Below, one piece after another: positions 1 through 64,000 of a stretch of 64,000 bases of DNA (its first letter is position 1; each line of letters starts with the position of its first letter). This DNA is from Dacryopinax spathularia. Its lineage: Eukaryota; Basidiomycota; Dacrymycetes; Dacrymycetales; Dacrymycetaceae. The stretch spans positions 1,116,001 to 1,180,000 of the forward strand of contig JBBPFI010000005.1 in NCBI GenBank assembly GCA_037974965.1, read 5' to 3'. The notes under the pieces are model-generated. The model worked only from the letters and a program-made list of their open reading frames with translations. It ran no database searches and was not told the DNA's origin. Made by a program: the position numbers and the translations under genes.

Positions 1-240
1 CTGGGGCGTGCTGAGTCCTTCGTTTTCCTGACTCTGAACTACCGCGCTGGACTGCATATATCTCATATCTCTGCGTAGCTGCTGGCCGATTTGCGTGCTT
101 GTGTCTGTCCCTCGTTTGTCGTCCCCCGGCCCTCGCTTGACCCTCCTCTGCCCTCGTCATTCCTCTCCCCCACTTCCCGCCGTCCACAATCATACACGAA
201 CCCCTCCTCCCCTCGCTTCACCCCGCCAAAGCAAAGCGAG
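1..240. promoter_or_regulatory. Upstream region of the first cysteine-rich gene
   Basis: No coding sequence I trust. The last 100 bases are strongly C/T-rich (many CCCTC and CTCCCC runs), as is common just upstream of start codons in basidiomycetes. No clear TATA box apart from a TATATCTCATAT stretch near 56-68. Promoter assignment is inferred from position only. Confidence 0.35.
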
Positions 241-1203
241 ATGTGTCACCCCCTCCTCCTCGGCCTCAAAACGACCACCTGCGGCTGCTTCCTCCCCCTC
301 AGACGCGAATTCGTCGACTGCCTGTCCGAAACCTGCACGTCCTCGCTCTGTCACCCTTACGACTGTGTCGGCTACCTGTGTACGTGCGCGAGGGTGTGGG
401 AGGGGGAAGAGCTGAGGGTTGTGGGGTTTAGGGAGGGGGTATGTGCGGCTTGCTGGGAGGGGGAGGGGAGGTGAGTCTTAACTTGCTTGACGCTTCTTGC
501 GAGCGGGAGGGGGAGGTTGTCTGCTGTATGCTGATGAGTGATTGGCGTGTGTAGGAGCTTCTCGCCCCAGACAGTTTATCGGAAACGCGTCCTCTCCCCC
601 GCGCTACACGAAATGTCCGCGAAGTACAGTACGATGACCCGAACCCGTACCAACCACAGCTCGCGCACCCCGTCCTCCTTCTCCAATCCCCTGAACGCGG
701 CTGTCCCCACCCATGGTGCGACCGGGAGATCTCGCTCAAGGCTCACGCTCAGCCCGGACGACCCCATTCCAGAGGGTAGAGCAGGAGAAGGAGGAAGGAA
801 CATCTCCCGCGCCTCAGGTCGGTCCTACGCCAGCCTAGCAGACCTCGGGTTCCCAGCTCGTCCTCCCCCGCCTCACCCTCCCTCCCGCCTGCCTTCCTCC
901 TACAACCCACTCCCAGCTCGCGCCCCATCCACCACCTTCTCCCATCTCCCCGCAGGCCGCTCCTCCCGCCTAACACCCCACGCCCAACATACCGCCGCTG
1001 CGGGATATGGTGCCAAGAGCGGTAGAAGGGGGAATAAAGAGGATGAGGATGAGATCTGGTATTGGGGGGACTATGATGTTCGTCCTCCCACTTCGATGAC
1101 GCTTCAGCGGGAGAGCAGGCGGTGGGAGAGAGTTTGGAGAGGGGTGGAGAGGAGCGAGAGTCGTAGTGCTGGGAGTTGGGGCAGGAAGGCGCAGGCGGGC
1201 TAG
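241..1203 (+). CDS. Cysteine-rich MCH/CGCF-motif protein, unknown function
   Basis: Two exons, 241-470 and 555-1203, joined over an 84 nt intron (GTGAGT...GTGTAG) that keeps frame; about 292 aa. The first 50 residues hold the ordered pattern MCH-x10-CGCF-x8-DC-x4-C, then HPxxC and x4-C. The same spacing appears in the small gene at 2253-2787 on the other strand, so the two are homologous. The remaining ~200 residues are Ser/Pro/Arg-rich and low complexity, probably disordered. The start at 241 was chosen because the motif begins there; an upstream in-frame ATG at 91 would add a low-complexity leader. The cysteine spacing suggests a small metal-binding fold (inference). No known enzyme motif. 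Overlapping minus-strand reading frames have no conserved pattern and were discarded. Confidence 0.72.
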
Positions 1204-2252
1204 CGTTGGGAGAGGCGAGGTTGGATGTACGTCTCAGGGAAGAAGAGGCTGAGAGGTGCATGGGGCTACGTGGGGATGCGACGCTGGGCGTTGCTGCTTG
1301 GATTATCGGGGATCTTCTTCTTGTTGATGCTCTCGTCTGTTTGGTCTTCGACGTTGTTGTTGTTGTAACAAAAGAAAGCCGTCTGTATCGTTCACTGCCG
1401 ATAAGTCTCGGAGCTACATTCCAGGCCCAGTAGACTTGAGACAGTCGCGACACGCGCCTCGTCGACCCCTGTCATGGACGACCATCCTCCTCCTCCTCCT
1501 CCTCTTCTCGCACTCCCTGTTGCCATCCCTTCCAATGCATCAATCCTCTGCGACAGCAACTACCGTCCGTCTGTCCTCTGCGAGATGTCCAATTATCCAA
1601 CGATGAACGTCGCCGGAATTGGGATGAGTTGAACAGCGCTGGATCCCGACCGTCCGCCGATCTCGCTTTGACGGGGCTCAGGGGTTCATACCCCAACCGA
1701 TCCCCGCACAGGAAACGAGAAACGGATGTCTTGGTTCGGATCATGCATATTGCCAACTTAGGAGAATTTGAGGAGTGCAGATATTCCGAAAGAGCATGGG
1801 GGCCAGGAACATGAGGTGCGCACTACTTCCCAACCGCTTCCAGTACCGCTCTGACCTCCCTCCACGGCAGTCGTCTACGGGAAGGGATGCGAACGAAACC
1901 GTGCATTACCGCAAATCGTCGTCGGCTGCACAGCAGCCAGTTCCACATATTCTACACACCTACATACATGTGCCCCAGCCCTACAAGGGAAATGTCCGAA
2001 AAGAGGAAAGCAGAATATACATATACACGCTCCTGCGTGATGCCAAGCTCCCCTTACCCCTCAGGCCTACCCCTCGCTTCCTCGAACTCGCCTCCCCCGG
2101 CCAAGGCACGCGCACTGCGCAGCCTTCCGGGGCTCCTCCTACCCCACACCCTCTCCCAACAATTCCAAAATCGAACTCCTCCCACCATCGTCAAGCCCGC
2201 CTGCGGCCCCGCCAAAGAGGGAGTGATGTGATGCCAGCGAAGGGAGGGAGGT
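1204..2252. other. Intergenic stretch, no gene recognised
   Basis: Contains several overlapping open frames on both strands (for example 1472-1756 minus and 1775-2383 plus), all low complexity or Arg/Ser-rich and lacking conserved motifs. A CTCCTCCTCCTCCTCCTC microsatellite lies near 1487-1504. It separates two tail-to-tail genes, so it should hold their 3' ends. Confidence 0.4.
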
Positions 2253-2787
2253 TCACCCGCTCCAGCTCGAGACGCCTTGTTGTGCCGTTCCTGCTGGGGC
2301 GGAGCCTTGCATCCTCCAGGCTTCCTTTAAGGCGTTTATGCGTGCTCGTTCGCCTTTATCTCGCGCGCAGTCGGGGCAGTTGACCGGACTATCCACGCGC
2401 GTTAGCGTCAGTCCCACTTCGCTCGAAAGAAGAAACGAAACGGAGCGGGAGTAGGACAAGTCGAGGGAGAGGAAATAGGCGCAGGGAAAGGAGAGGGAGA
2501 GGGAGAGCGAACGCACCTTCGACGAATCGGCACTTGCTTGGGAACATTCATCATATTCTCGCATGCGCGGCTCTTGCACGTCGGTGGGTGGGAGGTTGAG
2601 AATATGCAGTGGGGGGAATTACAGTCCTTCTTCTCGGTGGACATGGCGATGAAGCAGCCGCAGGGGGCGTGCAGGCGGCCGTAGACGATCTGCCCAAGCC
2701 GTCTCGTCAGTATCCTTCTTGTCGGGCATGGGGAAGAGAGCGACGGGAGCCAGGAGAGATGGGGACGGGGCTTACGTTATGGCACAT
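2253..2787 (-). CDS. Small cysteine-rich MCH/CGCF-motif protein
   Basis: Three exons on the minus strand: 2787-2776 (only MCHN), 2689-2517 and 2388-2253, giving 106 aa. Introns are 86 nt (GTAAGC...GGCAG) and 128 nt (GTGCGT...GATAG), and frame is kept through both. The protein reads MCHN, then a VYGRLHAPCGCF segment, DC-x4-C, HPPTC, a second Cys pair, and a CPDC knuckle before a short helical tail. Cysteine spacing matches the first gene exactly over the N-terminal 45 residues. Proteins of this type occur widely in basidiomycetes as uncharacterised hypotheticals (from memory). The 12-nt first exon means automated annotation would easily miss the true start. Zinc binding is inferred from the CxC and CPxC pairs. 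Confidence 0.78.
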
Positions 2788-4402
2788 GTTTTAGCTTGCC
2801 GGGAATCTCAAATGCGGGGAAATCGTGCGTTTGTGGGGAATATATTCCTACTCAGCCTTGATCTGGGCTAGGAGGTCGTATGTCGGTCGGTATGGGCGCA
2901 GATAGGAGGTATAAAGAGCACGAGGTATCAGGAATGTAATGTTTCTCCTCCTCTTCGTCGTCCGCAGGGAGGAGGGGGAGAGGTATTGAATGCAGAGCAA
3001 CGATGATACGCTCGATCTCGCCGCGCTCGGGCGATATATACACTGCTGCAGGACGGTGTCCACGCGCGGTACACGTTGAGCATGGGTGCCGCCGGCCTGG
3101 GGCGGGCGACCGTAAGCCAGGCCTGCCTGCACGGGCAAAAAGACGTGTTGGGTGCGTTCTGCCGACAACCAGCGCACGGGCCGGGATGAGTCCAGAATAC
3201 GGAGAAGGCCGCGTTGGAGAAAGAAGAGGAAGGAAGATGGCCATCCCATCAGGTAGGGAGAAGGAGAGAGTAGGTGTTCCCTTCTTGAGATAAGTGTCAG
3301 CCCCCCTACGAGGCGGTCTGCGGAGGCGTGTTTGCGGAGCGTCACTATTACGGCAACACTGTGCGCGAATGTACGGTAAAGATAGCACACGCCCGCACCG
3401 GGCTGTTTCGCGCCGCGATTGTACTATGACCGGTCGGGCACACATCGGGCACACTGGGCAACCTGCCTGGAGCATATGAATTTGATTGTAGGACTAGGTG
3501 TCGTGCGCGGTTGCGGTCGAGACCCCTCCCCCACGAAGTCCAGAAGCGGTCGCTTGAGCTTAGAGCTCGTGAATGGGCTGCTAGCTTGTTCTGCCGAGAG
3601 CATCCGTGACGAAATCTGGTGGTGCCCTGACGCGAAATGAACATGTAAATGAACGATGGACCGGCGTATTATTGCGTGCTGTAATGATCTGCCGTGGTCC
3701 CTTATAAGGCGGGCCGACCGGACTTGGGCCGGAGTTGATCGTGAGTCGTGCTGTCCTCCTACATACGCACTCGCATATCTTGACCTGCAGGTAAGAGGAC
3801 CCGGGGTTGTTGATAAGAAGTCGATCGGGTAGGGCGGAACCTGTCACTCTTTACTTATCGGGGACGATCACCGAGCGCACGCCATCTACACGTGGCGATA
3901 ATGAAGCGGCCTGACTGGACCTAGAGCCCGTGATTGTCATATTTCCCCTTGTCGAGGCGGGTGGTGTGTTGGACTTGTGATCTGGCAGTTTCCGAGATTT
4001 GAAGCGGTTAAGGGGCTTATCAGACTGCACTGGAGCGGAGTGAGGATGAGGTTTATCGGATAGGGCGGGGTTCTCAGGTTGATAGACGGTCGCTTGTTCT
4101 TCCTGCGGTATAATGTGAAGTCATCATTGATTCAAAAAAGATTGTGGAGGGAATGCAAAGAAGCAAACGGGTTGTGCGCGGCTTTCAACAAAGACAGCCT
4201 GAAGGATACAATCCCTGTCGGCGCCCTATACATCACCGTCGCAGGTAACAGATCCATCGTGAGGAAACTCCCCCGTCTGTTCACCATCCCATGCGCTGGT
4301 ATGCAATGCGTAATTCGTCGACGTCCACGCGGTTGGCTTCGCCTCGCTTGCATCTGCAAGGACATCAGGCGAGGTTGGTATAGGTTGAGCTTGAGGCGTA
4401 AC
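2788..4402. other. Long intergenic region, no supported gene
   Basis: About 1.6 kb between two minus-strand genes. Overlapping frames of 180-207 codons at 2848-3475 on the minus strand are in competing registers, are arginine- and serine-rich, and show no domain. The part nearest 2788 should carry the promoter of the small cysteine-rich gene. I see no repeat family or RNA gene. Confidence 0.4.
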
Positions 4403-5785
4403 TTACAAGTCCAGAACAAGCTCCCATTGGGACGAGTAGCTTGAAATGGGCCGAGCGCGAGCCGCTTTTCTGCCTAATAAGGCAAGCACGCCAAATTTTG
4501 CGCCATTTTCAGAATGCGCGGGGCTATCCGAGCCTCTTGATTGCAGCTGAGGCGGCTGGCGGAAGCGACGTCGGTAGAATTCTTCGAGAGTTGCTTGCGA
4601 ATGCACAGACTTCGCCCACCAGCTCACGTAGTACGGCGGTAGACGATCATTGTGGTCTCGTCCATGCACAGGCTTGTGATGTTCCAGCTTCGGTTGAACA
4701 GGGGCACCGAGAGGGGGACGATCCGCAATCACCAGGCGAGATATGTACCGCAGGCTGCGTATGTCGCGTTCACACAACAGGAGAAACTTATCCCGAGCTA
4801 GGACCAACAACTGGAGCGACGGCATCTGATCCCATAGTTGAGGAGCAAGCTTCCGAATAGATCTGATGAGCTCGTTCCCACACAAGGTCAGGGATTTCAG
4901 TTTGGAGCCATATAGACGATGGTGCCGGAAGCTGTCGTCTTGTTGCTGACCCTCACCCTGTATCTTGTGGATGACAAGCTCTTCCAGGTTCTCGGCCGGC
5001 AATGACAAGGCCGAAGAAAGGAGAGTTGCGCCTTGTTGCAAGCAGCGCGTAAGTCTGAGATGCTTCAATTTCGGCATTCGTGGTTGGCAGAACGCGTTTG
5101 CGTCGTTGAAGTATACATCTTCCAGGACCAAGTTCTCTAGCTCTTGGAAATATGGAGCCATGGCTTCTTTGAATAGCTCGGTACGAAACGTTGTCGCCAG
5201 TGCTTTCAGCCCTCGAATATCAGCTTCTACGATGACGCTTGCCGGTACGGTGTCACAATACAGCGAACGTAGGTTCGGGCAGAGGCGAAACAGTCGTGCT
5301 GCAGCTTCGCGGGACAACGAACCTTCTTCCCATTCGTTTGCGGTCTCGGCAAGATTGAGCGCGATCTCCTTGACGCTCCTTGCGAGATCGGGTCGACTGT
5401 CCAGCGTTCGAAGGAGGAGGGGGAGTGATCCACCGCACGAAGAATGGTCTGCATTCCCCCCACCCCTCATGCAGACTTCGAGGGCTTCGTATAGTGTAAA
5501 TTCGCAGGATTGGCGTACATAGCGGCAGGTACGGAGAAACGAACATAAGTCGAATCGATTAGCGTTGAAACGTGTCCTCGCAGCTGACATGGTGAAGTCG
5601 TCCTCATTCGGCTCGGAAGCTTCGGTATCCTCATCGAGAGGTCGCCAACGGATATACAGAGCAATCTCTTCGAGTAGTTCGACGGGGAGAGACAAGAGAG
5701 GGCAACGACGGTGGGCGCGCGCGATGAGACGCGAGGAACGGCGACGCGGCCTACGCGACGAGTTATCATACATTTCCACATGCAT
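4403..5785 (-). CDS. F-box protein with C-terminal leucine-rich region
   Basis: Single exon, 460 aa. After a basic N-terminus (RRPRRRSSR) residues ~30-95 fit an F-box: a PLLSLPVELLEEIALYI helix, then FLRTCRYVRQSC. Residues ~130-380 carry irregular leucine-rich repeats (for example LRSLYCD, LENLVLED, LKHLRLTRC, LKSLTLCGNEL). F-box/LRR proteins recruit targets to SCF ubiquitin ligases through Skp1 (family knowledge); the target here is unknown. The start could also be the Met four codons downstream. No neighbouring partner gene suggests a pathway. It is not closely similar to the F-box families at 13.6-18 kb or 54.5-58 kb. Confidence 0.82.
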   Translation of the reverse strand: MHVEMYDNSSRRPRRRSSRLIARAHRRCPLLSLPVELLEEIALYIRWRPLDEDTEASEPNEDDFTMSAARTRFNANRFDLCSFLRTCRYVRQSCEFTLYEALEVCMRGGGNADHSSCGGSLPLLLRTLDSRPDLARSVKEIALNLAETANEWEEGSLSREAAARLFRLCPNLRSLYCDTVPASVIVEADIRGLKALATTFRTELFKEAMAPYFQELENLVLEDVYFNDANAFCQPRMPKLKHLRLTRCLQQGATLLSSALSLPAENLEELVIHKIQGEGQQQDDSFRHHRLYGSKLKSLTLCGNELIRSIRKLAPQLWDQMPSLQLLVLARDKFLLLCERDIRSLRYISRLVIADRPPLGAPVQPKLEHHKPVHGRDHNDRLPPYYVSWWAKSVHSQATLEEFYRRRFRQPPQLQSRGSDSPAHSENGAKFGVLALLGRKAARARPISSYSSQWELVLDL

Positions 5786-6889
5786 TCACGGTACGTATGA
5801 GATTACCCTGATTGACGCCTGGTTATTTTAGGCATGGTATATGCGGCGTTATCAAAAGATGAAGAGGAGTCAAGAAAATGAAGGCGACGACGTTATGGAC
5901 GGCGGCGCAATACTACGTGATGGTCGAAGACCAAGAAGCAGAGAAGCGGGATCAATCTTTCCTGCTATTTAAGTACTGGTCCAGACAAGCTCGGCGGGCT
6001 CGAGTCATCAACAGCACCTTCGGCGCACCGAGTACCACGTCGCGTGCCCCGGAAGAACCACAAGCTTTACTACATACCTAACCATCGAGGTTTTCGCGCC
6101 GAATGTGGTTGGTCCGTGATGAATGATGACAGCCGTGGAGGCTCCGCTGTTAGTTCGGCGAACCGCACGAACGCGCTGTCCAAACTTTCTGTAAGTTCAT
6201 ACCCCTTTCTCCAATCATTTCCTAATCTTCCTCTCTACTAGACAACATCCCAGTAGTCTATACCTAGAAACCCTGAAGTCGCAATGCTGGCTTGCATCGT
6301 ATGGAGATGTGGGCGCGACTCATCGAATCCGGTCATCAAAGGCATGCGCCACAGCCGTGGCCGTTGTGTCTGATAAGAATGGTGAACTCATTGAGTTAAA
6401 ACAGAGTCTGGGGTGTGCTAAGGTTTGGATGCTGTTCGTGGAGGTAATCAGGCATGAGTGAGCATGAAGCTGGGACCAAGTGTTCGGTAGGTAAGCATTA
6501 AAAGACACGACAAGGAATCATTCTGAATCACGCCGCCTTGCTGCCTGCAAGGCACCGGCGTTGGTTAACCTCTTGTTACTCAGCTGATTGTCACAACGGT
6601 TAATTGCAAACCCGAGACGGCATACTCTTTACATGCACAACTTCAACTGCACCTGATACAACGAGTTCAGAGACAATTCCCCACCAAAAAGATCGACTCC
6701 TTCGTTCCCTATCCGAACATCCCCCTTCCAGTAATTCAACCTGATGCAACTGCCGCTGGTCGTTCGACCTCCAGGCTCCAGCGGCATGGAATTCGCTCGA
6801 AATGTCGTCTGCTGCTCCATCTTCCGGTAGTCAGCCCATTACCCATTACCATGCTCGACCATCGAACTGTCTTACATTGTCCCCCCAGC
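5786..6889. other. Intergenic region, nothing recognised
   Basis: About 1.1 kb between the F-box gene start and the end of the next small minus-strand gene. Only short frames under 90 codons without motifs. The first few hundred bases should contain the F-box gene promoter. Confidence 0.35.
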
Positions 6890-7153
6890 CTACCACTCAA
6901 CCGGGGATTGTCCCCTCGGCGGCCTCCTAGGCGCCTCACCCGCACAACTCCGCTCATAACAACTCAAACATATTCCTTCGTCCCATTTCGCCCACCTCTC
7001 GACCGTCTGCACCTGGTCCGGTGGGCACCAGCCGCGGGTTCTGAACATTGCTCTGCAGCGGAGGAAGTCGGGAGGGGTTCGACAGTAGTGTAGTTCGGCG
7101 TAATGGAGCCAGCACAGTCGATAGTAGTGAAACTCGATCAAGATCGTGCACAT
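6890..7153 (-). CDS. Small Cys/His-rich protein, unknown
   Basis: One exon, 87 aa, starting MCTILIEFHYY. Cys and His residues are spaced like a metal-binding module: LCWLHYAELHYC, then FLRC, then RGWCPPDQ, then ICLSCYE and a last Cys. The MC start, the HY pairs and the C-terminal CxxC resemble uncharacterised short fungal proteins of the type seen at 8766-8996. The composition (Trp, Tyr, Cys, His) is unlike random GC-rich translation, which supports coding. No intron is needed. Function unknown; zinc binding is inference. It may extend by an unseen upstream exon. Confidence 0.5.
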   Translation of the reverse strand: MCTILIEFHYYRLCWLHYAELHYCRTPPDFLRCRAMFRTRGWCPPDQVQTVERWAKWDEGICLSCYERSCAGEAPRRPPRGQSPVEW

Positions 7154-8321
7154 ATGTCCGCTGTCTTATTTTGGGCCTGCCTGTATGTGTTGTACCTGGA
7201 AACAATGTTGTTAGCGAACAGTAAGTGGAAACATGAGACGAGTCATGATACCTTGCTGTTAGACAGGGAAGGAGGGACCTTGGTTCAGCGACAAAGGGAA
7301 TGACTTTCCCCTCAAGATGAAAGCCTCATATACGGCCCCCATTCAGCAGCGACATCAATCCCCCCCTTCCCCTCCCCCTTCTCACCCATGTCCCATTCCC
7401 TGCCTCCAAAGCTTCCTAAAAGAAGCACCCTCCAGAAGAAAGAAGACCAACCCCAAACTCTGATTGGTCCATTTCCCCAGTGTCGGCACGCCCTCGTCGC
7501 CGCACTTCTTCATCACTCCCTGATCTTCTATCGCTGGATATCAGGTACATGGGAATGGCACAGCCTGTACCGGTCATGAGGGATGGCCCATGGGAAACCT
7601 CGCCGGATCCCGATCTTGCCGGGTCGCCGCCTGGGCACGAGGTACTTAGCAGCCCAGGAACAAAAAGCGTGCTGCATGTGCTGCAGAAGCAAAGCATGCA
7701 ACGGATGTAACGGGATACTGCTCTATCTCCGCAGCTGTCTCCGCTGAGTCTCCCGGTTGGTCTTGGTGGAAAGGTCAAGCTGGCATGGAAGGGTATTCAA
7801 GGAACTATTTTGGCTGAGGATAGATCGGGATTTAGAGGTTGTTTCTTCCGATTGGACAGTAGGGCATTCTCGATGATTTGTGGAATAACATTTGTTGTTG
7901 TTCAGTCAGCATAGCAGCATTGTTCAGCCGCAGAAGCGGCAGCCCCTGAACGGCAGGTGATTCAAACCGGCATGAAAGACTTGGTAGTGATAGGGAGATC
8001 AGCAAGTACAAAGGCCATGAAGTATCCCCATGCAGGATAATGGGGCGCTGAAGAGGGATGGTTGGGCCATGCAATAGTCACTGATGACTGCAAACTGTAG
8101 AAGGCAGGAAGGTCGACAACACACTTATCCCAAGTAACGAGACAGCGATCAAATAAGCCTTGCGAAGCTATGTGACGCTTAATAAGCTCACTAAGGTTAT
8201 AAAGCCGTGATAACGCAGAATTGAGCTCCGCGCTGATACTGCACCATGAGGCACTTCACCGGCCATTCTACAGATTGATGACATCACTACGATTTGCGAT
8301 TGATATCGGGTACTACAAGTA
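7154..8321. other. Intergenic region, nothing recognised
   Basis: Several overlapping frames up to 120 codons (7416-7778 minus) are open but have no conserved pattern. No repeats stand out. Confidence 0.3.
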
Positions 8322-8636
8322 TTATACAGGGGTATTACATGGTGAGGTATTAATAGTACGTGTGCGGTATGGAAGTTCATGAAGAATCGAGTCCAGCAGT
8401 CCAATCCCAGCTAAGAAGCCCGCATACACGCGGGCATACATCCATGTTTCTTGTATGATATCCTCGTCCCGAGCTCGCCGTAGCTTAACTTGATCGTCCG
8501 CAACGCGCAGAGCTTGATTGAGGGAAATTAGATCGAGTGTAATGTAAGTCCAGGCAGATGATGGTAGTTCGGGACGATAAACGGCGATTGGCCTACGGGG
8601 GCGGAGGTCTGTGGAGTCTTCAAAGTATGGCGACAT
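8322..8636 (-). CDS. Possible small protein of 104 aa
   Basis: One exon starting MSPYFEDSTDLRPRRP. Composition is balanced rather than low complexity, with a helical centre (SLNQALRVADDQVKLRRARDE) followed by an aromatic segment (ETWMYARVYAGFLAGIGLL) that could be a short membrane or amphipathic helix. No known domain. It may be a real small gene, or one exon of a larger one; codon use alone cannot settle it. Confidence 0.35.
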   Translation of the reverse strand: MSPYFEDSTDLRPRRPIAVYRPELPSSAWTYITLDLISLNQALRVADDQVKLRRARDEDIIQETWMYARVYAGFLAGIGLLDSILHELPYRTRTINTSPCNTPV

Positions 8637-8765
8637 TCGGGCGCATATATGCTGTCATTTTTAGGTTCTGCTCATTCTGGTTTAGCGCGATCGTCGCCAG
8701 ATCAGGTGGACCGAACGAACCTCCTCATCCCTCCAACTGCTCGGCCTTCCATGCATAACCTCGCC

Positions 8766-8996
8766 TCATGCACCCAACCCCAGCCCCCTCGATCCGGCAG
8801 CCCTCGCCTCACATTCCGCACACATCCCCGCCAACGTCCGCCCCACAACCTCTTCCTTCTTCACGCTCCCACACCTCTCCAACCCATGTTTTCGCGCATA
8901 GCAGCATCGCTCGAGTTTTTCGGACCGGGTGTAGTGGAAGAGCGAGCGGAGGAGGCAGTCGCGGTGCGGTGAGAGAGAGAGGGTGGTGGTGCACAT
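8766..8996 (-). CDS. Small cysteine-rich protein, unknown
   Basis: One exon, 76 aa, starting MCTTTLSLSPHRDC. Cysteines follow an ordered pattern: RDC, FHYTRSEKLERCC, ARKHGLERCG and a C-terminal MCAEC. The layout (early Cys, central HY, Cys pair, terminal CxxC) is like short basidiomycete hypotheticals that look like zinc ribbons (from memory). A longer frame on the opposite strand (8768-9334) is Ser/Pro/Thr-rich and judged a shadow. Function unknown. The start is set by the MC pattern shared with the other small cysteine proteins in this window. Confidence 0.48.
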   Translation of the reverse strand: MCTTTLSLSPHRDCLLRSLFHYTRSEKLERCCYARKHGLERCGSVKKEEVVGRTLAGMCAECEARAAGSRGLGLGA

Positions 8997-10673
8997 CTCC
9001 TAGTTGGGTGGGTAGCTTTGGGGGGAAGATGCAAGCGATTCGCGTTGAGGGTATGTGGGTATGGAGCAGCTCGACGATGAACGGAATGGTGATGGTGCCG
9101 GGAGAGCGGATAACAGTCGTCAAGTCGCGAGCAGGGACGGGCAACCAGCAACCAGCCAACAGAAGAGCGACGAGAAGCGACGAGGAAAGCACACCCACTT
9201 CACGTCCGCTCCACATCCCCGCTCTTAGCCCTCTATATACCCCACCCCACCAGCGCTCGTCATCCAGCCAACCACACTCATCTTTCCAACCTGTGCAACA
9301 ATCCCCTCGCGAGCCAAGCCACTTGCGCCCCTAACCCGACCGCCTACGCCACAAAGATGAGCATGCCCAGCCCAGGAAACGCACGCGCAGATCTTCAGTC
9401 GAGGTGCATAGCTGCACGAATAACCGGTAGCGAACAACCGTTTCCTCCCGGCCCCAGCCTAGCCTACGGTAAAAGGCATGTACCGCTTGCGTTCACTGTA
9501 TTCAGGCAACGAACGAACGAACGAACGAGCGAAAGAGCGAGCGAGTGAGCGCCGAGGACAAGGATCTGGGAGCCGTGGCGGCGCACGACGACGCGTGGGA
9601 TAGGGATCAGCCTAGCCCAACCTCACCCGCTGGCTGGCGAAAGCTGTGAACGCGGTGGGGGGAGGAGGATTGGGGCCGTGCACTGCCCCCCTTTACAGGC
9701 GTTAACAGGCACCGGGCGCTTATGCGCTCTAGCCTACCTGACAGACCGTGAGATCCGCACGCGCCCTTCACAGTGAGAAAGAAGCGAGGAAAAATTGTAA
9801 GGATCGCCCAGCTCCGGCCCTGAAAGTTTGTGGGGTTTGTGAGAAGGGGGGAATTAATGGTGGTGTGGAGCCTGAAAGGGGAAGCGGTGCAGTGCGGCTG
9901 CCGATGTCATCCTCTTTGTTAGTCACGTGTTTTTTGGTCTCCTGCCGGAACCGAGGTACGGACGAGCTCCGGGCGGTGGGTTGGTCGGCTTTGGCTCTTG
10001 CCGGTTACTATCACGAGCAATGACGACCTTAGTCCTTGCTAAGTAACGCACTTTCCTTTCGAGTGGACCATCCTAAGATGGTAGTAGTCTCCGAATAACA
10101 CCCTAGCTCAAAGTAAAAAGGGAGACTACAACGCCGGCCCACCGGCGCCCGACCCACCGCCGAAACGCTCCGACCCAAACCGCTCGAAACCTCGCCGAAA
10201 TTAGGGTACCTGGGGGCAGTGCCCACCCTCCGGCGGTTCGTGGCTTCTTCCCCCCGGCCCGAGGGGACCTAAGTACTCGCTGTTTGTTCGTTATCATGTT
10301 GTCTTACGTAGGGTGTTACAGAGCCTGGTTACGGAGATATGTACTTAGAAGTGAGATGCCTGAATTGGGCTGATGGATGGGTAGGGCTGGGAGAGGCTGT
10401 CCCGCAGGCACACCGGCGCTTGCAGCGGAGGGGTGCGGGTGCCTTATTACTGTGCGTAAGCCTGATGATATCCGTTCGGTCCGAGATGAGGGGATCGTGT
10501 ATGACCAACGAACAAACAATGATCCGAGTTAGAGCGATCTACATCAATTCCATTTGGTTTTCCTATTCTTCTTTTTCGTTTACACAGCCCGATCTACCTG
10601 CCAATCTGTACCTGAAGCATCCACATCCCTCCTTCCTCAATCCCACGTCCAACCCACCGAGGGGTCACCCAGC
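8997..10673. other. Long intergenic region with a GAAC microsatellite
   Basis: About 1.7 kb without a gene I can support. The segment 8997-9300 holds several GC-rich competing frames on both strands. A 4-nt tandem repeat lies at about 9509-9550. The stretch 10080-10270 is rich in CCGGCCC/CGAAACC but does not match any RNA gene I can recognise. Confidence 0.35.
9509..9550. repeat. (GAAC)n / (GAGC)n microsatellite
   Basis: Perfect CGAA/GAAC units repeat about four times and then degrade into GAGC/GAAA/GAGT units up to about 9550. A simple tandem repeat in non-coding DNA, likely length-variable between strains. Confidence 0.8.
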
Positions 10674-11872
10674 TCATTTCTTTGCCCCGGGCCTGTGGAC
10701 GATCGTCGGGCTCGCCTGGTTCACGGGCATCACGAACAGCTCGGCGATGTTGATGTGCGGCGGCCTAGCGGCGACCCAGACGATCTCCTCTGCCACGTCT
10801 TTGCCCGTCACTGCGCATATACGTATCAGAATTCACGGAGTCATAGGAGAGCGAGGAAGGAAGGGGACGTACGTGGCTCCAGACCTTCGTATACCTTATC
10901 GGCGGCGGACTTGTCCCCCCTGAACCTGACGACTGAGAATCCAGTCTCGACCAGGCCTAGGTATCTTATCAGTACACACCCACACCACAATCTGAACGAG
11001 AGGAGACGCACCAGGCTGGATCTCCGTCACCCTAATGTTCGTATCCACCACCTCCCTCAGCAGCGACTGCGAGAAAGACCGAACAGCAGCCTTGGTAGCG
11101 CAGTAGATCCCTCCTCCCGCATAAGCCTCACGGCCAGCAACAGATCCGATATTGATTACGTGTCCCGAGTTGCGGGCCTTGAAGTCTGCCGTCGCGGTTG
11201 CGCGTTAATATATGCGCTACAGAGGGAAAGCAGGAGGGAGAGCGCACCCTTGATGAATACTTGGGTCATGCGGATCAGGCCGTAGACGTTTGTCTGGAAC
11301 ATCGCTTCCATGTCCTCATCCTTGATATCGCCGATCTTGTCCACACCCAACACGAAGCCAGCGTTATTCACTATCCATCACACAATCAGCATACACGCAC
11401 AACACACCTCCTCCAGCAAGGAGAGGAAGAGGTCAAGAGCAGACGCACCAAGAATATCGACATCCTGCAGCTCCTTCGGGATCTTCGACTTCAGCCCGTC
11501 CACAGCGGCTTTGTCCGACACATCCATAGAGATAGCCGCGATCTTCCCCCCGGCTTGGACGCCAGCGGCCTTGTGCGCGCTCGCGGCGGCTTCGGCGACG
11601 CTGTTCAGGGCGTCTGGTCGACGAGCGAGGAGGATGAGGTTGGAACCGGCTTTGGCGAAGAGGATGGCTGCTTCCTGTGTGTCGTGTCAGCTTAGGGTGC
11701 GCATATAGGAGGCATTCGGGAGAGTGGGATGTCAGGGTGCAGTAAGAGGAACGGCATGAAGGGTGTTGTGGTGGATAGGATGGAGACGAGAACGTACAGC
11801 ACCAATCCCCCCACTGGCACCCGTGATCAACACCGTCTTATTCTCGAGTCTCTGCGTGCTAAAGATCGACAT
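10674..11872 (-). CDS. Short-chain dehydrogenase, serine 3-dehydrogenase-like (copy 1)
   Basis: Six exons on the minus strand: 11872-11798, 11674-11449, 11370-11248, 11185-11012, 10956-10873, 10810-10674, giving 272 aa. This matches the length of the yeast YMR226C / bacterial YdfG class of NADP-dependent 3-hydroxy acid dehydrogenases. Visible motifs: cofactor loop TGASGGIGA (residues ~17-25), NNAG (~101), catalytic Ser in [14 protein letters not shown], and catalytic YCATKAA, all in proper order. Members oxidise L-serine or L-allo-threonine and other short 3-hydroxy acids with NADP+ (family knowledge); the substrate here is not shown. All five introns have GT donors and AG acceptors and keep frame. 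A tandem paralogue lies directly upstream on the same strand with identical intron positions. Confidence 0.9.
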
Positions 11873-12257
11873 GATGCTCTGATTATTGTTCGAGTAGGCA
11901 ATAGACCTCTTCAGCGTCTGGGTGATATAACTTCGTGGGCGAAAGAGAGCTGTCGGCTGGTTGAGCAGAGAGCGCAGGAGCATGCAGCAGCTGCAGCGGG
12001 TGTGCGTGCTGGAAATATGGGACGAGGGAAGGAAGGAATGTACGGGCTGCTGGTGGAGGTCGGCGATGTTTCCAGCGAGAGTGGGCACGCAATCAGTTGG
12101 TGGTTTGGGTGGGCGTCGGACATCCTCGGTCAGGGTCTCAATTTGGTAACTCCGGGGAATGGCTTGGCATCATCTCCTTGTACACTGTGACCAAAATAAC
12201 TCGTCCTACTCTTACCTGTCTTCATATCCAGGTAGTTCCTCCTGCGCTTGCATCTGT
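11873..12257. promoter_or_regulatory. Spacer between the tandem SDR genes
   Basis: 385 bp separating the stop of the upstream SDR copy from the start of the downstream copy, so it should hold the promoter of copy 1. Short frames here have no conserved pattern. No defined motif recognised. Confidence 0.4.
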
Positions 12258-13355
12258 TCATTTCGTCCCGCTGCGATGAACCATCATAGCACCCGCCTGA
12301 TTCACCGGCAGGACATACACCTCCGCGATATTAACATGCTCTGGTCTGGAAGCAGCCCACAGCACCTCCTCGGCCACGTCTCTACCTGTTACTGCAGCCC
12401 GGTCCCAGCTGGGTGACTCAGACGAGGAAAAAGGACGTACAGGGCTGGAACCCCTCAAACATCTTCTCCGCCGCAGCCTGATCACCATGAAACCTCGTCA
12501 CAGCAAAGCCCGTTTCAACCAGTCCTGCAAACTCGTCTCGTCAATAGTCACCTCTCCACCATACTCTCGAAGAACTTGCCAGGCTGTATTTCGGTGACTC
12601 GTATAGGCGTATTCACCAATTCTTTCAACAGAGTTTGCGTGAAAGACCGCTCGGCCGCTTTGGTCGCGCAGTAGATCGATCCCCCTGCGTAAGATTCTCT
12701 GCCTGCTACAGAGCCGATGTTGATGATATGGCCCCGGTTGCGGGACTTGAAGTCTGTTGAGACGGTTAAGCTTTGCCCACCAGGCGGAGGTACAGGGCGA
12801 GAGACAAAATCAAAGACGTACCGCGTACAAACAACTGCGTGAGTCGGATCATCCCATACACGTTCGTCTCGAAGATCGCCGTCATCTCCTTATCGTCTAC
12901 ATCGCCGATCCTATCCAGTCCGATCCGAACCCAGCGTTGTTGACTAGCGTCACCGACAAACATCAACACTGCAGGCCGATGGGCGAGTGAGGTGCATACC
13001 GAGGATGTCGACCTCTGCCAGTTCCGACGGGAGACGACCTTTCAGCCCATCGATAGCCGCTTTGTCTGAGATGTCGAGTACGAGGGGCAGTATCTTCCCG
13101 CCGATTTGCACTCCGCTTGCGTGGTGTGCGGCTCGAACAGCAGCAGCGACCGCCTGGAGCTTGTCCGCCCTGCGCGCGGTGAGGATCACGTTCGCCCCTG
13201 CCTGAGCGAAGAGAATCGCTGTTTCCTGTCATACATCTTGCGCTCAGTTTTGTATTGTATAATAGATGGAAGAGGCTTACAGCACCGATCCCGCTGCTTG
13301 CGCCGGTGATGAGCACGACTTTGTTCTGTACGCGATGCGCAGTGAGGACGGACAT
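12258..13355 (-). pseudogene. Short-chain dehydrogenase copy 2, frameshifted
   Basis: Six exons at the same positions as copy 1: 13355-13281, 13225-13000, 12943-12822, 12753-12580, 12524-12441, 12391-12258. Exons 1, 2, 4 and 5 have lengths identical to copy 1 (75, 226, 174, 84). Exon 3 is 122 nt instead of 123: one base is missing around 12920-12928, just after the NNAG motif, so the downstream frame (LDRIGDVDDKEM) is out of register. Motifs either side are intact: [34 protein letters not shown]. Intron 4 uses a GC donor (GCAAGT...TTGCAG) where copy 1 has GTGCGT. Introns are also shorter (55, 56, 55 nt). Either a recently disabled gene or a one-base sequencing error; the sequence alone cannot separate these. 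Confidence 0.75.
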
Positions 13356-13666
13356 GATATCGATGAACGCGTGTGCGTGTCGTAAGCATGATGGTAAGCA
13401 TAGCGGCCTCTTATATCAGCTTGTCGGCAGGACGCTCGGATGGAACAGTCGTATGGAGCAATTCAACCAAGCTGGTAGATGCGATCCGTTGTATGTATCG
13501 ACCAGGAGAAGCGTCCGGGCGACTTTCCCGTGAGCGGCTCTGTTGGTCGGAGGAGGAGAGAATCGCATGCTTGCGTTCGGCGTTATGACTGGAATGTTAC
13601 GCGTCATCGGCGATATGGCGCTGTAAATGCGGAGGGTTTCACAGTTTCGCGACTCATCAAAAGACC
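13356..13666. promoter_or_regulatory. Divergent upstream region, SDR copy 2 / F-box-like copy 1
   Basis: 311 bp between the minus-strand SDR start and the plus-strand F-box-like start. Should contain both promoters. No recognised motif. Confidence 0.4.
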
Positions 13667-14548
13667 ATGACGACGACCACTACAACAACGACAACGCTCA
13701 ACCGCGACATCTACGACCTTATTATCGAAGAGGTCATTGGTCAGCTCAACCATTATCGTACGAAGGAGCTCGTCGACTTTGCCCATCGGTTGCGGCTTGT
13801 CGATCGAGCTTCCGACAAACGGCTCTCTCGCATCACCTCTCGCTACCTGTACGTACCTTCGGACAAGGCACTACAGAAACTTGTTCTTGCCAACGTCCCC
13901 GGGTGGGAGAAGCATGAATGGGTCACCATTCGACGTGACGGGACAGACGACGCGGCATTCGAGGGGTTCCTTTCGGCGTACCGAAAATCCGAGTCCCTAG
14001 TGCGGCTCGTGCTCGACCTTCGGAATCTCTTCCAGGCAGAACTCCAGAGGTTTTACCGGCTTCCTTTATGCCCTGCCTCGGTCCATGAACTTCTCATGTT
14101 GCCCTATCCTCACCCAGGTGACGAATGGAACGCCACAAACCTGCTCGATTCCTTTCTTTGGAATGGCTCAGACGTACACGATCTCAAGCTAGCCATCTCC
14201 GTTATACCAAACTACTTTGGCCTTGTCGACCCTCCCTGCCATGCAACGATTGCTATTTTTATCCGCCCTCAGGTAGGGCTTTACGGGATAGGCCGGCTTA
14301 TCAGATTCGCAAATCGCTTCGCGAAAGGATGTCTCCTGCGTGTCACGTTCTCCAACATTTCGCCCTGCGAATACCCCGGTGGGATGAAGGAGCACCTCAT
14401 GCTCAGCGCCCTCGAGAGCGAGCGTCTGGAAGTGGAAGAAGTGAGCCCGCCCGATGAAGGAGGGTATTCGTTCGACTGGTTTTCGGGGCGGGTGCTGGAT
14501 GGCACAATATGGACAGTTCCGAGTCGGCCGTTAAGCATAGAAGGGTAG
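13667..14548 (+). CDS. F-box-like tandem family protein, copy 1
   Basis: Single exon, 293 aa. It opens with a run of nine threonines encoded by an ACN repeat, then LNRDIYDLIIEEVI, HYRTKELVDFAHRLRLVD, and RYLYVPS. This N-terminal ~60 residue segment has the helix pattern of a degenerate F-box (inference; no perfect match to the LPxE form). The rest alternates LVRLVLDLRN, DLKLAISVIPNYFG, RFAKGCLLRVTF and ends DGTIWTVPSRPLSIEG. Copies 2 and 3 downstream share the whole layout, including the terminal DGxIWTxxS motif. Function unknown; lineage-specific expansion typical of fungal F-box families. Confidence 0.8.
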   Translation: MTTTTTTTTTLNRDIYDLIIEEVIGQLNHYRTKELVDFAHRLRLVDRASDKRLSRITSRYLYVPSDKALQKLVLANVPGWEKHEWVTIRRDGTDDAAFEGFLSAYRKSESLVRLVLDLRNLFQAELQRFYRLPLCPASVHELLMLPYPHPGDEWNATNLLDSFLWNGSDVHDLKLAISVIPNYFGLVDPPCHATIAIFIRPQVGLYGIGRLIRFANRFAKGCLLRVTFSNISPCEYPGGMKEHLMLSALESERLEVEEVSPPDEGGYSFDWFSGRVLDGTIWTVPSRPLSIEG

Positions 14549-14897
14549 CGATAGGTGCGCGTTAGTCTGGCGTGTCATATTCTAACGCTCACGAATGATT
14601 ACCGGCGCTGAATCGGCCCTTGATAGCTATGTATGGAAGATCGACACCAGGTTTGTGGCAGCCTACCATGCACGATCGCAGAGTTTTTCATGCAGTGTTC
14701 TTGGCCCTCTTAAAGGGAAGATCGCGTATCGTCCTGTCGCGACATTCATTACGACCAAATCCAGCTCATGCAGGAGACTACGAGCGATATTCGCTCCATA
14801 TTGAGTCCTGCGTCACGCGCTCCATCAATCTGCCTCATGGCAGAACACGTGCAGAGAAGCCTTCACTGGCCTCACCCCTTCAGGCTGGCAGGGGCCC
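14549..14897. other. Spacer between F-box-like copies 1 and 2
   Basis: 349 bp; short frames only. Presumed terminator of copy 1 and promoter of copy 2. Nothing distinctive seen. Confidence 0.35.
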
Positions 14898-15797
14898 ATG
14901 CGTGCTGTCCCTCTAACGCAGACGATCAAATTGACGACCCCCGCTCTGAATGCCGACGTCCTCAACTGCATCTTGGATTTTGTCATTGACGATCTCGCTC
15001 CGTATCACACCAAGGAACGCATTGATACGACATACCGACTTCGGCTTGTCTGTCGCACATTCGATCGAAGGCTGGCACCGACTGCCCGGAAGAACCTCGA
15101 CGTACCGACGTACGAACATCTTAACCGACTGTTCGAAGCGGAGATTCCAAACTGGAGAGACCACGAATGGATCCGACTTTGCAGCTATAACGGTCCCAAA
15201 ACTGCCGCCCTTCTGGACCTGTTCATGGCTGGCTATCTCAACTCGAAGTGCCTGGGAACGCTCATACTGGACCTATACGTAGACGACTATCGGGACTTCC
15301 ACGTTCAAGAGCGTCTATGCTTCCCCACGTTGCCAGGGAGCGTCAAGACTCTTACCGTCCTCCATCGCGTGGGGACAGCCCTAATGGACGATGAGGTCCC
15401 AGCGTACTGCCAATTCCTAGACTCCTTCCTGTCGAACGGCGATCACCTCAAGCTAGCATTCCACAGCATACCTGCCTACCGGAGGTCCGCCAGGCCCTCT
15501 GGCAAAGGTACTTTTGCCCTATTCTTCGGGATGCGGACCGAACACTACGACTTCGACTACCTTGGGGACCTTGCGCGGAAATTTCCTCAGGGATGCGACA
15601 TACGCGTGATTTTGGAGGACGATCCGGAGTGGCCCGAGAGTCTTCTGATTTTCCGCCGATGGCTACTCAGGGAGTCGTCCGAGAAAGTTGTATTCGAGGA
15701 GATTCATGTCCCTGCCGGTTCTGAGCGAAAATGGTTTATGAACGCAGTGATCGATGGGACGATCTGGACACCGCCGTCCAAGCCGATGACTGTGTAG
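14898..15797 (+). CDS. F-box-like tandem family protein, copy 2
   Basis: Single exon, 299 aa, starting MRAVPLTQTIKLTTPALNAD. Colinear with copy 1: VLNCILDFVIDDLAPYHTKE, TYRLRLVCRTFDRRLAP, LDVPTYEHLNRLFEAEIPNW, LILDLYVDDY, HLKLAFHSIPAYRR, FPQGCDIRVILEDD, and the end DGTIWTPPSKPMTV. Intact. Similarity to copy 1 is obvious but diverged, so the duplication is not very recent. Same strand and same order suggest unequal crossing over. Role unknown; SCF adaptor function is only inferred from the weak F-box pattern. Confidence 0.8.
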   Translation: MRAVPLTQTIKLTTPALNADVLNCILDFVIDDLAPYHTKERIDTTYRLRLVCRTFDRRLAPTARKNLDVPTYEHLNRLFEAEIPNWRDHEWIRLCSYNGPKTAALLDLFMAGYLNSKCLGTLILDLYVDDYRDFHVQERLCFPTLPGSVKTLTVLHRVGTALMDDEVPAYCQFLDSFLSNGDHLKLAFHSIPAYRRSARPSGKGTFALFFGMRTEHYDFDYLGDLARKFPQGCDIRVILEDDPEWPESLLIFRRWLLRESSEKVVFEEIHVPAGSERKWFMNAVIDGTIWTPPSKPMTV

Positions 15798-16299
15798 CGC
15801 CAGGCGCACTCAGATACTTATTGTACCCGTAGGCGTTTGTGATGTCGATGTTGTGATGACACACCTTCCACAATTGACCACCTCTCTCCTTCTGACGAAA
15901 CCAGGAACCCTCTCGACCTCATCCGCCGACCGGCGACACCTGAACTCTTTTATCATAACTTTGGTACGGCTGTCTCGGCGCATCAATTCACCCTGAAGAA
16001 GTATCCAAGAGGAATAGCACTAGTACGAAACCCATTCTCTGTTGGAGACCGCTCTCTTCCACTGTTTATTCGTCGTGGTCATCGCGCAGCTCCATCGTTC
16101 TAATCAAACAGACATCCTCTTTGTATGTACAGCGACTGAGGCCGAGCAGCCCTTTCTTTACAGGGAATGTCCCTGCCTGCACCGCCTTTCAATACCATGT
16201 GACTCCTTGCTCCGACTCATCGTTACCCTGCACAGTCCGCTATCATCCGTCCTCCCGCCTTGCTAGCTCTTTCAGTGAAACCTCTTGCAGAGCGACACT
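15798..16299. other. Spacer between F-box-like copies 2 and 3
   Basis: About 500 bp with no supported gene; short overlapping frames only. Likely 3' end of copy 2 and promoter of copy 3. Confidence 0.35.
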
Positions 16300-16596
16300 A
16301 TGTCAACCCGAAACTTCAGTGTCGACGTTCTTCACTGCATATTGGACGTCATTATCAAAGAGCTCAATCAACAACACACCAAAGCGCAAATCGACATAGT
16401 ACATCGATTACGACTGGTGAATCGCCTATTCAACCAGCGGCTTGCCCCAGTCGTCCGCAAGTATCTCGATGTTCCGTCGCACGACCATCTACTCCGACTC
16501 CTTCAAGCCGGAGTGCCGAACTGGGAATCCCACAAATGGGTCCGTCTGCAGAACAGAAACTTATGGGCCGCGCGCCACTTCAAGAAGCTTTTTCAA

Positions 16597-16630
16597 GTGT
16601 ACCGACACTCCGATCGGAGTGTCGGTACAC
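16597..16630. repeat. Perfect 34 bp palindrome at the insertion edge
   Basis: The arm GTGTACCGACACTCCGA (16597-16613) is followed immediately by its exact reverse complement (16614-16630). The left arm is host coding sequence, matched in copy 1; the right arm begins the inserted DNA. The whole could form a 17-bp hairpin with no loop. Confidence 0.95.
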
Positions 16631-17303
16631 ACTGAATATCAGTGTGCCGAATAAGTGGTCCAAGCGCTGGTTACCAGTATGCAAAGCACTGTGTTCTCAG
16701 CGCAAATCTGCACTGATATTCAGTGTAAAATGAACGATTTCAGTGTCATATTGCACTGATAGTCAGTGGATTAGACACGGGTTGTCATTGTGTTTTTTGC
16801 TGATCCACTATCAGCGTTCAGAGCACTTATATACACATAGTATTTTCATTATTAGTATAGATATAAGCCACAGCACAAGACATATAAGCAAACGGAAATG
16901 TATTGTAGGTGTGTTAGAATCGCGGGGGATACTAAGCTTGCTCTGGCTGACACTGCTTTGCGGAGCGCAAGGTCTCTATGCAGTTTGTTAGCATAGAAAA
17001 GTAAGGCATACATGGAGTATGCGCACCAGTCTTCCTGAACACCAAATATCGGATCCTGTTGCAGAAATGAGCTGAGAATATGCAAATATATGCGCATATA
17101 CGTACCTGCGGACCGGAAAGGTGGTGGTTAGAGGAAGCAAGCACGCTGCAGAAGGACCCTTGGAGCAAGACTTACGCATAATCCAATGTGCACACTGACC
17201 CTCGAGCCAATCCCTTAAGTTGGCTCATGGAAGGCAGTCAGTGCGATACACACGGAAACACTGACAATCAGCAGTAAACTCGCTGCCTATCAGTGACACT
17301 GCG
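16614..17303. mobile_element. Non-autonomous insertion (MITE-like) inside F-box-like copy 3
   Basis: About 690 bp, more AT-rich than its surroundings and without a coding frame. Boundaries come from comparison with intact copies 1 and 2. Near-identical 9-mers lie at the two edges, GACACTCCG (16604-16612) and GACACTGCG (17295-17303), one mismatch apart; this fits an aged 9-bp target-site duplication, the size typical of Mutator-like elements (family knowledge). Both ends are dense in CACTGA..TCAGTG palindromes: 16630-16645, 16711-16725, 16755-16769, and near 17258-17298. Clear long terminal inverted repeats were not found, so superfamily is uncertain. Confidence 0.6.
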
Positions 17304-17928
17304 GTCCCTAGTGCGAGTGCCTAACTCGTGTCGTGTTCGATCTGCGCGAGGCGCGCTCGGTAGGCAACGGATATCCAGAAGACATGATGCGGTTCTTGCC
17401 CTTCCCCGGTATGGTTGCCGAGTTGGCTGTGCTACTGCCAATCGACGTCGCCTACATGGACGAAGAGAACCCGGAGGAGTTTGGCTTCATGGATTGCTTC
17501 TTCACGAACGGGAACGACGTAAAGCTGGCCTTTTGCGGTATCCCGGTCTACGACAGGCCGATTTACCCGACGGGTCGAGGAACATTTTCCCTCTTCCTAC
17601 TCAGAAACGCGCGAGTACACGATTTTCCCTGGCTCGGCAATTTCGCGCGGAAATTCCCCGCTGGCTGCCTTATACGGGTGACTTTCGCGTCGATCCCACA
17701 GTCTCTCTTCGCCGATTTCGCCGATTTCGCCCTCGAGCTCGCTTTCTGCAAAGAAGTCCTCTTGCGCGAAGCCAGTGAAAAGGTTACGAGCGAAGAGGTG
17801 GTGCCGCAGCATGGGGAGGCAGCAACTCTGGACTGGTTCGCGAATCGTGTCGCCGACGGGTCGATCTGGACCATCAAGAGCAGGACAATGACCATATAGC
17901 ATACAAGATAATCATGTATTTCCGTACT

Positions 17929-19728
17929 CTATAAACCAGCCATAACGCCCTGCCCATCCACCTCATCAGCACCCTCAACCCCCTCCTCGCCCTCTTCTTC
18001 CCTGAACGCGACTTCCTCCCTCCCGACCTCACGAATGAAGCCGTCTTTCTTCTCCCACCCTGGGGTCGACCGACCAGGAGGAGGCACGTAGGAGTCGACT
18101 GTCGCTCGGAGGTATTGGAGTATGGGGGTGCGGACCCAGCTGGGAGCATGTAGTCAGTATACACTGGTGACAAAGCACGAAGATTCGAAATGGAGAAGGT
18201 TAGGTTGAGGAGGTAAGTACTCACCGTCTGGGTGGGCTACCCCCACCCTCAAACCACCCCAAATGTCCCCCACCCCTCGTCACTCCCAGCACACACCACT
18301 CGCTCGCCTTCACGTCCTCGATCGGCAGATGATTCCCCATGATGATTGGGTCGTCGTCCGCATTCAACGCTAGAAAGGGAACGCGGATCTTGGGCGGATG
18401 ATGGTGGCATGATGCCCAGGTGTAGTATGCGTCTGCGGTCGGGAATGGGAAAGGGGGCGAGGGGCCGCCGAGGTGTCGTGTCTAGTCATTTACAGGCCCC
18501 TGGTCAGCACAATGCCTGGTGACAGGAGAAGAAGGAGAGGAAGACGCACGACATAGGTGTCGACCGTCTTGAGTGTTGGTGCGCGGAGCGAGAAGAGCGT
18601 CTTGATGTCCTCCTCTACTGCCTTTCCCCTTGGGTAGGCAAGGATCTGGGGCAAATGATGCTGCACAATCTTGGCGAGGTTGGAGCCCATAGCACGGGAG
18701 TAGGTGTTCCGGATAAAGACGTTCTCTTCCAGTCTGAGCGCATATATTTAGCATACCTCCGAGGAGCGATGGAAACGGAGAGGGGGCTGTACCGTTTACT
18801 GTTCGCGACTAGGTCCCACGGACATCCGAGCACTATTCCCGCTCGCAGACGACTCGCTTCCCCCTCTTCGCCGAGGTATCGAGTCAATACACATGCACCC
18901 AGGGAGAACCCAACGCCGACCATTGGTGATCCTGGGAATCGGGTGGACAAGTAGAGCAACGCCGTGCGCAGGTCATGCGTGTTCCCCGCCGAATATAGTT
19001 GAGAGTTTGTAAGGCGCGACCCACCGCCTGGGATCCCCCGCGCACGTCAGCATCGGAATTCAGCAGCATTTAAGGAGGAAGGCGTACATCCTCGGAAATT
19101 GCAAACCACCCCTCTCCAGCCCAGCCCGCCTTCTTCCTTTGGCCCAACGACCTCCGCAAGCACGTCCCGCACGTAACTCTCGTGTGACCCTCCGGCCAGG
19201 CCGTGGCATACCACGACTGTGGGCGTTTCGGGCGGTAGGGAGGGCGAACCGGCTATGTCCATCGCTATTGAGCCGCTGTCTGGAAAGGTGAGGAGTTTCC
19301 TACATCGCACAGGATCAGGGGCGGAGCGCGGAGAGGGGGATGGGGGGACGGGACAAACCGAGTGTAGTGGATGGGATTCACTTTGGTGAAGTCCCCGATG
19401 ACGCAGTAGACTGTTTGCAGATGTCCTCTGTTTGGTCGTCAGCCTGGCTCATTTGAATGATAGGTATGGCGGAAGAAGCGTACCCCGGTAACCACCAAGT
19501 CGGCCTGAACGGCTCTTTCAACGCCGGAACATGCTCCTCCACAAACGCTCGTATTGAGAGCTTCTGCTTGTCCGTCGTCCCATTCTCAGCATGTCCGTTC
19601 GCCGTCCCGTTCACAATGCCATTCGCAGCTCGCTTCGAAGGAGGGCGCACGTCGATATATGCAGGTGAGTCGGGGAACCAGAGGGTCGAGGGCCGTACGC
19701 CGAACAAGAACGAGATGAATGCGCCCAT
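17929..19728 (-). CDS. Alpha/beta hydrolase, ABHD1/3 (YheT) type
   Basis: Seven or so exons on the minus strand, starting MGAFISFLFGVRP and ending VMAGL. The family signature WLPGGHLQT is formed exactly across intron 1 (exon 1 ends 19484, exon 2 starts 19427). Then VVVCHGLAGGSHESYV (oxyanion region), NFRGCGGS, nucleophile GFSLGA, ADDDP (catalytic Asp) and GGGHLGW (catalytic His), all in order. About 460-480 aa. Yeast relatives (Eht1, Eeb1, YMR210W) are acyl-CoA:ethanol acyltransferases or monoacylglycerol/ester hydrolases (family knowledge); the substrate here is not determinable. A hydrophobic N-terminal helix could anchor it to a membrane. Convergent with the split F-box copy: 30 bp separate their stops. 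Confidence 0.87.
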
Positions 19729-19998
19729 CTTCGTGCCTGTCTTTCTTGGGGTGAGGAGACGGAGGCTAGAGGAGAAGAGGGAGCGAATGTTGAGCTTCTA
19801 GATTAGGTGTCCGTTTACGTATATGTAGCTTCTAGGTTGAGAGATGGTGATTGATGAAAGGCGATGAAGATCTTTCGGTCGTAATACAGGAGGCTTGTGA
19901 ATGCAGATAATCTAGCCGGAGTGGATTGATGAGATCTGAGATTGCCGGACGTTGATGTCTAAAGGGTCTAATGTCGCCGAGGGGTTATTATGGTAGCT

Positions 19999-20184
19999 CT
20001 AGACGATAAGGAAGGTGAGAAAGATGATGAAGGCAAGGGCTAAGACGGTGAGCAGGTTTGATGTCCGGTTTTTTTGCTCGATGTATGCGCTTGGCTGCGC
20101 GACGCCGACGACGCAGGGGACCGTGTCGTCCGACGTCATCCGGCAATTCACCCACCGGCGACCAGGCAGCCATAACCGAGACAT
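19999..20184 (-). CDS. Small tail-anchored membrane protein (possible)
   Basis: 61 aa frame, or 46 aa if it starts at the internal MTSDDT. It ends with SNLLTVLALAFIIFLTFLIV, a strong hydrophobic helix right at the C-terminus, preceded by a polar segment (PSAYIEQKNRTS). That layout fits a tail-anchored or single-pass small membrane protein. No family recognised. An upstream exon is possible. Its isolation between two clear genes supports a real gene, but length makes chance possible. Confidence 0.4.
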   Translation of the reverse strand: MSRLWLPGRRWVNCRMTSDDTVPCVVGVAQPSAYIEQKNRTSNLLTVLALAFIIFLTFLIV

Positions 20185-20645
20185 TTTTGCAGCCTTTCAC
20201 CTTCACCGTCTGCTGCTCTTCATGCTCGTCTTACCTCATGTACTCGTGCGCTCGAAGAGAAGGACGATTGACTAGTGTTGCTGCTGTGAATCTGATTGAC
20301 TGCGACGTACTCCAGGCGCAACGCCTATCAGGCGGTAGACTTGACCTCGTCTCCTTGCAATATGGCCACACGAGCCAAGCTGAAAACACATGTATCAGCT
20401 GTCGCTCTTGTCGTTATGCCCTAAAAAAAAAGAACGTGTCCCTGGACAAAGCCATCGCATGAGTCTAATCAAGACGACATTGGAGCGGGAGGGAGAGCCG
20501 GCGGGGCCTGCACTAGTTCAGGGCAGGTCCTGCGCACGGACCTGACGTGACTCCCAATAATACACAACGACTTTGCCTCTTCTCCAAGCTCGAGCTTTCT
20601 TGGACTTGGACTTTGATTCTATTTGCTTGATTCAGTTCATCGACA
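20185..20645. promoter_or_regulatory. Divergent upstream region
   Basis: About 460 bp between the small membrane protein and the acidic protein starting at 20646. Includes a short A-run near 20424. Expected to hold both promoters; no motif recognised. Confidence 0.35.
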
Positions 20646-21493
20646 ATGACCCACCCCAGCTCAACCCAGAACCTCAACAAAGCCGTCTCGGCGCATCTCG
20701 CCAAAGGCCAGAATCTTCGGACTGCTATAACGATGGTCGAGTTCGAGAATTCGCTCGCCCAGCAAGTAGAGGAAGCGAGGACCGACTCAGAAGTAGCCGA
20801 AGCGTATGGTATGCTTCTTCTTCTGCTCTAGTTGGGTTGGTACGGTATGTTGAGAGTGCTAAGCGAGGTGGAAAATGGGCGCAAAGGGGCTGAAGGAGAG
20901 GCTGTTGGGGGAGTTGTTTGCTCCTGCCGGGGCTGTGGAGGTTGTGGAGGTTGATGATGACGACGATGATGAAGGCGAAGATGAGGCGAAGAGCGAGCAT
21001 TCGCAGTTGGAGTGGACGCCGTCCCCATCGTCCCCATCTGTTCCTGGGAATGGGGTCGAGGGGCAGAACGCAGGCGCAGCTGGTAGGTAGATATATGCGC
21101 ATGTATACCTGCCATAACTCACACTTGCAGGATCGTCCTTTGCTCTGACGAGCAATGCCAACGTACGAACCCCTTTCCCACGCTCATAGAAAAGCGCCAC
21201 TCACCCCACTCCGACAGTCCAGCTCGTTGTCCACCTTATCCCCGACGTCTGTCTCAGATCACCATCAACCGCCCACATCGCCCACTGAGCCAGCCCCATC
21301 CTCCCCTCAAGCCCGTAGCCCAGACGGCCGCTTTACTACCACCAGCGCCCGCCGCCGCCATTTCACCCCCCAAGAACTCGACCAGATCGCCGCCTGGAAG
21401 AAAGAGAACAACTTAGAAAGCAACGATTGGAAAGCTCTTCAGGAGGCGGTTCGTACTCCCTTTCTTCCCCACGCATACACAGTACAGTATTGA
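20646..21493 (+). CDS. Unknown acidic/Ser-Pro-rich protein
   Basis: Exon 1 (20646-20808) encodes MTHPSSTQNLNKAVSAH, then a helical stretch with ITMVEFENSLAQQVEEA. A 55 nt intron (GTATGC...CTAAG) leads to exon 2 at 20864, encoding RWKMGAKGLKERLLGELF, then a run of acidic residues (EVDDDDDDEGEDEA). A further exon probably encodes a Ser/Pro-rich linker ending HFTPQELDQIAAWKKEN. The second intron is uncertain: the frame match needs the donor near 21083 and an acceptor near 21152. The 3' end is therefore approximate. No domain recognised; possibly a small regulatory or complex-assembly protein. Confidence 0.5.
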
Positions 21494-22835
21494 CCATAGG
21501 TTGTATGCGGTAGATACCTAGCCTGACGCGTATGGACCGCAAGGACTTAAGCAGGGTGTACAGCCGACAGCGGAAGCATGCTCTGGAGCGAGGCGACTCC
21601 TGGCCCTATTGATGCTGTTCGGCCTGATCTGCAGACCGCAGCATACTTAGTGTTCATCCCGTGGGTGGTTCGTTCATGCTTGGGCTATGCCACGAGCCGT
21701 TCAAGTCGGACACTTACCTTGCCCACCAGACGTGGGTGTTTTGCTTCCCTTCCTCTGTTTACGCTGCCAGGATTGTACCATCCCTCGTTGATCGACTCTT
21801 GCTCATCACATCTTTCCGGTCCATGCATCCTACCACCGAAATGTGTTGTTAACCTGCTACCTTCGCCAGCGTAGCGTTTCCCAGCCCTTGTGTCAAGAGT
21901 CAAAATAGAACTCAACCTGATCCCCTATCTTCTTTGGTGGGGTGTACGCTCTCAGTGCCGCAGCGCGCATGGCACTGCATAGGAATGGATTTATAGTCAA
22001 GTAGAAAGCTACTACCACGCGGATCGAATGCCTTTGGGAGCACATCATCAAGCAAGAGTATCCCGACGCCACGCTCAGGCTCTTCCGGCCGGTCCGGGCG
22101 AGTCGATAGGATCCTCCCACCCTCCGCTTCCCCCTCTCCCTACTGTATAATTATCACTGCCTCGTATCCTAATCTGGTGTCCTGTAACGGTGTATCACTC
22201 CAGGCCAATGAGGAGACCGAATCCGATGTATTCGGCATATCATTTATTAAATGAGGCAAAACGCAAACCATACAGGGCGCTCTTTAATCCCTTGCGCGCC
22301 TTTTCCTTCACCCGTTGCTCTCACAAGAGAAAACCATAGGAGCGATCTCAGCCACCGCGCCTCGTGTTGGAAGCCGGACCACGCCCAATTGGGCACCCCA
22401 GTGTCCATCGGACGCTGAAGCCCTGGAAGGATCTGCACCCCGTGACGACCATCCAGGGAACCGTAAGTCGGTCAGAGCTCCAACCTTCTTGACAGCAGGC
22501 CATTCCTCGAGTGATCCTGGATCGGTACTGGTCGTCGCTGGCGGCCGGCCAGGATCGCCTTCGTCTGCGGCTCTCTCAGTAGTGATCAGCACGCTCCCTT
22601 CCCCTCCTGCCGGAGGGCTTGCCGAGGTAGAGGACTGTCTGAGGATGACGAGACAATGGAGAAGACGTCGTAGGACTGCGCATGCACAGGTCCAGAGCCA
22701 AGCCACGTCCAACCGGTTGCATTAAACTTCCGACTCGAGGATGTGTAGTGCTCGAGAATCTCTGCATACAAGGAATCTCTTTCGCCGAACGTTCCGAGTC
22801 GCCATACGCCTTTCCATGGCGTCGTGCTGAGACTG
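21494..22835. other. Intergenic region, no gene supported
   Basis: About 1.3 kb. Two frames of 134-136 codons near 22308-22725 overlap antiparallel and are both low in conserved pattern; neither looks real. The part nearest 22836 should hold the 3' end of the kinase gene. Confidence 0.35.
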
Positions 22836-25800
22836 TTATACCAATGGGTCTCCGTTTGGGAAATACTGTTGGATAGCGCTCTTGAGATCTCGGAGGAGCA
22901 GGGGCTTGGGTAGAAAGTGGTCCGCTCCTGCCTCCTGGCATTCCGTCCGAGATTCCGAGGAAACATTCGCGGTCAACGCTATGATAGGTAGGCGGGATGA
23001 GGACGACATTTGCTTCTCGAAAGCTCGTATTCGCCGCGTACATTCGAAGCCGTTCATTACTGGCATCCTACGGAAGGGTCAGATTTAGCATCGTCGTGGT
23101 CCAACCCTATCATTCAAGAAAGCTTACTGGCAATCCATGAGGGCCAGGCCGTATTTGTCCCTATTTGTGGTAACCATGTCCAGTGCGATCTGCCCATTTT
23201 CGGCGACGTCGCATCGATAGGACATTTTCTGGAGAAGCCGCACGCCCAACTTCTGGTTGACCTGAAACAGACCATTAGACGTCGATAAGACACTAGATCT
23301 GTCCACGTACGAGGTTATCCTCGACCAGGAGGATGTGCTTAGCGCCAGGCGACGTAGGTGGAGTGCTCGTGGCCGCTGGAGGGGTGGCGGGCTGAACTTG
23401 AATCGGCTGGGTCTCCGGAGAACTTGGGGAACTGGCAACAAAGTGTACCCTTTTTTCACTAGAAGGCAATGGTGGTCTCCGCGTTACCGGTTCCAACGGG
23501 TTCAGAACTCGGGTGCTGTCTTCCCAGTATACGGACACATGGGCTTGAGTGTCGGGATCATCCGCAAGCAAAGGTGGTGACATGAGGGGTGTAGAGGGCT
23601 TCACTATCCCTTCTCTCAGGCTGCGGACGAGATCTTAAAGTACGACCGGCCGGCGGAGAAGGCCCACTCTGCCTGAGTGCTTCAGTAGTCGGATCACGGC
23701 TGGTCCCGTCTCGTTCCCGACGTCATCGTAGAGCACGTACGCCGCCATCTTGTCTTCCAAGCCAGCAGTTTGGAGTGACAGCTGAAGGACGTAATCAAGT
23801 AGCCATGGTGCCCATGCAAGGCATTCCATATCAATCAACAGTCGCTCAGGCTCACTCAGACTGGGTTGTTTTGCTCGAAGCTGATGATCGAGCTCGATTT
23901 GTTGAATCGAAAATCCGCGTTTCTCAAGATGGTCTTTGTACACGTTGTAGGTCTTCGCACTCCGAACGGCGACGGCTACGTTGACCGGTTTCTCGATGGG
24001 GGCTGAAGGATTACGCTGTGAAGGAGTTGGCATCTCCTCCGCACCGGCGAAAGCCGGGATACGCATGGTGAAATCGCTGCCCACGCCAATCTTCGACCAG
24101 ACTTCGATCGACCCGCCCATTCGCTCGCAGAGCTGCTTGCTAATTGCCAGCCCCAGGCCGGCACCGGTGTGCGAGCGGGTGAGAGAGGTGTCGGCCTGCC
24201 GGAAGGGCTCGAAGATGGTGGACCGGGATTCTGCGGGGATGCCAATACCGCTATCTCGAACCGAGATGGCCAAATGAGGCTGAGAGGCGTGTTTGGGTTG
24301 TTCGACCGTGACTCGGACGAGCACGTATCCCTCTTCTGTGAACTTGAGCGCGTTACTGTCGTCCCCCGTCAGGACACCATATACTGATGACTGACATACA
24401 GTGGCATACCTGATGAGGTTCATGGACGACCCGTGTCGTGTACACTTCATCGAGCCGAACATGCACCGGTACAGCCTCATCCACCACCAAGAGCAACTCG
24501 ACATGCTTTTCCGGCGGCACCCGCACAGCTGCGTCTTCCTCTGCGGCCTCGCCGCTGCTGTCCATCGCACGGTTCCTCGCCAACCTGCGCAGCTGCTGCT
24601 CTGTCATCCGGTGCGGAACAGCGCACGATTGAAGCACGCGATGGACCAGTGGACGGATCTCCACTTCCGTGGGACGGGCGAGGGCTTCACGCGAATCTTG
24701 CTCTAGCCTCGAGAAATCAAGGACGTTGCTGTATCGAACATCAGATCATGCTGCAGAATGATACAGTGCGGCGAAAGCGTACTTCGTAATCAGCTGGATA
24801 GAAACGCATCCCATCCTGATAGCCTCCAAGAACGTCGCCTGCTCCTCCGTCAGCTTAGTCTGCAGCAACAACTCGGTATATCCTGAAATCGCATGCAGCG
24901 GCGTCTATTCACTCCCTTTAGTGCACTCTACTGGTAGGAAGGACGGGAAAGCACGCACCCGGATCTCATGGCTCGCGACGCTAATAAACTCACTCTTGAT
25001 CTGGTTTGCCCGCTCGAACGCCTCTTTCTCCGCGATCGCCTTCCACAGCCTTCTCTTGGTGAATATCGTCTCTGCGAGCCGATTCCGACTCTGCGTGATG
25101 AGATGTGCGAGCAATGCGTAGCTCAGGACATAGGTCGCGATCGCCATTACGACGATGAGGAGTGCGAGGTCGGACTTGACGACGGTGCTGCTGTGTGGGG
25201 GAGGGATGGGCGTCCATATTGTGCCTGACCAAATGCCGAAAAAATGCATGCCGCTTATGCCTGTCGGGCCTAGGATCGAGATGGCCGCTTGTCGCCACGC
25301 GTTCGGCTCGGATGGGAGATAGAGGACCACGAAGATGTTCGTTATGATGCCGAATGCCAGGCTGAGCAGGACGTAGGGCCAGTACCACGCAAAGACGCCA
25401 TCCATCGTCATCCCGAGCATAGCGGAGAAATGCATCACCCAGACCATCACTCCCAGTACGCATCCTTTGAGCAATACAGCGGGTGTAAGGGACAGGACCG
25501 CGTCCCAAAACAGAGAACCCAGGAATGTAGACCCACCAGGTAGGCGCTGGACGCGTTTTGCCCGCGCGCGGGAAGCGGCGGAGGGCTGATGGTCGGGATG
25601 CGTCCAGAGGTCGGCTGTACTGCCGGAGTTTGACCAGTCTGCACCACTTGGGGGAGGACCACCAGAGACGCTGGAGGCTGACGAATACGAGCCGGAACGG
25701 TGAGAGGAGCGTTCTTTGTCGAAGACGCCGAATGCTCCTGCTGGTACGGGGCCCGCATCAGAAAGAGGAAGGTCAGGAGGGAGGGAAGATGTAGGGGAGG

Positions 25801-26839
25801 CGTAGCGCTTCGCCAAGGCTGCTTTCGGGTCGGTTCGAGCCAGGCCAGCGAGGTCCAACCCGAGCACCGGGTGATCGGACAAAGGAAGAGGAGGCGGCTC
25901 CTCCACGCCGGGCGTGCCAGGATCGCGTAGCACGGCACTGGCCGGTCTGCGTCGGAGCGCACCGGGAATGGCAAAATCGCCCAGACTTCCATCGACCGAT
26001 CCGCGACCAGAACCTTCCTCCATCTCCCCCAAGCCCATCCCACCAGGAGTATCACCCTCTTCCTTCCCCCCCTTTTCACCCTCTCCCTCCTGCGGTAGAG
26101 GCATAAGCGGTAAATCCAACTCCTCTTCAGAGCCATTCAGCCCTCTCATCCCACCCAGCCCTCCGGGCCCCGGATGCAACGAGAACTTTCCCCCTCTTGA
26201 GGAAGACGTGGTCCGTCGTTTTCGGAATTCAGCGAGGAGGAGGTCGGAGGCGAGGACGAGGAAGGTGGTTGTGATCATTCCTGCGCCGGCGAGGAGGGCT
26301 GAGGGGGTGTGGTATGTTACCGGGATACCGATGTTCATTGCTGTCCGTCCCAGCTGGGATTAGCTTGATCCCACAGAGAGCCAAAGCAATACAAGCTGAG
26401 AGGAAAGAACAGAGAGGGGGCGGAAGACCAGGAGGCTGCCGGCAGAAGGGGACGTCGACGACGACGAAGAAGAAGGAGAAGAGAGTGCGATGAGAGGTAG
26501 CGCACCAAGCATCTTGACCCAATGCATACCCCAAACCGCCGTTCCCGCCAACGAGAAACTCGCCACTCCCAACCATGCCAGCTTGTCCCTAAGCCGATGG
26601 GTAGTACTGACTTGAAGCACTAATTGGGTGGCCGTGTACGCGCCGAGGATGGCACTGAGGTAGGAGGCGAAGAGCATGGGGGTGTTCCAGGAGCGGGTTA
26701 AGGGATAGAGTGGGGTGGAAGACGGGTAGAGGGAGAGGATGTGGGGCGGGGGCGGTGGGGACGGGACGGAGGGGACATGTGGCAAGGCGGGGAGGGCGGG
26801 GAAGGTGGTGTTGAGCAAGTTGCGGATGGGGATGTACAT
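22836..26839 (-). CDS. MHYT-domain hybrid histidine kinase, copy 1
   Basis: Minus strand, about seven exons, roughly 1,150-1,200 aa. Starts MYIPIRNLLNTTF (26839). The N-terminal multi-pass membrane sensor has three MHYT-like motifs in degenerate form: GMHWVKML, VMHFSAML, GMHFFGIW, each in a hydrophobic helix; a long Ser/Gly/Pro-rich loop separates the first from the rest. Then HisKA with SHEIRTPLHAISGY (formed across an intron at about 24900), HATPase_c with NALKFTEEG, DSGIGIP, GAGLGLAI, a ~110 residue receiver-like segment without the usual acidic pocket, and a true C-terminal receiver: ILLVEDN, ALMDCQMPVMNG (phospho-Asp), IIALTA, KP. MHYT domains are proposed metal/gas sensors (family knowledge). 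A paralogue lies head-to-head at 31616. Confidence 0.9.
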
Positions 26840-27157
26840 CTTGTTTTGCTGCCCACGGGAGGCTGTTTGCAGTCCAGGAATTAGCAAAACGAGCAGTCGA
26901 GCGCTTCTGAGCGAGCTTCAGCGGCACGCGCTCAAACCACGGGGTAGAGGAGCAGAGCGAGTGGTCGACAGCAGACACGAGCAATCAGACGACGAGCTCA
27001 ACCGAGCTGCCGACGGCCCAAAACTCCATGCCTTTGCTGACAAACGCATCGAAGGCGACTCTTCTGCTAGCAGCGGGGAGGTAAGAGCGCGTTCGGATGC
27101 GATGACCAGGTCGAGGTGGATGACCGCAAAGCATGATCTCAAGGGTGTGGAAAAGTT
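26840..27157. promoter_or_regulatory. Upstream of kinase copy 1, bordering the transposon
   Basis: Only ~320 bp separate the kinase start from the first possible transposase start. Either the kinase promoter is very short, or the transposon has displaced upstream sequence. I could not find a terminal inverted repeat that fixes the transposon edge here. Confidence 0.4.
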
Positions 27158-28572
27158 GTGCGATCATCCACGAAAGGAGGTTGCATTCAGGGCCCTGGTG
27201 ACGCGTTCGGCTGCCGCATCTCTCTGCTTGACCACCATCTTGTCTGTATGGCTCGCTTCTCTACATTGTCTGCAGATCAACAACACTCTGTCCTCAGGCA
27301 TCATCGGCTTCTGCTCTCTGCTGCTCAACTGGTCCTGTCAGCTGGTGCTGGTGCTGCGGCTACCTACTATCGGAACACCTATCTGAACAAGCAGAAGCAG
27401 CATACCTCGGTCCTTTCTGGTCGACAATGGGTTGAAGAGCTTTTGCAGGGCAATCCAGCACGGATCTACAATGCTCTGGGCATGCACAAGCATGTTTTCC
27501 GACGTCTTTGTCTTATGCTAAGAGAGCGGGCCGGTCTTGGCCGGACAAAGTATGTTGAGCTTGTCGAGCAAGTCGCTATCTTCCTCCGGATCGTCCGGGC
27601 TGGTGATTCCAACCGGTCTGTTTGTGAGCGGTTCCAACGGAGTGGTGATACTATATCACGGTATGTACACCTCTTCTTGAGTATGCCCTCTGGCTGATCT
27701 TGCTGCAGGATGTTCTATCGTGTCCTGAATGCTCTGCTTTCACCTGCAGTCTATAATCTCTACGTCCGGCTTCCACCATCCTCGACTCCACTCGAAGTCC
27801 GACTCCAGCCCAAGTGGTATCCTTTCTTCAAGGACTGTATCGGTGCAATCGATGGGTCGCATATCGATGTCACTCCACCAGTTGCTGAGCAGGCTCGCTA
27901 TCGAAACCGAAAGGGTGGCGTGACGCAGAATGTCCTTGCGGCCTGCACCTTCGACATGCGGTTCTGCTATGTGATGAGCGGTTGGGAGGGTAGCGCAGCA
28001 GATGGTAGACTGTGGTCGGATGCACGTATGCATGACCTCCGCGTCCCACAAGGCAAGTACTATCTGGCAGATGCGGGCTTCACAACCTGTGATGCCCTTT
28101 TAATGCCATACCGTGGGGTGCGCTATCATCTCAGAGAATGGACTGTGGTAAAGCAAAGGTATGTCATCTGTACACTGCTGAGCTATACTCACCAGTATAC
28201 AGACCGCAAAATCCAGAAGAGCTTTTCAACCTCCGTCATTCGCAAGCACGAAATGTGATTGAGCGGATCTTTGGTGTCTTCAAGAAGCGGTTCGCAATTC
28301 TGCGCCATGGCTGCGAGTATCCTATCGAAACTCAAGCCCGTGTGGTGAATGCCTGTGCTGTCATTCACAATTTCATCCGTACCTATGACCCGGACGATTT
28401 GGCCGAAGAGCTTGAGGGAGAGGCAGAGGAGCCGCAGGCATACAGTGCAAGCCTTGCTGAGTCGGAGCACGCTTCGGCTGCAGAGAAGGCACGAGCATCA
28501 GCACAACGGGATGCAATTGCAGCAGAGATGTGGGCAAGCTATCAGGCAGAGTTAGACCGACGTGGAAGGTAG
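27158..28572 (+). CDS. Harbinger transposase (HARBI1-like DDE nuclease)
   Basis: Three exons, 27158-27660, 27709-28158, 28203-28572, 440 aa (410 if the start is the Met at 27248, MARFSTLS). Introns are 48 and 44 nt (GTATGT...GCAG; GTATGT...ACAG) and keep frame. N-terminal ~150 residues are the helix-turn-helix region found in Harbinger nucleases (VEQVAIFLRIVRAG, VCERFQRSGDTISR). The DDE_Tnp_4 catalytic triad is present: Asp in GAIDGSHI, Asp in YYLADAGF, Glu in NVIERIFGVFK. It cuts and inserts DNA together with the Myb-like partner (family knowledge). The C-terminal 60 residues are acidic then Ala-rich. No damage seen. Confidence 0.9.
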
Positions 28573-28576
28573 ATAG

Positions 28577-29741
28577 CTATGGATGCAACTGATAATCTAC
28601 ACTATCCAGACCCATCCCAAACAAACTCTGTGACAGACCAGTGGAGTGTGGAGGTCCTGGAGTCAGCTGGGACCGCAACCACTCAGTCCTGAGCCCCGAG
28701 TCAGTACTCCCCATATACACATCCACCGCTGAGATATCCTGCCGAAAGAGCGTCATTCCGGCAATGACCTCTTGCCTTGTCAATCCCTCTTCAGCTTGCA
28801 ACCGTTGGACCGCCTCTCTCCGACGCTCTGGTGAACTCTGAATACGGGAGGAACCTTCAGCAGATGCAGTGTTGGCAAGTGCATCGACAACCATCTGCAT
28901 CGTGTTCTCCATTGCAGTGCTGATTGCAAAAAGCCCTGCTGTACCGGACTTGCGGAGGCGGGCCGGTTTGTCATCAGGAGCTGAAAGAGGTGACGAGGCT
29001 CGCTTCCGCTTGGGTGCTGGAGTGGCCACTGGGGCATCATCCTGTCCAATGTGTTTTAACAACTGAGAGGCATAGGAAGAAACCGGTGCATACCTCAGAC
29101 TCGCTCCGGTGATCGGGAATTGCACCAAAGTCCGGCCAACTTGGGCTCCGTCTGCCATGCTCCCCATCATGTCCGGTCACCTCGTTCTCTGCTCCGCTCT
29201 CTCCCTCTTGAGTACTGGGTCGGAAGACATGTTCACCAGTGGCTATCGTATCCTTGGTGAGAAGGGCCATGGAGTCGTAGAGTGGAAATGGTTTTTTCCT
29301 CCATGGTTTGATTTGTGGATGCGACTTGATGGCCTTCTCCCAGGTATCTGGCTCAGCAGTAACCCGTTGGTTGGCTTCATCCCAGCCAAAGCCAGAGAAC
29401 TTGAGAGGGTCACGCAGGTCTCGTACGATCCGATACTGGCCTTTGAGCTATAGTATATCAGTATGATGCTCCGAGGCATGAGCAAATTTGCGCACCCTCT
29501 GCCAGCGAGCCTTGCAATGCTCTACTGTCTTGGGCACAGTCGGCTTCAGAACAGACAGCACCTCCACAACTCGCAGCCAGACAACTGTCTTCCATCCACT
29601 CTGCGCCTGGTTCCCCCTTTCCATCTCCAGCACCAATTGCCGGACCATCTCAGCCTCGTCCTCAGCAGTCCATTCCGCCTTATCCTCCTTCACCCCCTCT
29701 TCCTCCGGTGCTTTCTGTGCTTTCTTTCGCTTGGCAGCCAT
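28577..29741 (-). CDS. Harbinger Myb/SANT-like accessory protein
   Basis: Three exons on the minus strand. Exon 1 (from 29741) encodes MAAKRKKAQKAPEEEG, then WTAEDEAEMVRQL and KTVEHCKARWQRV, the tryptophan-bounded helices of a Myb/SANT-like DNA-binding domain (Myb_DNA-bind_3 type). Exon 2 continues LKGQYRIVRDLRD and SGFGWDE, which complete this family's domain. Exon 3 holds a basic stretch (PAPKRKRASSPL), a likely nuclear signal, and a helical C-terminus (LQAEEGLTRQEVIAGMTLF). In Harbinger elements this protein brings the nuclease into the nucleus and binds the transposon ends (family knowledge). Intact as far as I can read. Confidence 0.85.
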
Positions 29742-31615
29742 TGCTCTTCGGTGCTGGGAGAGGATAGACTTTTGAGGGAGGGAAGAGATAGCAGTACAGG
29801 GTATGTGAAGTCAGAGGAGATCGTCGAGAAAGTGGTTGACCGCTGTTTCTCAAAAGGGACCATGATCTGACGCGGTCATGGCCTTGATCCCGTGCGGTCA
29901 AGGGTCGCCGAACGGTCCGTCAACCTCTGGAGATTGCACGACCTCGACCTCGACCTCGATCTGGCAGATCACGCATGATCTCGTGCATCCGAACGGCCTC
30001 TAACCCTACACCAGGGGCCGTCTCCCACTCGAACTCCTTGTGGACGCGCTGGGAGAGGCGTCCACCCGAATTCCGCCAAAAGGGCGCCCTGAGCAGACGC
30101 GGATCCGCGTATGTGGAGAGCTCAAGGACAGAAAGGGTCTTGTTCTTGGGTCTGCCTAGATGGGGAGGGGTCTGGCTGGCTAGTATTATCACCGGTCATA
30201 AAATGCTGATAATAGTATATATTAGCAATCTATTCTATTACATGCTACTATCCTATGCTGCCTACCAATACCACGGATGATAAACTCCTATCATATTTGT
30301 GAGCAAAGAAATGCCACATGAGTGTTGCACTTACATGGTGGTGGGAGGAGAGCAAGATGAAAATCACTAAGTCCACAAAGCGCGCTACCCAACGCGTCGC
30401 ACAGATCACGTGTACCTTGATTTTGCGGGTCTGATCTGGGTCTTCAACCCTTTTCGCCAAATCTCGAAGACCCTAACCCTCCGAGCGGAAATCGGCTGGA
30501 CCGTCCATGCCGGAACCGTAGACAGCCCATCCGGGCGGAGTCCTGTCGGAACTTGGCTTGCGGTGTAGGGCTAGATGCTGACCCGAGAGTCGGATGACAG
30601 CTGGGACAAGCGCCGAGATTAGGACTGTATGAGCCAGCGGGGCCCAAACCCGGGTCTGAAAGGGCCGGCGAATATGGGCGTGGGCGTGGGAGTCCGATAT
30701 CGCAGTTTTGTGGGGTCGGGTCTTCGGCGCAGATATGAAGAGTCCTGAGACCGTCAGGGTTATATATGCCGTACAGTCAAGACATTCGCGAAGAACTAGC
30801 AGACAGCAGGGCGGGATTTGCGAAGTTGACGTCGATTGTCACTCACTCTTTGGTTGAAGGAGAGAAAGACAAGGAGCACAGCCACGCTCCATGGGTTCTG
30901 AGCATTATGTAAGCGTTCTAAATCGGGCTACAATCTCGTCCACATCAAGATCTCTGGTGCAACGCCGCGCTTCTCCTCGAAGCAGACCTCGAGTTGCTCC
31001 TTTCAGTCTCGCACTCACGCTTCTATGGTCTTCCGCCGGCGGCCTTGCAGTCACCTCACCTTCAGAACGTGACAAACCCCCGATGCGTTATCCCTTCAGC
31101 TGCCCGATCTCTGATCCGCAATAAGGGTCCATCGTATTCATTGACCGGGCGGAACGGCGAGACACCAGCCAGGCGCGGGAATCCCTCCCCGCGGCTGACT
31201 GCCCCTTTGCACATGCAGGCCGCCCTGCGATAGGCTCAGTGGCCCTGACAGTTGGAGGAAGGCATCCGCTCAGCGAGGTGAGGGGTGTTGGTCAGCGGTG
31301 GTTGGTGCATATGTAGGGTTATTGGGCCGAAGAGTGCCGACCGACTGCCTTATTCCTGTCCATCAAAGCGGAGGATGCCGCGCTGCTGAGTCTTTGATCG
31401 CTGGATGCCGTGCGGGGACGTCTTTCTTTCCTGACTTTGATCGTCCTTGGCTTCTCTCTACTTGGTCGCTGTCATCTGCGAGTCTGCTGCTCGTCGTCTT
31501 CCCTCCCGTCGGCCTGGCGTACTAGCCGTCGCTGCCCTCTGGCTTCTCAGGCGATAACCCCTCCCGCACACCGACGTCCTGTCCTCTTACCCCTCCCTGG
31601 CGGCGACCCTCCAAG
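29742..31615. other. Intergenic region between transposon and kinase copy 2
   Basis: About 1.9 kb. A minus-strand frame at 29920-30192 has balanced composition and could be a stray coding fragment (see findings). An AT-rich patch at about 30183-30300 contrasts with its surroundings. The last 250 bases are C/T-rich and should hold the kinase copy 2 promoter. Confidence 0.4.
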
Positions 31616-34600
31616 ATGTACATCGACATCTGCACCCCCTCCCTCTCCTCCCCGTCGGTCGTGGCACCAGAGCCTCACTACCCCCTCCAACGGACATACA
31701 ACATCCCCATGCTCCTCGCCGCCTACTTCATCGGTATCCTCGGCTCGTACACCTCCACCCAGCTCCTCTCCCAAGTCCCCGCCACGCGCCGCCTTTCCCG
31801 CAAACTCGGCTGGACAGCCCTGTCTGCGTTCTCGATCGGAGGCACAGCAGGCGTGGGGATGCACTGGGTCAAGGTCCTCGCGGCTGTTTATCCGTATTCG
31901 GCGAGTTATACCCTCGGGTGGCCGGCCGTAACGGGGGTAGTGATGCTTGTTGTGACGTTTGGAGTGCTGAGCTGGGATGTGTGGGCGGAGGAATGGGAGA
32001 AGAGGAGAGGGAGGGGAGGAGTGAAGTTTTCGCTGGATATGAGGAAGAACGGGAGTGATGAGGGGTTGCCGTTGTTGCCTGTTACACCGGTGGAGGATGA
32101 GGGGGAGAAGGCGGGTGTGCTTGGGCGTGAGCGGGCGGGCGAAGGGGAGGGGCTGAGGAGACGGTCGACGCCTGGTCCGCCTGAGAACCGGGAAGCGAGG
32201 GAGGGAGAGCGAGAGAAGGAGAGAGCGGCGCATGAGCCTGTGCTGGTCAACGGGCTATACACGCCCGGGCTCACCCCTCCAGCGCAGAGTTGTCCAGCTC
32301 CTCCGCCTGTTCCCCAACCGAACGCTGTCCCACGTAACACCTCCATTCCAGCAGCACCAGCTCCCATCTCCCCCTCCCCCTTACCTCACGCACCACACGC
32401 ACATCATCACCCCCAGCCCCACCCCCACCCAGCCCCATCAACCCTCTCCCTCCCTCCCTCCACATCCACGTCCACATCCACATCGCGCCCCACCCCCTCC
32501 CCCACCGCCCGACCCGACACCCCCGCCTCCCAAACCGGTTCTACCTCCTCCAACCAAGCCTCCCTCTTCCTCCCCTCCACAACCCCCTCCCCCGCCCTCC
32601 TCGCCTCCTCCCAACGCTCAGCCCGCATCTCCCGCCTTCCCCTCGGCAACACGTACATCGGCTCAGCAGCCTACCACTCCCTTTTCTCACTCACCCTGCC
32701 CATTCTGGCCAAGGGCGCCGTGCTAGCAGTAGCAGCCTGGCTGATGCACATCACCGCCCTCACATCCCTCCATTTCCCCGAACTCGACTCCCTCGGCACA
32801 TCCTACGGCTACGTGTGGCGGTGGGACCTGCTCCTGGCGAGTATAATAGCGGAATGGGTGACGACGACGGGGATTGTACTGTGGGCCCCGGATGCGGAGA
32901 GGGATGGAGGGGCCGGGGCGGCGGGGGCGGGGAGACAGGCGTGGTTTGCGGTTTTTGCACCGACGGCGGCGAGTTTCGTGCATTTTTTATGTGTGTTTAG
33001 TGGTGCGTCCTCTCCTCCTCCTCTCGGTATTCTCTCAGCTCCTGTTCTTCGTCCCCGACTCTCGCTCCTGAGTCTTTCTTCCTCCCTTCCGTTTTCACTC
33101 CTTCCTCTTCCCTCGTACCTTCCCATCCCCGGCACCCGACTGGCAAGATGTTTACTGACGCCCACCCCAGGCGAACTCTACACCACCAGCCCACCCCCTC
33201 CTCTCCCCCCGCGCCCAAGCACCGACATCCCCTCCCTCATCCTCACCCTCGCAGTCTCATCCTACGTTCTATCCTACGCGACCCTCGCGCACCAGATCAC
33301 CCAGTCCCGAAACAGGCTCGCAGAGACGATATTCACGAAACGGAGGCTGTGGAAGGTCATCGCGGAGAAGGAGGCGATGGCGCGGGCGAATGAGCAGAAG
33401 AGCGAGTTTATCGCTGTGGCGAGTCATGAGATTCGGGTGCGTGCTCCCGGTCCCTCCCCTGTGTACATTCTCCTTTGTCCCCTCCCTTACCTGTCTGAGC
33501 TTCGGATCGGGACGATGGTGCTGATGTCTGGTGCGGGAATAGACACCGTTACATGCGATTCTGGGGTTTACGGATCTATTGCTCCAGACGAGCTTGACGG
33601 AGGAGCAGTCGACATGCCTGGAGGCAATCAGGATGGGGTGTAATTCCATTCAGCTCATTACAAAGTACGTCCCCACACATCCCCCTACAACCGTCTGAGC
33701 TGACATACCCTCACCGGCAGCAACGTCCTCGACTTCTCCAAGCTCGAACACAACACCCGCGAGTCCGTCGCCCACGCCACACCCGTGAACGTCCGCACGC
33801 TCGCCCTCCGGATTCTGCGCTCCACGTCCGCCCCACAACGGATGACAGAGCACCAACTCCACCGGCTAGTGAACTACAACAGCAATCCCTCCGACGGGGG
33901 GAGCGACACGGACAGTCCGAGCCTTCACCTGCCGGACGAGAAACACGTCGAGCTCCTGCTGGAAGTACACGAGGCCGTCCCCGAAATAGTCAAGCTCGAC
34001 GAAGCCTATATTACGCGGGTGGTGATGAACCTCATCAGCAACGCGCTCAAGTTCACCGAGGATGGGTTCGTCCTTGTGAGGATAACGGTCGAGTACCCTA
34101 AGCTCGTCCTTCCCGGTATACCCGCCAAGCCCGTCCTGGCTATCAGCGTAAGAGACAGCGGGATCGGCATTCCGCCAGAAGCGAAACAAGCGATCTTCGA
34201 GCCTTTCCGGCAGGTGGACGGCTCTCTGACGCGCACGCACACGGGTGCCGGACTAGGGCTGGCGATCAGCAAGCAATTGTGCGAGCGGATGGGAGGGACG
34301 ATCGACGTGCATTCCAAACCGGGTGTGGGGAGCGAGTTCACCGTCCGCGTACCGGCGTTTGAGGGGATGCAGAATATCCCGGATCCGCTGCATATGCCCA
34401 GGCCGCAGTTCAGCTTCTTGACTGTTGCAGTCGCCGTCCGATCACTCAAGACGTTCCACCTGTACAAGGAGCTGCTCGAGCGGCGAGGCTTCCTCCTTCG
34501 TCCTATCGACCTCTCCCACCCGGAAAAAGAGTGTCAGGTGTCGCTAGCGCATGTTGACCGCCTGCTCGTCGATGTGGAAAGCTTAGCCGTCGCGCCCTGG

Positions 34601-35758
34601 TTGTTGGACTGGATCATCCGTCTTCCTCAAGTACCCGAAGCGAGCTGCCCCATCTCCGTCTACGTGTTGATCGAAGACCTGAGTAACGATGTTGGCCAGC
34701 AGCTCATCCGGATGCTCAAGGGATCTGGGCAAGTCGCGCTCGTTCATCGGCCCGTGTTGGTGCATACGCTGCTGGCTAGTTTACTAGAAGGCGTCACGCT
34801 CAGTCCGCCGACGGCCGTCAATTCGCCCTTCCGGAATATAGCCACCCCGCTTGCCGCTCCGAAGACCAATGGAAAGCCCGACAGCGGATACGAGTATTTC
34901 CCGCCTGTATTCGAAGATGGTCCGCTCCCTTCGGTTCGGACACCGCGAAGAGAAAGCGCAACTCTGAACTGGGAGGACACTGTTGGGCGGATACTGAACC
35001 CATTTGAACCGGTTGTTCAGCGTGCTCGTGCTCCCTCGAATGACAAGCGTGTTAGGTTCGAAGGTGCACCGAAGGGTGGTAGGAGGAGTCCGATTCATTT
35101 GCAACCGCCACCGCCAGATGCGCGAGCTGCGCATAGTCATTGGAGTCCCGTCGGCGGATCGACGAAGCCGTCGGAGTCGAATGGGTCGTCGAAGACAACA
35201 GATCCGCCAGCCCAAAATCAGGCTGTCCCGGACATACAAGCTATTCAGCCCCCATTGCCACCACCGCCCAAGAGACATATACTGCTCGTCGAAGATAACA
35301 TTGTGTGTCATTCTCAAGTTACCTCAATCCTTTCTTGCCTGACCTCTCATCAGGTCAACCAAAAGCTAGGCATTCGCCTATTGCAGAAGCTCTCACATCG
35401 GTGTGACGTTGCAGAAAATGGGAAAGTCGCCCTCGACATGCTCAAGGCGAACGAGGAGAAGTATCATCTCGTTCTCATGGATTGCCAGTAAGCACAGCTT
35501 TTCCAGTCGGGAATGTAACCTCATCAACGGATCAGAATGCCTGTCATGAATGGTATCGAGTGTACGCGACAAATACGGTTCCTGGAAGCGACGGGCGCTC
35601 GACGAGTTCGTATACCCATCATAGCTTTGACAGCGAATGTTTCGTCGCAATCCAGAGAAGAATGCCACCAAGCCGGCGCCGACTTCTTCTTACCCAAACC
35701 CCTATTACTCCAAGACCTCAAGAATACACTGGATCAGTTCATCCCGGTAGTAACGTGA
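31616..35758 (+). CDS. MHYT-domain hybrid histidine kinase, copy 2
   Basis: Plus strand, about six exons, roughly 1,200 aa, starting MYIDICTPSLSS. Same architecture as copy 1: membrane sensor with GMHWVKVL, LMHITALT and VHFLCVFSG in place of MHYT; a Pro/Ser-rich loop (residues ~150-340); HisKA with SHEIRTPLHAILGF formed across an intron near 33435-33540; HATPase_c with NALKFTEDG, DSGIGIP, GAGLGLAI; a receiver-like segment with no recognisable phospho-Asp; and a C-terminal receiver with ILLVEDN, LVLMDCQMPVMNG, IIALTA, KP. Introns at about 33001-33170 and 35305-35352 keep frame. Expected to feed an Ypd1-Skn7/Ssk1 phosphorelay (family knowledge). The third MHYT-like motif has lost its Met, so its sensor may differ from copy 1. 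Confidence 0.9.
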
Positions 35759-36095
35759 CACAGGGTTAGCCGGGAGATACGTCCAACCTGGCTCACAAGA
35801 AAGGACACCGCCGTTCAGATCTCGACGAGGATTCCTTTCCACTTCTTATTCTCCAGATGTGCTTGTAGACTACCTCAGGTGTACTTGTAATTCATCTATC
35901 TTCGGGTGAAATAATGGGATTGCGGGCGAGCACTCTTGTCACTTAGACCACGACACGAATTCTGCCCGACACAAGTACGGATGACGTGTGCATTAAAGAA
36001 ACGATGAAAATGTAATGAGATCTAAGGGAAATCAGGCCGATTGGCTAATACTGTACAAGGGCGCGTGTGGAGGTACAAGAGGTTCGGAGAGCAGG
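35759..36095. other. Convergent 3' spacer
   Basis: 337 bp between the stop of kinase copy 2 and the stop of the next minus-strand gene. No gene; expected to hold both terminators. Confidence 0.35.
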
Positions 36096-37117
36096 TCAGG
36101 CAGGCCATTCCATTTCGCGCGTCTTGTACTGGCGCTTCTCCTCATGATAGGCTTTCATGAGACGTGCGAGGTCCATATCCTTCTTTTGCAGGGTGGGAAT
36201 CTGATGGACAGCCTGGTTAAGAGATTTGCTATGCGACACTCGAAGGAACGCTTACAGAATTCCACACGGCTTGCCAGACAATCTTTTTGCTCTTATTCGT
36301 CTTCTTGGACTCTTCAATGGCGACAAGTTCCTCGGTGGTAAAGGCGGGTTGCCATCCGCTCCGCTTGCCCTTCGTCTTGGACTTGGGCTTGGGCTTCGTC
36401 TTGGGCTCAGGCTGGGTTTTGCTCGTCTTGGCTGCCCGGGCTCGTGACCTACCCTTGCGCGGTGCTTCAGTCTCAGGCTCCACATCTGTGCGCAGTTTCA
36501 GAGTGTATCGGAGGTGTGTTCGACTAATAGCTTACCATCCTCGCCGAGCGTCGTTTCGACGGCGTCCATCTCTTCATCTGAGCCGTTGACCTCGTCGATT
36601 TCACGAATTTCGTCGGTTGACTCGCGTGCGGGACGCTTTCCCTTCGCCTTCTCGGAGAGCTTGGCCGGTGCCTTGGATTTCGCAGGCCCGCGGCGGGCAC
36701 GCTTCGCTGGGGGCTCGACAGCTTCTTCCGAATCCGCCGCAGGCTCAGATTCAGCAGCCCCGTTCAAGTCGGCCACAGGATCAGAGTCAGGCCTTGCGCG
36801 CTTGCGGCCTTTGGCAGGTGTACCATTCGGCTGGCTGCGAGGAGCAACGTGGTTCACCAGAGTTTGCTTCAGCGATTGTACTTCCTCTTTGATCTCTTCG
36901 ATCAACGCTAGTATAGGTCAGATCGATGCTCGTATGATATACAAGTTGTAGGCTTACAAGCACTCTTCTTCAAGTCTGGGAGGTTCTTTAACAGGTTGGA
37001 CACAACTTCCAGTTGTTCCTCGAGCTTGACGAGGTCGTTCACCTGCCGGACGCTGCCGTCGCGGACATCATCATCAAGCGGGCGCTCGTTCGTCATGGAT
37101 TGCCGGGTTCTTGGCAT
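36096..37117 (-). CDS. Basic, coiled-coil nuclear-type protein
   Basis: Four exons on the minus strand, about 270 aa. Starts MPRTRQSMTNERPLDDD. Residues ~20-70 form a short coiled coil (VKLEEQLEVVSNLLKNL, then EEIKEEVQSLKQTL across the first intron). The middle is Lys/Arg/Pro/Glu-rich with likely nuclear signals (KGRKRARP, PAKRARRGP, KAKGKRPARE) and an AT-hook-like RKGRSRAR. The C-terminus is compact: GWQPAFTTEELVAIEE, IVWQAVWNS, DLARLMKAYHEEKRQ, ending REMEWPA. The last exon joins after WNS through GTAAGC...CCAG. No known domain; a chromatin or kinetochore-linked role would be a guess. Confidence 0.7.
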
Positions 37118-37653
37118 TGCGATATGATCGTCTAGCGACTTATCAAGTGGGTGTTGAGGTGTTGAGCTTCAGAGATGTGGAGAAATGCAAACGACAAGAA
37201 CCCCAAAAGGCGCGCTTTTTATGCTCAAAAATGGGCGGCGTCGACAACCCAGGTGGCCACTCAGCTTCAGCCAATGCGGAAGCAGTTCTTGGCTGGTTTC
37301 CATGGATACGTCGTTGTTTGTGTTTCTGCAAAGGCCAAGGATGCTCGAACCAACGGCGTGGCCTGGAGCAGCCTAAGCTTGAGGCAGCCATCGGCTCTTT
37401 GAAGGGGGGGTTCAAAGTGACTCACTCAAGCCATCATACTTGCTTTGGCCTTACAGTCGGAGTTTGCATCCGGCAAGCTCGCGACGGGCGTGCATCTTAC
37501 GGGCATTACTGAGCAACGTGTTCTTGTCCTGGCCAATGCTTAATGAAGTCAAAAGGATGGATTGAATTCACAGATGCAGCCAGTAGAAGAGAGCATGAAC
37601 ATTCCTACATGAACGATAGTAGTACGATAGAACCCCTGAGAGAGAGAAACAGC
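37118..37653. other. Intergenic region, nothing recognised
   Basis: About 535 bp, containing the promoter of the basic protein and the 3' end of isochorismatase copy A. Competing frames at 37111-37512 lack conserved features. Confidence 0.35.
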
Positions 37654-38590
37654 TCAAGCGGAGACTTGCTCAAGACCCTCCATCAAGCTCTTCGCATCCG
37701 TCAACCAGCCCCACTGCTCAGTCTTCCCGTGTACGGTCTTGATCGTATGGTCGGGATTGGTGGTGTTGGCCAGCTCCTTGACCATGATCATGTCGTAACC
37801 CTTGTAATACGCGTCGATCATGCTGCCCCAGACGCAGACATCGGTCATCACTCCGCCCCACATAGTGGTTGTGATCTGGTTGTCCTGCAGCCAGAGCTCG
37901 AGCGGCTGCTGTCCACAGAGAGCGGAGAACCGGTTCTTCCAGATATGAACATCGGTGCCAGCCTTGATCCCCTCTTCGGCAAACTCCTTCAATGGACCCC
38001 ACAGCTCCGCGTTCCAAGTTCCGCGCATAAGCTTGCCGCCCATGTCGATCGGCTTGGCTTGCCCGGGAACGGAGACGGTGCCGATGTTCTCCCCGTAGTT
38101 GACCTTGTCGCGCAAGTAGGACATGTAGACGTATGACGGTGGCACGGTCTTCAGGTCGCCCTCGTGCATGCCCATGTTGCACCACACAACGGGGATACCG
38201 GCTTTCCGGCACGCCTTGACCGTCTCCATCATGATAGGTACAGAGTCCCTGCCAGGCCCGTTGTTGAATAGGTCCTCATGCAGGAAGTAATCTGGGTCTC
38301 CGATCAGCTTATGCGAGTAGAGCTTCAGGATTTGGCGTACTCTGCATGTCAATGATGATGAGTGCCGTCTTCTTGGGTGCGATGGTGATGGGATCCTTGG
38401 TGGTCTTGATCGTGACCTTCTCGGGAGATCCCCGTGAGAGGTCGAAACCGGCATCGGACTTGATCCAGCTGGTCAGGAGTGTATGTCAGCGAATGACAAG
38501 GCAGCGAAGTTCACAGGATACGCACTAGTTGTAAGCATTCCCAAACTTCAACGTCTCGGGAGTTGCGACGATAGTGCTAGCGTCTCCCAT
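37654..38590 (-). CDS. Isochorismatase-fold cysteine hydrolase, copy A
   Basis: Three exons 38590-38526, 38468-38341, 38291-37654, 276 aa. Introns 57 and 49 nt with GTGCGT and GTACGC donors. Catalytic triad of the isochorismatase-like family is visible: Asp in ALIIIDMQ, Lys in HIWKNRFSAL, Cys in GVMTDVCVWGS. Conserved surroundings include NGPGRDSVPIMM, GIPVVWCNMGM and YYKGYDMIMVKE. Relatives hydrolyse isochorismate, ureidoacrylate, nicotinamide or biuret-like amides (family knowledge); the true substrate here is open. Copy B follows upstream on the same strand with the same intron positions and ~75-80% visibly similar sequence, so this is a tandem duplication. Both copies look functional. Confidence 0.88.
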
Positions 38591-39181
38591 CGTAACTGCT
38601 GAATGTATAGGAGTTTGGCTGGGGTATGGCAAGCAGGTAGGGGTCGGGAACGTGGGATGTCGAGGTCGAGCGCTTTATGTCTCCTTGCCCATCTGCTTCA
38701 CGACTCGGCGTTCGACCCTTGTCCCACACTTCCCGCTCGACATGGCGGTCCAGATCATATCGGCACGCTTATCATGGAGCCTGCGACCTTCGTAGACCTC
38801 TACGAATGCCAGAAGATATGGAGAGTTGATAGAGACGCGGGCAGAGGGCAGACTCCCGGCATCTCACAGGGTGTGTCAGGGCACGCCGAGCGTTATCGGG
38901 CTCATACATTCAGTCGCAGTTAATGTGGCTGTGGAGGATGCCGAACTGCCGGCGACCTTCTTTCGGACACAAATAGACTCTATGGCTTCTTCCCGATGGG
39001 CCGTCGTGCTCCAGTAGTAGCAGCAGGACACGGCAGAGTCACTGCAATCCGAATCTTATTCTCTCTACCGAGGACCGTATTCTCAAGGTCGGGAGTCACC
39101 ACAGTACATAAACCCAAGAGGACATCAAAACATGAAAGTAAACAAGGTCGATCGCCTCCACCGCTGGCAGGTTAGCATCAT
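38591..39181. promoter_or_regulatory. Spacer between isochorismatase copies
   Basis: About 590 bp; holds the copy A promoter and copy B 3' end. No gene or known motif recognised. Confidence 0.35.
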
Positions 39182-40127
39182 CTAAGCAGCTGAAGTCGCC
39201 TGCTCGATACCCTCCATCAAGCTAGCAGCGTCGGTCAGCCAACCCCACTGCTCCGTCTTCCCATGAATCGTCTTGATCACATGCTCCGGATGGGTCGTGT
39301 TCGCCAGTTCCTTGACAAGTACGATATCGTAGCCCTTGTAATACGCGTCGATCATGCTTCCCCAAACGCATACATCGGTCGCCACGCCGCCCCAAAGAGT
39401 AGTGGTGATCCCGTTCTCCTCGAGCCATACACCAAGCGGCTGATGTCCGCAAAGCGCGCTGAACCGGTTCTTCCAGATGTGGACGTCGGTGCCGGCCTTA
39501 ATTCCTTCCTCAGCGAACTCCTTCAGGGGGCCCCAGAGCTCCGCGTTCCATGAGCCCTTGATCAACTTCGGGCCCATGTCAATCGGCTCGGCCTCGCCTG
39601 GGACGGACACAGCTCCGATCGACTCGCCGTACGGGACTCCATCGCGCTTGGTCGACATGTAGACATAGGAAGGCGGAAGGGTTTGCTTGTCCGCAGGAGT
39701 CATGCCCATGTTGCACCAAACGACAGGTATCCCAGCCTGCCGACATGCACGCACAGTCTCCATCATGACAGGCACAGAATCACGTCCAGGACCATTGTCC
39801 AGCAGTGCAGGGTGGCAGAAATAGTCTGGGAGGATGGTTAGGGGCCGGGTTCGGGTAGGATGCAGTGAAAAAAACGCACTCTGCATGTCGATGATCACCA
39901 ACGCGGTCTTCTTCGGTGCGATGGCGATGGGGTCTTTGGTGGTCTTGACCGTGATCTTGTCCGAAGAACCGCGAGTCAGGTCCCAGCCATCGTCCGTCTT
40001 CAGCCAACTGCGACACCGGTGTCAGATCGCGCGGCAAGGGTTGGTTAAAGGGTGAAACGCACTAGTTATACGCATTCCCGAACTTCATAGTGCCCGGTTG
40101 AGCGATCACCGTGCTTGCGTCTCCCAT
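39182..40127 (-). CDS. Isochorismatase-fold cysteine hydrolase, copy B
   Basis: Three exons 40127-40063, 40007-39880, 39825-39182, 278 aa. Exons 1 and 2 have exactly the same lengths as copy A (65 and 128 nt). Triad: Asp in ALVIIDMQ, Lys in HIWKNRFSAL, Cys in GVATDVCVWGS. First residues MGDASTVIAQPGTMKFG parallel copy A's MGDASTIVATPETLKFG. Differences cluster in the loop after GPGRDS and at the C-terminus. Predicted soluble and cytosolic, no signal peptide. Having two close copies suggests dosage or divergence in substrate; sequence alone cannot choose. Confidence 0.88.
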
Positions 40128-41075
40128 CGTTGTTCAGTTGATAGGTTGTAAGGAAAAGGTGGATATGCAAGTAAAGCAAGGACGTCCAGCATCTTCACGG
40201 CGGCGTTCGATGCATTTATGACCCCTACGATACTGTCGACTGCTTGTCCCTGAACCGGCGAGCTATCATCGTGCCTGAACCGCACTAGCCTTCACCCTCC
40301 ACTCGCAACGGCTGACTTCATCTTGCAAACCGGAATGGTGAGCCATGGCTGATTGTCGAGGAGTTCGTGTTATCGGACGTGTCGTTGCGAGAGCGGGGAT
40401 AGGGATGCCGATCCCCTCTGATCGGCTTGATAACGGACGGAAGCATTGACTTACGTAAGAGATGGAGTTTGCTGGGGCAAACAGTTCCCCGAGGCTCCCC
40501 CAGTCTCATGCATAGACCGACCGCGCGGCGATCCTCCTTGTCCGAAGCCAGTTATGTTGTGACCTTGTTCTGCACTCTGCTTGGCTCTTACATGCGTTTA
40601 ATCACTGTTTCGAGAACGGACTGTCCGCCAACGTCACGCGGGATGCGGTTGTTGAGTCATGGCAAGGCGCAAGCGATTGCTCTATGAAGACGTCCGAAGG
40701 CCGTAGTCTTACGCTCTCGCTTCCCCATGGGATATCATGTTGGAGGGTCAATATCAAAGGTTGAGCGCGCATCGAAGTGAGAGACGAAGCACCGGCCGCG
40801 CCCGTGACGGCTCTGTCCGGCCGAGCTGTCACGTGATAACCGACTTGGCTTCCGGTGACGTGTACAATTAATTTTGCGAAGAATGTCTGACTGGGTTGAA
40901 TTATAGCATACAACATATGTTTGCCTAGTATGGAGGACATTAACGGCCCCGAATGTATGGAGAAACCCGGAGAAAACGCGTCGCTCAGCTACATCATGCA
41001 CATATACGCGAATATACGCGAACCATCTGGAGGCCACTTCGTACATCATTACGGGAACTGCCAAAGGCCCGCTCA
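40128..41075. other. Intergenic region, nothing recognised
   Basis: About 950 bp. Frames of up to 113 codons on the minus strand (40602-41076) have no conserved feature. Includes an ATATACGCGAATATACGCG imperfect repeat near 40989-41020. Confidence 0.35.
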
Positions 41076-41898
41076 TTAAAGGAATGCTTGGAGGGAGAGC
41101 TGAATGACGCTTTTTGCCGTGACTAGATGGGTGAAACGTCGGACGTCGTCGAGGAAATCGTCGTCCGTCGAGAGGTTGGTTATTCCGCCCATGATACGAA
41201 TCATGCCAATGACCTTCTCTCGGATGAGGCGGACATACTGATACTGACGGCCGTCGGCGAGGTGGACTACTTGACTGGCGTAAGGCCGTGCAAGAAGGCC
41301 GAGGAAGGTGTCGAATGGTACCGCGTTGACGTCGCCGAGCTTGATGATGAGGAGTAAGTTCCTGTCCTCAGCTGGTCGGGACCATGTCCAGCTCCGACCC
41401 GACTCGATCCAGATCCTTTGGTACTTGTTGTATCCGATGTGTGGGAAGCAGGTGAGGGTGCTGTTGCTCAGGCTGTAGGCAAGTGCCCAGGTTACGACCA
41501 TTGGGTCTTTGCGGTAAGGACGCGAGCATTTATGGCCGATGTTGTATGCGATGAGGTAGAGGACATTGGCCTCGATTCTTCAACGACATCAGCGGTGCCC
41601 GAGCCACTCTTTGTGAGTCAGGAACTTACGTTGCAGGAGGTCGGACGGGAAGATCGGTGGAGCTGGCACGACTCGTATGCGAGTAACGGCTGTGTGCAGG
41701 GGAAGGAGGCAGCGACGCGCTGGGGTTGTTGTGCTCGACCTCGTTCGCGGGCCTTGGCGCATCGTCCTCGCTTTCAATGCTCGTGGCTGGACTGACGTCG
41801 CGTCCGCTCTGGTCTTCAGCATCAATGGTGCAGAAGACCTTGGTATTGAGCGGAGGGGCCATCGGTGATGTCTCCCCTGCGTGTTCCATAGTGATCAA
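41076..41898 (-). CDS. Unknown protein with conserved-looking C-terminal domain
   Basis: Two exons joined across GTAAGT...TTGAAG near 41632-41584. The first exon, starting MITMEHAGETSPMAPPL, is Ser/Pro/acid-rich. The second reads IEANVLYLIAYNIGHKC, RPYRKDPMVVTWALAYSL and ends IQLSLQAFL; it has the mix of hydrophobic and aromatic residues of a folded domain and keeps frame for ~190 residues. I do not recognise the family. The start could be the internal MAPPL. Possible further introns were not resolved. Confidence in coding is fair, in function none. Confidence 0.5.
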
Positions 41899-42722
41899 CC
41901 AGAAGTTGCGTAACTATGTCTGAGAGAGGAAGACCAGCCTCGGAGGGTCAAAGCTGTGTGAGACCAAACTCCACGCGCGGAGGGCAATTTGTAGTGTGGA
42001 GCCGCCATCCTCCTGAAAGGGAGGCACAGGCGGAGGACCACTCGCCACGAACCGCAAGTCGGAAATGCGCCCAGTCATCAAGGCGCAGCCTGGTTGTTGG
42101 CCCAGGACCCAGGTCGAGAAGAACGGAGATCCGCTCCCGCGCACCCGCGTCCCCAGAGAGGAAAGTGCACCCCAAAAGAAGGCCTCACGCCCTCTTTATG
42201 CACTTTCACGGTCCCTTCGCGTCTGGATGCGTAGGGCATGGCCTTCTTGGTATTGTGGCCAGAGAGGAAGCTGGAAGGAGAAGCGTTGGCAGGTAGCGAG
42301 TCAGCTTGCTGGTTCCTCTCTGCCGTTCGGTCCGCGTCGGCTTCCGGTAGCGGATTGAGTCAACGAGATTGATTGACTGAGCACTGGAGAAGGCAGCAAG
42401 GTTGCACCTCGTGGAAGTTCTTGTGCGAGGACCACTGGCATTTGAATGTCAGGAATGAAGCGGATTGTAAAGAATGAAGCGAGGCGAAAATCGCTCCGCT
42501 CCTACACCCTGCGCTATCTTTGCGTTGGCATTCGAACTGGAAAACTCATTCCAAAGATCAGCGAACACCATTTCCGGCAGACATCCTGATCCGCTCCGCT
42601 TTTGATATAAGAGCATTTGTAACCTGGAATATACACCAACAGAATACATCTTATGGAGCTATGAGCATGGGTATCATCGTCATATTCTAAGTTGCCCACC
42701 GGAATTGACTCATTCCCTCGGC
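41899..42722. other. Intergenic region, nothing recognised
   Basis: About 820 bp. Short competing frames on both strands near 41914-42358 share the same DNA; none shows a pattern. Would hold the unknown protein's promoter and the DUF302-type gene's 3' end. Confidence 0.3.
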
Positions 42723-43353
42723 TCATACACGCAAAACCTCCCTAAACATCTGCTCCATCTTCTCATCCAACTCCCTCGCCCTCTGTAACAACACCTCATC
42801 AACCCCATCCTCCGTGCCCACTTCCCCTTCTCCCTGCTCTCGACCGCCCCCATAGCCAGGCAAAGCGACGATCGAGCTCGGCAGATCCCATACGATCTCC
42901 GTTCCACCCTCAACCTCCCTTATGAACACCCTCGGAGGTACCGCCAGGCCCGCTCGGACGTCGCGTTCCATGAGAGTACGGGCGATGAGAGGATTCCCGA
43001 TCACGTACGTGCCGAACGTGTGCTTGGAGGCGTCGGGGACCAGGAAGAGGGAGAACCAGGAAGAATGGTTGTAGGCGTTGAAGAACCTTTGTCCGCATCG
43101 TCAGCTTGTTCTTCTGTATGGGTGGGAGCGGATGGTCCGACAGAGAGGGGACGTACATGAAGCCGGATTCCCCGAGTTGTCCATTGACAGCGCGCTCAAA
43201 CGCTTCCTTTGACGTGCGCTCACGCGGAACATTCTCCCCAGCAGAGCGGTTCGTCAGGTCCTCCAGGCGCTTGATGGCTGTTTCGTACGGAATGGGGGAG
43301 CGGAGGGTGATCCGCTCAGCCGTGTAGGATTGGGTTGATTTTGTGACGGACAT
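42723..43353 (-). CDS. DUF302-type protein
   Basis: Two exons joined over a ~65 nt intron (GTACGT...CAAAG) near 43155-43090; about 188 aa. Starts MSVTKSTQSYTAERITL. Layout fits DUF302: an N-terminal segment (PYETAIKRLEDLT), a central strand-rich part (GFMFFNAYNHSSWFSLFLV), then YVIGNPLIARTLMERDVRAGLAVPPRV, which is the recognisable N/P-A-Lmex-D-GL-P core, and VALPG. The C-terminal 45 residues are Gly/Glu-rich then helical. DUF302 proteins are small alpha/beta folds of unknown role, some near redox or metal genes (family knowledge). Divergent from the Ptc7-type gene. Confidence 0.7.
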
Positions 43354-43940
43354 CCTCGTTCACTCGGACAATGACAGCAGGGGGTAGCGTCCCTCGGATG
43401 TTGCATGGGTTTGAGAGTAGCCAGGCGCGTTAATATACCCCAAGTCCTGTCCAGATGAGGTGGAGAAGAGGATGAGGTGCTGAGTCAGCTGACTACTACT
43501 CTCCATAAATAACCAAGGGGCATAGGCCGTCATTCGACGAGCCTTCATCGCCCAGAATCACACCATTTCTGCTCCAGATCCTCCATCAAAATAGCCCAGG
43601 ACTAAGGAAGTTAAGCCAAGACATTGATTATAGACAAGAAAGAAGACGAGGAGGAGGACGACGCGGTCCATTCCGATGTCGGAATGTCACGCGCGCCTCT
43701 TTTTGGCGCGCTCACAAATGACGCTTCGCGCCTTGGCCTTCTGTCCCTCAATTATTCACGCTTAGTTGGCTTACAACAACTCTTCAACAACTTGCTAACT
43801 ACCTCTAATCTCCCAGAGTTTCATTGCTATTCATCTGAATACCTTACCCTACTGTCGACACTTGCTTGACATCGAAAGACTGTGCAGGAGAAAAGGAAGG
43901 ACGTATGAGAGGAGGATTGGTGATCGACGCATAGAAGACC
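43354..43940. promoter_or_regulatory. Divergent promoter region, DUF302-type gene / PTC7
   Basis: About 590 bp between two divergent starts. A GACGAGGAGGAGGACGACG purine-rich tract lies near 43645-43663. No defined binding site recognised. Confidence 0.4.
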
Positions 43941-45741
43941 GTGCAGACGATGGGCGCTTCCTTTCTCACCTCCGTTCGACCCATACTGCCTCTGCGCCAT
44001 CCAATTTACTTCGCACTACCGCGAGGAAGAGGTACTCGACTCCTCCGACATCCAGTACGACAACGAGCCCGACACCTCAGCACCCTCCCCCGACCCTACA
44101 CATTCCACATCGGCCTCGCCTACGCCCGAAAACCACCCGACACCAGCACCACCTCAGACGGCTCCGAAGAACCCCCTCTCCCTCCACCGTCTAGTACATT
44201 CCCTCCACTTTCACCGAAAGGCGTCTGGAGAGATCGTATTCTCACTGAATGGGCAGAGGGAGATGTAGGGCGGGAGCCTATTCCTGGTGCGGCTGGTGCG
44301 GGACTGGGAGTTGTGGTGGGAGATAGGGCACATGCGATGGGGGAGGACTTCTTGTTTGTCCAGAAGATGAGGGGGAACTCGGTGCGCTATTCTCCCTTGC
44401 TTGGCTGAGTAGAGGACACTGACTGAAGTGTGGGTAGGGTGTCGCACTTGGCATAGCGGACGGCGTGGGCGGCTGGTCGGCTTCTGGGGTCGACCCGAGC
44501 CTGTTCAGCCAGTGTATGATGTTCCACTCCTCCGCTATAGCCTCGACTGGATGGGCATGCGAGCCGGACGTGGAGCCGTCCCACGCGGAGGAGGATGTCG
44601 AGCCTTCAAAGCCGGAAGAAGAGGTCCTATTCCGCGGAGACGGCTGGGAAGCGCGAGGAAAGCCAACCCAGGCGGAAGGGGAGACGAGCGGAGAGATGAC
44701 AGAGGGAGACGGCGAGAAGGAAGTCAAGCCTAAAGAGATCCTCCAAAAAGGGTACGATGCCGTCGTTGCCGATCCAGACGTCGAGATGGGCGCGTCGACC
44801 GCCTGTATCCTCACCCTGAACTCCAAAACTGGCCTCCTGCGAGCCGCGAACTTGGGCGACTCGGGGTTTGTGCTCATCCGTGGTGGGGCTGTGAGGCATT
44901 TCCAGCCTGCTCAGACACATTATTTTAATTGTCCGAAGTATGCCCTCTCCAGCTGCAGTCGAGTGGGCGCTTGCTGATGCCGAACGCAGGCAGCTGTCGA
45001 AGTACCCCAGACAGGCGTTCCGCCGGTCTAACAGGCCCCAACTGGATATGCCAAGCGTGGCGGACGAATGGGAGTGTACGCTACGGCATGGGGATGTGAT
45101 CCTACTTTTCGTACGCCCTTCTTACCCCTTCAAGAACAGGATATGCAGTGCTCACCTGCGGGCGCAGACCGATGGACTGTCGGATAATATTTTCCCAAGC
45201 CAGATGGCCGACCTTGCTATCCTCTCCCAAGCACATGTTAGCCGCTCACCAGCATCATCATCATCGTCATCATCCACACCTCCACTCTCCCCCTCTTCCT
45301 CCCCATCCATGTCAAGCGCCTCATCTGCACCCTCCTCTCCTCGTCCCACCAACCCGTTAGACCCGACCCCATTACCTCGACCAGAACCGTCAGAACCAGC
45401 AGAAACGACCCAAGCGAAACGCCTCGCGCGGATGTGTGTCGAGCACGCCCGAAAAGCGATGGTCGACGTTACAGCCTTGACGCCATTTGAAGGTACGTCC
45501 CTGCTCTACCTCCTTCTCTTCTATTCTTCCGGATTCTCGGTCCTCCAGCCACCTCCGGTTCTGGGATGTGTGCTGATATTGATTGGCAGTGGCTGCGAAG
45601 ACGCAGGGGGGATGGGAATGGTGGGACTGGATTGGGGGGAAGATCGATGAGTGCGTCCTTTCTCCGAGCTGGCCTGCATGGATGGCTTATATGCGGCATA
45701 GCGTGACTGTTATCGCCGTTGTCGTCACGGAGGGCATGTAG
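43941..45741 (+). CDS. Mitochondrial PP2C phosphatase, Ptc7/PPTC7 type
   Basis: Six exons; start at 43941 or 43950 (MGASFLTSV). The first ~45 residues are Arg-rich and free of acid (RPILPLRH, RGRGTRLLRH), a typical mitochondrial presequence. Motifs in order: GEDF, IADGVGGW (metal-binding Asp), MGASTAC, AANLGDSGF, TDGLSDN, and DDVTVIAVVV at the end. Introns include 44382-44437 (56 nt), placed next to the first PP2C motif. Acidic and Ser-rich inserts lie between motifs. Ptc7 is a matrix phosphatase acting on Coq7 and other mitochondrial proteins in coenzyme Q synthesis (family knowledge). Four introns follow the GTRCGY rule. The last exon is only ~50 nt. Confidence 0.88.
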
Positions 45742-45940
45742 TGTCTTGGTCGACCCCTATCGAGGTAGATGATGGACCAGTTGGTGGTACTGGTGGGAAG
45801 CGGACGAACGGAATGGATCTTTATCACGTATTATATCATCGCAGCATATCGCACTATCATAGATCGACTAATGCAAGTAATCCTCACGGATACAACAGAC
45901 CATTCTCAGTCATGCGGGTAGTCAAACAGGCTGTCTCGCA

Positions 45941-47824
45941 TCAAGCAGGGGGAGCAACGACCTTCGCCCCCTTCACCTCCTTGAGCGTCCTCTCCCTCAC
46001 TCGTCTCCAGACCTCCCAGACCTCCCGCCTCTCCACCTCGAGCCCTTCCCACTCACCCGTATTCTTCGCTTTTCCTCCTAGGCCAAACCAACCCTTCACT
46101 CCCGTAGCCTCTGCAGGTACTGGTGTACCTGCTCCCGGTCCAGAACCAATAAAGCTTTCCTCTCCTCCTACCCAGCCTAGACCCCGCTCGGCACAGTCAT
46201 ACGCCCTAGCCCATTCTCCCTTCCGCTCATGAAGGACAGCAGCAAGTGCCCACGCGTGTGCTGCTGCCCTTCTTGCGTCGCGCAGGAGCCGACGGGCAGG
46301 GTCCCGGAGTACGACGCTCTTTGCGTAATTCGGTGCGAGGGGCAGTCGAGGTGCGGGAGGTGCAGGGAGAGGCGAGGCGGGGAAATCAGGGTGTCGGAGG
46401 GGGATGCCGGATAGGAGGGAGATGGCGTGCTCTGATGCGTGGGCGGAGGCAAGGAGGGAGGAGAGGGCAGGAGTGTGGTTCATCGATGGTGAGAGTGTGT
46501 AAAGGACTTCGGCACGATGGAGAGAGAGCAGGGCGGCCGCATGGGAAAGGGAAAGTGTGTGAAGTGTCTTGGCTGGCGGGTCGCTGCTGCCCGATGTGGC
46601 TGCGTTTGAGTTTGAGTTTGCGTTTGAAGAGGATGGCGATGATGATGTGGGTGGCGGAGTGAGTAACGCCAATCCCGCATTCTGGAGAGCCAGCGCCCGT
46701 GTGAGTACAGCTTCCTCAGAGTATGCGGCAGATAGGGAAACGAGGGCGTTGGCGATTGATCGTTGAGCAAGCGGATTCTTGGGTAGCTCAGTAGGGATGA
46801 AGTCCGGTACTGGCAGCGGCGGCGGTGCAGACGAAGCGGCCTTCTTGCTCCCAAACCAGCCAGACTTCGTCGGTGCCGGTACGAGCTCTTCAGTCGCGGT
46901 TACAGCAGCGCTGACCGGCCGATCCGATGGCAAGGGTACCGTGTCCCCACTTGCTGTCCGTACTGCCCAGATCCACCAAGCAATGCCCTTTCCCACCTCC
47001 CCCAACCGCCTAGACACATCCCCAACTTTCGCCCCTATACGCGCCGCCTCACCAGCCCTATGCTCCTCAGCCAGCTCCTTGGCCAGTTCTCGGTATTTCT
47101 CCCTTGCGTCCAGCACGAATCTCCGCCCTCCAATCCTCTCCAGCACCTCGGCGTATCGTGCTAGCAGGTCTTGCGCCGCATCGCTACCGGGAAACTCGCC
47201 GAGATGCTGAACCCTCTTCTTGCATACCTCGATTGCATTTCTCAGGAACAAGCGGCCGTAAGCGTACTCTCGTGCAGGAACGGCGAAACCGAACATGTCG
47301 ACGTCCGAACTTGGTTCGAAGAGCTCGTCCGGTCCTACACCCCAGTGCTGCGCCATCCACGCACTTCGCACAAGCTGCTGTCCCGTCCAGCCCAATCGCG
47401 TGTCTGTTCCACCGCCTCTTCGACCAGTATCTCGCCGTCCCGTCCACTTCTCTCTTTCGAGTGCGAAATCCCAGTCTTTTCCAGGCTCGAGGTCGTCCGG
47501 CTCCAGGCAGTTGTACTCCACATACATATGGGAGGCGGTATATGCTGTTAAGCCGATGGTCGCTACAAGAGTACCACCAATAAAGGTGAACCGGAGGACT
47601 CGCAGAATTGTCTGTCCCACAATCCGTAATGGGACGGTGAAGTCACCACCGTATGTTGGTGCTTGGGGGATATGGCCAGCAGCTGACGGACCAGGCGGTG
47701 GTGTCGTCGACTGGCATCGGGCGAAGCGAGGACGAACGAATACGTGTCGAGGCGTCGGTGAGGTCGTCGCTCCATGTCGTGCTAGTTGGGGTCGAGACCG
47801 CAGTCGCAGATGTCTGGGCAACAT
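45941..47824 (-). CDS. Mitochondrial inner-membrane TPR-like protein (Mgr3-like, tentative)
   Basis: Single exon. The frame is open from 48025 (694 aa), but the better start is the Met at 47824, giving ~627 aa beginning MLPRHLRLRSRPQLARHG, an Arg-rich mitochondrial presequence. A membrane helix follows (RFTFIGGTLVATIGLTAYTASHM in part), then a large soluble part with paired helices resembling TPR units: ARYAEVLERIG, AREKYRELAKELAEEH, LALQNAGLALL, AWALAAVLHERKG, RAYDCAERGLGW. That order fits Mgr3, a TPR adaptor of the i-AAA protease (family knowledge; assignment tentative). A Ser/Asn-rich linker is present. Convergent with PTC7, stops ~200 bp apart. Confidence 0.7.
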   Translation of the reverse strand: MLPRHLRLRSRPQLARHGATTSPTPRHVFVRPRFARCQSTTPPPGPSAAGHIPQAPTYGGDFTVPLRIVGQTILRVLRFTFIGGTLVATIGLTAYTASHMYVEYNCLEPDDLEPGKDWDFALEREKWTGRRDTGRRGGGTDTRLGWTGQQLVRSAWMAQHWGVGPDELFEPSSDVDMFGFAVPAREYAYGRLFLRNAIEVCKKRVQHLGEFPGSDAAQDLLARYAEVLERIGGRRFVLDAREKYRELAKELAEEHRAGEAARIGAKVGDVSRRLGEVGKGIAWWIWAVRTASGDTVPLPSDRPVSAAVTATEELVPAPTKSGWFGSKKAASSAPPPLPVPDFIPTELPKNPLAQRSIANALVSLSAAYSEEAVLTRALALQNAGLALLTPPPTSSSPSSSNANSNSNAATSGSSDPPAKTLHTLSLSHAAALLSLHRAEVLYTLSPSMNHTPALSSLLASAHASEHAISLLSGIPLRHPDFPASPLPAPPAPRLPLAPNYAKSVVLRDPARRLLRDARRAAAHAWALAAVLHERKGEWARAYDCAERGLGWVGGEESFIGSGPGAGTPVPAEATGVKGWFGLGGKAKNTGEWEGLEVERREVWEVWRRVRERTLKEVKGAKVVAPPA

Positions 47825-48322
47825 TTTGGTGTCGAGAACGTCCGATACGGCGAGCTCGATGGCGACGACGACGGTCAGGCCAATTTGGTCGCTCGCGACG
47901 GACGCAGACCGGAAGTAACCGAAGTTCGCTAACTCCGCATTCGGTGTTAGCGAACTCCAATATCGTGTCCTTGTCTCTTCATTCTTCGGCAACTGGCACG
48001 ACGTTGCCACTGCGGGCTCATGCACAGATTCTGGATGGCAATATCAAGAGTAAAAGCCCTGGACTGCGAAATAGTTTCGGGAAGTAATGGTCTGGCTCTG
48101 AAGGTCTGGCCTTGACAAGAAGATATCAGGTCAGGGCAGTCTCAGGTTTGGGCTGGAGCTCAGACAAGGCCTTACTTCTGGCTTGTCTCATTTGGATGAA
48201 GCAACGGCATTCGAAATAGAGCGCAACCGTGTTTGAGCGCCTGACTAGGTATGGAAACGATTACGAAACATTGATGTACGACATATGTTCGCGGGCGGTG
48301 ACTATGGAAGATGCACAGTTGA
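47825..48322. promoter_or_regulatory. Spacer upstream of the Mgr3-like gene
   Basis: About 500 bp; the first 200 are open in the Mgr3-like frame but probably 5' UTR. Carries the promoter and the 3' end of the next gene. No motif recognised. Confidence 0.35.
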
Positions 48323-49690
48323 TCAGGTTGAGAGCTTCCTCTTTTTCGACACTCGTTGTCCCTCCGCCCTTCCCTCATCTCTGCCGGAGTTGCCCTCAGC
48401 ATCGTCTCCTACCTGCACAGCATTGAATGGTGCTCCAACGAGCCCCTTCTGACCTGCCATGGTCTGATTGGTGTGGAGGTGGTCATCCATGGTACCCCAC
48501 TGGCTCTGAGTAACTGGCCTCAGTCCAGATTCCGGGTTCCTCATATCCTCCCTCATGCTTTGCATGCATGCACTCCTATCGATCTCCACTCCCCTTCGCT
48601 CCATATTACTCCATTCCCCATGTGTATGAGCCACTCGATTCAAGCCACAGACTTGCGCATTCAAGGACTTCATCTGGGCATCAACTTGCTGGCGTCGTGT
48701 GCTGAGGCTGAGTACCTTTTGCTCCATCGTCTGCAACGTCGTACGATGGCTTTTGACATGTTTGAATAGCTCGGCAATGTCGGCATCGTTGCGTCCGCCT
48801 CGAAGGTTGAGCTGGTGCACGCGATGCTCGGCCGTTTCCACCCTCCGCTGTGCTGTCTCGGAAGCCTCTTGTACGCGGGCAACAGTGTTGAGTGCGCTGG
48901 ACATGTCCTGCTTCAATTTGCCAAACTCAGCAATGAGTTGCTGAATTTGCTCAGGAAGCTGCTTCAGCTCGTCGACGCGTCGCTGAAGATCGTCAGATGT
49001 CGGGCTAGTGTTCTTGATGCTGTCCTTCATTGCCGTCAAGCGTTCATCGATCAATTTCTCGAAATCGTTCTGTGCGGTGCGCTGGGTGTCCGGAAACGTG
49101 GAACGCTGCTGGAGAGCCGATACCGTGCTTTGAAGGGAGCTTGTCATCGTTTTCATCTCTTCGGCGACAGTGTTGAACTTATTCTCAAGGGCAGACACCT
49201 CTGCGCCGCGCTCGCCCATCTCCTCCCGAAGGACATCGACCCAAATTAGTCTCATCCCTTCCTCTACCTCCTCCCTTTCCTTGCGAAAGTCATCGAGCGC
49301 CGTTCGAGAAATAGCAGCCGCTTCATAGGTTTTCAGCTGTGCTTCGAGAGTGAGTTGAGCGTTCCGGAGGCGCTCGTTTTCTGACTGGAGGGCGGCACGT
49401 TCTTCTTCCAGACGGGTGACTCGCTGGATGAGATGTGGATACTCTCGAGTGAGAGTGTGACCATCCCTCTCAACTTGAACGACTCGATTCGTCAAGTCGA
49501 TGATCAATTGCTCCAAAGTCTCTCGCTGTCTTTCCGAGAACGCGGTGGAAGACGGAGGGGACGGCTCGAAGGTGTCAGATGGTGGCTCGGGCTTAACACT
49601 ACAGGAAGGTTAGTACATTTCGGCAGTGAGGAACAACTGCTGAACGCACCTGAGGACAGATCTTGGCTGCATATCGTACGGAGGTAACAT
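48323..49690 (-). CDS. Coiled-coil protein A
   Basis: Two exons, 49690-49650 and 49598-48323, 438 aa. Exon 1 is 41 nt (MLPPYDMQPRSVL); the 51 nt intron starts GTGCGT and ends TGTAG. After a Pro/Ser-rich lead, residues ~45-340 form almost continuous heptad repeats (for example QRVTRLEEERAALQSENERL, LQRRVDELKQLPEQIQQL). The end is basic, SKKRKLST, a likely nuclear signal. No motor, kinase or DNA-binding domain visible. Same strand, same overall form (short non-coiled lead, long coiled coil, basic tail) as the next gene upstream, so possibly an old duplicate pair. Structural or scaffold role inferred only. Confidence 0.78.
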
Positions 49691-50053
49691 GTTGTTTGAC
49701 GGTGTGAGAAGTGGGGGGAGTAAGCGTGTAAAAGAGCCGTGCACGGACCCGCGGGAGGAGTCAAAATTCCTTGCATGAGCAGAACAGTTTTGTCTGACTC
49801 TGCCTGTATTGGGAGAATCACGTGTCGTCTCGTGGAGACGCGGTGACCCAAGTTATACATGGACACCCATTACGCGTGAGCTCTTCCATAGGCTTCCAAA
49901 AGTCAGACCATAACACCGGTCGACCAAAGAAATTGAAAAGGCACCCTGTAAGCTGCACTGAATGAGAACGGCACAATCATTATGACAGAATGACTATGAC
50001 GAGTATTTATAACACTTATTACGGAACATTATCATTCTGTCATTTTCTGTATA
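49691..50053. promoter_or_regulatory. Spacer between coiled-coil genes A and B
   Basis: 363 bp; promoter of coiled-coil A and 3' end of coiled-coil B. A moderately AT-rich patch lies at 49980-50060. No motif recognised. Confidence 0.35.
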
Positions 50054-52825
50054 TCATGCAGTTGGAGGAAGATCCCATCTGCTTCGCTTCCTTTTGGATA
50101 TTCGGTCATCGTGTGCCGCAGGGGTACCTTCCAGGCTCGAACGCTTGGTCAGGAAAGAGACTACTCTGGTTGATCCTTGAGGCGGCTGTTCGATCATGTT
50201 CCCGGTGGCGTACCTGTGGGGTACAATAGGTATGTCTGGACTGGGCATGACTTCACGGTTTTGGTTGGGTGAGTGGAGATGATTGAATTGATATGCTTGT
50301 TTCTTCTCCCTCAATAGCAAGTGCTTGTAAAGGCTTTCGAGCGCATCCATAGTGCGGCAGAGCTCGTGGACCGCATTAGTAGCCGCCGTCTGATCAGCCG
50401 AGACCTCAGCCAGTTGACGCTTCGTGTCTCCGGTAGACCTGGAGAGCAGTTCAAAGGTTTTCTCATGCTCGGTCTGTAATTCGTCTTGTACTGCCCGACA
50501 GGCCGAAAGCAGCTCGTGCGGAGCGACTGTTGGCCGAGCCTCGATCGTATGTGTGCGGGCGTCGAGCTATTTATTGGTTAGCTATGAATGAGTTCTGGTT
50601 GGAGGGATAATGGGAGGAAAGTAAGACTCACTGCATTGGCGTTGTGTTGGAGGTTGTCCACCATTGAACTTGCTTTCAAGATGGCTATATTTTGGTTCTG
50701 CACAGACTCTGACAGGCGGGCGGATTCGCTCGAAAGTGTCGACACCGAATCTTGAACAGAGCGCATGTTTGACTGCTGTGCACTCAACTCCTTTTCCATG
50801 GATTGCGTCTGCCTTTCGAGGATATGAAGACGAGAAAGGGTACGCTCAAGAGACTGGCTGCACGCATCCACGTCCTTGCCCGAACTGTCTTGGCGTCCTT
50901 GTAGCTGTTCGATTCGCTGACGAAGTAACTGGACGGTGTTGTTCAGCTCGTTGTGTCCCTGTTCAGTGACAAAGCTGTCGCTCGCCAATGTGAGGACCAT
51001 GCCGCGGAACGTTTCTACTGTGTGTTCTAGCCGGATGAGATCATTTCGTGAGGCTACAAGCCAGGCGTTCAAGTTGCCGATAGCATCTGACATTTCGATC
51101 GGTGTAGGGGTCCGCCCGTTAGTATCTTCGCATGTCGCTGCTTCCGCAGAGGTTTTGACCGCTTCGATGGTTTCATCAAGCAAGTCAGTCAGACGAGCCA
51201 TTTCGGTGTCCTGCGCAGATGACTTCGCTTCGATCTCTGTGACTCTCACTTGCTCAGCCGATAGAGCTCCCTGCAAGGTCGATACTTGATTGCGGAGTCC
51301 TTCTGTGATCGCCTCTAACGACGTGAAGTGCACGATCGCGTTGTCCATCTCGGCTACTCTGGAGGAGAGCTGGGGAACGTGCTGGCTAAAGGAGAGTGCA
51401 CTATCCACGTTTGTTGCAATGGTTTGAAGTTGCTGCTCAAGCGCGACCTTCTCCGTGCGGACGAGCTCCGCATGACGCTCAATGTCACCCGTGATGACCG
51501 ACTGACGATCGTGTACGGCCTTAATCAGGCAGTCGGTCGCCTGTATGCTACCCTCTACCGCGGATACTCGCTTTAACAGATCGTTCTGTCCCTGTTGTTG
51601 GACGCGTTGCGTTCCGACGACATCGAGCGAGAGCTTCTGGATAGATTCTTCCAACTGACGCGTCTTGTCCTCGACAAGGTGCTCCAACGTGGTTGACTTC
51701 TCACCAGCTGTGTTGACCTTCTCGTTCATCTCGGTCAACCTGCGCGTGATAACGTCCATATCGTCGTGAAGAGCCTGGAGCTTGACACCGTCGTCATCAT
51801 ACGATTGCATATCCTCTTTGACGTGCAAGATCGCTCGCCAGATTTCATCAACCTCCTTGCGCAGATCGTCGGTATTCTTCTGGGCAGATGCGGAGATTCC
51901 TTCTCGTAGGGAGTCTGTGGCTTCCTCAAGGTTCATGCGCAATTGTTCTCCGGTTGCTTTGCGATATCCATCGAGCTCAGTTGACAAGCGACGCAGACCT
52001 GAAGGGATCGGCTCGAAATCGCGATCGAGAAGGGCAAGTTTGCTTTCCAAATTGCTCGTCCTCTCTTTATAAACAGCAAACTCAGACTCCCGCTTGTCGC
52101 GTCTGGTGTTCAGCGCGGTATCGTGATTGTTGATGGACACGTGACTCACTAGTTCCAGCACATCGATGCGTGCTTGTAGCGCGTCTTTTTCTCCCTTATC
52201 AGCAACGGCTTGCTCTTGCATGCGTCGCAATTGTTCCGCTAAAGAAGCCAGTTCTTGATGTTTCATCGCATTCGCGTCTTCGAGCTCTTGAATACGTGCC
52301 AAAAGGGGTTGGACATACGTGGTCAACCGTCCCTCAAGCATACGTAGAAGCGTCTCATCCGGCAAATCGTCGCGAGAGCTGGCACTCTGTCTGAGCCGAG
52401 GACGTCAGTAAGCTCGTACAAAATAGGTTAGACACATGGACGCACCCGGCTGTGTAGGGATGGCGCTTGCTCCGCAGAGAATGAGCCGACGCCCCTGCCT
52501 TTGTCACCCAACCGGGCCCTATTCCTCCATCCGGTAACGTCGCCCTCTCCGAAAACGCAAGGTCCCGCCTGCCAGGAAGAGTGCTGCCTTCTCTCATAGA
52601 GTCGTACTGCGCGGTGCCTCGTAGAGCAAGTGGTTGGAAGAAGTAGCGTTTTTCATACCCGTCACGATAAGTTTGGAAGATCGCGTTTTCAGGCGCATCG
52701 AGTATGGGGTAAAGCGGCGCGCCCGTAGTCCCAAGCGGTGGTTCGCACCGCATGAGACATGAACCAGGAGAGATTGGGAGCCAGTTGCGGACATTACGAT
52801 GAGACTCTCGCCGGTTGCTGGACAT
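50054..52825 (-). CDS. Coiled-coil protein B
   Basis: Three exons, 52825-52446, 52390-50632, 50566-50054, 883 aa, frame kept through both introns. The first ~130 residues (MSSNRRESHRNVRN...) are not coiled, with an aromatic segment (IFQTYRDGYEKRYFFQPL). From residue ~140 to ~760 it is nearly continuous coiled coil, starting DETLLRMLEGRL and LLARIQELEDANAMKHQEL. The C-terminus has NQNREVMPSP and a basic end (ISKRKRSRWDLPP). Tail and architecture parallel coiled-coil A. Likely a structural protein of spindle pole, septum or nuclear scaffold type (guess). Divergent from the membrane protein gene. Confidence 0.8.
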
Positions 52826-53445
52826 GATGGTCGACGAGCAAGAGGGATAGCAGAGCGCGACGCCAATGCATCCATCGTCTTTTTCGTTCCTCCAAAAGGT
52901 GCCGCGAGTCCGACGGTTCTAGACTCAGCATGCCCAAGTTTGGAAAGCACCCTTCCTTCGCAACAACTGCCAAATCAGGAACGAGCGTAGATGGGCGCCC
53001 AAATGCGCGCGCCGCAATGGGATCAGTGTGCATGACCGTGCGGAGTGCTGAGAAATGTCCACCAAATACTTACCGTCCATCATCCCTGCGGGGTCGTCAA
53101 AGAGTCTTGTTACGCTGATAATCAGTGGACGATATTGTTGGTTGTCCCGGTTTTAAAGGAAGAAGAGGTGAGGCGCGCAAAAAGGCGGTGTCACATGCGG
53201 GCGCCCAGTGATGCTTCCGGCTCACTGCCGGCACCACACGCGCGTTGGCCTGCAGCGCTTCATACCTCCCCTAAAGCCAGCAACGTCCCCGCACCCTTCA
53301 CGACCACCGTTACGTTGCTCGTAGATCTCGAAAGAAAGCATCCCAGTACTTGGTCCAGCTTACCGTACGACGGACGACGAAGATCGCATCGCTCTTGGTT
53401 TTTGCGGTGCGAAGGATGCCATATCACCACTAGGAGAGCGCTGGG
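52826..53445. promoter_or_regulatory. Divergent promoter region, coiled-coil B / membrane protein
   Basis: 620 bp between divergent starts. Open frames here (52799-53118, 53045-53563) are in competing registers without conserved patterns. No site identified. Confidence 0.4.
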
Positions 53446-54563
53446 ATGGATCTCTGGCTCGATTGGGTACCTAAGCGTCGAAGGGCAGGGCAGACATGTA
53501 GGAGGCCATGGTTCGATGTATCAGGTGCGCATGATGCTCTTCGCATTCTGTATCCTTAGCTAACGTTTCGGCAGGTGTCGGTGTACGAACTGGGATCTAC
53601 AGCCAAGCGACCCTGGTTCTTGGGTACGGCGCATATTGCATATACCTCGGTAGCCAAGAGCGAAGTCGACGACATACATGGGCACGCAAGGCGGTGTCAG
53701 ACGTCACGATCGGAGTACTTGGCCTTAGCTTGCAAAGCTACGCATTTGCTCACGCATACATCTATGGTCTCGTCACATACGACGCAGCCGTAATGGTCAG
53801 CCTCAGCCTTCTCATGAGCAGCTCTTGTCTACTTCTCGCGATGAGCAATTGGATGCTCGTACCCCTCGATGCTGGCCGCGATGCCGCCATCCTGCCTCTA
53901 TCGTTCGTCGGAGCACTCTTGATGTTCGTCACGAGCGCCGTCGTGGTCCACGTGACCATGTCTTCTACACCAGCTGTCGAATCTATCTTCTGCGATCACT
54001 ATGGTACCGAACCCTCATATGTACTTCCTATGCAACTCAGTCCTCGCATAACGCAAGGCTTCACTATCGTTTTCGATGTCATCCTCGACCACCTGCTTGC
54101 CGCCGTCCTTCCAAACGTCGCGTGGGGCTTTCTCGGTGGTGCCGTCTCGTCATGGGCCGAGCAAGGCGGTATCAAGGTCCCACAACAGTGGACCGACACA
54201 CACATGAAAGCACATCCACTCACCCCGGTATCGAACGCCGGGCTAAAACTATCCGGAGCAGCGCATATAGGCCTACTCTGGCTATGCAACTGGGCCACAA
54301 AGAACATACGACGAATAGCGTGGTCGATGGCCGTCTGCGTGCTCGTCTGCGGCACATTCATGGCCGGTTTCGCTTGGTGGACGGAGGTAGTCGTTGCTGG
54401 GATTGAGCGCCCCAGGGGGATGACGAAGGAGGAGCTGTGGATGCAGAGACTTGCTTTCACCATTCTCGTTTTACCGGCTGTACGGATGATACCTCATGTT
54501 TGGCTTGTACCATATCTCAAGAGCCTTGTACGGGATGAGAGCCATGCGCGGAAACATGAATGA
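53446..54563 (+). CDS. Multi-pass membrane protein, unknown
   Basis: Two exons, 53446-53524 and 53575-54563, with a 50 nt intron (GTGCGC...GGCAG), 355 aa. Start MDLWLDWVPKRRRAGQ is the one that keeps frame; a simple reading of exon 2 alone would miss the first ~80 residues. About eight hydrophobic helices: LVLGYGAYCIYLG, VTIGVLGLSLQSYAF, VSLSLLMSSSCLLLA, ILPLSFVGALLMFVTSAVVV, FDVILDHLLAAVLP, IGLLWLCNW, WSMAVCVLVCGTFMAGFAWW, AFTILVLPAVRM. Basic loop residues flank the second helix. No transporter signature recognised. The 3' end overlaps the convergent F-box gene by 47 bp within coding sequence. Confidence 0.72.
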
Positions 54564-56139
54564 TACATGTATGATTACTGGACCCGTTTGCTCTGATCCC
54601 TACAACACGGTCGGCAGAGCAGTCTATCTTCATCCGATGCTTTCCATCTGTCCTTGCAGGCTTAGCAATCCCACCAACTCCTTCAGCCGATGTTCTCCAC
54701 CTGTCCTTCCGGTTTAGCGTTTCGAGCACCGATTTCCACTCGGCGTTGTTGAGCACATCATGGCCTTCAGCATCCTGCAAGGCAACACCTCTTGCTTTGC
54801 AGATGCTGGTCACCGTCAAGGTTGTCTCCCGAAGGAGCTCGCCTGGCGAGTAATCTATCCTCAAGTCGAGGCCTACAATGACTTGCAGAGCGGGCGTATT
54901 GTGGGCGGTTATCTTGTTGAAATAGTCGCAGCCTGACTTGTCCGCATCGCCACGCATAAGGGCGTCTCTCGTTGAATATCGGAGGGATGGGATCGTCCAC
55001 TGTTTGAAGCTTTCTATGACCAGTTTGCGCAGGCGAGGGAGAGAGGGGAATGGTCGGCCGTCTACTGAATAAGGCGCTCGCGTACCGAATTCTTCCAAGT
55101 TGGGGCACAGGCAAAGTATGTCGAGAGTGGTGGCGTCGTGGAAGAATGGGCAGCCTGAGTTCCCGATCAACAGAAGGGATTGAAGCTGCAGACCGATGGC
55201 GTTGAAGAAGGGTATAGCTACTCGGAAGTAATCGACCGTAATAGGTGGCGATTGAGAGATAGAGAATTGAACGTGGGCGAGGTTAGGCATTGAGCAGTCG
55301 GCGATAGTGTGGAGGTATGCCAGTGGTCGGTATATGAAGACCCAGGTTCCCAGAGCAAGGTGACTCAAGCTCTCCAGTCGGAAAGGGTTGCTGGCGGTTC
55401 GCTTCACCGGACGCCAATTGTCTTCGTGCTCGATGCGAGGGCGCCAGTCGGTTAGATCAAGAATCCGTAGATGAGGGAGTGAAGACAGGACGTGTAAAAA
55501 CACCTTAGGTGACAACGGGCAATTGCGCATTGCAATCGCCTGCAGAGAAGGAGCGAGCTCGCGCAGAGGAGCTAGAGGCCAAACGAGCTCGTCGAGATAC
55601 CAGATCTCCTCCACGGCGGGGCAGAGGGCCATCAGCGCTTGGATCGATCCATGAATAGCTTCATCCTCTCCGTACGTTGGTGCGGCGCCGTTAATGCTAA
55701 CACGTTCTCCAAAATTGACGACCAAACGAGAGACGAATGAGCCGTAGGTCCGTTTGCACAATGAGCGCTGGAGTATCTCCATTCCTTGCTCGTTGCGGGT
55801 AGAATCGTTCGGGACCTGTATTGTCTTGAGCAGCAGAGGAAGAAGCGAACTATTCCATGCTTTGCACACGAGTCGAGGAGACCAGTCGAGGTCATTCACG
55901 CTCTTATTCTTGTCGTTGGCCACCGCCGTCACGATCTTGACAGACTTGTTCCACCCGCTCCAAGCGGCGGTATGGATTTGCTGATAACCAAGGTCGGTAG
56001 GCGCCAGCAGCGAGGACCGTTCGTGCTCTCCATCAAAGGAGCGGCTTGACGAATGGACCAGATCATGGAGGATCTTGATCCATATCTCTACTGGAAGGTG
56101 CCCTGAGGTAGCAGGACCGAGTGAGTTGGACGACGGCAT
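54517..56139 (-). CDS. F-box/LRR protein, intact copy
   Basis: Single exon, 540 aa, starting MPSSNSLGPATSGHLP. F-box at residues ~14-105: LPVEIWIKILHDLV and SPRLVCKAWNSSLLPLLLK. Then LRR-like repeats: VEEIWYLDELVWPL, LQAIAMRNC, LRILDLTDW, LQSLLLIGNSG, LRKLVIESF. Ends AHGSHPVQGS. SCF substrate adaptor by family. The last 16 codons overlap the coding end of the convergent membrane protein. A paralogue follows upstream at 56489-57943. In this copy the residue matching one stop of the paralogue is Trp (DLDWSPRLVCK). Confidence 0.82.
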   Translation of the reverse strand: MPSSNSLGPATSGHLPVEIWIKILHDLVHSSSRSFDGEHERSSLLAPTDLGYQQIHTAAWSGWNKSVKIVTAVANDKNKSVNDLDWSPRLVCKAWNSSLLPLLLKTIQVPNDSTRNEQGMEILQRSLCKRTYGSFVSRLVVNFGERVSINGAAPTYGEDEAIHGSIQALMALCPAVEEIWYLDELVWPLAPLRELAPSLQAIAMRNCPLSPKVFLHVLSSLPHLRILDLTDWRPRIEHEDNWRPVKRTASNPFRLESLSHLALGTWVFIYRPLAYLHTIADCSMPNLAHVQFSISQSPPITVDYFRVAIPFFNAIGLQLQSLLLIGNSGCPFFHDATTLDILCLCPNLEEFGTRAPYSVDGRPFPSLPRLRKLVIESFKQWTIPSLRYSTRDALMRGDADKSGCDYFNKITAHNTPALQVIVGLDLRIDYSPGELLRETTLTVTSICKARGVALQDAEGHDVLNNAEWKSVLETLNRKDRWRTSAEGVGGIAKPARTDGKHRMKIDCSADRVVGIRANGSSNHTCIIHVSAHGSHPVQGS

Positions 56140-56488
56140 GTTGTAATTAGAGTGAACGTGAAGGGTAAGACTAAGGAGAATAGGGCTGACACCGGCTTAC
56201 GTAAAATGCAACCGTTGCGCAGGACACGAGGAACACGAGGTACTAGTTTGTCTATGGAAAAAAGGCCTTCACGCTCACTCGGTCTACATACAGGCTATTC
56301 ACTGACATGCAAGGAAATACATTTACACTAGGATTCGACAGCGGTCTAGATAATGCATTCAATCCCGCGGGGTGTTTCAAGAAGAACCCCGCCTCAAATG
56401 CTACCCTCTTGCGATATGATTATCTGGACGATGTACCTTTGCAGGATAACGACGAATCGATCCATTCTGTGGCTCTCTCGCGCCCGCC
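56140..56488. other. Spacer between the two F-box/LRR copies
   Basis: 349 bp; promoter of the intact copy and 3' end of the damaged copy. Nothing distinctive. Confidence 0.35.
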
Positions 56489-57943
56489 TCACTCACCCGT
56501 CTCTGTCAGCTCGGAAGTGTCCTCCCCCTGGTCGGCGAGACCATAGACTTCCACGAGCGTTTCGGCTTTCGAAATATCGCGACCTTGGGCATCTTCGAAT
56601 CGAATACCTCTTGCTCGACACATGCTTGCAACCAGGAGAGTAGTTTGCGGAAGAGGATCACTCCGCCCAGAGCTGTGGTCGAGGTCGAGCGCTTGGATGA
56701 CAGCGAGGGAAGGGGTGTTTGCCACCGTGAGTTTCTGGAAGTAATCGTAGCCAGCCTGGTCCATGTCGACGTCGTTCCAGGCAGGACCAGACGCCTGGTA
56801 GTGAGCAAACCGCTGGGAGTGGCGATCAAAACCGCACACAACCAGCTTCTGTAGCCGAATCAGAGGGGGGAATGGTGCTTGCGTGACAGGACAGGGCATG
56901 TGAGTGACATATTCCCGCAAATTGGGGCACAAAGCTAGCGCCTCCATCTCCTCATCATTGCTGAATTGGTGGCTCGTTGGTCTGAACACCAAGGTTTGCA
57001 GCTGTGCGCCGACGGCGCCAAATAGCGCCTTCGCTGAGGTGAGAGCCACGGAAGTGAATGCGAACGAATTTGAGATGCTGAGGTGTGCCAGGCTGGGGCA
57101 ACTGCAAGTGGAAAGGGCTCCGACCCATTGTGCATCGCAGAGGAGCAGTTCGCCGACTGCAAGATGGGTAATGGGCAGGGTAAAACCCCTATCCCGCCTG
57201 TAATCCACCGTTCGAGCAGCTATCCACGGTCCAGCGCCCCTCCACGAGGAGAGATCCAAAACTCGAAGGTTCCGTTGATCCTCCAGAAAATCGAGGAAAC
57301 GGTGGGGATCATCGGGGATTATTTCGGTGATTGACATTCCTTGCAGATTGGGTGCGGACGAGGCGAACCGGTCCCGAGGGAAAACGGCTTCAATGGTGTA
57401 ATGTACTTCGCGCAAGTCGGATAACAGAGCGAAGGTATCTCGAATCACGTAGCTTCGTTCGATATCTTCAATCAGCGGCGTCTCTCCCATTATGTCCCCT
57501 TCTGCGTGAGTGATGATCAGTCGCCGGACGAAAGACCCATAGCGCGAATTGCCCAAGGAGAGGCCTAGGAGCTTCTTCACGTCCTCGACGTGCTCAAGGC
57601 GACCTTGTATACAGACAGTTCCCAGCAAAATCGGCAAGATGCGCTCGTTCCACCTCTTGCAGACCAGGCGAGAGCTTCAATCGAACGGGTTAATGCCATA
57701 CTTTGGTTGCATTGAGGAGGCAGCCAAACTCAAGCCTTCCACCCAATCTTGCCATGCTTCAGCACGCAAATATTAATCTTCAAGGGTGGGCGGGTAGACG
57801 CTGGGAATCGAAGCCGGAAGATGATCCAGCTGCTCCCGTTCGTTACGATCACTGGTGAACACAAGCTCGGAGAAAATAGCGTCCCATACGTCTGCGGGGC
57901 ATCGGGACGCTGCTGATTCGGTTGCTGCTGGCTGGGCCGACAT
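56489..57943 (-). pseudogene. F-box/LRR protein, copy with two in-frame stops
   Basis: The start at 57943 gives MSAQPAATESAASRCPADVWDAIF, an F-box N-terminus. The same frame then meets a TAA (about 57775) and a TGA (about 57682), with homology to the intact copy running through both: EAWQDWVEGLSLAASS matches its AAWSGWNKSVKIVTAV, and SSRLVCKRWNERILPILL matches SPRLVCKAWNSSLLPLLL. At the second stop the intact copy has TGG (Trp). Downstream, 382 residues are open with LRRs, ending SELTETGE. An intron removing both stops would need a poor donor; I found none with GTRNGY before the first stop, though a TTAAC branch-like site precedes a TTGAAG. Either a disabled copy or a gene with unusual splicing. 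Confidence 0.65.
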
Positions 57944-58220
57944 TATGTGTGTTAATCAGAGATGGTATACGGGCACAGAGCAAGTAAAAGGAGCAGACGG
58001 AAGGACCAGGAGACAGACTTACCCGTTGACGCAGACAGTTGTGGAACGTTGGCAACGTGGGCGGGAGAGAACAGTCACGACCCGTCCTTCGGAGTTAAAG
58101 CTTCTATGCCGACCGCGGATATTGCCGAAGAGCAAGTCAGCAGAACCCTTTCGGCTCAGTACTGTCGCGCAGTCTTCGGCCCAACCGATCGTCGCTCATC
58201 GTTCTCAACGTCGACCTCCA
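57944..58220. promoter_or_regulatory. Divergent promoter, F-box/LRR copy / YTP1
   Basis: 277 bp between the damaged F-box gene start and the Ytp1 start. Probably shared. No defined site seen. Confidence 0.4.
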
Positions 58221-59641
58221 ATGTTGCGACAGCTGCCATCGACGTTGCTGCTCTTGCTGCTTGTTACAGCGAGCACATCTGCTCATGAGCATCATGGGGA
58301 AGCCGAGATCGACCCCTCAGCACCCATAGACACCCTCACCTGGCTGCATGTCGCCTTCCAGGCCTTCGTCTGGCTCGTCATCTTCCCGACAGGGATGGTG
58401 CTCGGCATGGCAAAGTCAAGATGGCACGTACCGATGCAATGTGCAGGATTGGCACTGACGACTGCGGGATACGTACTCGGACACTCGCATAGAGGTCGAC
58501 AGTACACATGGTCAGCACACGTACCGATGGCTACGGTCATAATATTCATCCTTGCGACACAAGCGGCACTTGGCGTCTACCTCAAGCTGCACATCCACGA
58601 GAAGTCTCTCAGACCATGGGCTGTCCGAGCACACGGGATCCTGGGCAAAGCTTATCCGATCGTCGGCTGGGTCCAGGTCATATTCGGCTATGCTACACTT
58701 GGTGGATATTGCAGAGGAGACGCACTCGGCCAGTGCTTGGCACACTATATCATGGGCAGCGCGTTCATCGCGTACGGGATTATCATGCTCATCCTGCTGA
58801 GTGTGGGAGCGAGCTTCATCGGGAAGAAGCGAAGTCAGGAGTGGTTCGATAGCTGGGTGATTTGCCTATGGGTACGTTATATGCGCTGTGCTATCTGGTC
58901 CTGTAACTTACAACGGAACAGGGAATCGTTAACACCTTCACGGAGCATCATGGTGGTCCATGGACACACAAAGATTTGCAACACACCATGATGGGTGTCC
59001 TGTGTGCGTTTCTCTCGTCCCTTTCGTCCTCGGAGCGTGCTGACCTTGCGCATATAGGGTGGGCAGGCGGTGCACTCGGCATCTTCCTCTCTCGCAACAA
59101 CCAGCGCTCACTCATCCCGTCCCTCATCATCCTCATGACGGGCTGGGCCTTCTCCGGCCACGCACAAGCCCTCATGCTCAGCACATCTGTACACGCCGTC
59201 TTCGGGATAACGCTCATCAGCGCCGCGCTCGCCCGGATCGTGGAGATTGCTTTCCTCCTCCGAGGGAAACCCAGCGGCACGCTAAGGGAGGGGAACGTCA
59301 GCTCGTGGCAGTGGCTTCCACCTTTCGGGTTGATTGCTGGAGGGTGCCTGTTCATGTCCGCTACGGATGAAGAACTCAAATGGGCTGACTCGCTCGGCGT
59401 GGACCATGTAACCTACTCGCTCATCATGTTCAGCGCGGCGTTCGTCATCTTCCTCCATGTATGCCTGCTCATCCACCTGTACATGTTTGCTGGCAAAAAC
59501 GGGGAGATGCTGAAGGAGGGAGGCGTTAAGCTCGAGAACGGAAACGGCCATGTGTACGTGCCCGTTGAGGTGGGCGAGGCCGAGGTGTTCGAACTCGGCG
59601 GTATAGATGAGGAGGATGCGGAGGAGCTACCACAGAAGTAA
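58221..59641 (+). CDS. Ytp1-like multi-pass membrane protein
   Basis: Three exons 58221-58871, 58922-59003, 59058-59641, 438 aa. Signal peptide MLRQLPSTLLLLLLVTASTSA followed by HEHHGEAEID. N-terminal half fits DUF2427: LHVAFQAFVWLVIFPTGMVLGMAKSR in part, GHSHRG, HGILGKAYPIVGW. C-terminal half fits Ytp1: NTFTEHHGGPWTHKD, LWWAGGALGIFLSR, FSGHAQALMLSTSVHA. About ten membrane helices. Ytp1 proteins are fungal membrane proteins, mitochondrial or ER-linked, of unclear role (family knowledge). Intron 2 is 54 nt, a multiple of three with no stop, so retention would insert 18 residues before the Trp-Trp motif. Convergent with the GH31 gene, 107 bp apart. Confidence 0.88.
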
Positions 59642-59748
59642 AGGATCTGGATCCGTGCGGGGGAGGGAGGAGAGAGGATTGGATTCATTTTGTGTACCAC
59701 TAGGCTGCATCAATCTATCTGACGACTACACATCTCAACATTACATGC

Positions 59749-62700
59749 TCAATAGTCCGTCAGCTTCAGCTCGGAGCTCTTTCCGTTCCTGAGCAGCGCG
59801 CCAGCAAGCGCGCTGATATCGTCTCCTTGAGACGTAACGGAGATATCGCCTCCCTTGGAGCGCGTCACCGTGATCGTCGCAGCGACCTCCTTGCCCTTCC
59901 CGCGCGGGACGACGACTTCGACCTTCTCGAACTGCCCATCGTACACCTTCACCGTCCCAGCCTCGAGGTAGTCATAGTCGGGGACCTTCACCCCCTTGGG
60001 ACCCAGAACGAGCACGCTCCCCTCCCTAACCCACACGGGGATCGTATCATACGCAACGGTCTCCTTGACCCAACGCGGGCCCTCAAGGACCTTCCCATCG
60101 TCCCAGAAGGACGTCCATTTCCCCGGGGGGACGTAGTACTCATGCTGGTGCTTATCGTTCCCGAACACCGGCGCAACGAGCAGAGAGGGACCAAGCAGGT
60201 ACTGCTGATCGAGGTGGTAGGTCGTCCGGTCCTCGGGGAACTCTAGGAACGTAGCGCGCATAATGGGTTCGCCGGTTAAGTGGGCGTTGATAGCCTGCGC
60301 GTAGAGGTACGGCACGAGCCTGTGTTTGGCCTCGACGAACTTGGACATGATGTTCGCGGCTTCTTCGCCGTAGTTCCAGGGAACGCGGTACGAGCCGGAA
60401 CCGTGCAGACGGCTGTGGGAGGAGAAGAGGCCGAATGCCATCCAGCGCATGTAGATCTCCGGGGGAGGGTGGCCCTGTGTCCGCGTTAGCACTTTCTTCA
60501 TATTTGATTGCGGGACACGCACCTCGAAACCGCCAATATCATGCGACCAGTACGCAAACCCAGAAAGAGTGAACGATAGCCCACCCCTCATAGTCTCCGC
60601 CATCGCCTCACTACCCCACATCACATAAGCATCCACCCCCTCAATACAAATCCCAAGAAGCAGACTCACTAAGTGGAATGCGGGTCCCCACCCCAGCTAA
60701 CCGGGAACCTCTGCCCTCCCGCAGAAGCGCTCCGGCCGAATAGGACGGCTTCGTATTCCCCCTTCACTTCTTTGAGAAGGTTGAACACGGTTTGGTTGTA
60801 AAGGATGGCGTAGTAGTTGTGTGCTCTGTAGGGGTCGGAGCCGTCGTGGAACTTGACGCTTGCGTGGGGGATGCGTTCGCCGAAGTCAGTCTGCACTCCG
60901 CATCAGTACCTGTTTTTCTTGTACCACGGGAGCAGGAAAGCGAAGGAGCTGGAGCTGGATCTGGAGCGGAGAAGGAGGAGCGGGAACGTACCTTGAAACA
61001 GTCCACGCCCATATCGAGCAATTTCCTGAGCTTGAAGGTATACCACTCCCTCGCCTCCGGGTTCGTAAAGTCCACCACCGCCATCCCCGGCTGCCACAGA
61101 TCCCACTGCCACACCTCCCCATTCGTCCTCTTCACAAAATACCCCCCTTCCACGCCCTCCCTAAACAGCGGGCTCTGCTGCCCAATGTACGAGTTAATCC
61201 ACAAGCACACCTTGACGTTGAATTCCCGCTTGATAGTAGCGAGGAACTTGGCCGGGTCGGGGAAGAACTCGGGGTCGAAGGTGAAGTCGCACCATTGGTA
61301 TTGTTTCATCCAGAAACAGTCGAAGTGAAAGACGCGGACGGGGCAGGATCGTTCGCGCATGCCGCGGAGGAAACCGGAGACGGTCTTTTCGTCGTAGGAG
61401 GTCAGGAAGGAGGTGGAGAGCCAGAGGCCGAATGTCCAGGTCGGGGGGAGGCCCGGGCGGCCGGTGAGGAGGGTGTAGCGGCTGAGGATCTGGACGGAGC
61501 GTCAGCGAACGCCCGAGCGTGCACGAGGGCGCAACTGGGCAGAGAAGAAGGGAGAGGGAGAGGGAGGGAGAAGATGAAGGAGGAACAAGGCAAGCAGAAG
61601 AACACACCTCCTTAGGAGTAGCCCCATAAATCACATAATACTCCAGCTCCTCCCCCCTCACAGAAATCCCGACCCTCGAAGCCTTCTCGCTCCCCACTTC
61701 GAAGTCGACCTCTCCAGGGTGGTTGACGAAGATTCCATAGTGGCGGTTGGTCTGTCATCAAACAAACAGATCAGGACCACTGCAGGAAAGGAAAGGGAGG
61801 GAGGAAGAGAAATGAGGTGGAACGTACGAGGTAGAAAGGCACACTCTTGTATGTCTGCTCACTGGACGTGCCGCCGTCCCTGTTCCAGCTCGTGATGACC
61901 TGTCCGTTCTTGACGAAGGCGCGGAACTGTTCGCCTGTCCTTTCACGTCAGCCACACTACGATTCCCAGCACAGTGACACTCCTTCCTCTTCCCCATTCC
62001 CATTCCCTTCCGCTTCCCCTTCCCGCCCCGAAGGCGAAGAGGGAGAGAGTCTGGTAGACCGGGAATGGAGCGAAAGCGAAAAAGAAGAAACAGGGAAGGC
62101 AGGACACCGGGAAAGAGAAAGACGCAGAGAGAAGACGCACCCAACCCATAAACCAACTCCCCAGCACTCAACTGCAGCTCCGCAAGCATATACCGCACAT
62201 ACGGCCTCCCCACCTCCGGGCACGGGTTCGCCGAGAAGTCCGTCTCCAAGCAGCTCGTAGCGCTCGCCGAGTCGCGCGTGAACTTCCATGGGAGGTCCAT
62301 CATCGCTTGTGATTTGGGTAGGGCGGCTGTCAGCAGCATTGGCTGCTGTGCGTCGGCGGCGGAGGCGGAAGAGGTCGAGCTGGAGTGGGGAGAGGGAGAG
62401 GAGGAGGTGGTGGGAGAGAGGGCGAGGAAGTCGACGCTGAATTGACCTTTTTGTTTGTTGATTCTTGCGGTCAAGGCGCCGGAGGAGAACAGGATCTCGT
62501 CGTTCGAGGAGGAGTGGTGGATCTTGGGTGTGTGCTGGGGGGGTTGGGAGTCGGGGAAGAGCTCGAAGGATGGGTAGCCGGGTTTTTGGCCCTGCTCGGT
62601 TTGGTCAGTTCTTGCTCAAGAAGCTGGCAGGAGCAGGGGGAGAGGAAGGGGAGGAGGAGAGGAGGAGGGGAGGGGAAGAGGGCGTACGGTGAAGTGCGTG

Positions 62701-62995
62701 AGTTTGACGCCTATTATCCCTTCCGCCGGAGCGGTAAGCCTGACGTTGATCACCGGTCCTACACTCTATCAGCCTCATCGTCCCACCACCACCAGCAGGA
62801 GGAGCAAGAGCATGGCGAGCAAGGAGCAGAAGGGGGTAAATGCGCACCCTTCAGAGTATCCCCCCTATGCCTAATAGGCATCGTAGCGCACACCAACGTC
62901 ACCCCGTCCTCGGCAACCTGGACATCCTGGACGTCCTGGGCCCAAGCGGCTTTGACGCCGTCGCGGAGATGCCAGAGTCCGTCGGTGAACTTCAT
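59749..62995 (-). CDS. Glycoside hydrolase family 31, alpha-xylosidase (YicI) type
   Basis: Minus strand, many exons. Starts [17 protein letters not shown] (an upstream Met at 63004 adds three residues), strikingly like the bacterial alpha-xylosidase YicI start. Domain order: N-terminal beta domain, then [29 protein letters not shown], nucleophile motif FKTDFGE (formed across an intron at about 60890-60990), SRSASAGGQ-like [18 protein letters not shown] with the acid/base Asp, [18 protein letters not shown], and C-terminal beta domain ending LKLTDY. No signal peptide, so probably intracellular; releases xylose from alpha-xylosides such as xyloglucan oligosaccharides (family knowledge). Roughly 800-900 aa. 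A Ser-rich insert ([11 protein letters not shown]) near residue 110 is unusual. Confidence 0.88.
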
Positions 62996-64000
62996 CGTCT
63001 TCAAGTTCGTACTTCAGCCTTGGTGTGGGTGGTGGTGGGAGGAGCTCAGAAGGACGAGCTGGGGAGAGGAGGGAAGGGAGGAGAGGGAGGGGTATAAGGC
63101 TGGAGTGGGCTGTTGGTCTCGCCCGGTCATGCTGGGAAATAGAACTGAAGCACCGAATACAATCCATCTTCTCGGCCTCACCGTCTCCTCACCCCCTCCC
63201 TCCTTCATTCCACAGCCGGGCAGAGGAAGAGTTTCCCCGCAGCATCATTACCCCGTCCCTCAGCCGTCGGTACACCTTCCAAATTCGGGCGTCATCTGCT
63301 CCCCACCCATTCCTCAGAGTTTCCACATCGGGCCATGCCGCCGGCCCATCCTCCCAACGCACGGAGCCGGGGTTTATCCGCGTCCCATCTCTTCAATTCC
63401 TCTTGCTTGCCCTGAGAGGTATCGGTGAGGAGAAGGTGCATGGGAGGGAATAATGGGAGGGGAAAGGAGGGCGGCCGGGCTTCGGCGCTTGTTCGGGAAT
63501 TCTTTGGAGGGTCGGAGGCCGGCGGCACTGCGATGAGTGATCGACGCCGGCCTAGGGTAGTGAATTATTGTAATGTACTTGAGAGAGACAACTTGGGATG
63601 ATAAGATCCGGGTGTGAACAGCTCTCGGCCTGCGAGCGAAGGGAGAGGGAAAAGAAGCCGAGCCGGCCCCGCCGGAAGGGTCGGGCCGAACTCCGGCTTC
63701 GCGCTTCCCGAATCCCGCGTTGCCTCACATGACCGCCTGTAGTAGAGGTTGGGAAGTGTAGAGAGAGAGGTAATCTTCGCGGATGCTTGTCCTGTACGTG
63801 ATGTGATTGTTGTGGGTGACACGGTTGAGCGTCGTCTATCCTTGTTTTTGCATGCGTATGTAGTATACAATGCATATGTTGAAGTTTCTAGATGTTGCCC
63901 GCTCCGCCCAGCAGCGCAGCGCAGCAAGGCTCGGCAGACCGCTCTATTCCGCCGTCTCGGTCGCTCCTTTCCCTCCTTGAACGACCTCATGACCCGCAGC
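62996..64000. promoter_or_regulatory. Upstream region of the GH31 gene, otherwise empty
   Basis: About 1 kb at the window edge. Purine- and pyrimidine-rich stretches near 63060-63110. Short frames (63025-63453 plus, 63565-63990 minus) have no pattern. The first several hundred bases should contain the GH31 promoter. A gene beginning beyond 64000 cannot be excluded. Confidence 0.35.

Follow-up and report, generated by a model that had tools for sequence, protein, structure and literature searches.

Fungal MHYT kinases and the domain order HisKA-CA-pseudo-receiver-receiver are both already known. An MHYT-domain histidine kinase is described in Taphrina and some Pezizomycotina in the cited part of PMC4007546. 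Copper-dependent CO sensing has been demonstrated for the MHYT regulator CoxC, as excerpted from PMC11347149. Pseudo-receivers are defined in the quoted section of PMC12632262 as receivers lacking any of five conserved residues, and its authors state there that, to their knowledge, Rim15p is the sole fungal case in which a pseudo-receiver has been characterised in print. The role of the pseudo-receiver in cytokinin receptors is listed as open in the excerpt of PMC10779265. Against this background, two kinases of Dacryopinax spathularia, here named B and C, would provide a useful test case if they work as proposed below.

The analysed window of 64,000 nucleotides contains two divergently transcribed hybrid histidine kinase genes, A and B (Table 1). 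Both are real hybrid-kinase genes arranged head-to-head, as a first-pass annotation had proposed, and the ends of the region that it marked, 22836 and 35758, are the exact stop codons of A and B. In both genes an MHYT-like membrane sensor is followed by HisKA, HATPase, a receiver-like segment, a linker and a true receiver. The claim of a common domain plan stands for B, in which HisKA, HATPase_c and Response_reg pass the Pfam cut-offs, and only partly for A, which passes in three separate pieces with its frame interrupted. A third paralog, C, lies on another contig unlinked to A and B and has an open frame. B and C both possess the HisKA histidine, the CA boxes and a C-terminal receiver that has the acidic residues, the Asp and the Lys; both also have Pfam matches to HisKA, HATPase_c and REC. 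In the true receiver of B these residues are EDN, Asp1162 (35480-35482) and Lys1218, and His548 is, as in the family generally, presumably the phospho-acceptor. When NCBIfam was searched with the first 927 amino acids of C, the best 25 of 77 matches were all to histidine kinases except for a single response regulator, and all scored far below their cut-offs. With A truncated by two inactivating changes and B drifted in its sensor, the locus resembles a duplicated gene in decay more than a matched pair.

Table 1. Coordinates of the kinase genes, their domains and lesions, and the intergenic transposon (positions within the window).
Feature	Position	Strand	Basis
Gene A, interrupted hybrid histidine kinase of MHYT type	22836..26839	-	splice model by hand; pieces match B and C
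Gene A exons	26839-26506, 26340-24959, 24904-24783, 24728-24410, 24355-23311, 23261-23128, 23067-22836	-	GT-AG introns
A sensor, seven hydrophobic segments, then H box	24959..26839	-	hydrophobicity, Pfam
A frameshift, +1, N-box stretch, exon 4 end	24410..24433	-	codon after exon 4/5 junction is TAA
A second lesion, in-frame TAA near pseudo-receiver end, exon 5	23635..23637	-	frame translation
PIF/Harbinger element between A and B	27085..30000	.	target duplication, transposase
TAA target duplication of the element	27082-27084 and 30001-30003	.	flanking sequence
DDE_Tnp_4 transposase in two frames	27698-28569	+	PIF/Harbinger element
Myb/SANT-like ORF	29040-29447	-	21 bits, below Pfam cut-off 23.6
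Gene B, hybrid histidine kinase of MHYT type with an open frame, 1,237 aa	31616..35758	+	gene model, Pfam
Gene B exons	31616-33002, 33171-33436, 33543-33664, 33721-35302, 35354-35487, 35536-35758	+	gene model
B sensor, diverged, ending with HisKA start	31616..33436	+	no Pfam MHYT match
B predicted phospho-accepting His, residue 548 in SHEIRTP	33425..33427	+	HisKA residues 538-602
B HATPase_c (CA) domain, residues 685-804	33998..34357	+	Pfam
B predicted pseudo-receiver, residues 825-950	34418..34795	+	predicted structure, profile alignment
B true receiver, residues 1112-1237, one intron inside	35279..35755	+	Pfam

Gene A as assembled does not encode a whole kinase because it carries a +1 frameshift and an in-frame TAA; the lesions are known from one assembly of one strain. 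The gene model was made by hand from the sequence and uses GT-AG introns of 49-165 nt. With introns placed as shared with B and C, the product ends after 719 amino acids at a stop on the exon 4/5 junction, and the spliced length equals 1 mod 3, so that A contains no open frame running through HisKA, CA and the C-terminal receiver. On paper, 116 GT-AG choices bypass the frameshift and 12 bypass the TAA; none of them corresponds to the splicing of B and C, and every one sacrifices some of exon 4 or 5. The exon 5 frame contains one stop compared with a mean of 11.8 in 500 shuffles. Counted without the low-complexity insert and the linker, private changes after the lesion number 22 in A and 40 in B, compared with 29 and 64 before it (Fisher p 0.60). 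The few stops in exon 5 and the lack of any excess of private changes past the lesion indicate that A was under selection until recently. Judging from these patterns, A probably remained a conserved kinase up to recent times and, now interrupted twice, is either a young pseudogene or a null allele carried by this strain.

A gene that is pristine apart from two lesions is what errors, or very recent death, would produce. It is conceivable, if unlikely, that A is intact in the organism, that faulty assembly accounts for one lesion or for both, and that the locus encodes two working kinases with different sensors, as the first-pass annotation supposed. Consistent with this, A has fewer private changes than either B or C in eight of nine segments and the shortest kinase-core branch, and its CA and receiver motifs are intact downstream of the lesion. 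The exceptional segment is the low-complexity insert (29 private changes in A, 9 in B); the linker has 9 in A and 10 in B. Against assembly errors, the lesions differ in kind, one being an indel and the other a stop codon, and both occur in A with none in B or C. In addition, the indel noise of the assembly looks low, as each of three alignments of the intergenic transposon to a near copy, a small sample, contains one gap opening per ca. 2.9 kb. We consider it probable that A and B are old, divergent duplicates of which B alone could still function at this locus, with a drifted sensor, while A is a recent pseudogene or null allele of the strain and C is the copy combining a recognisable sensor with an open kinase. 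Rooting the three copies with fragments of four further kinases from the same genome grouped A and B against C at only 53% and was unusable. Faster change in B than in A was also rejected, with p 0.14 for sensor versus core and p 0.037 for sensor plus pseudo-receiver versus core among three uncorrected tests that excluded insert and linker before counting. A segmental duplication of the whole region was discarded, as window ORFs of at least 70 codons match the 47.4 kb around C only within the kinases.

The sensors of A and B have diverged, as the first-pass annotation had noted. The motifs read as it had written them, with MHWV (26527), MHFS (25435) and MHFF (25249) in A and MHWV (31859), MHIT (32744) and VHFL (32978) in B. 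Those of A coincide with, or lie close to, the ends of TM2, TM4 and TM6; the H box histidine (24970-24968) follows the sensor, and a low-complexity insert of ca. 250 amino acids separates TM3 and TM4. The same simple threshold yields seven hydrophobic segments in A, six in B and five in C. The Pfam MHYT profile (PF03707, cut-off 21 bits) matches C with 96.9 bits and A with 63 bits, and the three stretches found in a genome-wide MHYT search are located in genes A and C. No Pfam MHYT match was found in B, either with the whole protein at E<=1 or with two sensor pieces at E<=10. For B, the claim of three MHYT-like motifs consequently holds only on visual inspection and through homology to A and C. 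On this similarity we call the B sensor MHYT-derived. Structure prediction of the B sensor yielded helices only, at a mean pLDDT of 47.9, and was set aside. By analogy with CoxC, the type of sensor found in A, B and C may sense copper-bound gases.

The losses in A and B are complementary, with a Pfam MHYT match in A and not in B and an open kinase in B and not in A. The 719-residue A product would contain the whole MHYT sensor and the HisKA helices and lack the ATP site, and its HisKA is intact (66.8 bits) and 76.5% identical to that of B over 102 columns. A could in principle act as a kinase-dead sensor subunit, dimerising through HisKA with the B kinase, whose own sensor has drifted and whose pseudo-receiver would gate transfer. 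Should this be true, it would represent a eukaryotic two-component receptor that arose as the two members of a head-to-head duplication decayed in complementary ways. We regard it as highly improbable: the pattern of change is unbroken at the A lesion, and all three motif histidines are kept in B. Messages in which introns follow the stop may be destroyed by nonsense-mediated decay, and two more introns come after the stop of A, so its message may be lost.

The arrangement of the intergenic region speaks against a co-regulated pair. The start codons of A and B are 4,776 bp apart, and 2.9 kb of this gap is a PIF/Harbinger element possessing a TAA target duplication of the TWA type, inverted ends, a DDE_Tnp_4 transposase and a Myb/SANT-like ORF; ca. 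1.86 kb remain without it. Beyond the short ends, the arms of the element score 61 compared with 57 in shuffles, barely above. Because of this insertion, no compact common upstream region is found in the gap between A and B. The proposal of a co-regulated or heterodimerising working pair is not borne out, given that A is interrupted twice, that the gap holds a transposon in place of a compact upstream region, and that the third copy is found elsewhere, without flanking synteny. The broken A gene is a warning that open frames in head-to-head duplicates should be verified before functions are assigned to a pair.

The segment between the HATPase and the receiver looks like a pseudo-receiver, based on a predicted fold and profile alignment. 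Structure prediction of this region, proposed earlier as a check, gave five strand-helix units in receiver order at modest confidence, with a block pLDDT of about 50-83 in an AF2 model built on two sequences (mean pLDDT 50.6; other four models 35.7-44.5). The segment profile aligns over 103 columns to a profile of 108 receivers, pairing the Asp of the segment with that of the receivers and its Arg-Pro with their Lys-Pro; 4 of 200 column shuffles reach its score and none of the 200 reaches 100 columns. Taken by itself, the corresponding hhalign match is weak, with a probability of 2.8% and an E of 0.016 when a single comparison is counted. In all three copies the phospho-site Asp is present, the acidic pair reads Val-Arg and the Lys reads Arg, leaving one or more of the residues DD, D, T and K missing. 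In B, Asp876 (34571-34573) ends the predicted beta3 and Arg935 replaces the receiver Lys. The Thr position is Ile/Tyr/Cys by the model versus Ser/Gly/Gly by the profile alignment. The receiver-like character claimed for the segment is thus consistent with the predicted strand-helix units, but the claimed absence of a phospho-Asp is contradicted by its presence in A, B and C, which also rules out an aspartate-less receiver (ALR).

A folded spacer unrelated to receivers would explain the lack of any Pfam match at E<=10, a best solved-structure profile match at chance level (E 1.7, a deaminase), an hhalign match to two receivers of only 26 columns (probability 0.7%) and an end-to-end profile score of 8.9, within the range of 60 shuffles (best 13.6). 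It would leave unexplained the receiver order of the five predicted units, the 103-column alignment and a position identical to that of the pseudo-receiver in ShkA and in plant cytokinin receptors, as given in the excerpt of PMC10779265, and we judge it quite unlikely. A Foldseek search with the CA-pseudo-receiver model returned histidine kinases and a hybrid regulator among the best 50 of 1,739 matches; this has no bearing on the receiver part because some matches also hold a receiver and alignment ranges are absent.

The sequences of B and C indicate a sensor, HisKA, CA, a receiver-like domain without phosphotransfer residues, a low-complexity linker and a true receiver. In such a receptor, the MHYT bundle would bind copper along with a diatomic gas close to the outer face, and the last membrane helix would carry the sensor change to HisKA. 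Phosphate would pass from His548 to Asp1162 and on to the single HPt protein of the genome, in which one HPt match was found, while the pseudo-receiver may restrain or free the kinase in a ShkA-like manner. If B and C work in this way, they would represent a fungal membrane receptor coupling a copper/gas-type MHYT sensor to a phosphorelay via a pseudo-receiver. A bacterial source of the kinase was rejected, as the best 80 of at least 518 confirmed loci match mainly the HisKA stretch and none of these 80 carries an MHYT sensor by the A+C profile or by three clustered motifs. Viral contigs gave 91 pattern matches and no relatives.

Comparison with known systems places these kinases among several partial counterparts. 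The Taphrina kinase, like A and C, is a fungal histidine kinase with an MHYT sensor; it occurs as a single copy per species, and the cited part of PMC4007546 makes no mention of a pseudo-receiver, a head-to-head duplicate or a basidiomycete. AbETR2 of Agaricus bisporus (PMC9603746) was considered as a candidate relative. The MHYT-LytTR regulator CoxC has seven transmembrane segments and carries its motifs at the ends of TM2, TM4 and TM6, a plan resembled by the seven hydrophobic segments and motif positions of A, but its output, according to the excerpt of PMC11347149, is DNA binding in contrast to the predicted phosphorelay of the kinases here, which unlike CoxC as described there contain an insert of roughly 200-260 amino acids between TM3 and TM4. 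ShkA of Caulobacter shows the same DHp-CA-pseudo-receiver-receiver order with a long, partly disordered linker before the receiver (quoted sections of PMC12632262 and PMC10779265). As described there, ShkA is soluble and its pseudo-receiver binds c-di-GMP, whereas the kinases here are predicted membrane proteins and were compared by domain order only. Plant cytokinin receptors, as presented in the excerpt of PMC10779265, likewise combine a membrane sensor, HisKA, CA, pseudo-receiver and receiver followed by HPt, with a CHASE sensor in place of the MHYT sensor found here.

Two MHYT-type hybrid histidine kinase genes, A and B, stand head to head in the window, which spans 1116001-1180000 of contig C5, and a third paralog with the same domain plan, C, lies unlinked on contig C2 in the stretch L004. 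By our own reading of the gene models, three introns are common to all three genes, two are shared by A and C and one by A and B, with one private intron each in B and C. These models and the common plan uphold in outline the head-to-head kinase pair proposed in the first-pass annotation; the idea that the two work together as a pair is unsupported, A being interrupted twice. The likeliest history is an old head-to-head duplication with A recently dead or null in this strain, B's sensor changing and an open, unlinked C beside them. A, B and C represent three of the eight HisKA matches in the genome (29.2 Mb, 24 contigs), which has one HPt match. Seven STE3 pheromone receptor exon matches at two places ~10 kb apart on contig C9, together with three hydrophobin matches, point to a basidiomycete-like fungus. 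The two STE3-type places also mark a likely mating-type locus.

Positions of the genes and neighbouring features (window positions unless a stretch or contig of the same genome, G000, is named)
Feature	Position	Strand	Description
Gene A	26839-22836	minus	seven exons; hand-made splice model, GT-AG introns
Gene B	31616-35758	plus	six exons, 1,237 aa, open; hand-made splice model, GT-AG introns
Gene C	L004 6646-2682 (contig C2)	minus	open frame of 1,212 aa in seven exons
Frame slip in A	24433-24410		within N-box stretch, exon 4 end
Second TAA of A	23637-23635		in old frame
PIF/Harbinger element	27085-30000		between A and B; TAA duplications, imperfect short inverted ends
Right flank of transposon	30005-30040		~35 bases repeated at 97% on C10 and C2
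Isochorismatase-family ORFs	37657-38472, 39185-40021	minus	two adjacent, downstream of B
Long open frames	45944-48043, 50581-52404	minus	700 and 608 codons
Cu/Zn superoxide dismutase exon	L004 8081-8440 (G000:C2)	same as C	~1.4 kb upstream of C
STE3-type matches	G000:C9 379541-391317		two places within 12 kb

The spliced length of A is 1 mod 3, with a frame slip and two TAA codons. With the shared introns, the first TAA is the first codon past the exon 4/5 junction. This would leave a product of 719 residues that includes HisKA and stops short of the ATP-binding boxes, and two introns lie downstream of the premature stop. Exon 5 is otherwise open (1 stop, against 11.8 on average and never fewer than 3 over 500 shuffles), and A has no excess of private changes past the lesion relative to B (A 22 versus B 40 past it, A 29 versus B 64 ahead of it, leaving out the low-complexity insert and linker; Fisher p 0.60). 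From both observations we infer that A was probably under selection until recently. On paper, 116 splice choices would bypass the frameshift and 12 the TAA; each loses part of exon 4 or 5 and none matches the B/C pattern. An assembly error is a possible source of the lesions, although the nearby transposon, aligned with a close copy, has one gap opening per ~2.9 kb in each of three alignments.

The NG86 dS between A and B exceeds 1 (1.08-3.2) in five of nine segments and is undefined in the other four; on this sequence measure the duplication is evidently old. The best-supported root among A, B and C reaches just 53%. At the level tested, the surroundings of C and of the A/B pair have nothing in common. 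The PIF/Harbinger element between A and B encodes a DDE_Tnp_4 transposase split over two frames and a Myb/SANT-like ORF under the Pfam cut-off (21 versus 23.6 bits). The genome holds three other near-full copies, 94-97% identical, and three partial relatives at 67%. Three of the four near copies, including that of the window, have matching TWA duplications, and the right end of the fourth is altered. The close identity and matching duplications suggest a young insertion. Beyond B lie the isochorismatase-family ORFs and the two long open frames, the latter with zero Pfam matches at E<=0.01.

The stretch between the HATPase domain and the C-terminal receiver had been described as receiver-like without an evident phospho-Asp. 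Structure prediction supports the first part at modest confidence. The AlphaFold2 model of B, with A as the sole second input row, has five strand-helix pairs in receiver order (model residues 169-292), with ten-residue confidence means of 50-83 (171-290) and a whole-model mean of 50.6 (35.7-44.5 in the other four models). Local alignment to a profile built from 108 receivers, of which one is that of B and 107 are drawn from the 111 found at bacterial loci, spans 103 columns and places the RLLVD Asp on the phospho-Asp and an Arg-Pro on the Lys-Pro; 4 of 200 shuffles reach this score and none reaches 100 columns. End to end the segment scores 8.9, where 60 shuffles average 4.0 and reach at most 13.6. 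The second part does not stand, as the phospho-site Asp is present in all three copies. In each copy Val-Arg stands in place of the acidic pair and Arg in place of the Lys. At the Thr position the model puts Ile, Tyr or Cys, the profile alignment Ser, Gly or Gly. Since the Asp is kept but the acidic pair and Lys are replaced, the predicted domain is best called a pseudo-receiver, though not an aspartate-less one. Passages of PMC12632262 indicate that certain Asp-keeping pseudo-receivers may work as less efficient receivers.

The sensor of A contains seven hydrophobic segments; MHWV lies at or near the end of the second, MHFS of the fourth and MHFF of the sixth. At the same threshold B has six segments and C five. 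Pfam MHYT scores 96.9 bits in C and 63 in A; B gives no match at E<=1, nor do its sensor pieces at E<=10. All three His of the B motifs are kept, but their third Met is gone, as is one aromatic residue. Together with the lesions of A, these scores and losses characterize A as a recognisable sensor with an apparently broken kinase and B as an open kinase with an apparently drifted sensor. Private changes (B:A) number 48:20 in the sensor, 20:4 in the pseudo-receiver and 36:27 in the core (sensor plus pseudo-receiver versus core, p 0.037 uncorrected; sensor alone, p 0.14). The low-complexity insert, excluded from this test as poorly alignable, trends the other way (9:29). The Cu/Zn superoxide dismutase exon adjoining C, a putative copper sensor, is suggestive as one case only.

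Among the matches listed from the open-licence literature, a weak negative, none is a basidiomycete MHYT kinase or an MHYT kinase with a pseudo-receiver. Passages of PMC4007546 report one MHYT kinase per Taphrina species, with few further cases, these from Pezizomycotina. The 15 aa past segments 1 to 7 of A contain 3, 1, 4, 0, 1, 0 and 2 basic residues; by these counts, and by analogy with CoxC, an MHYT-LytTR regulator with a 7TM MHYT layout, the insert of roughly 200-260 aa past TM3 should be cytoplasmic.
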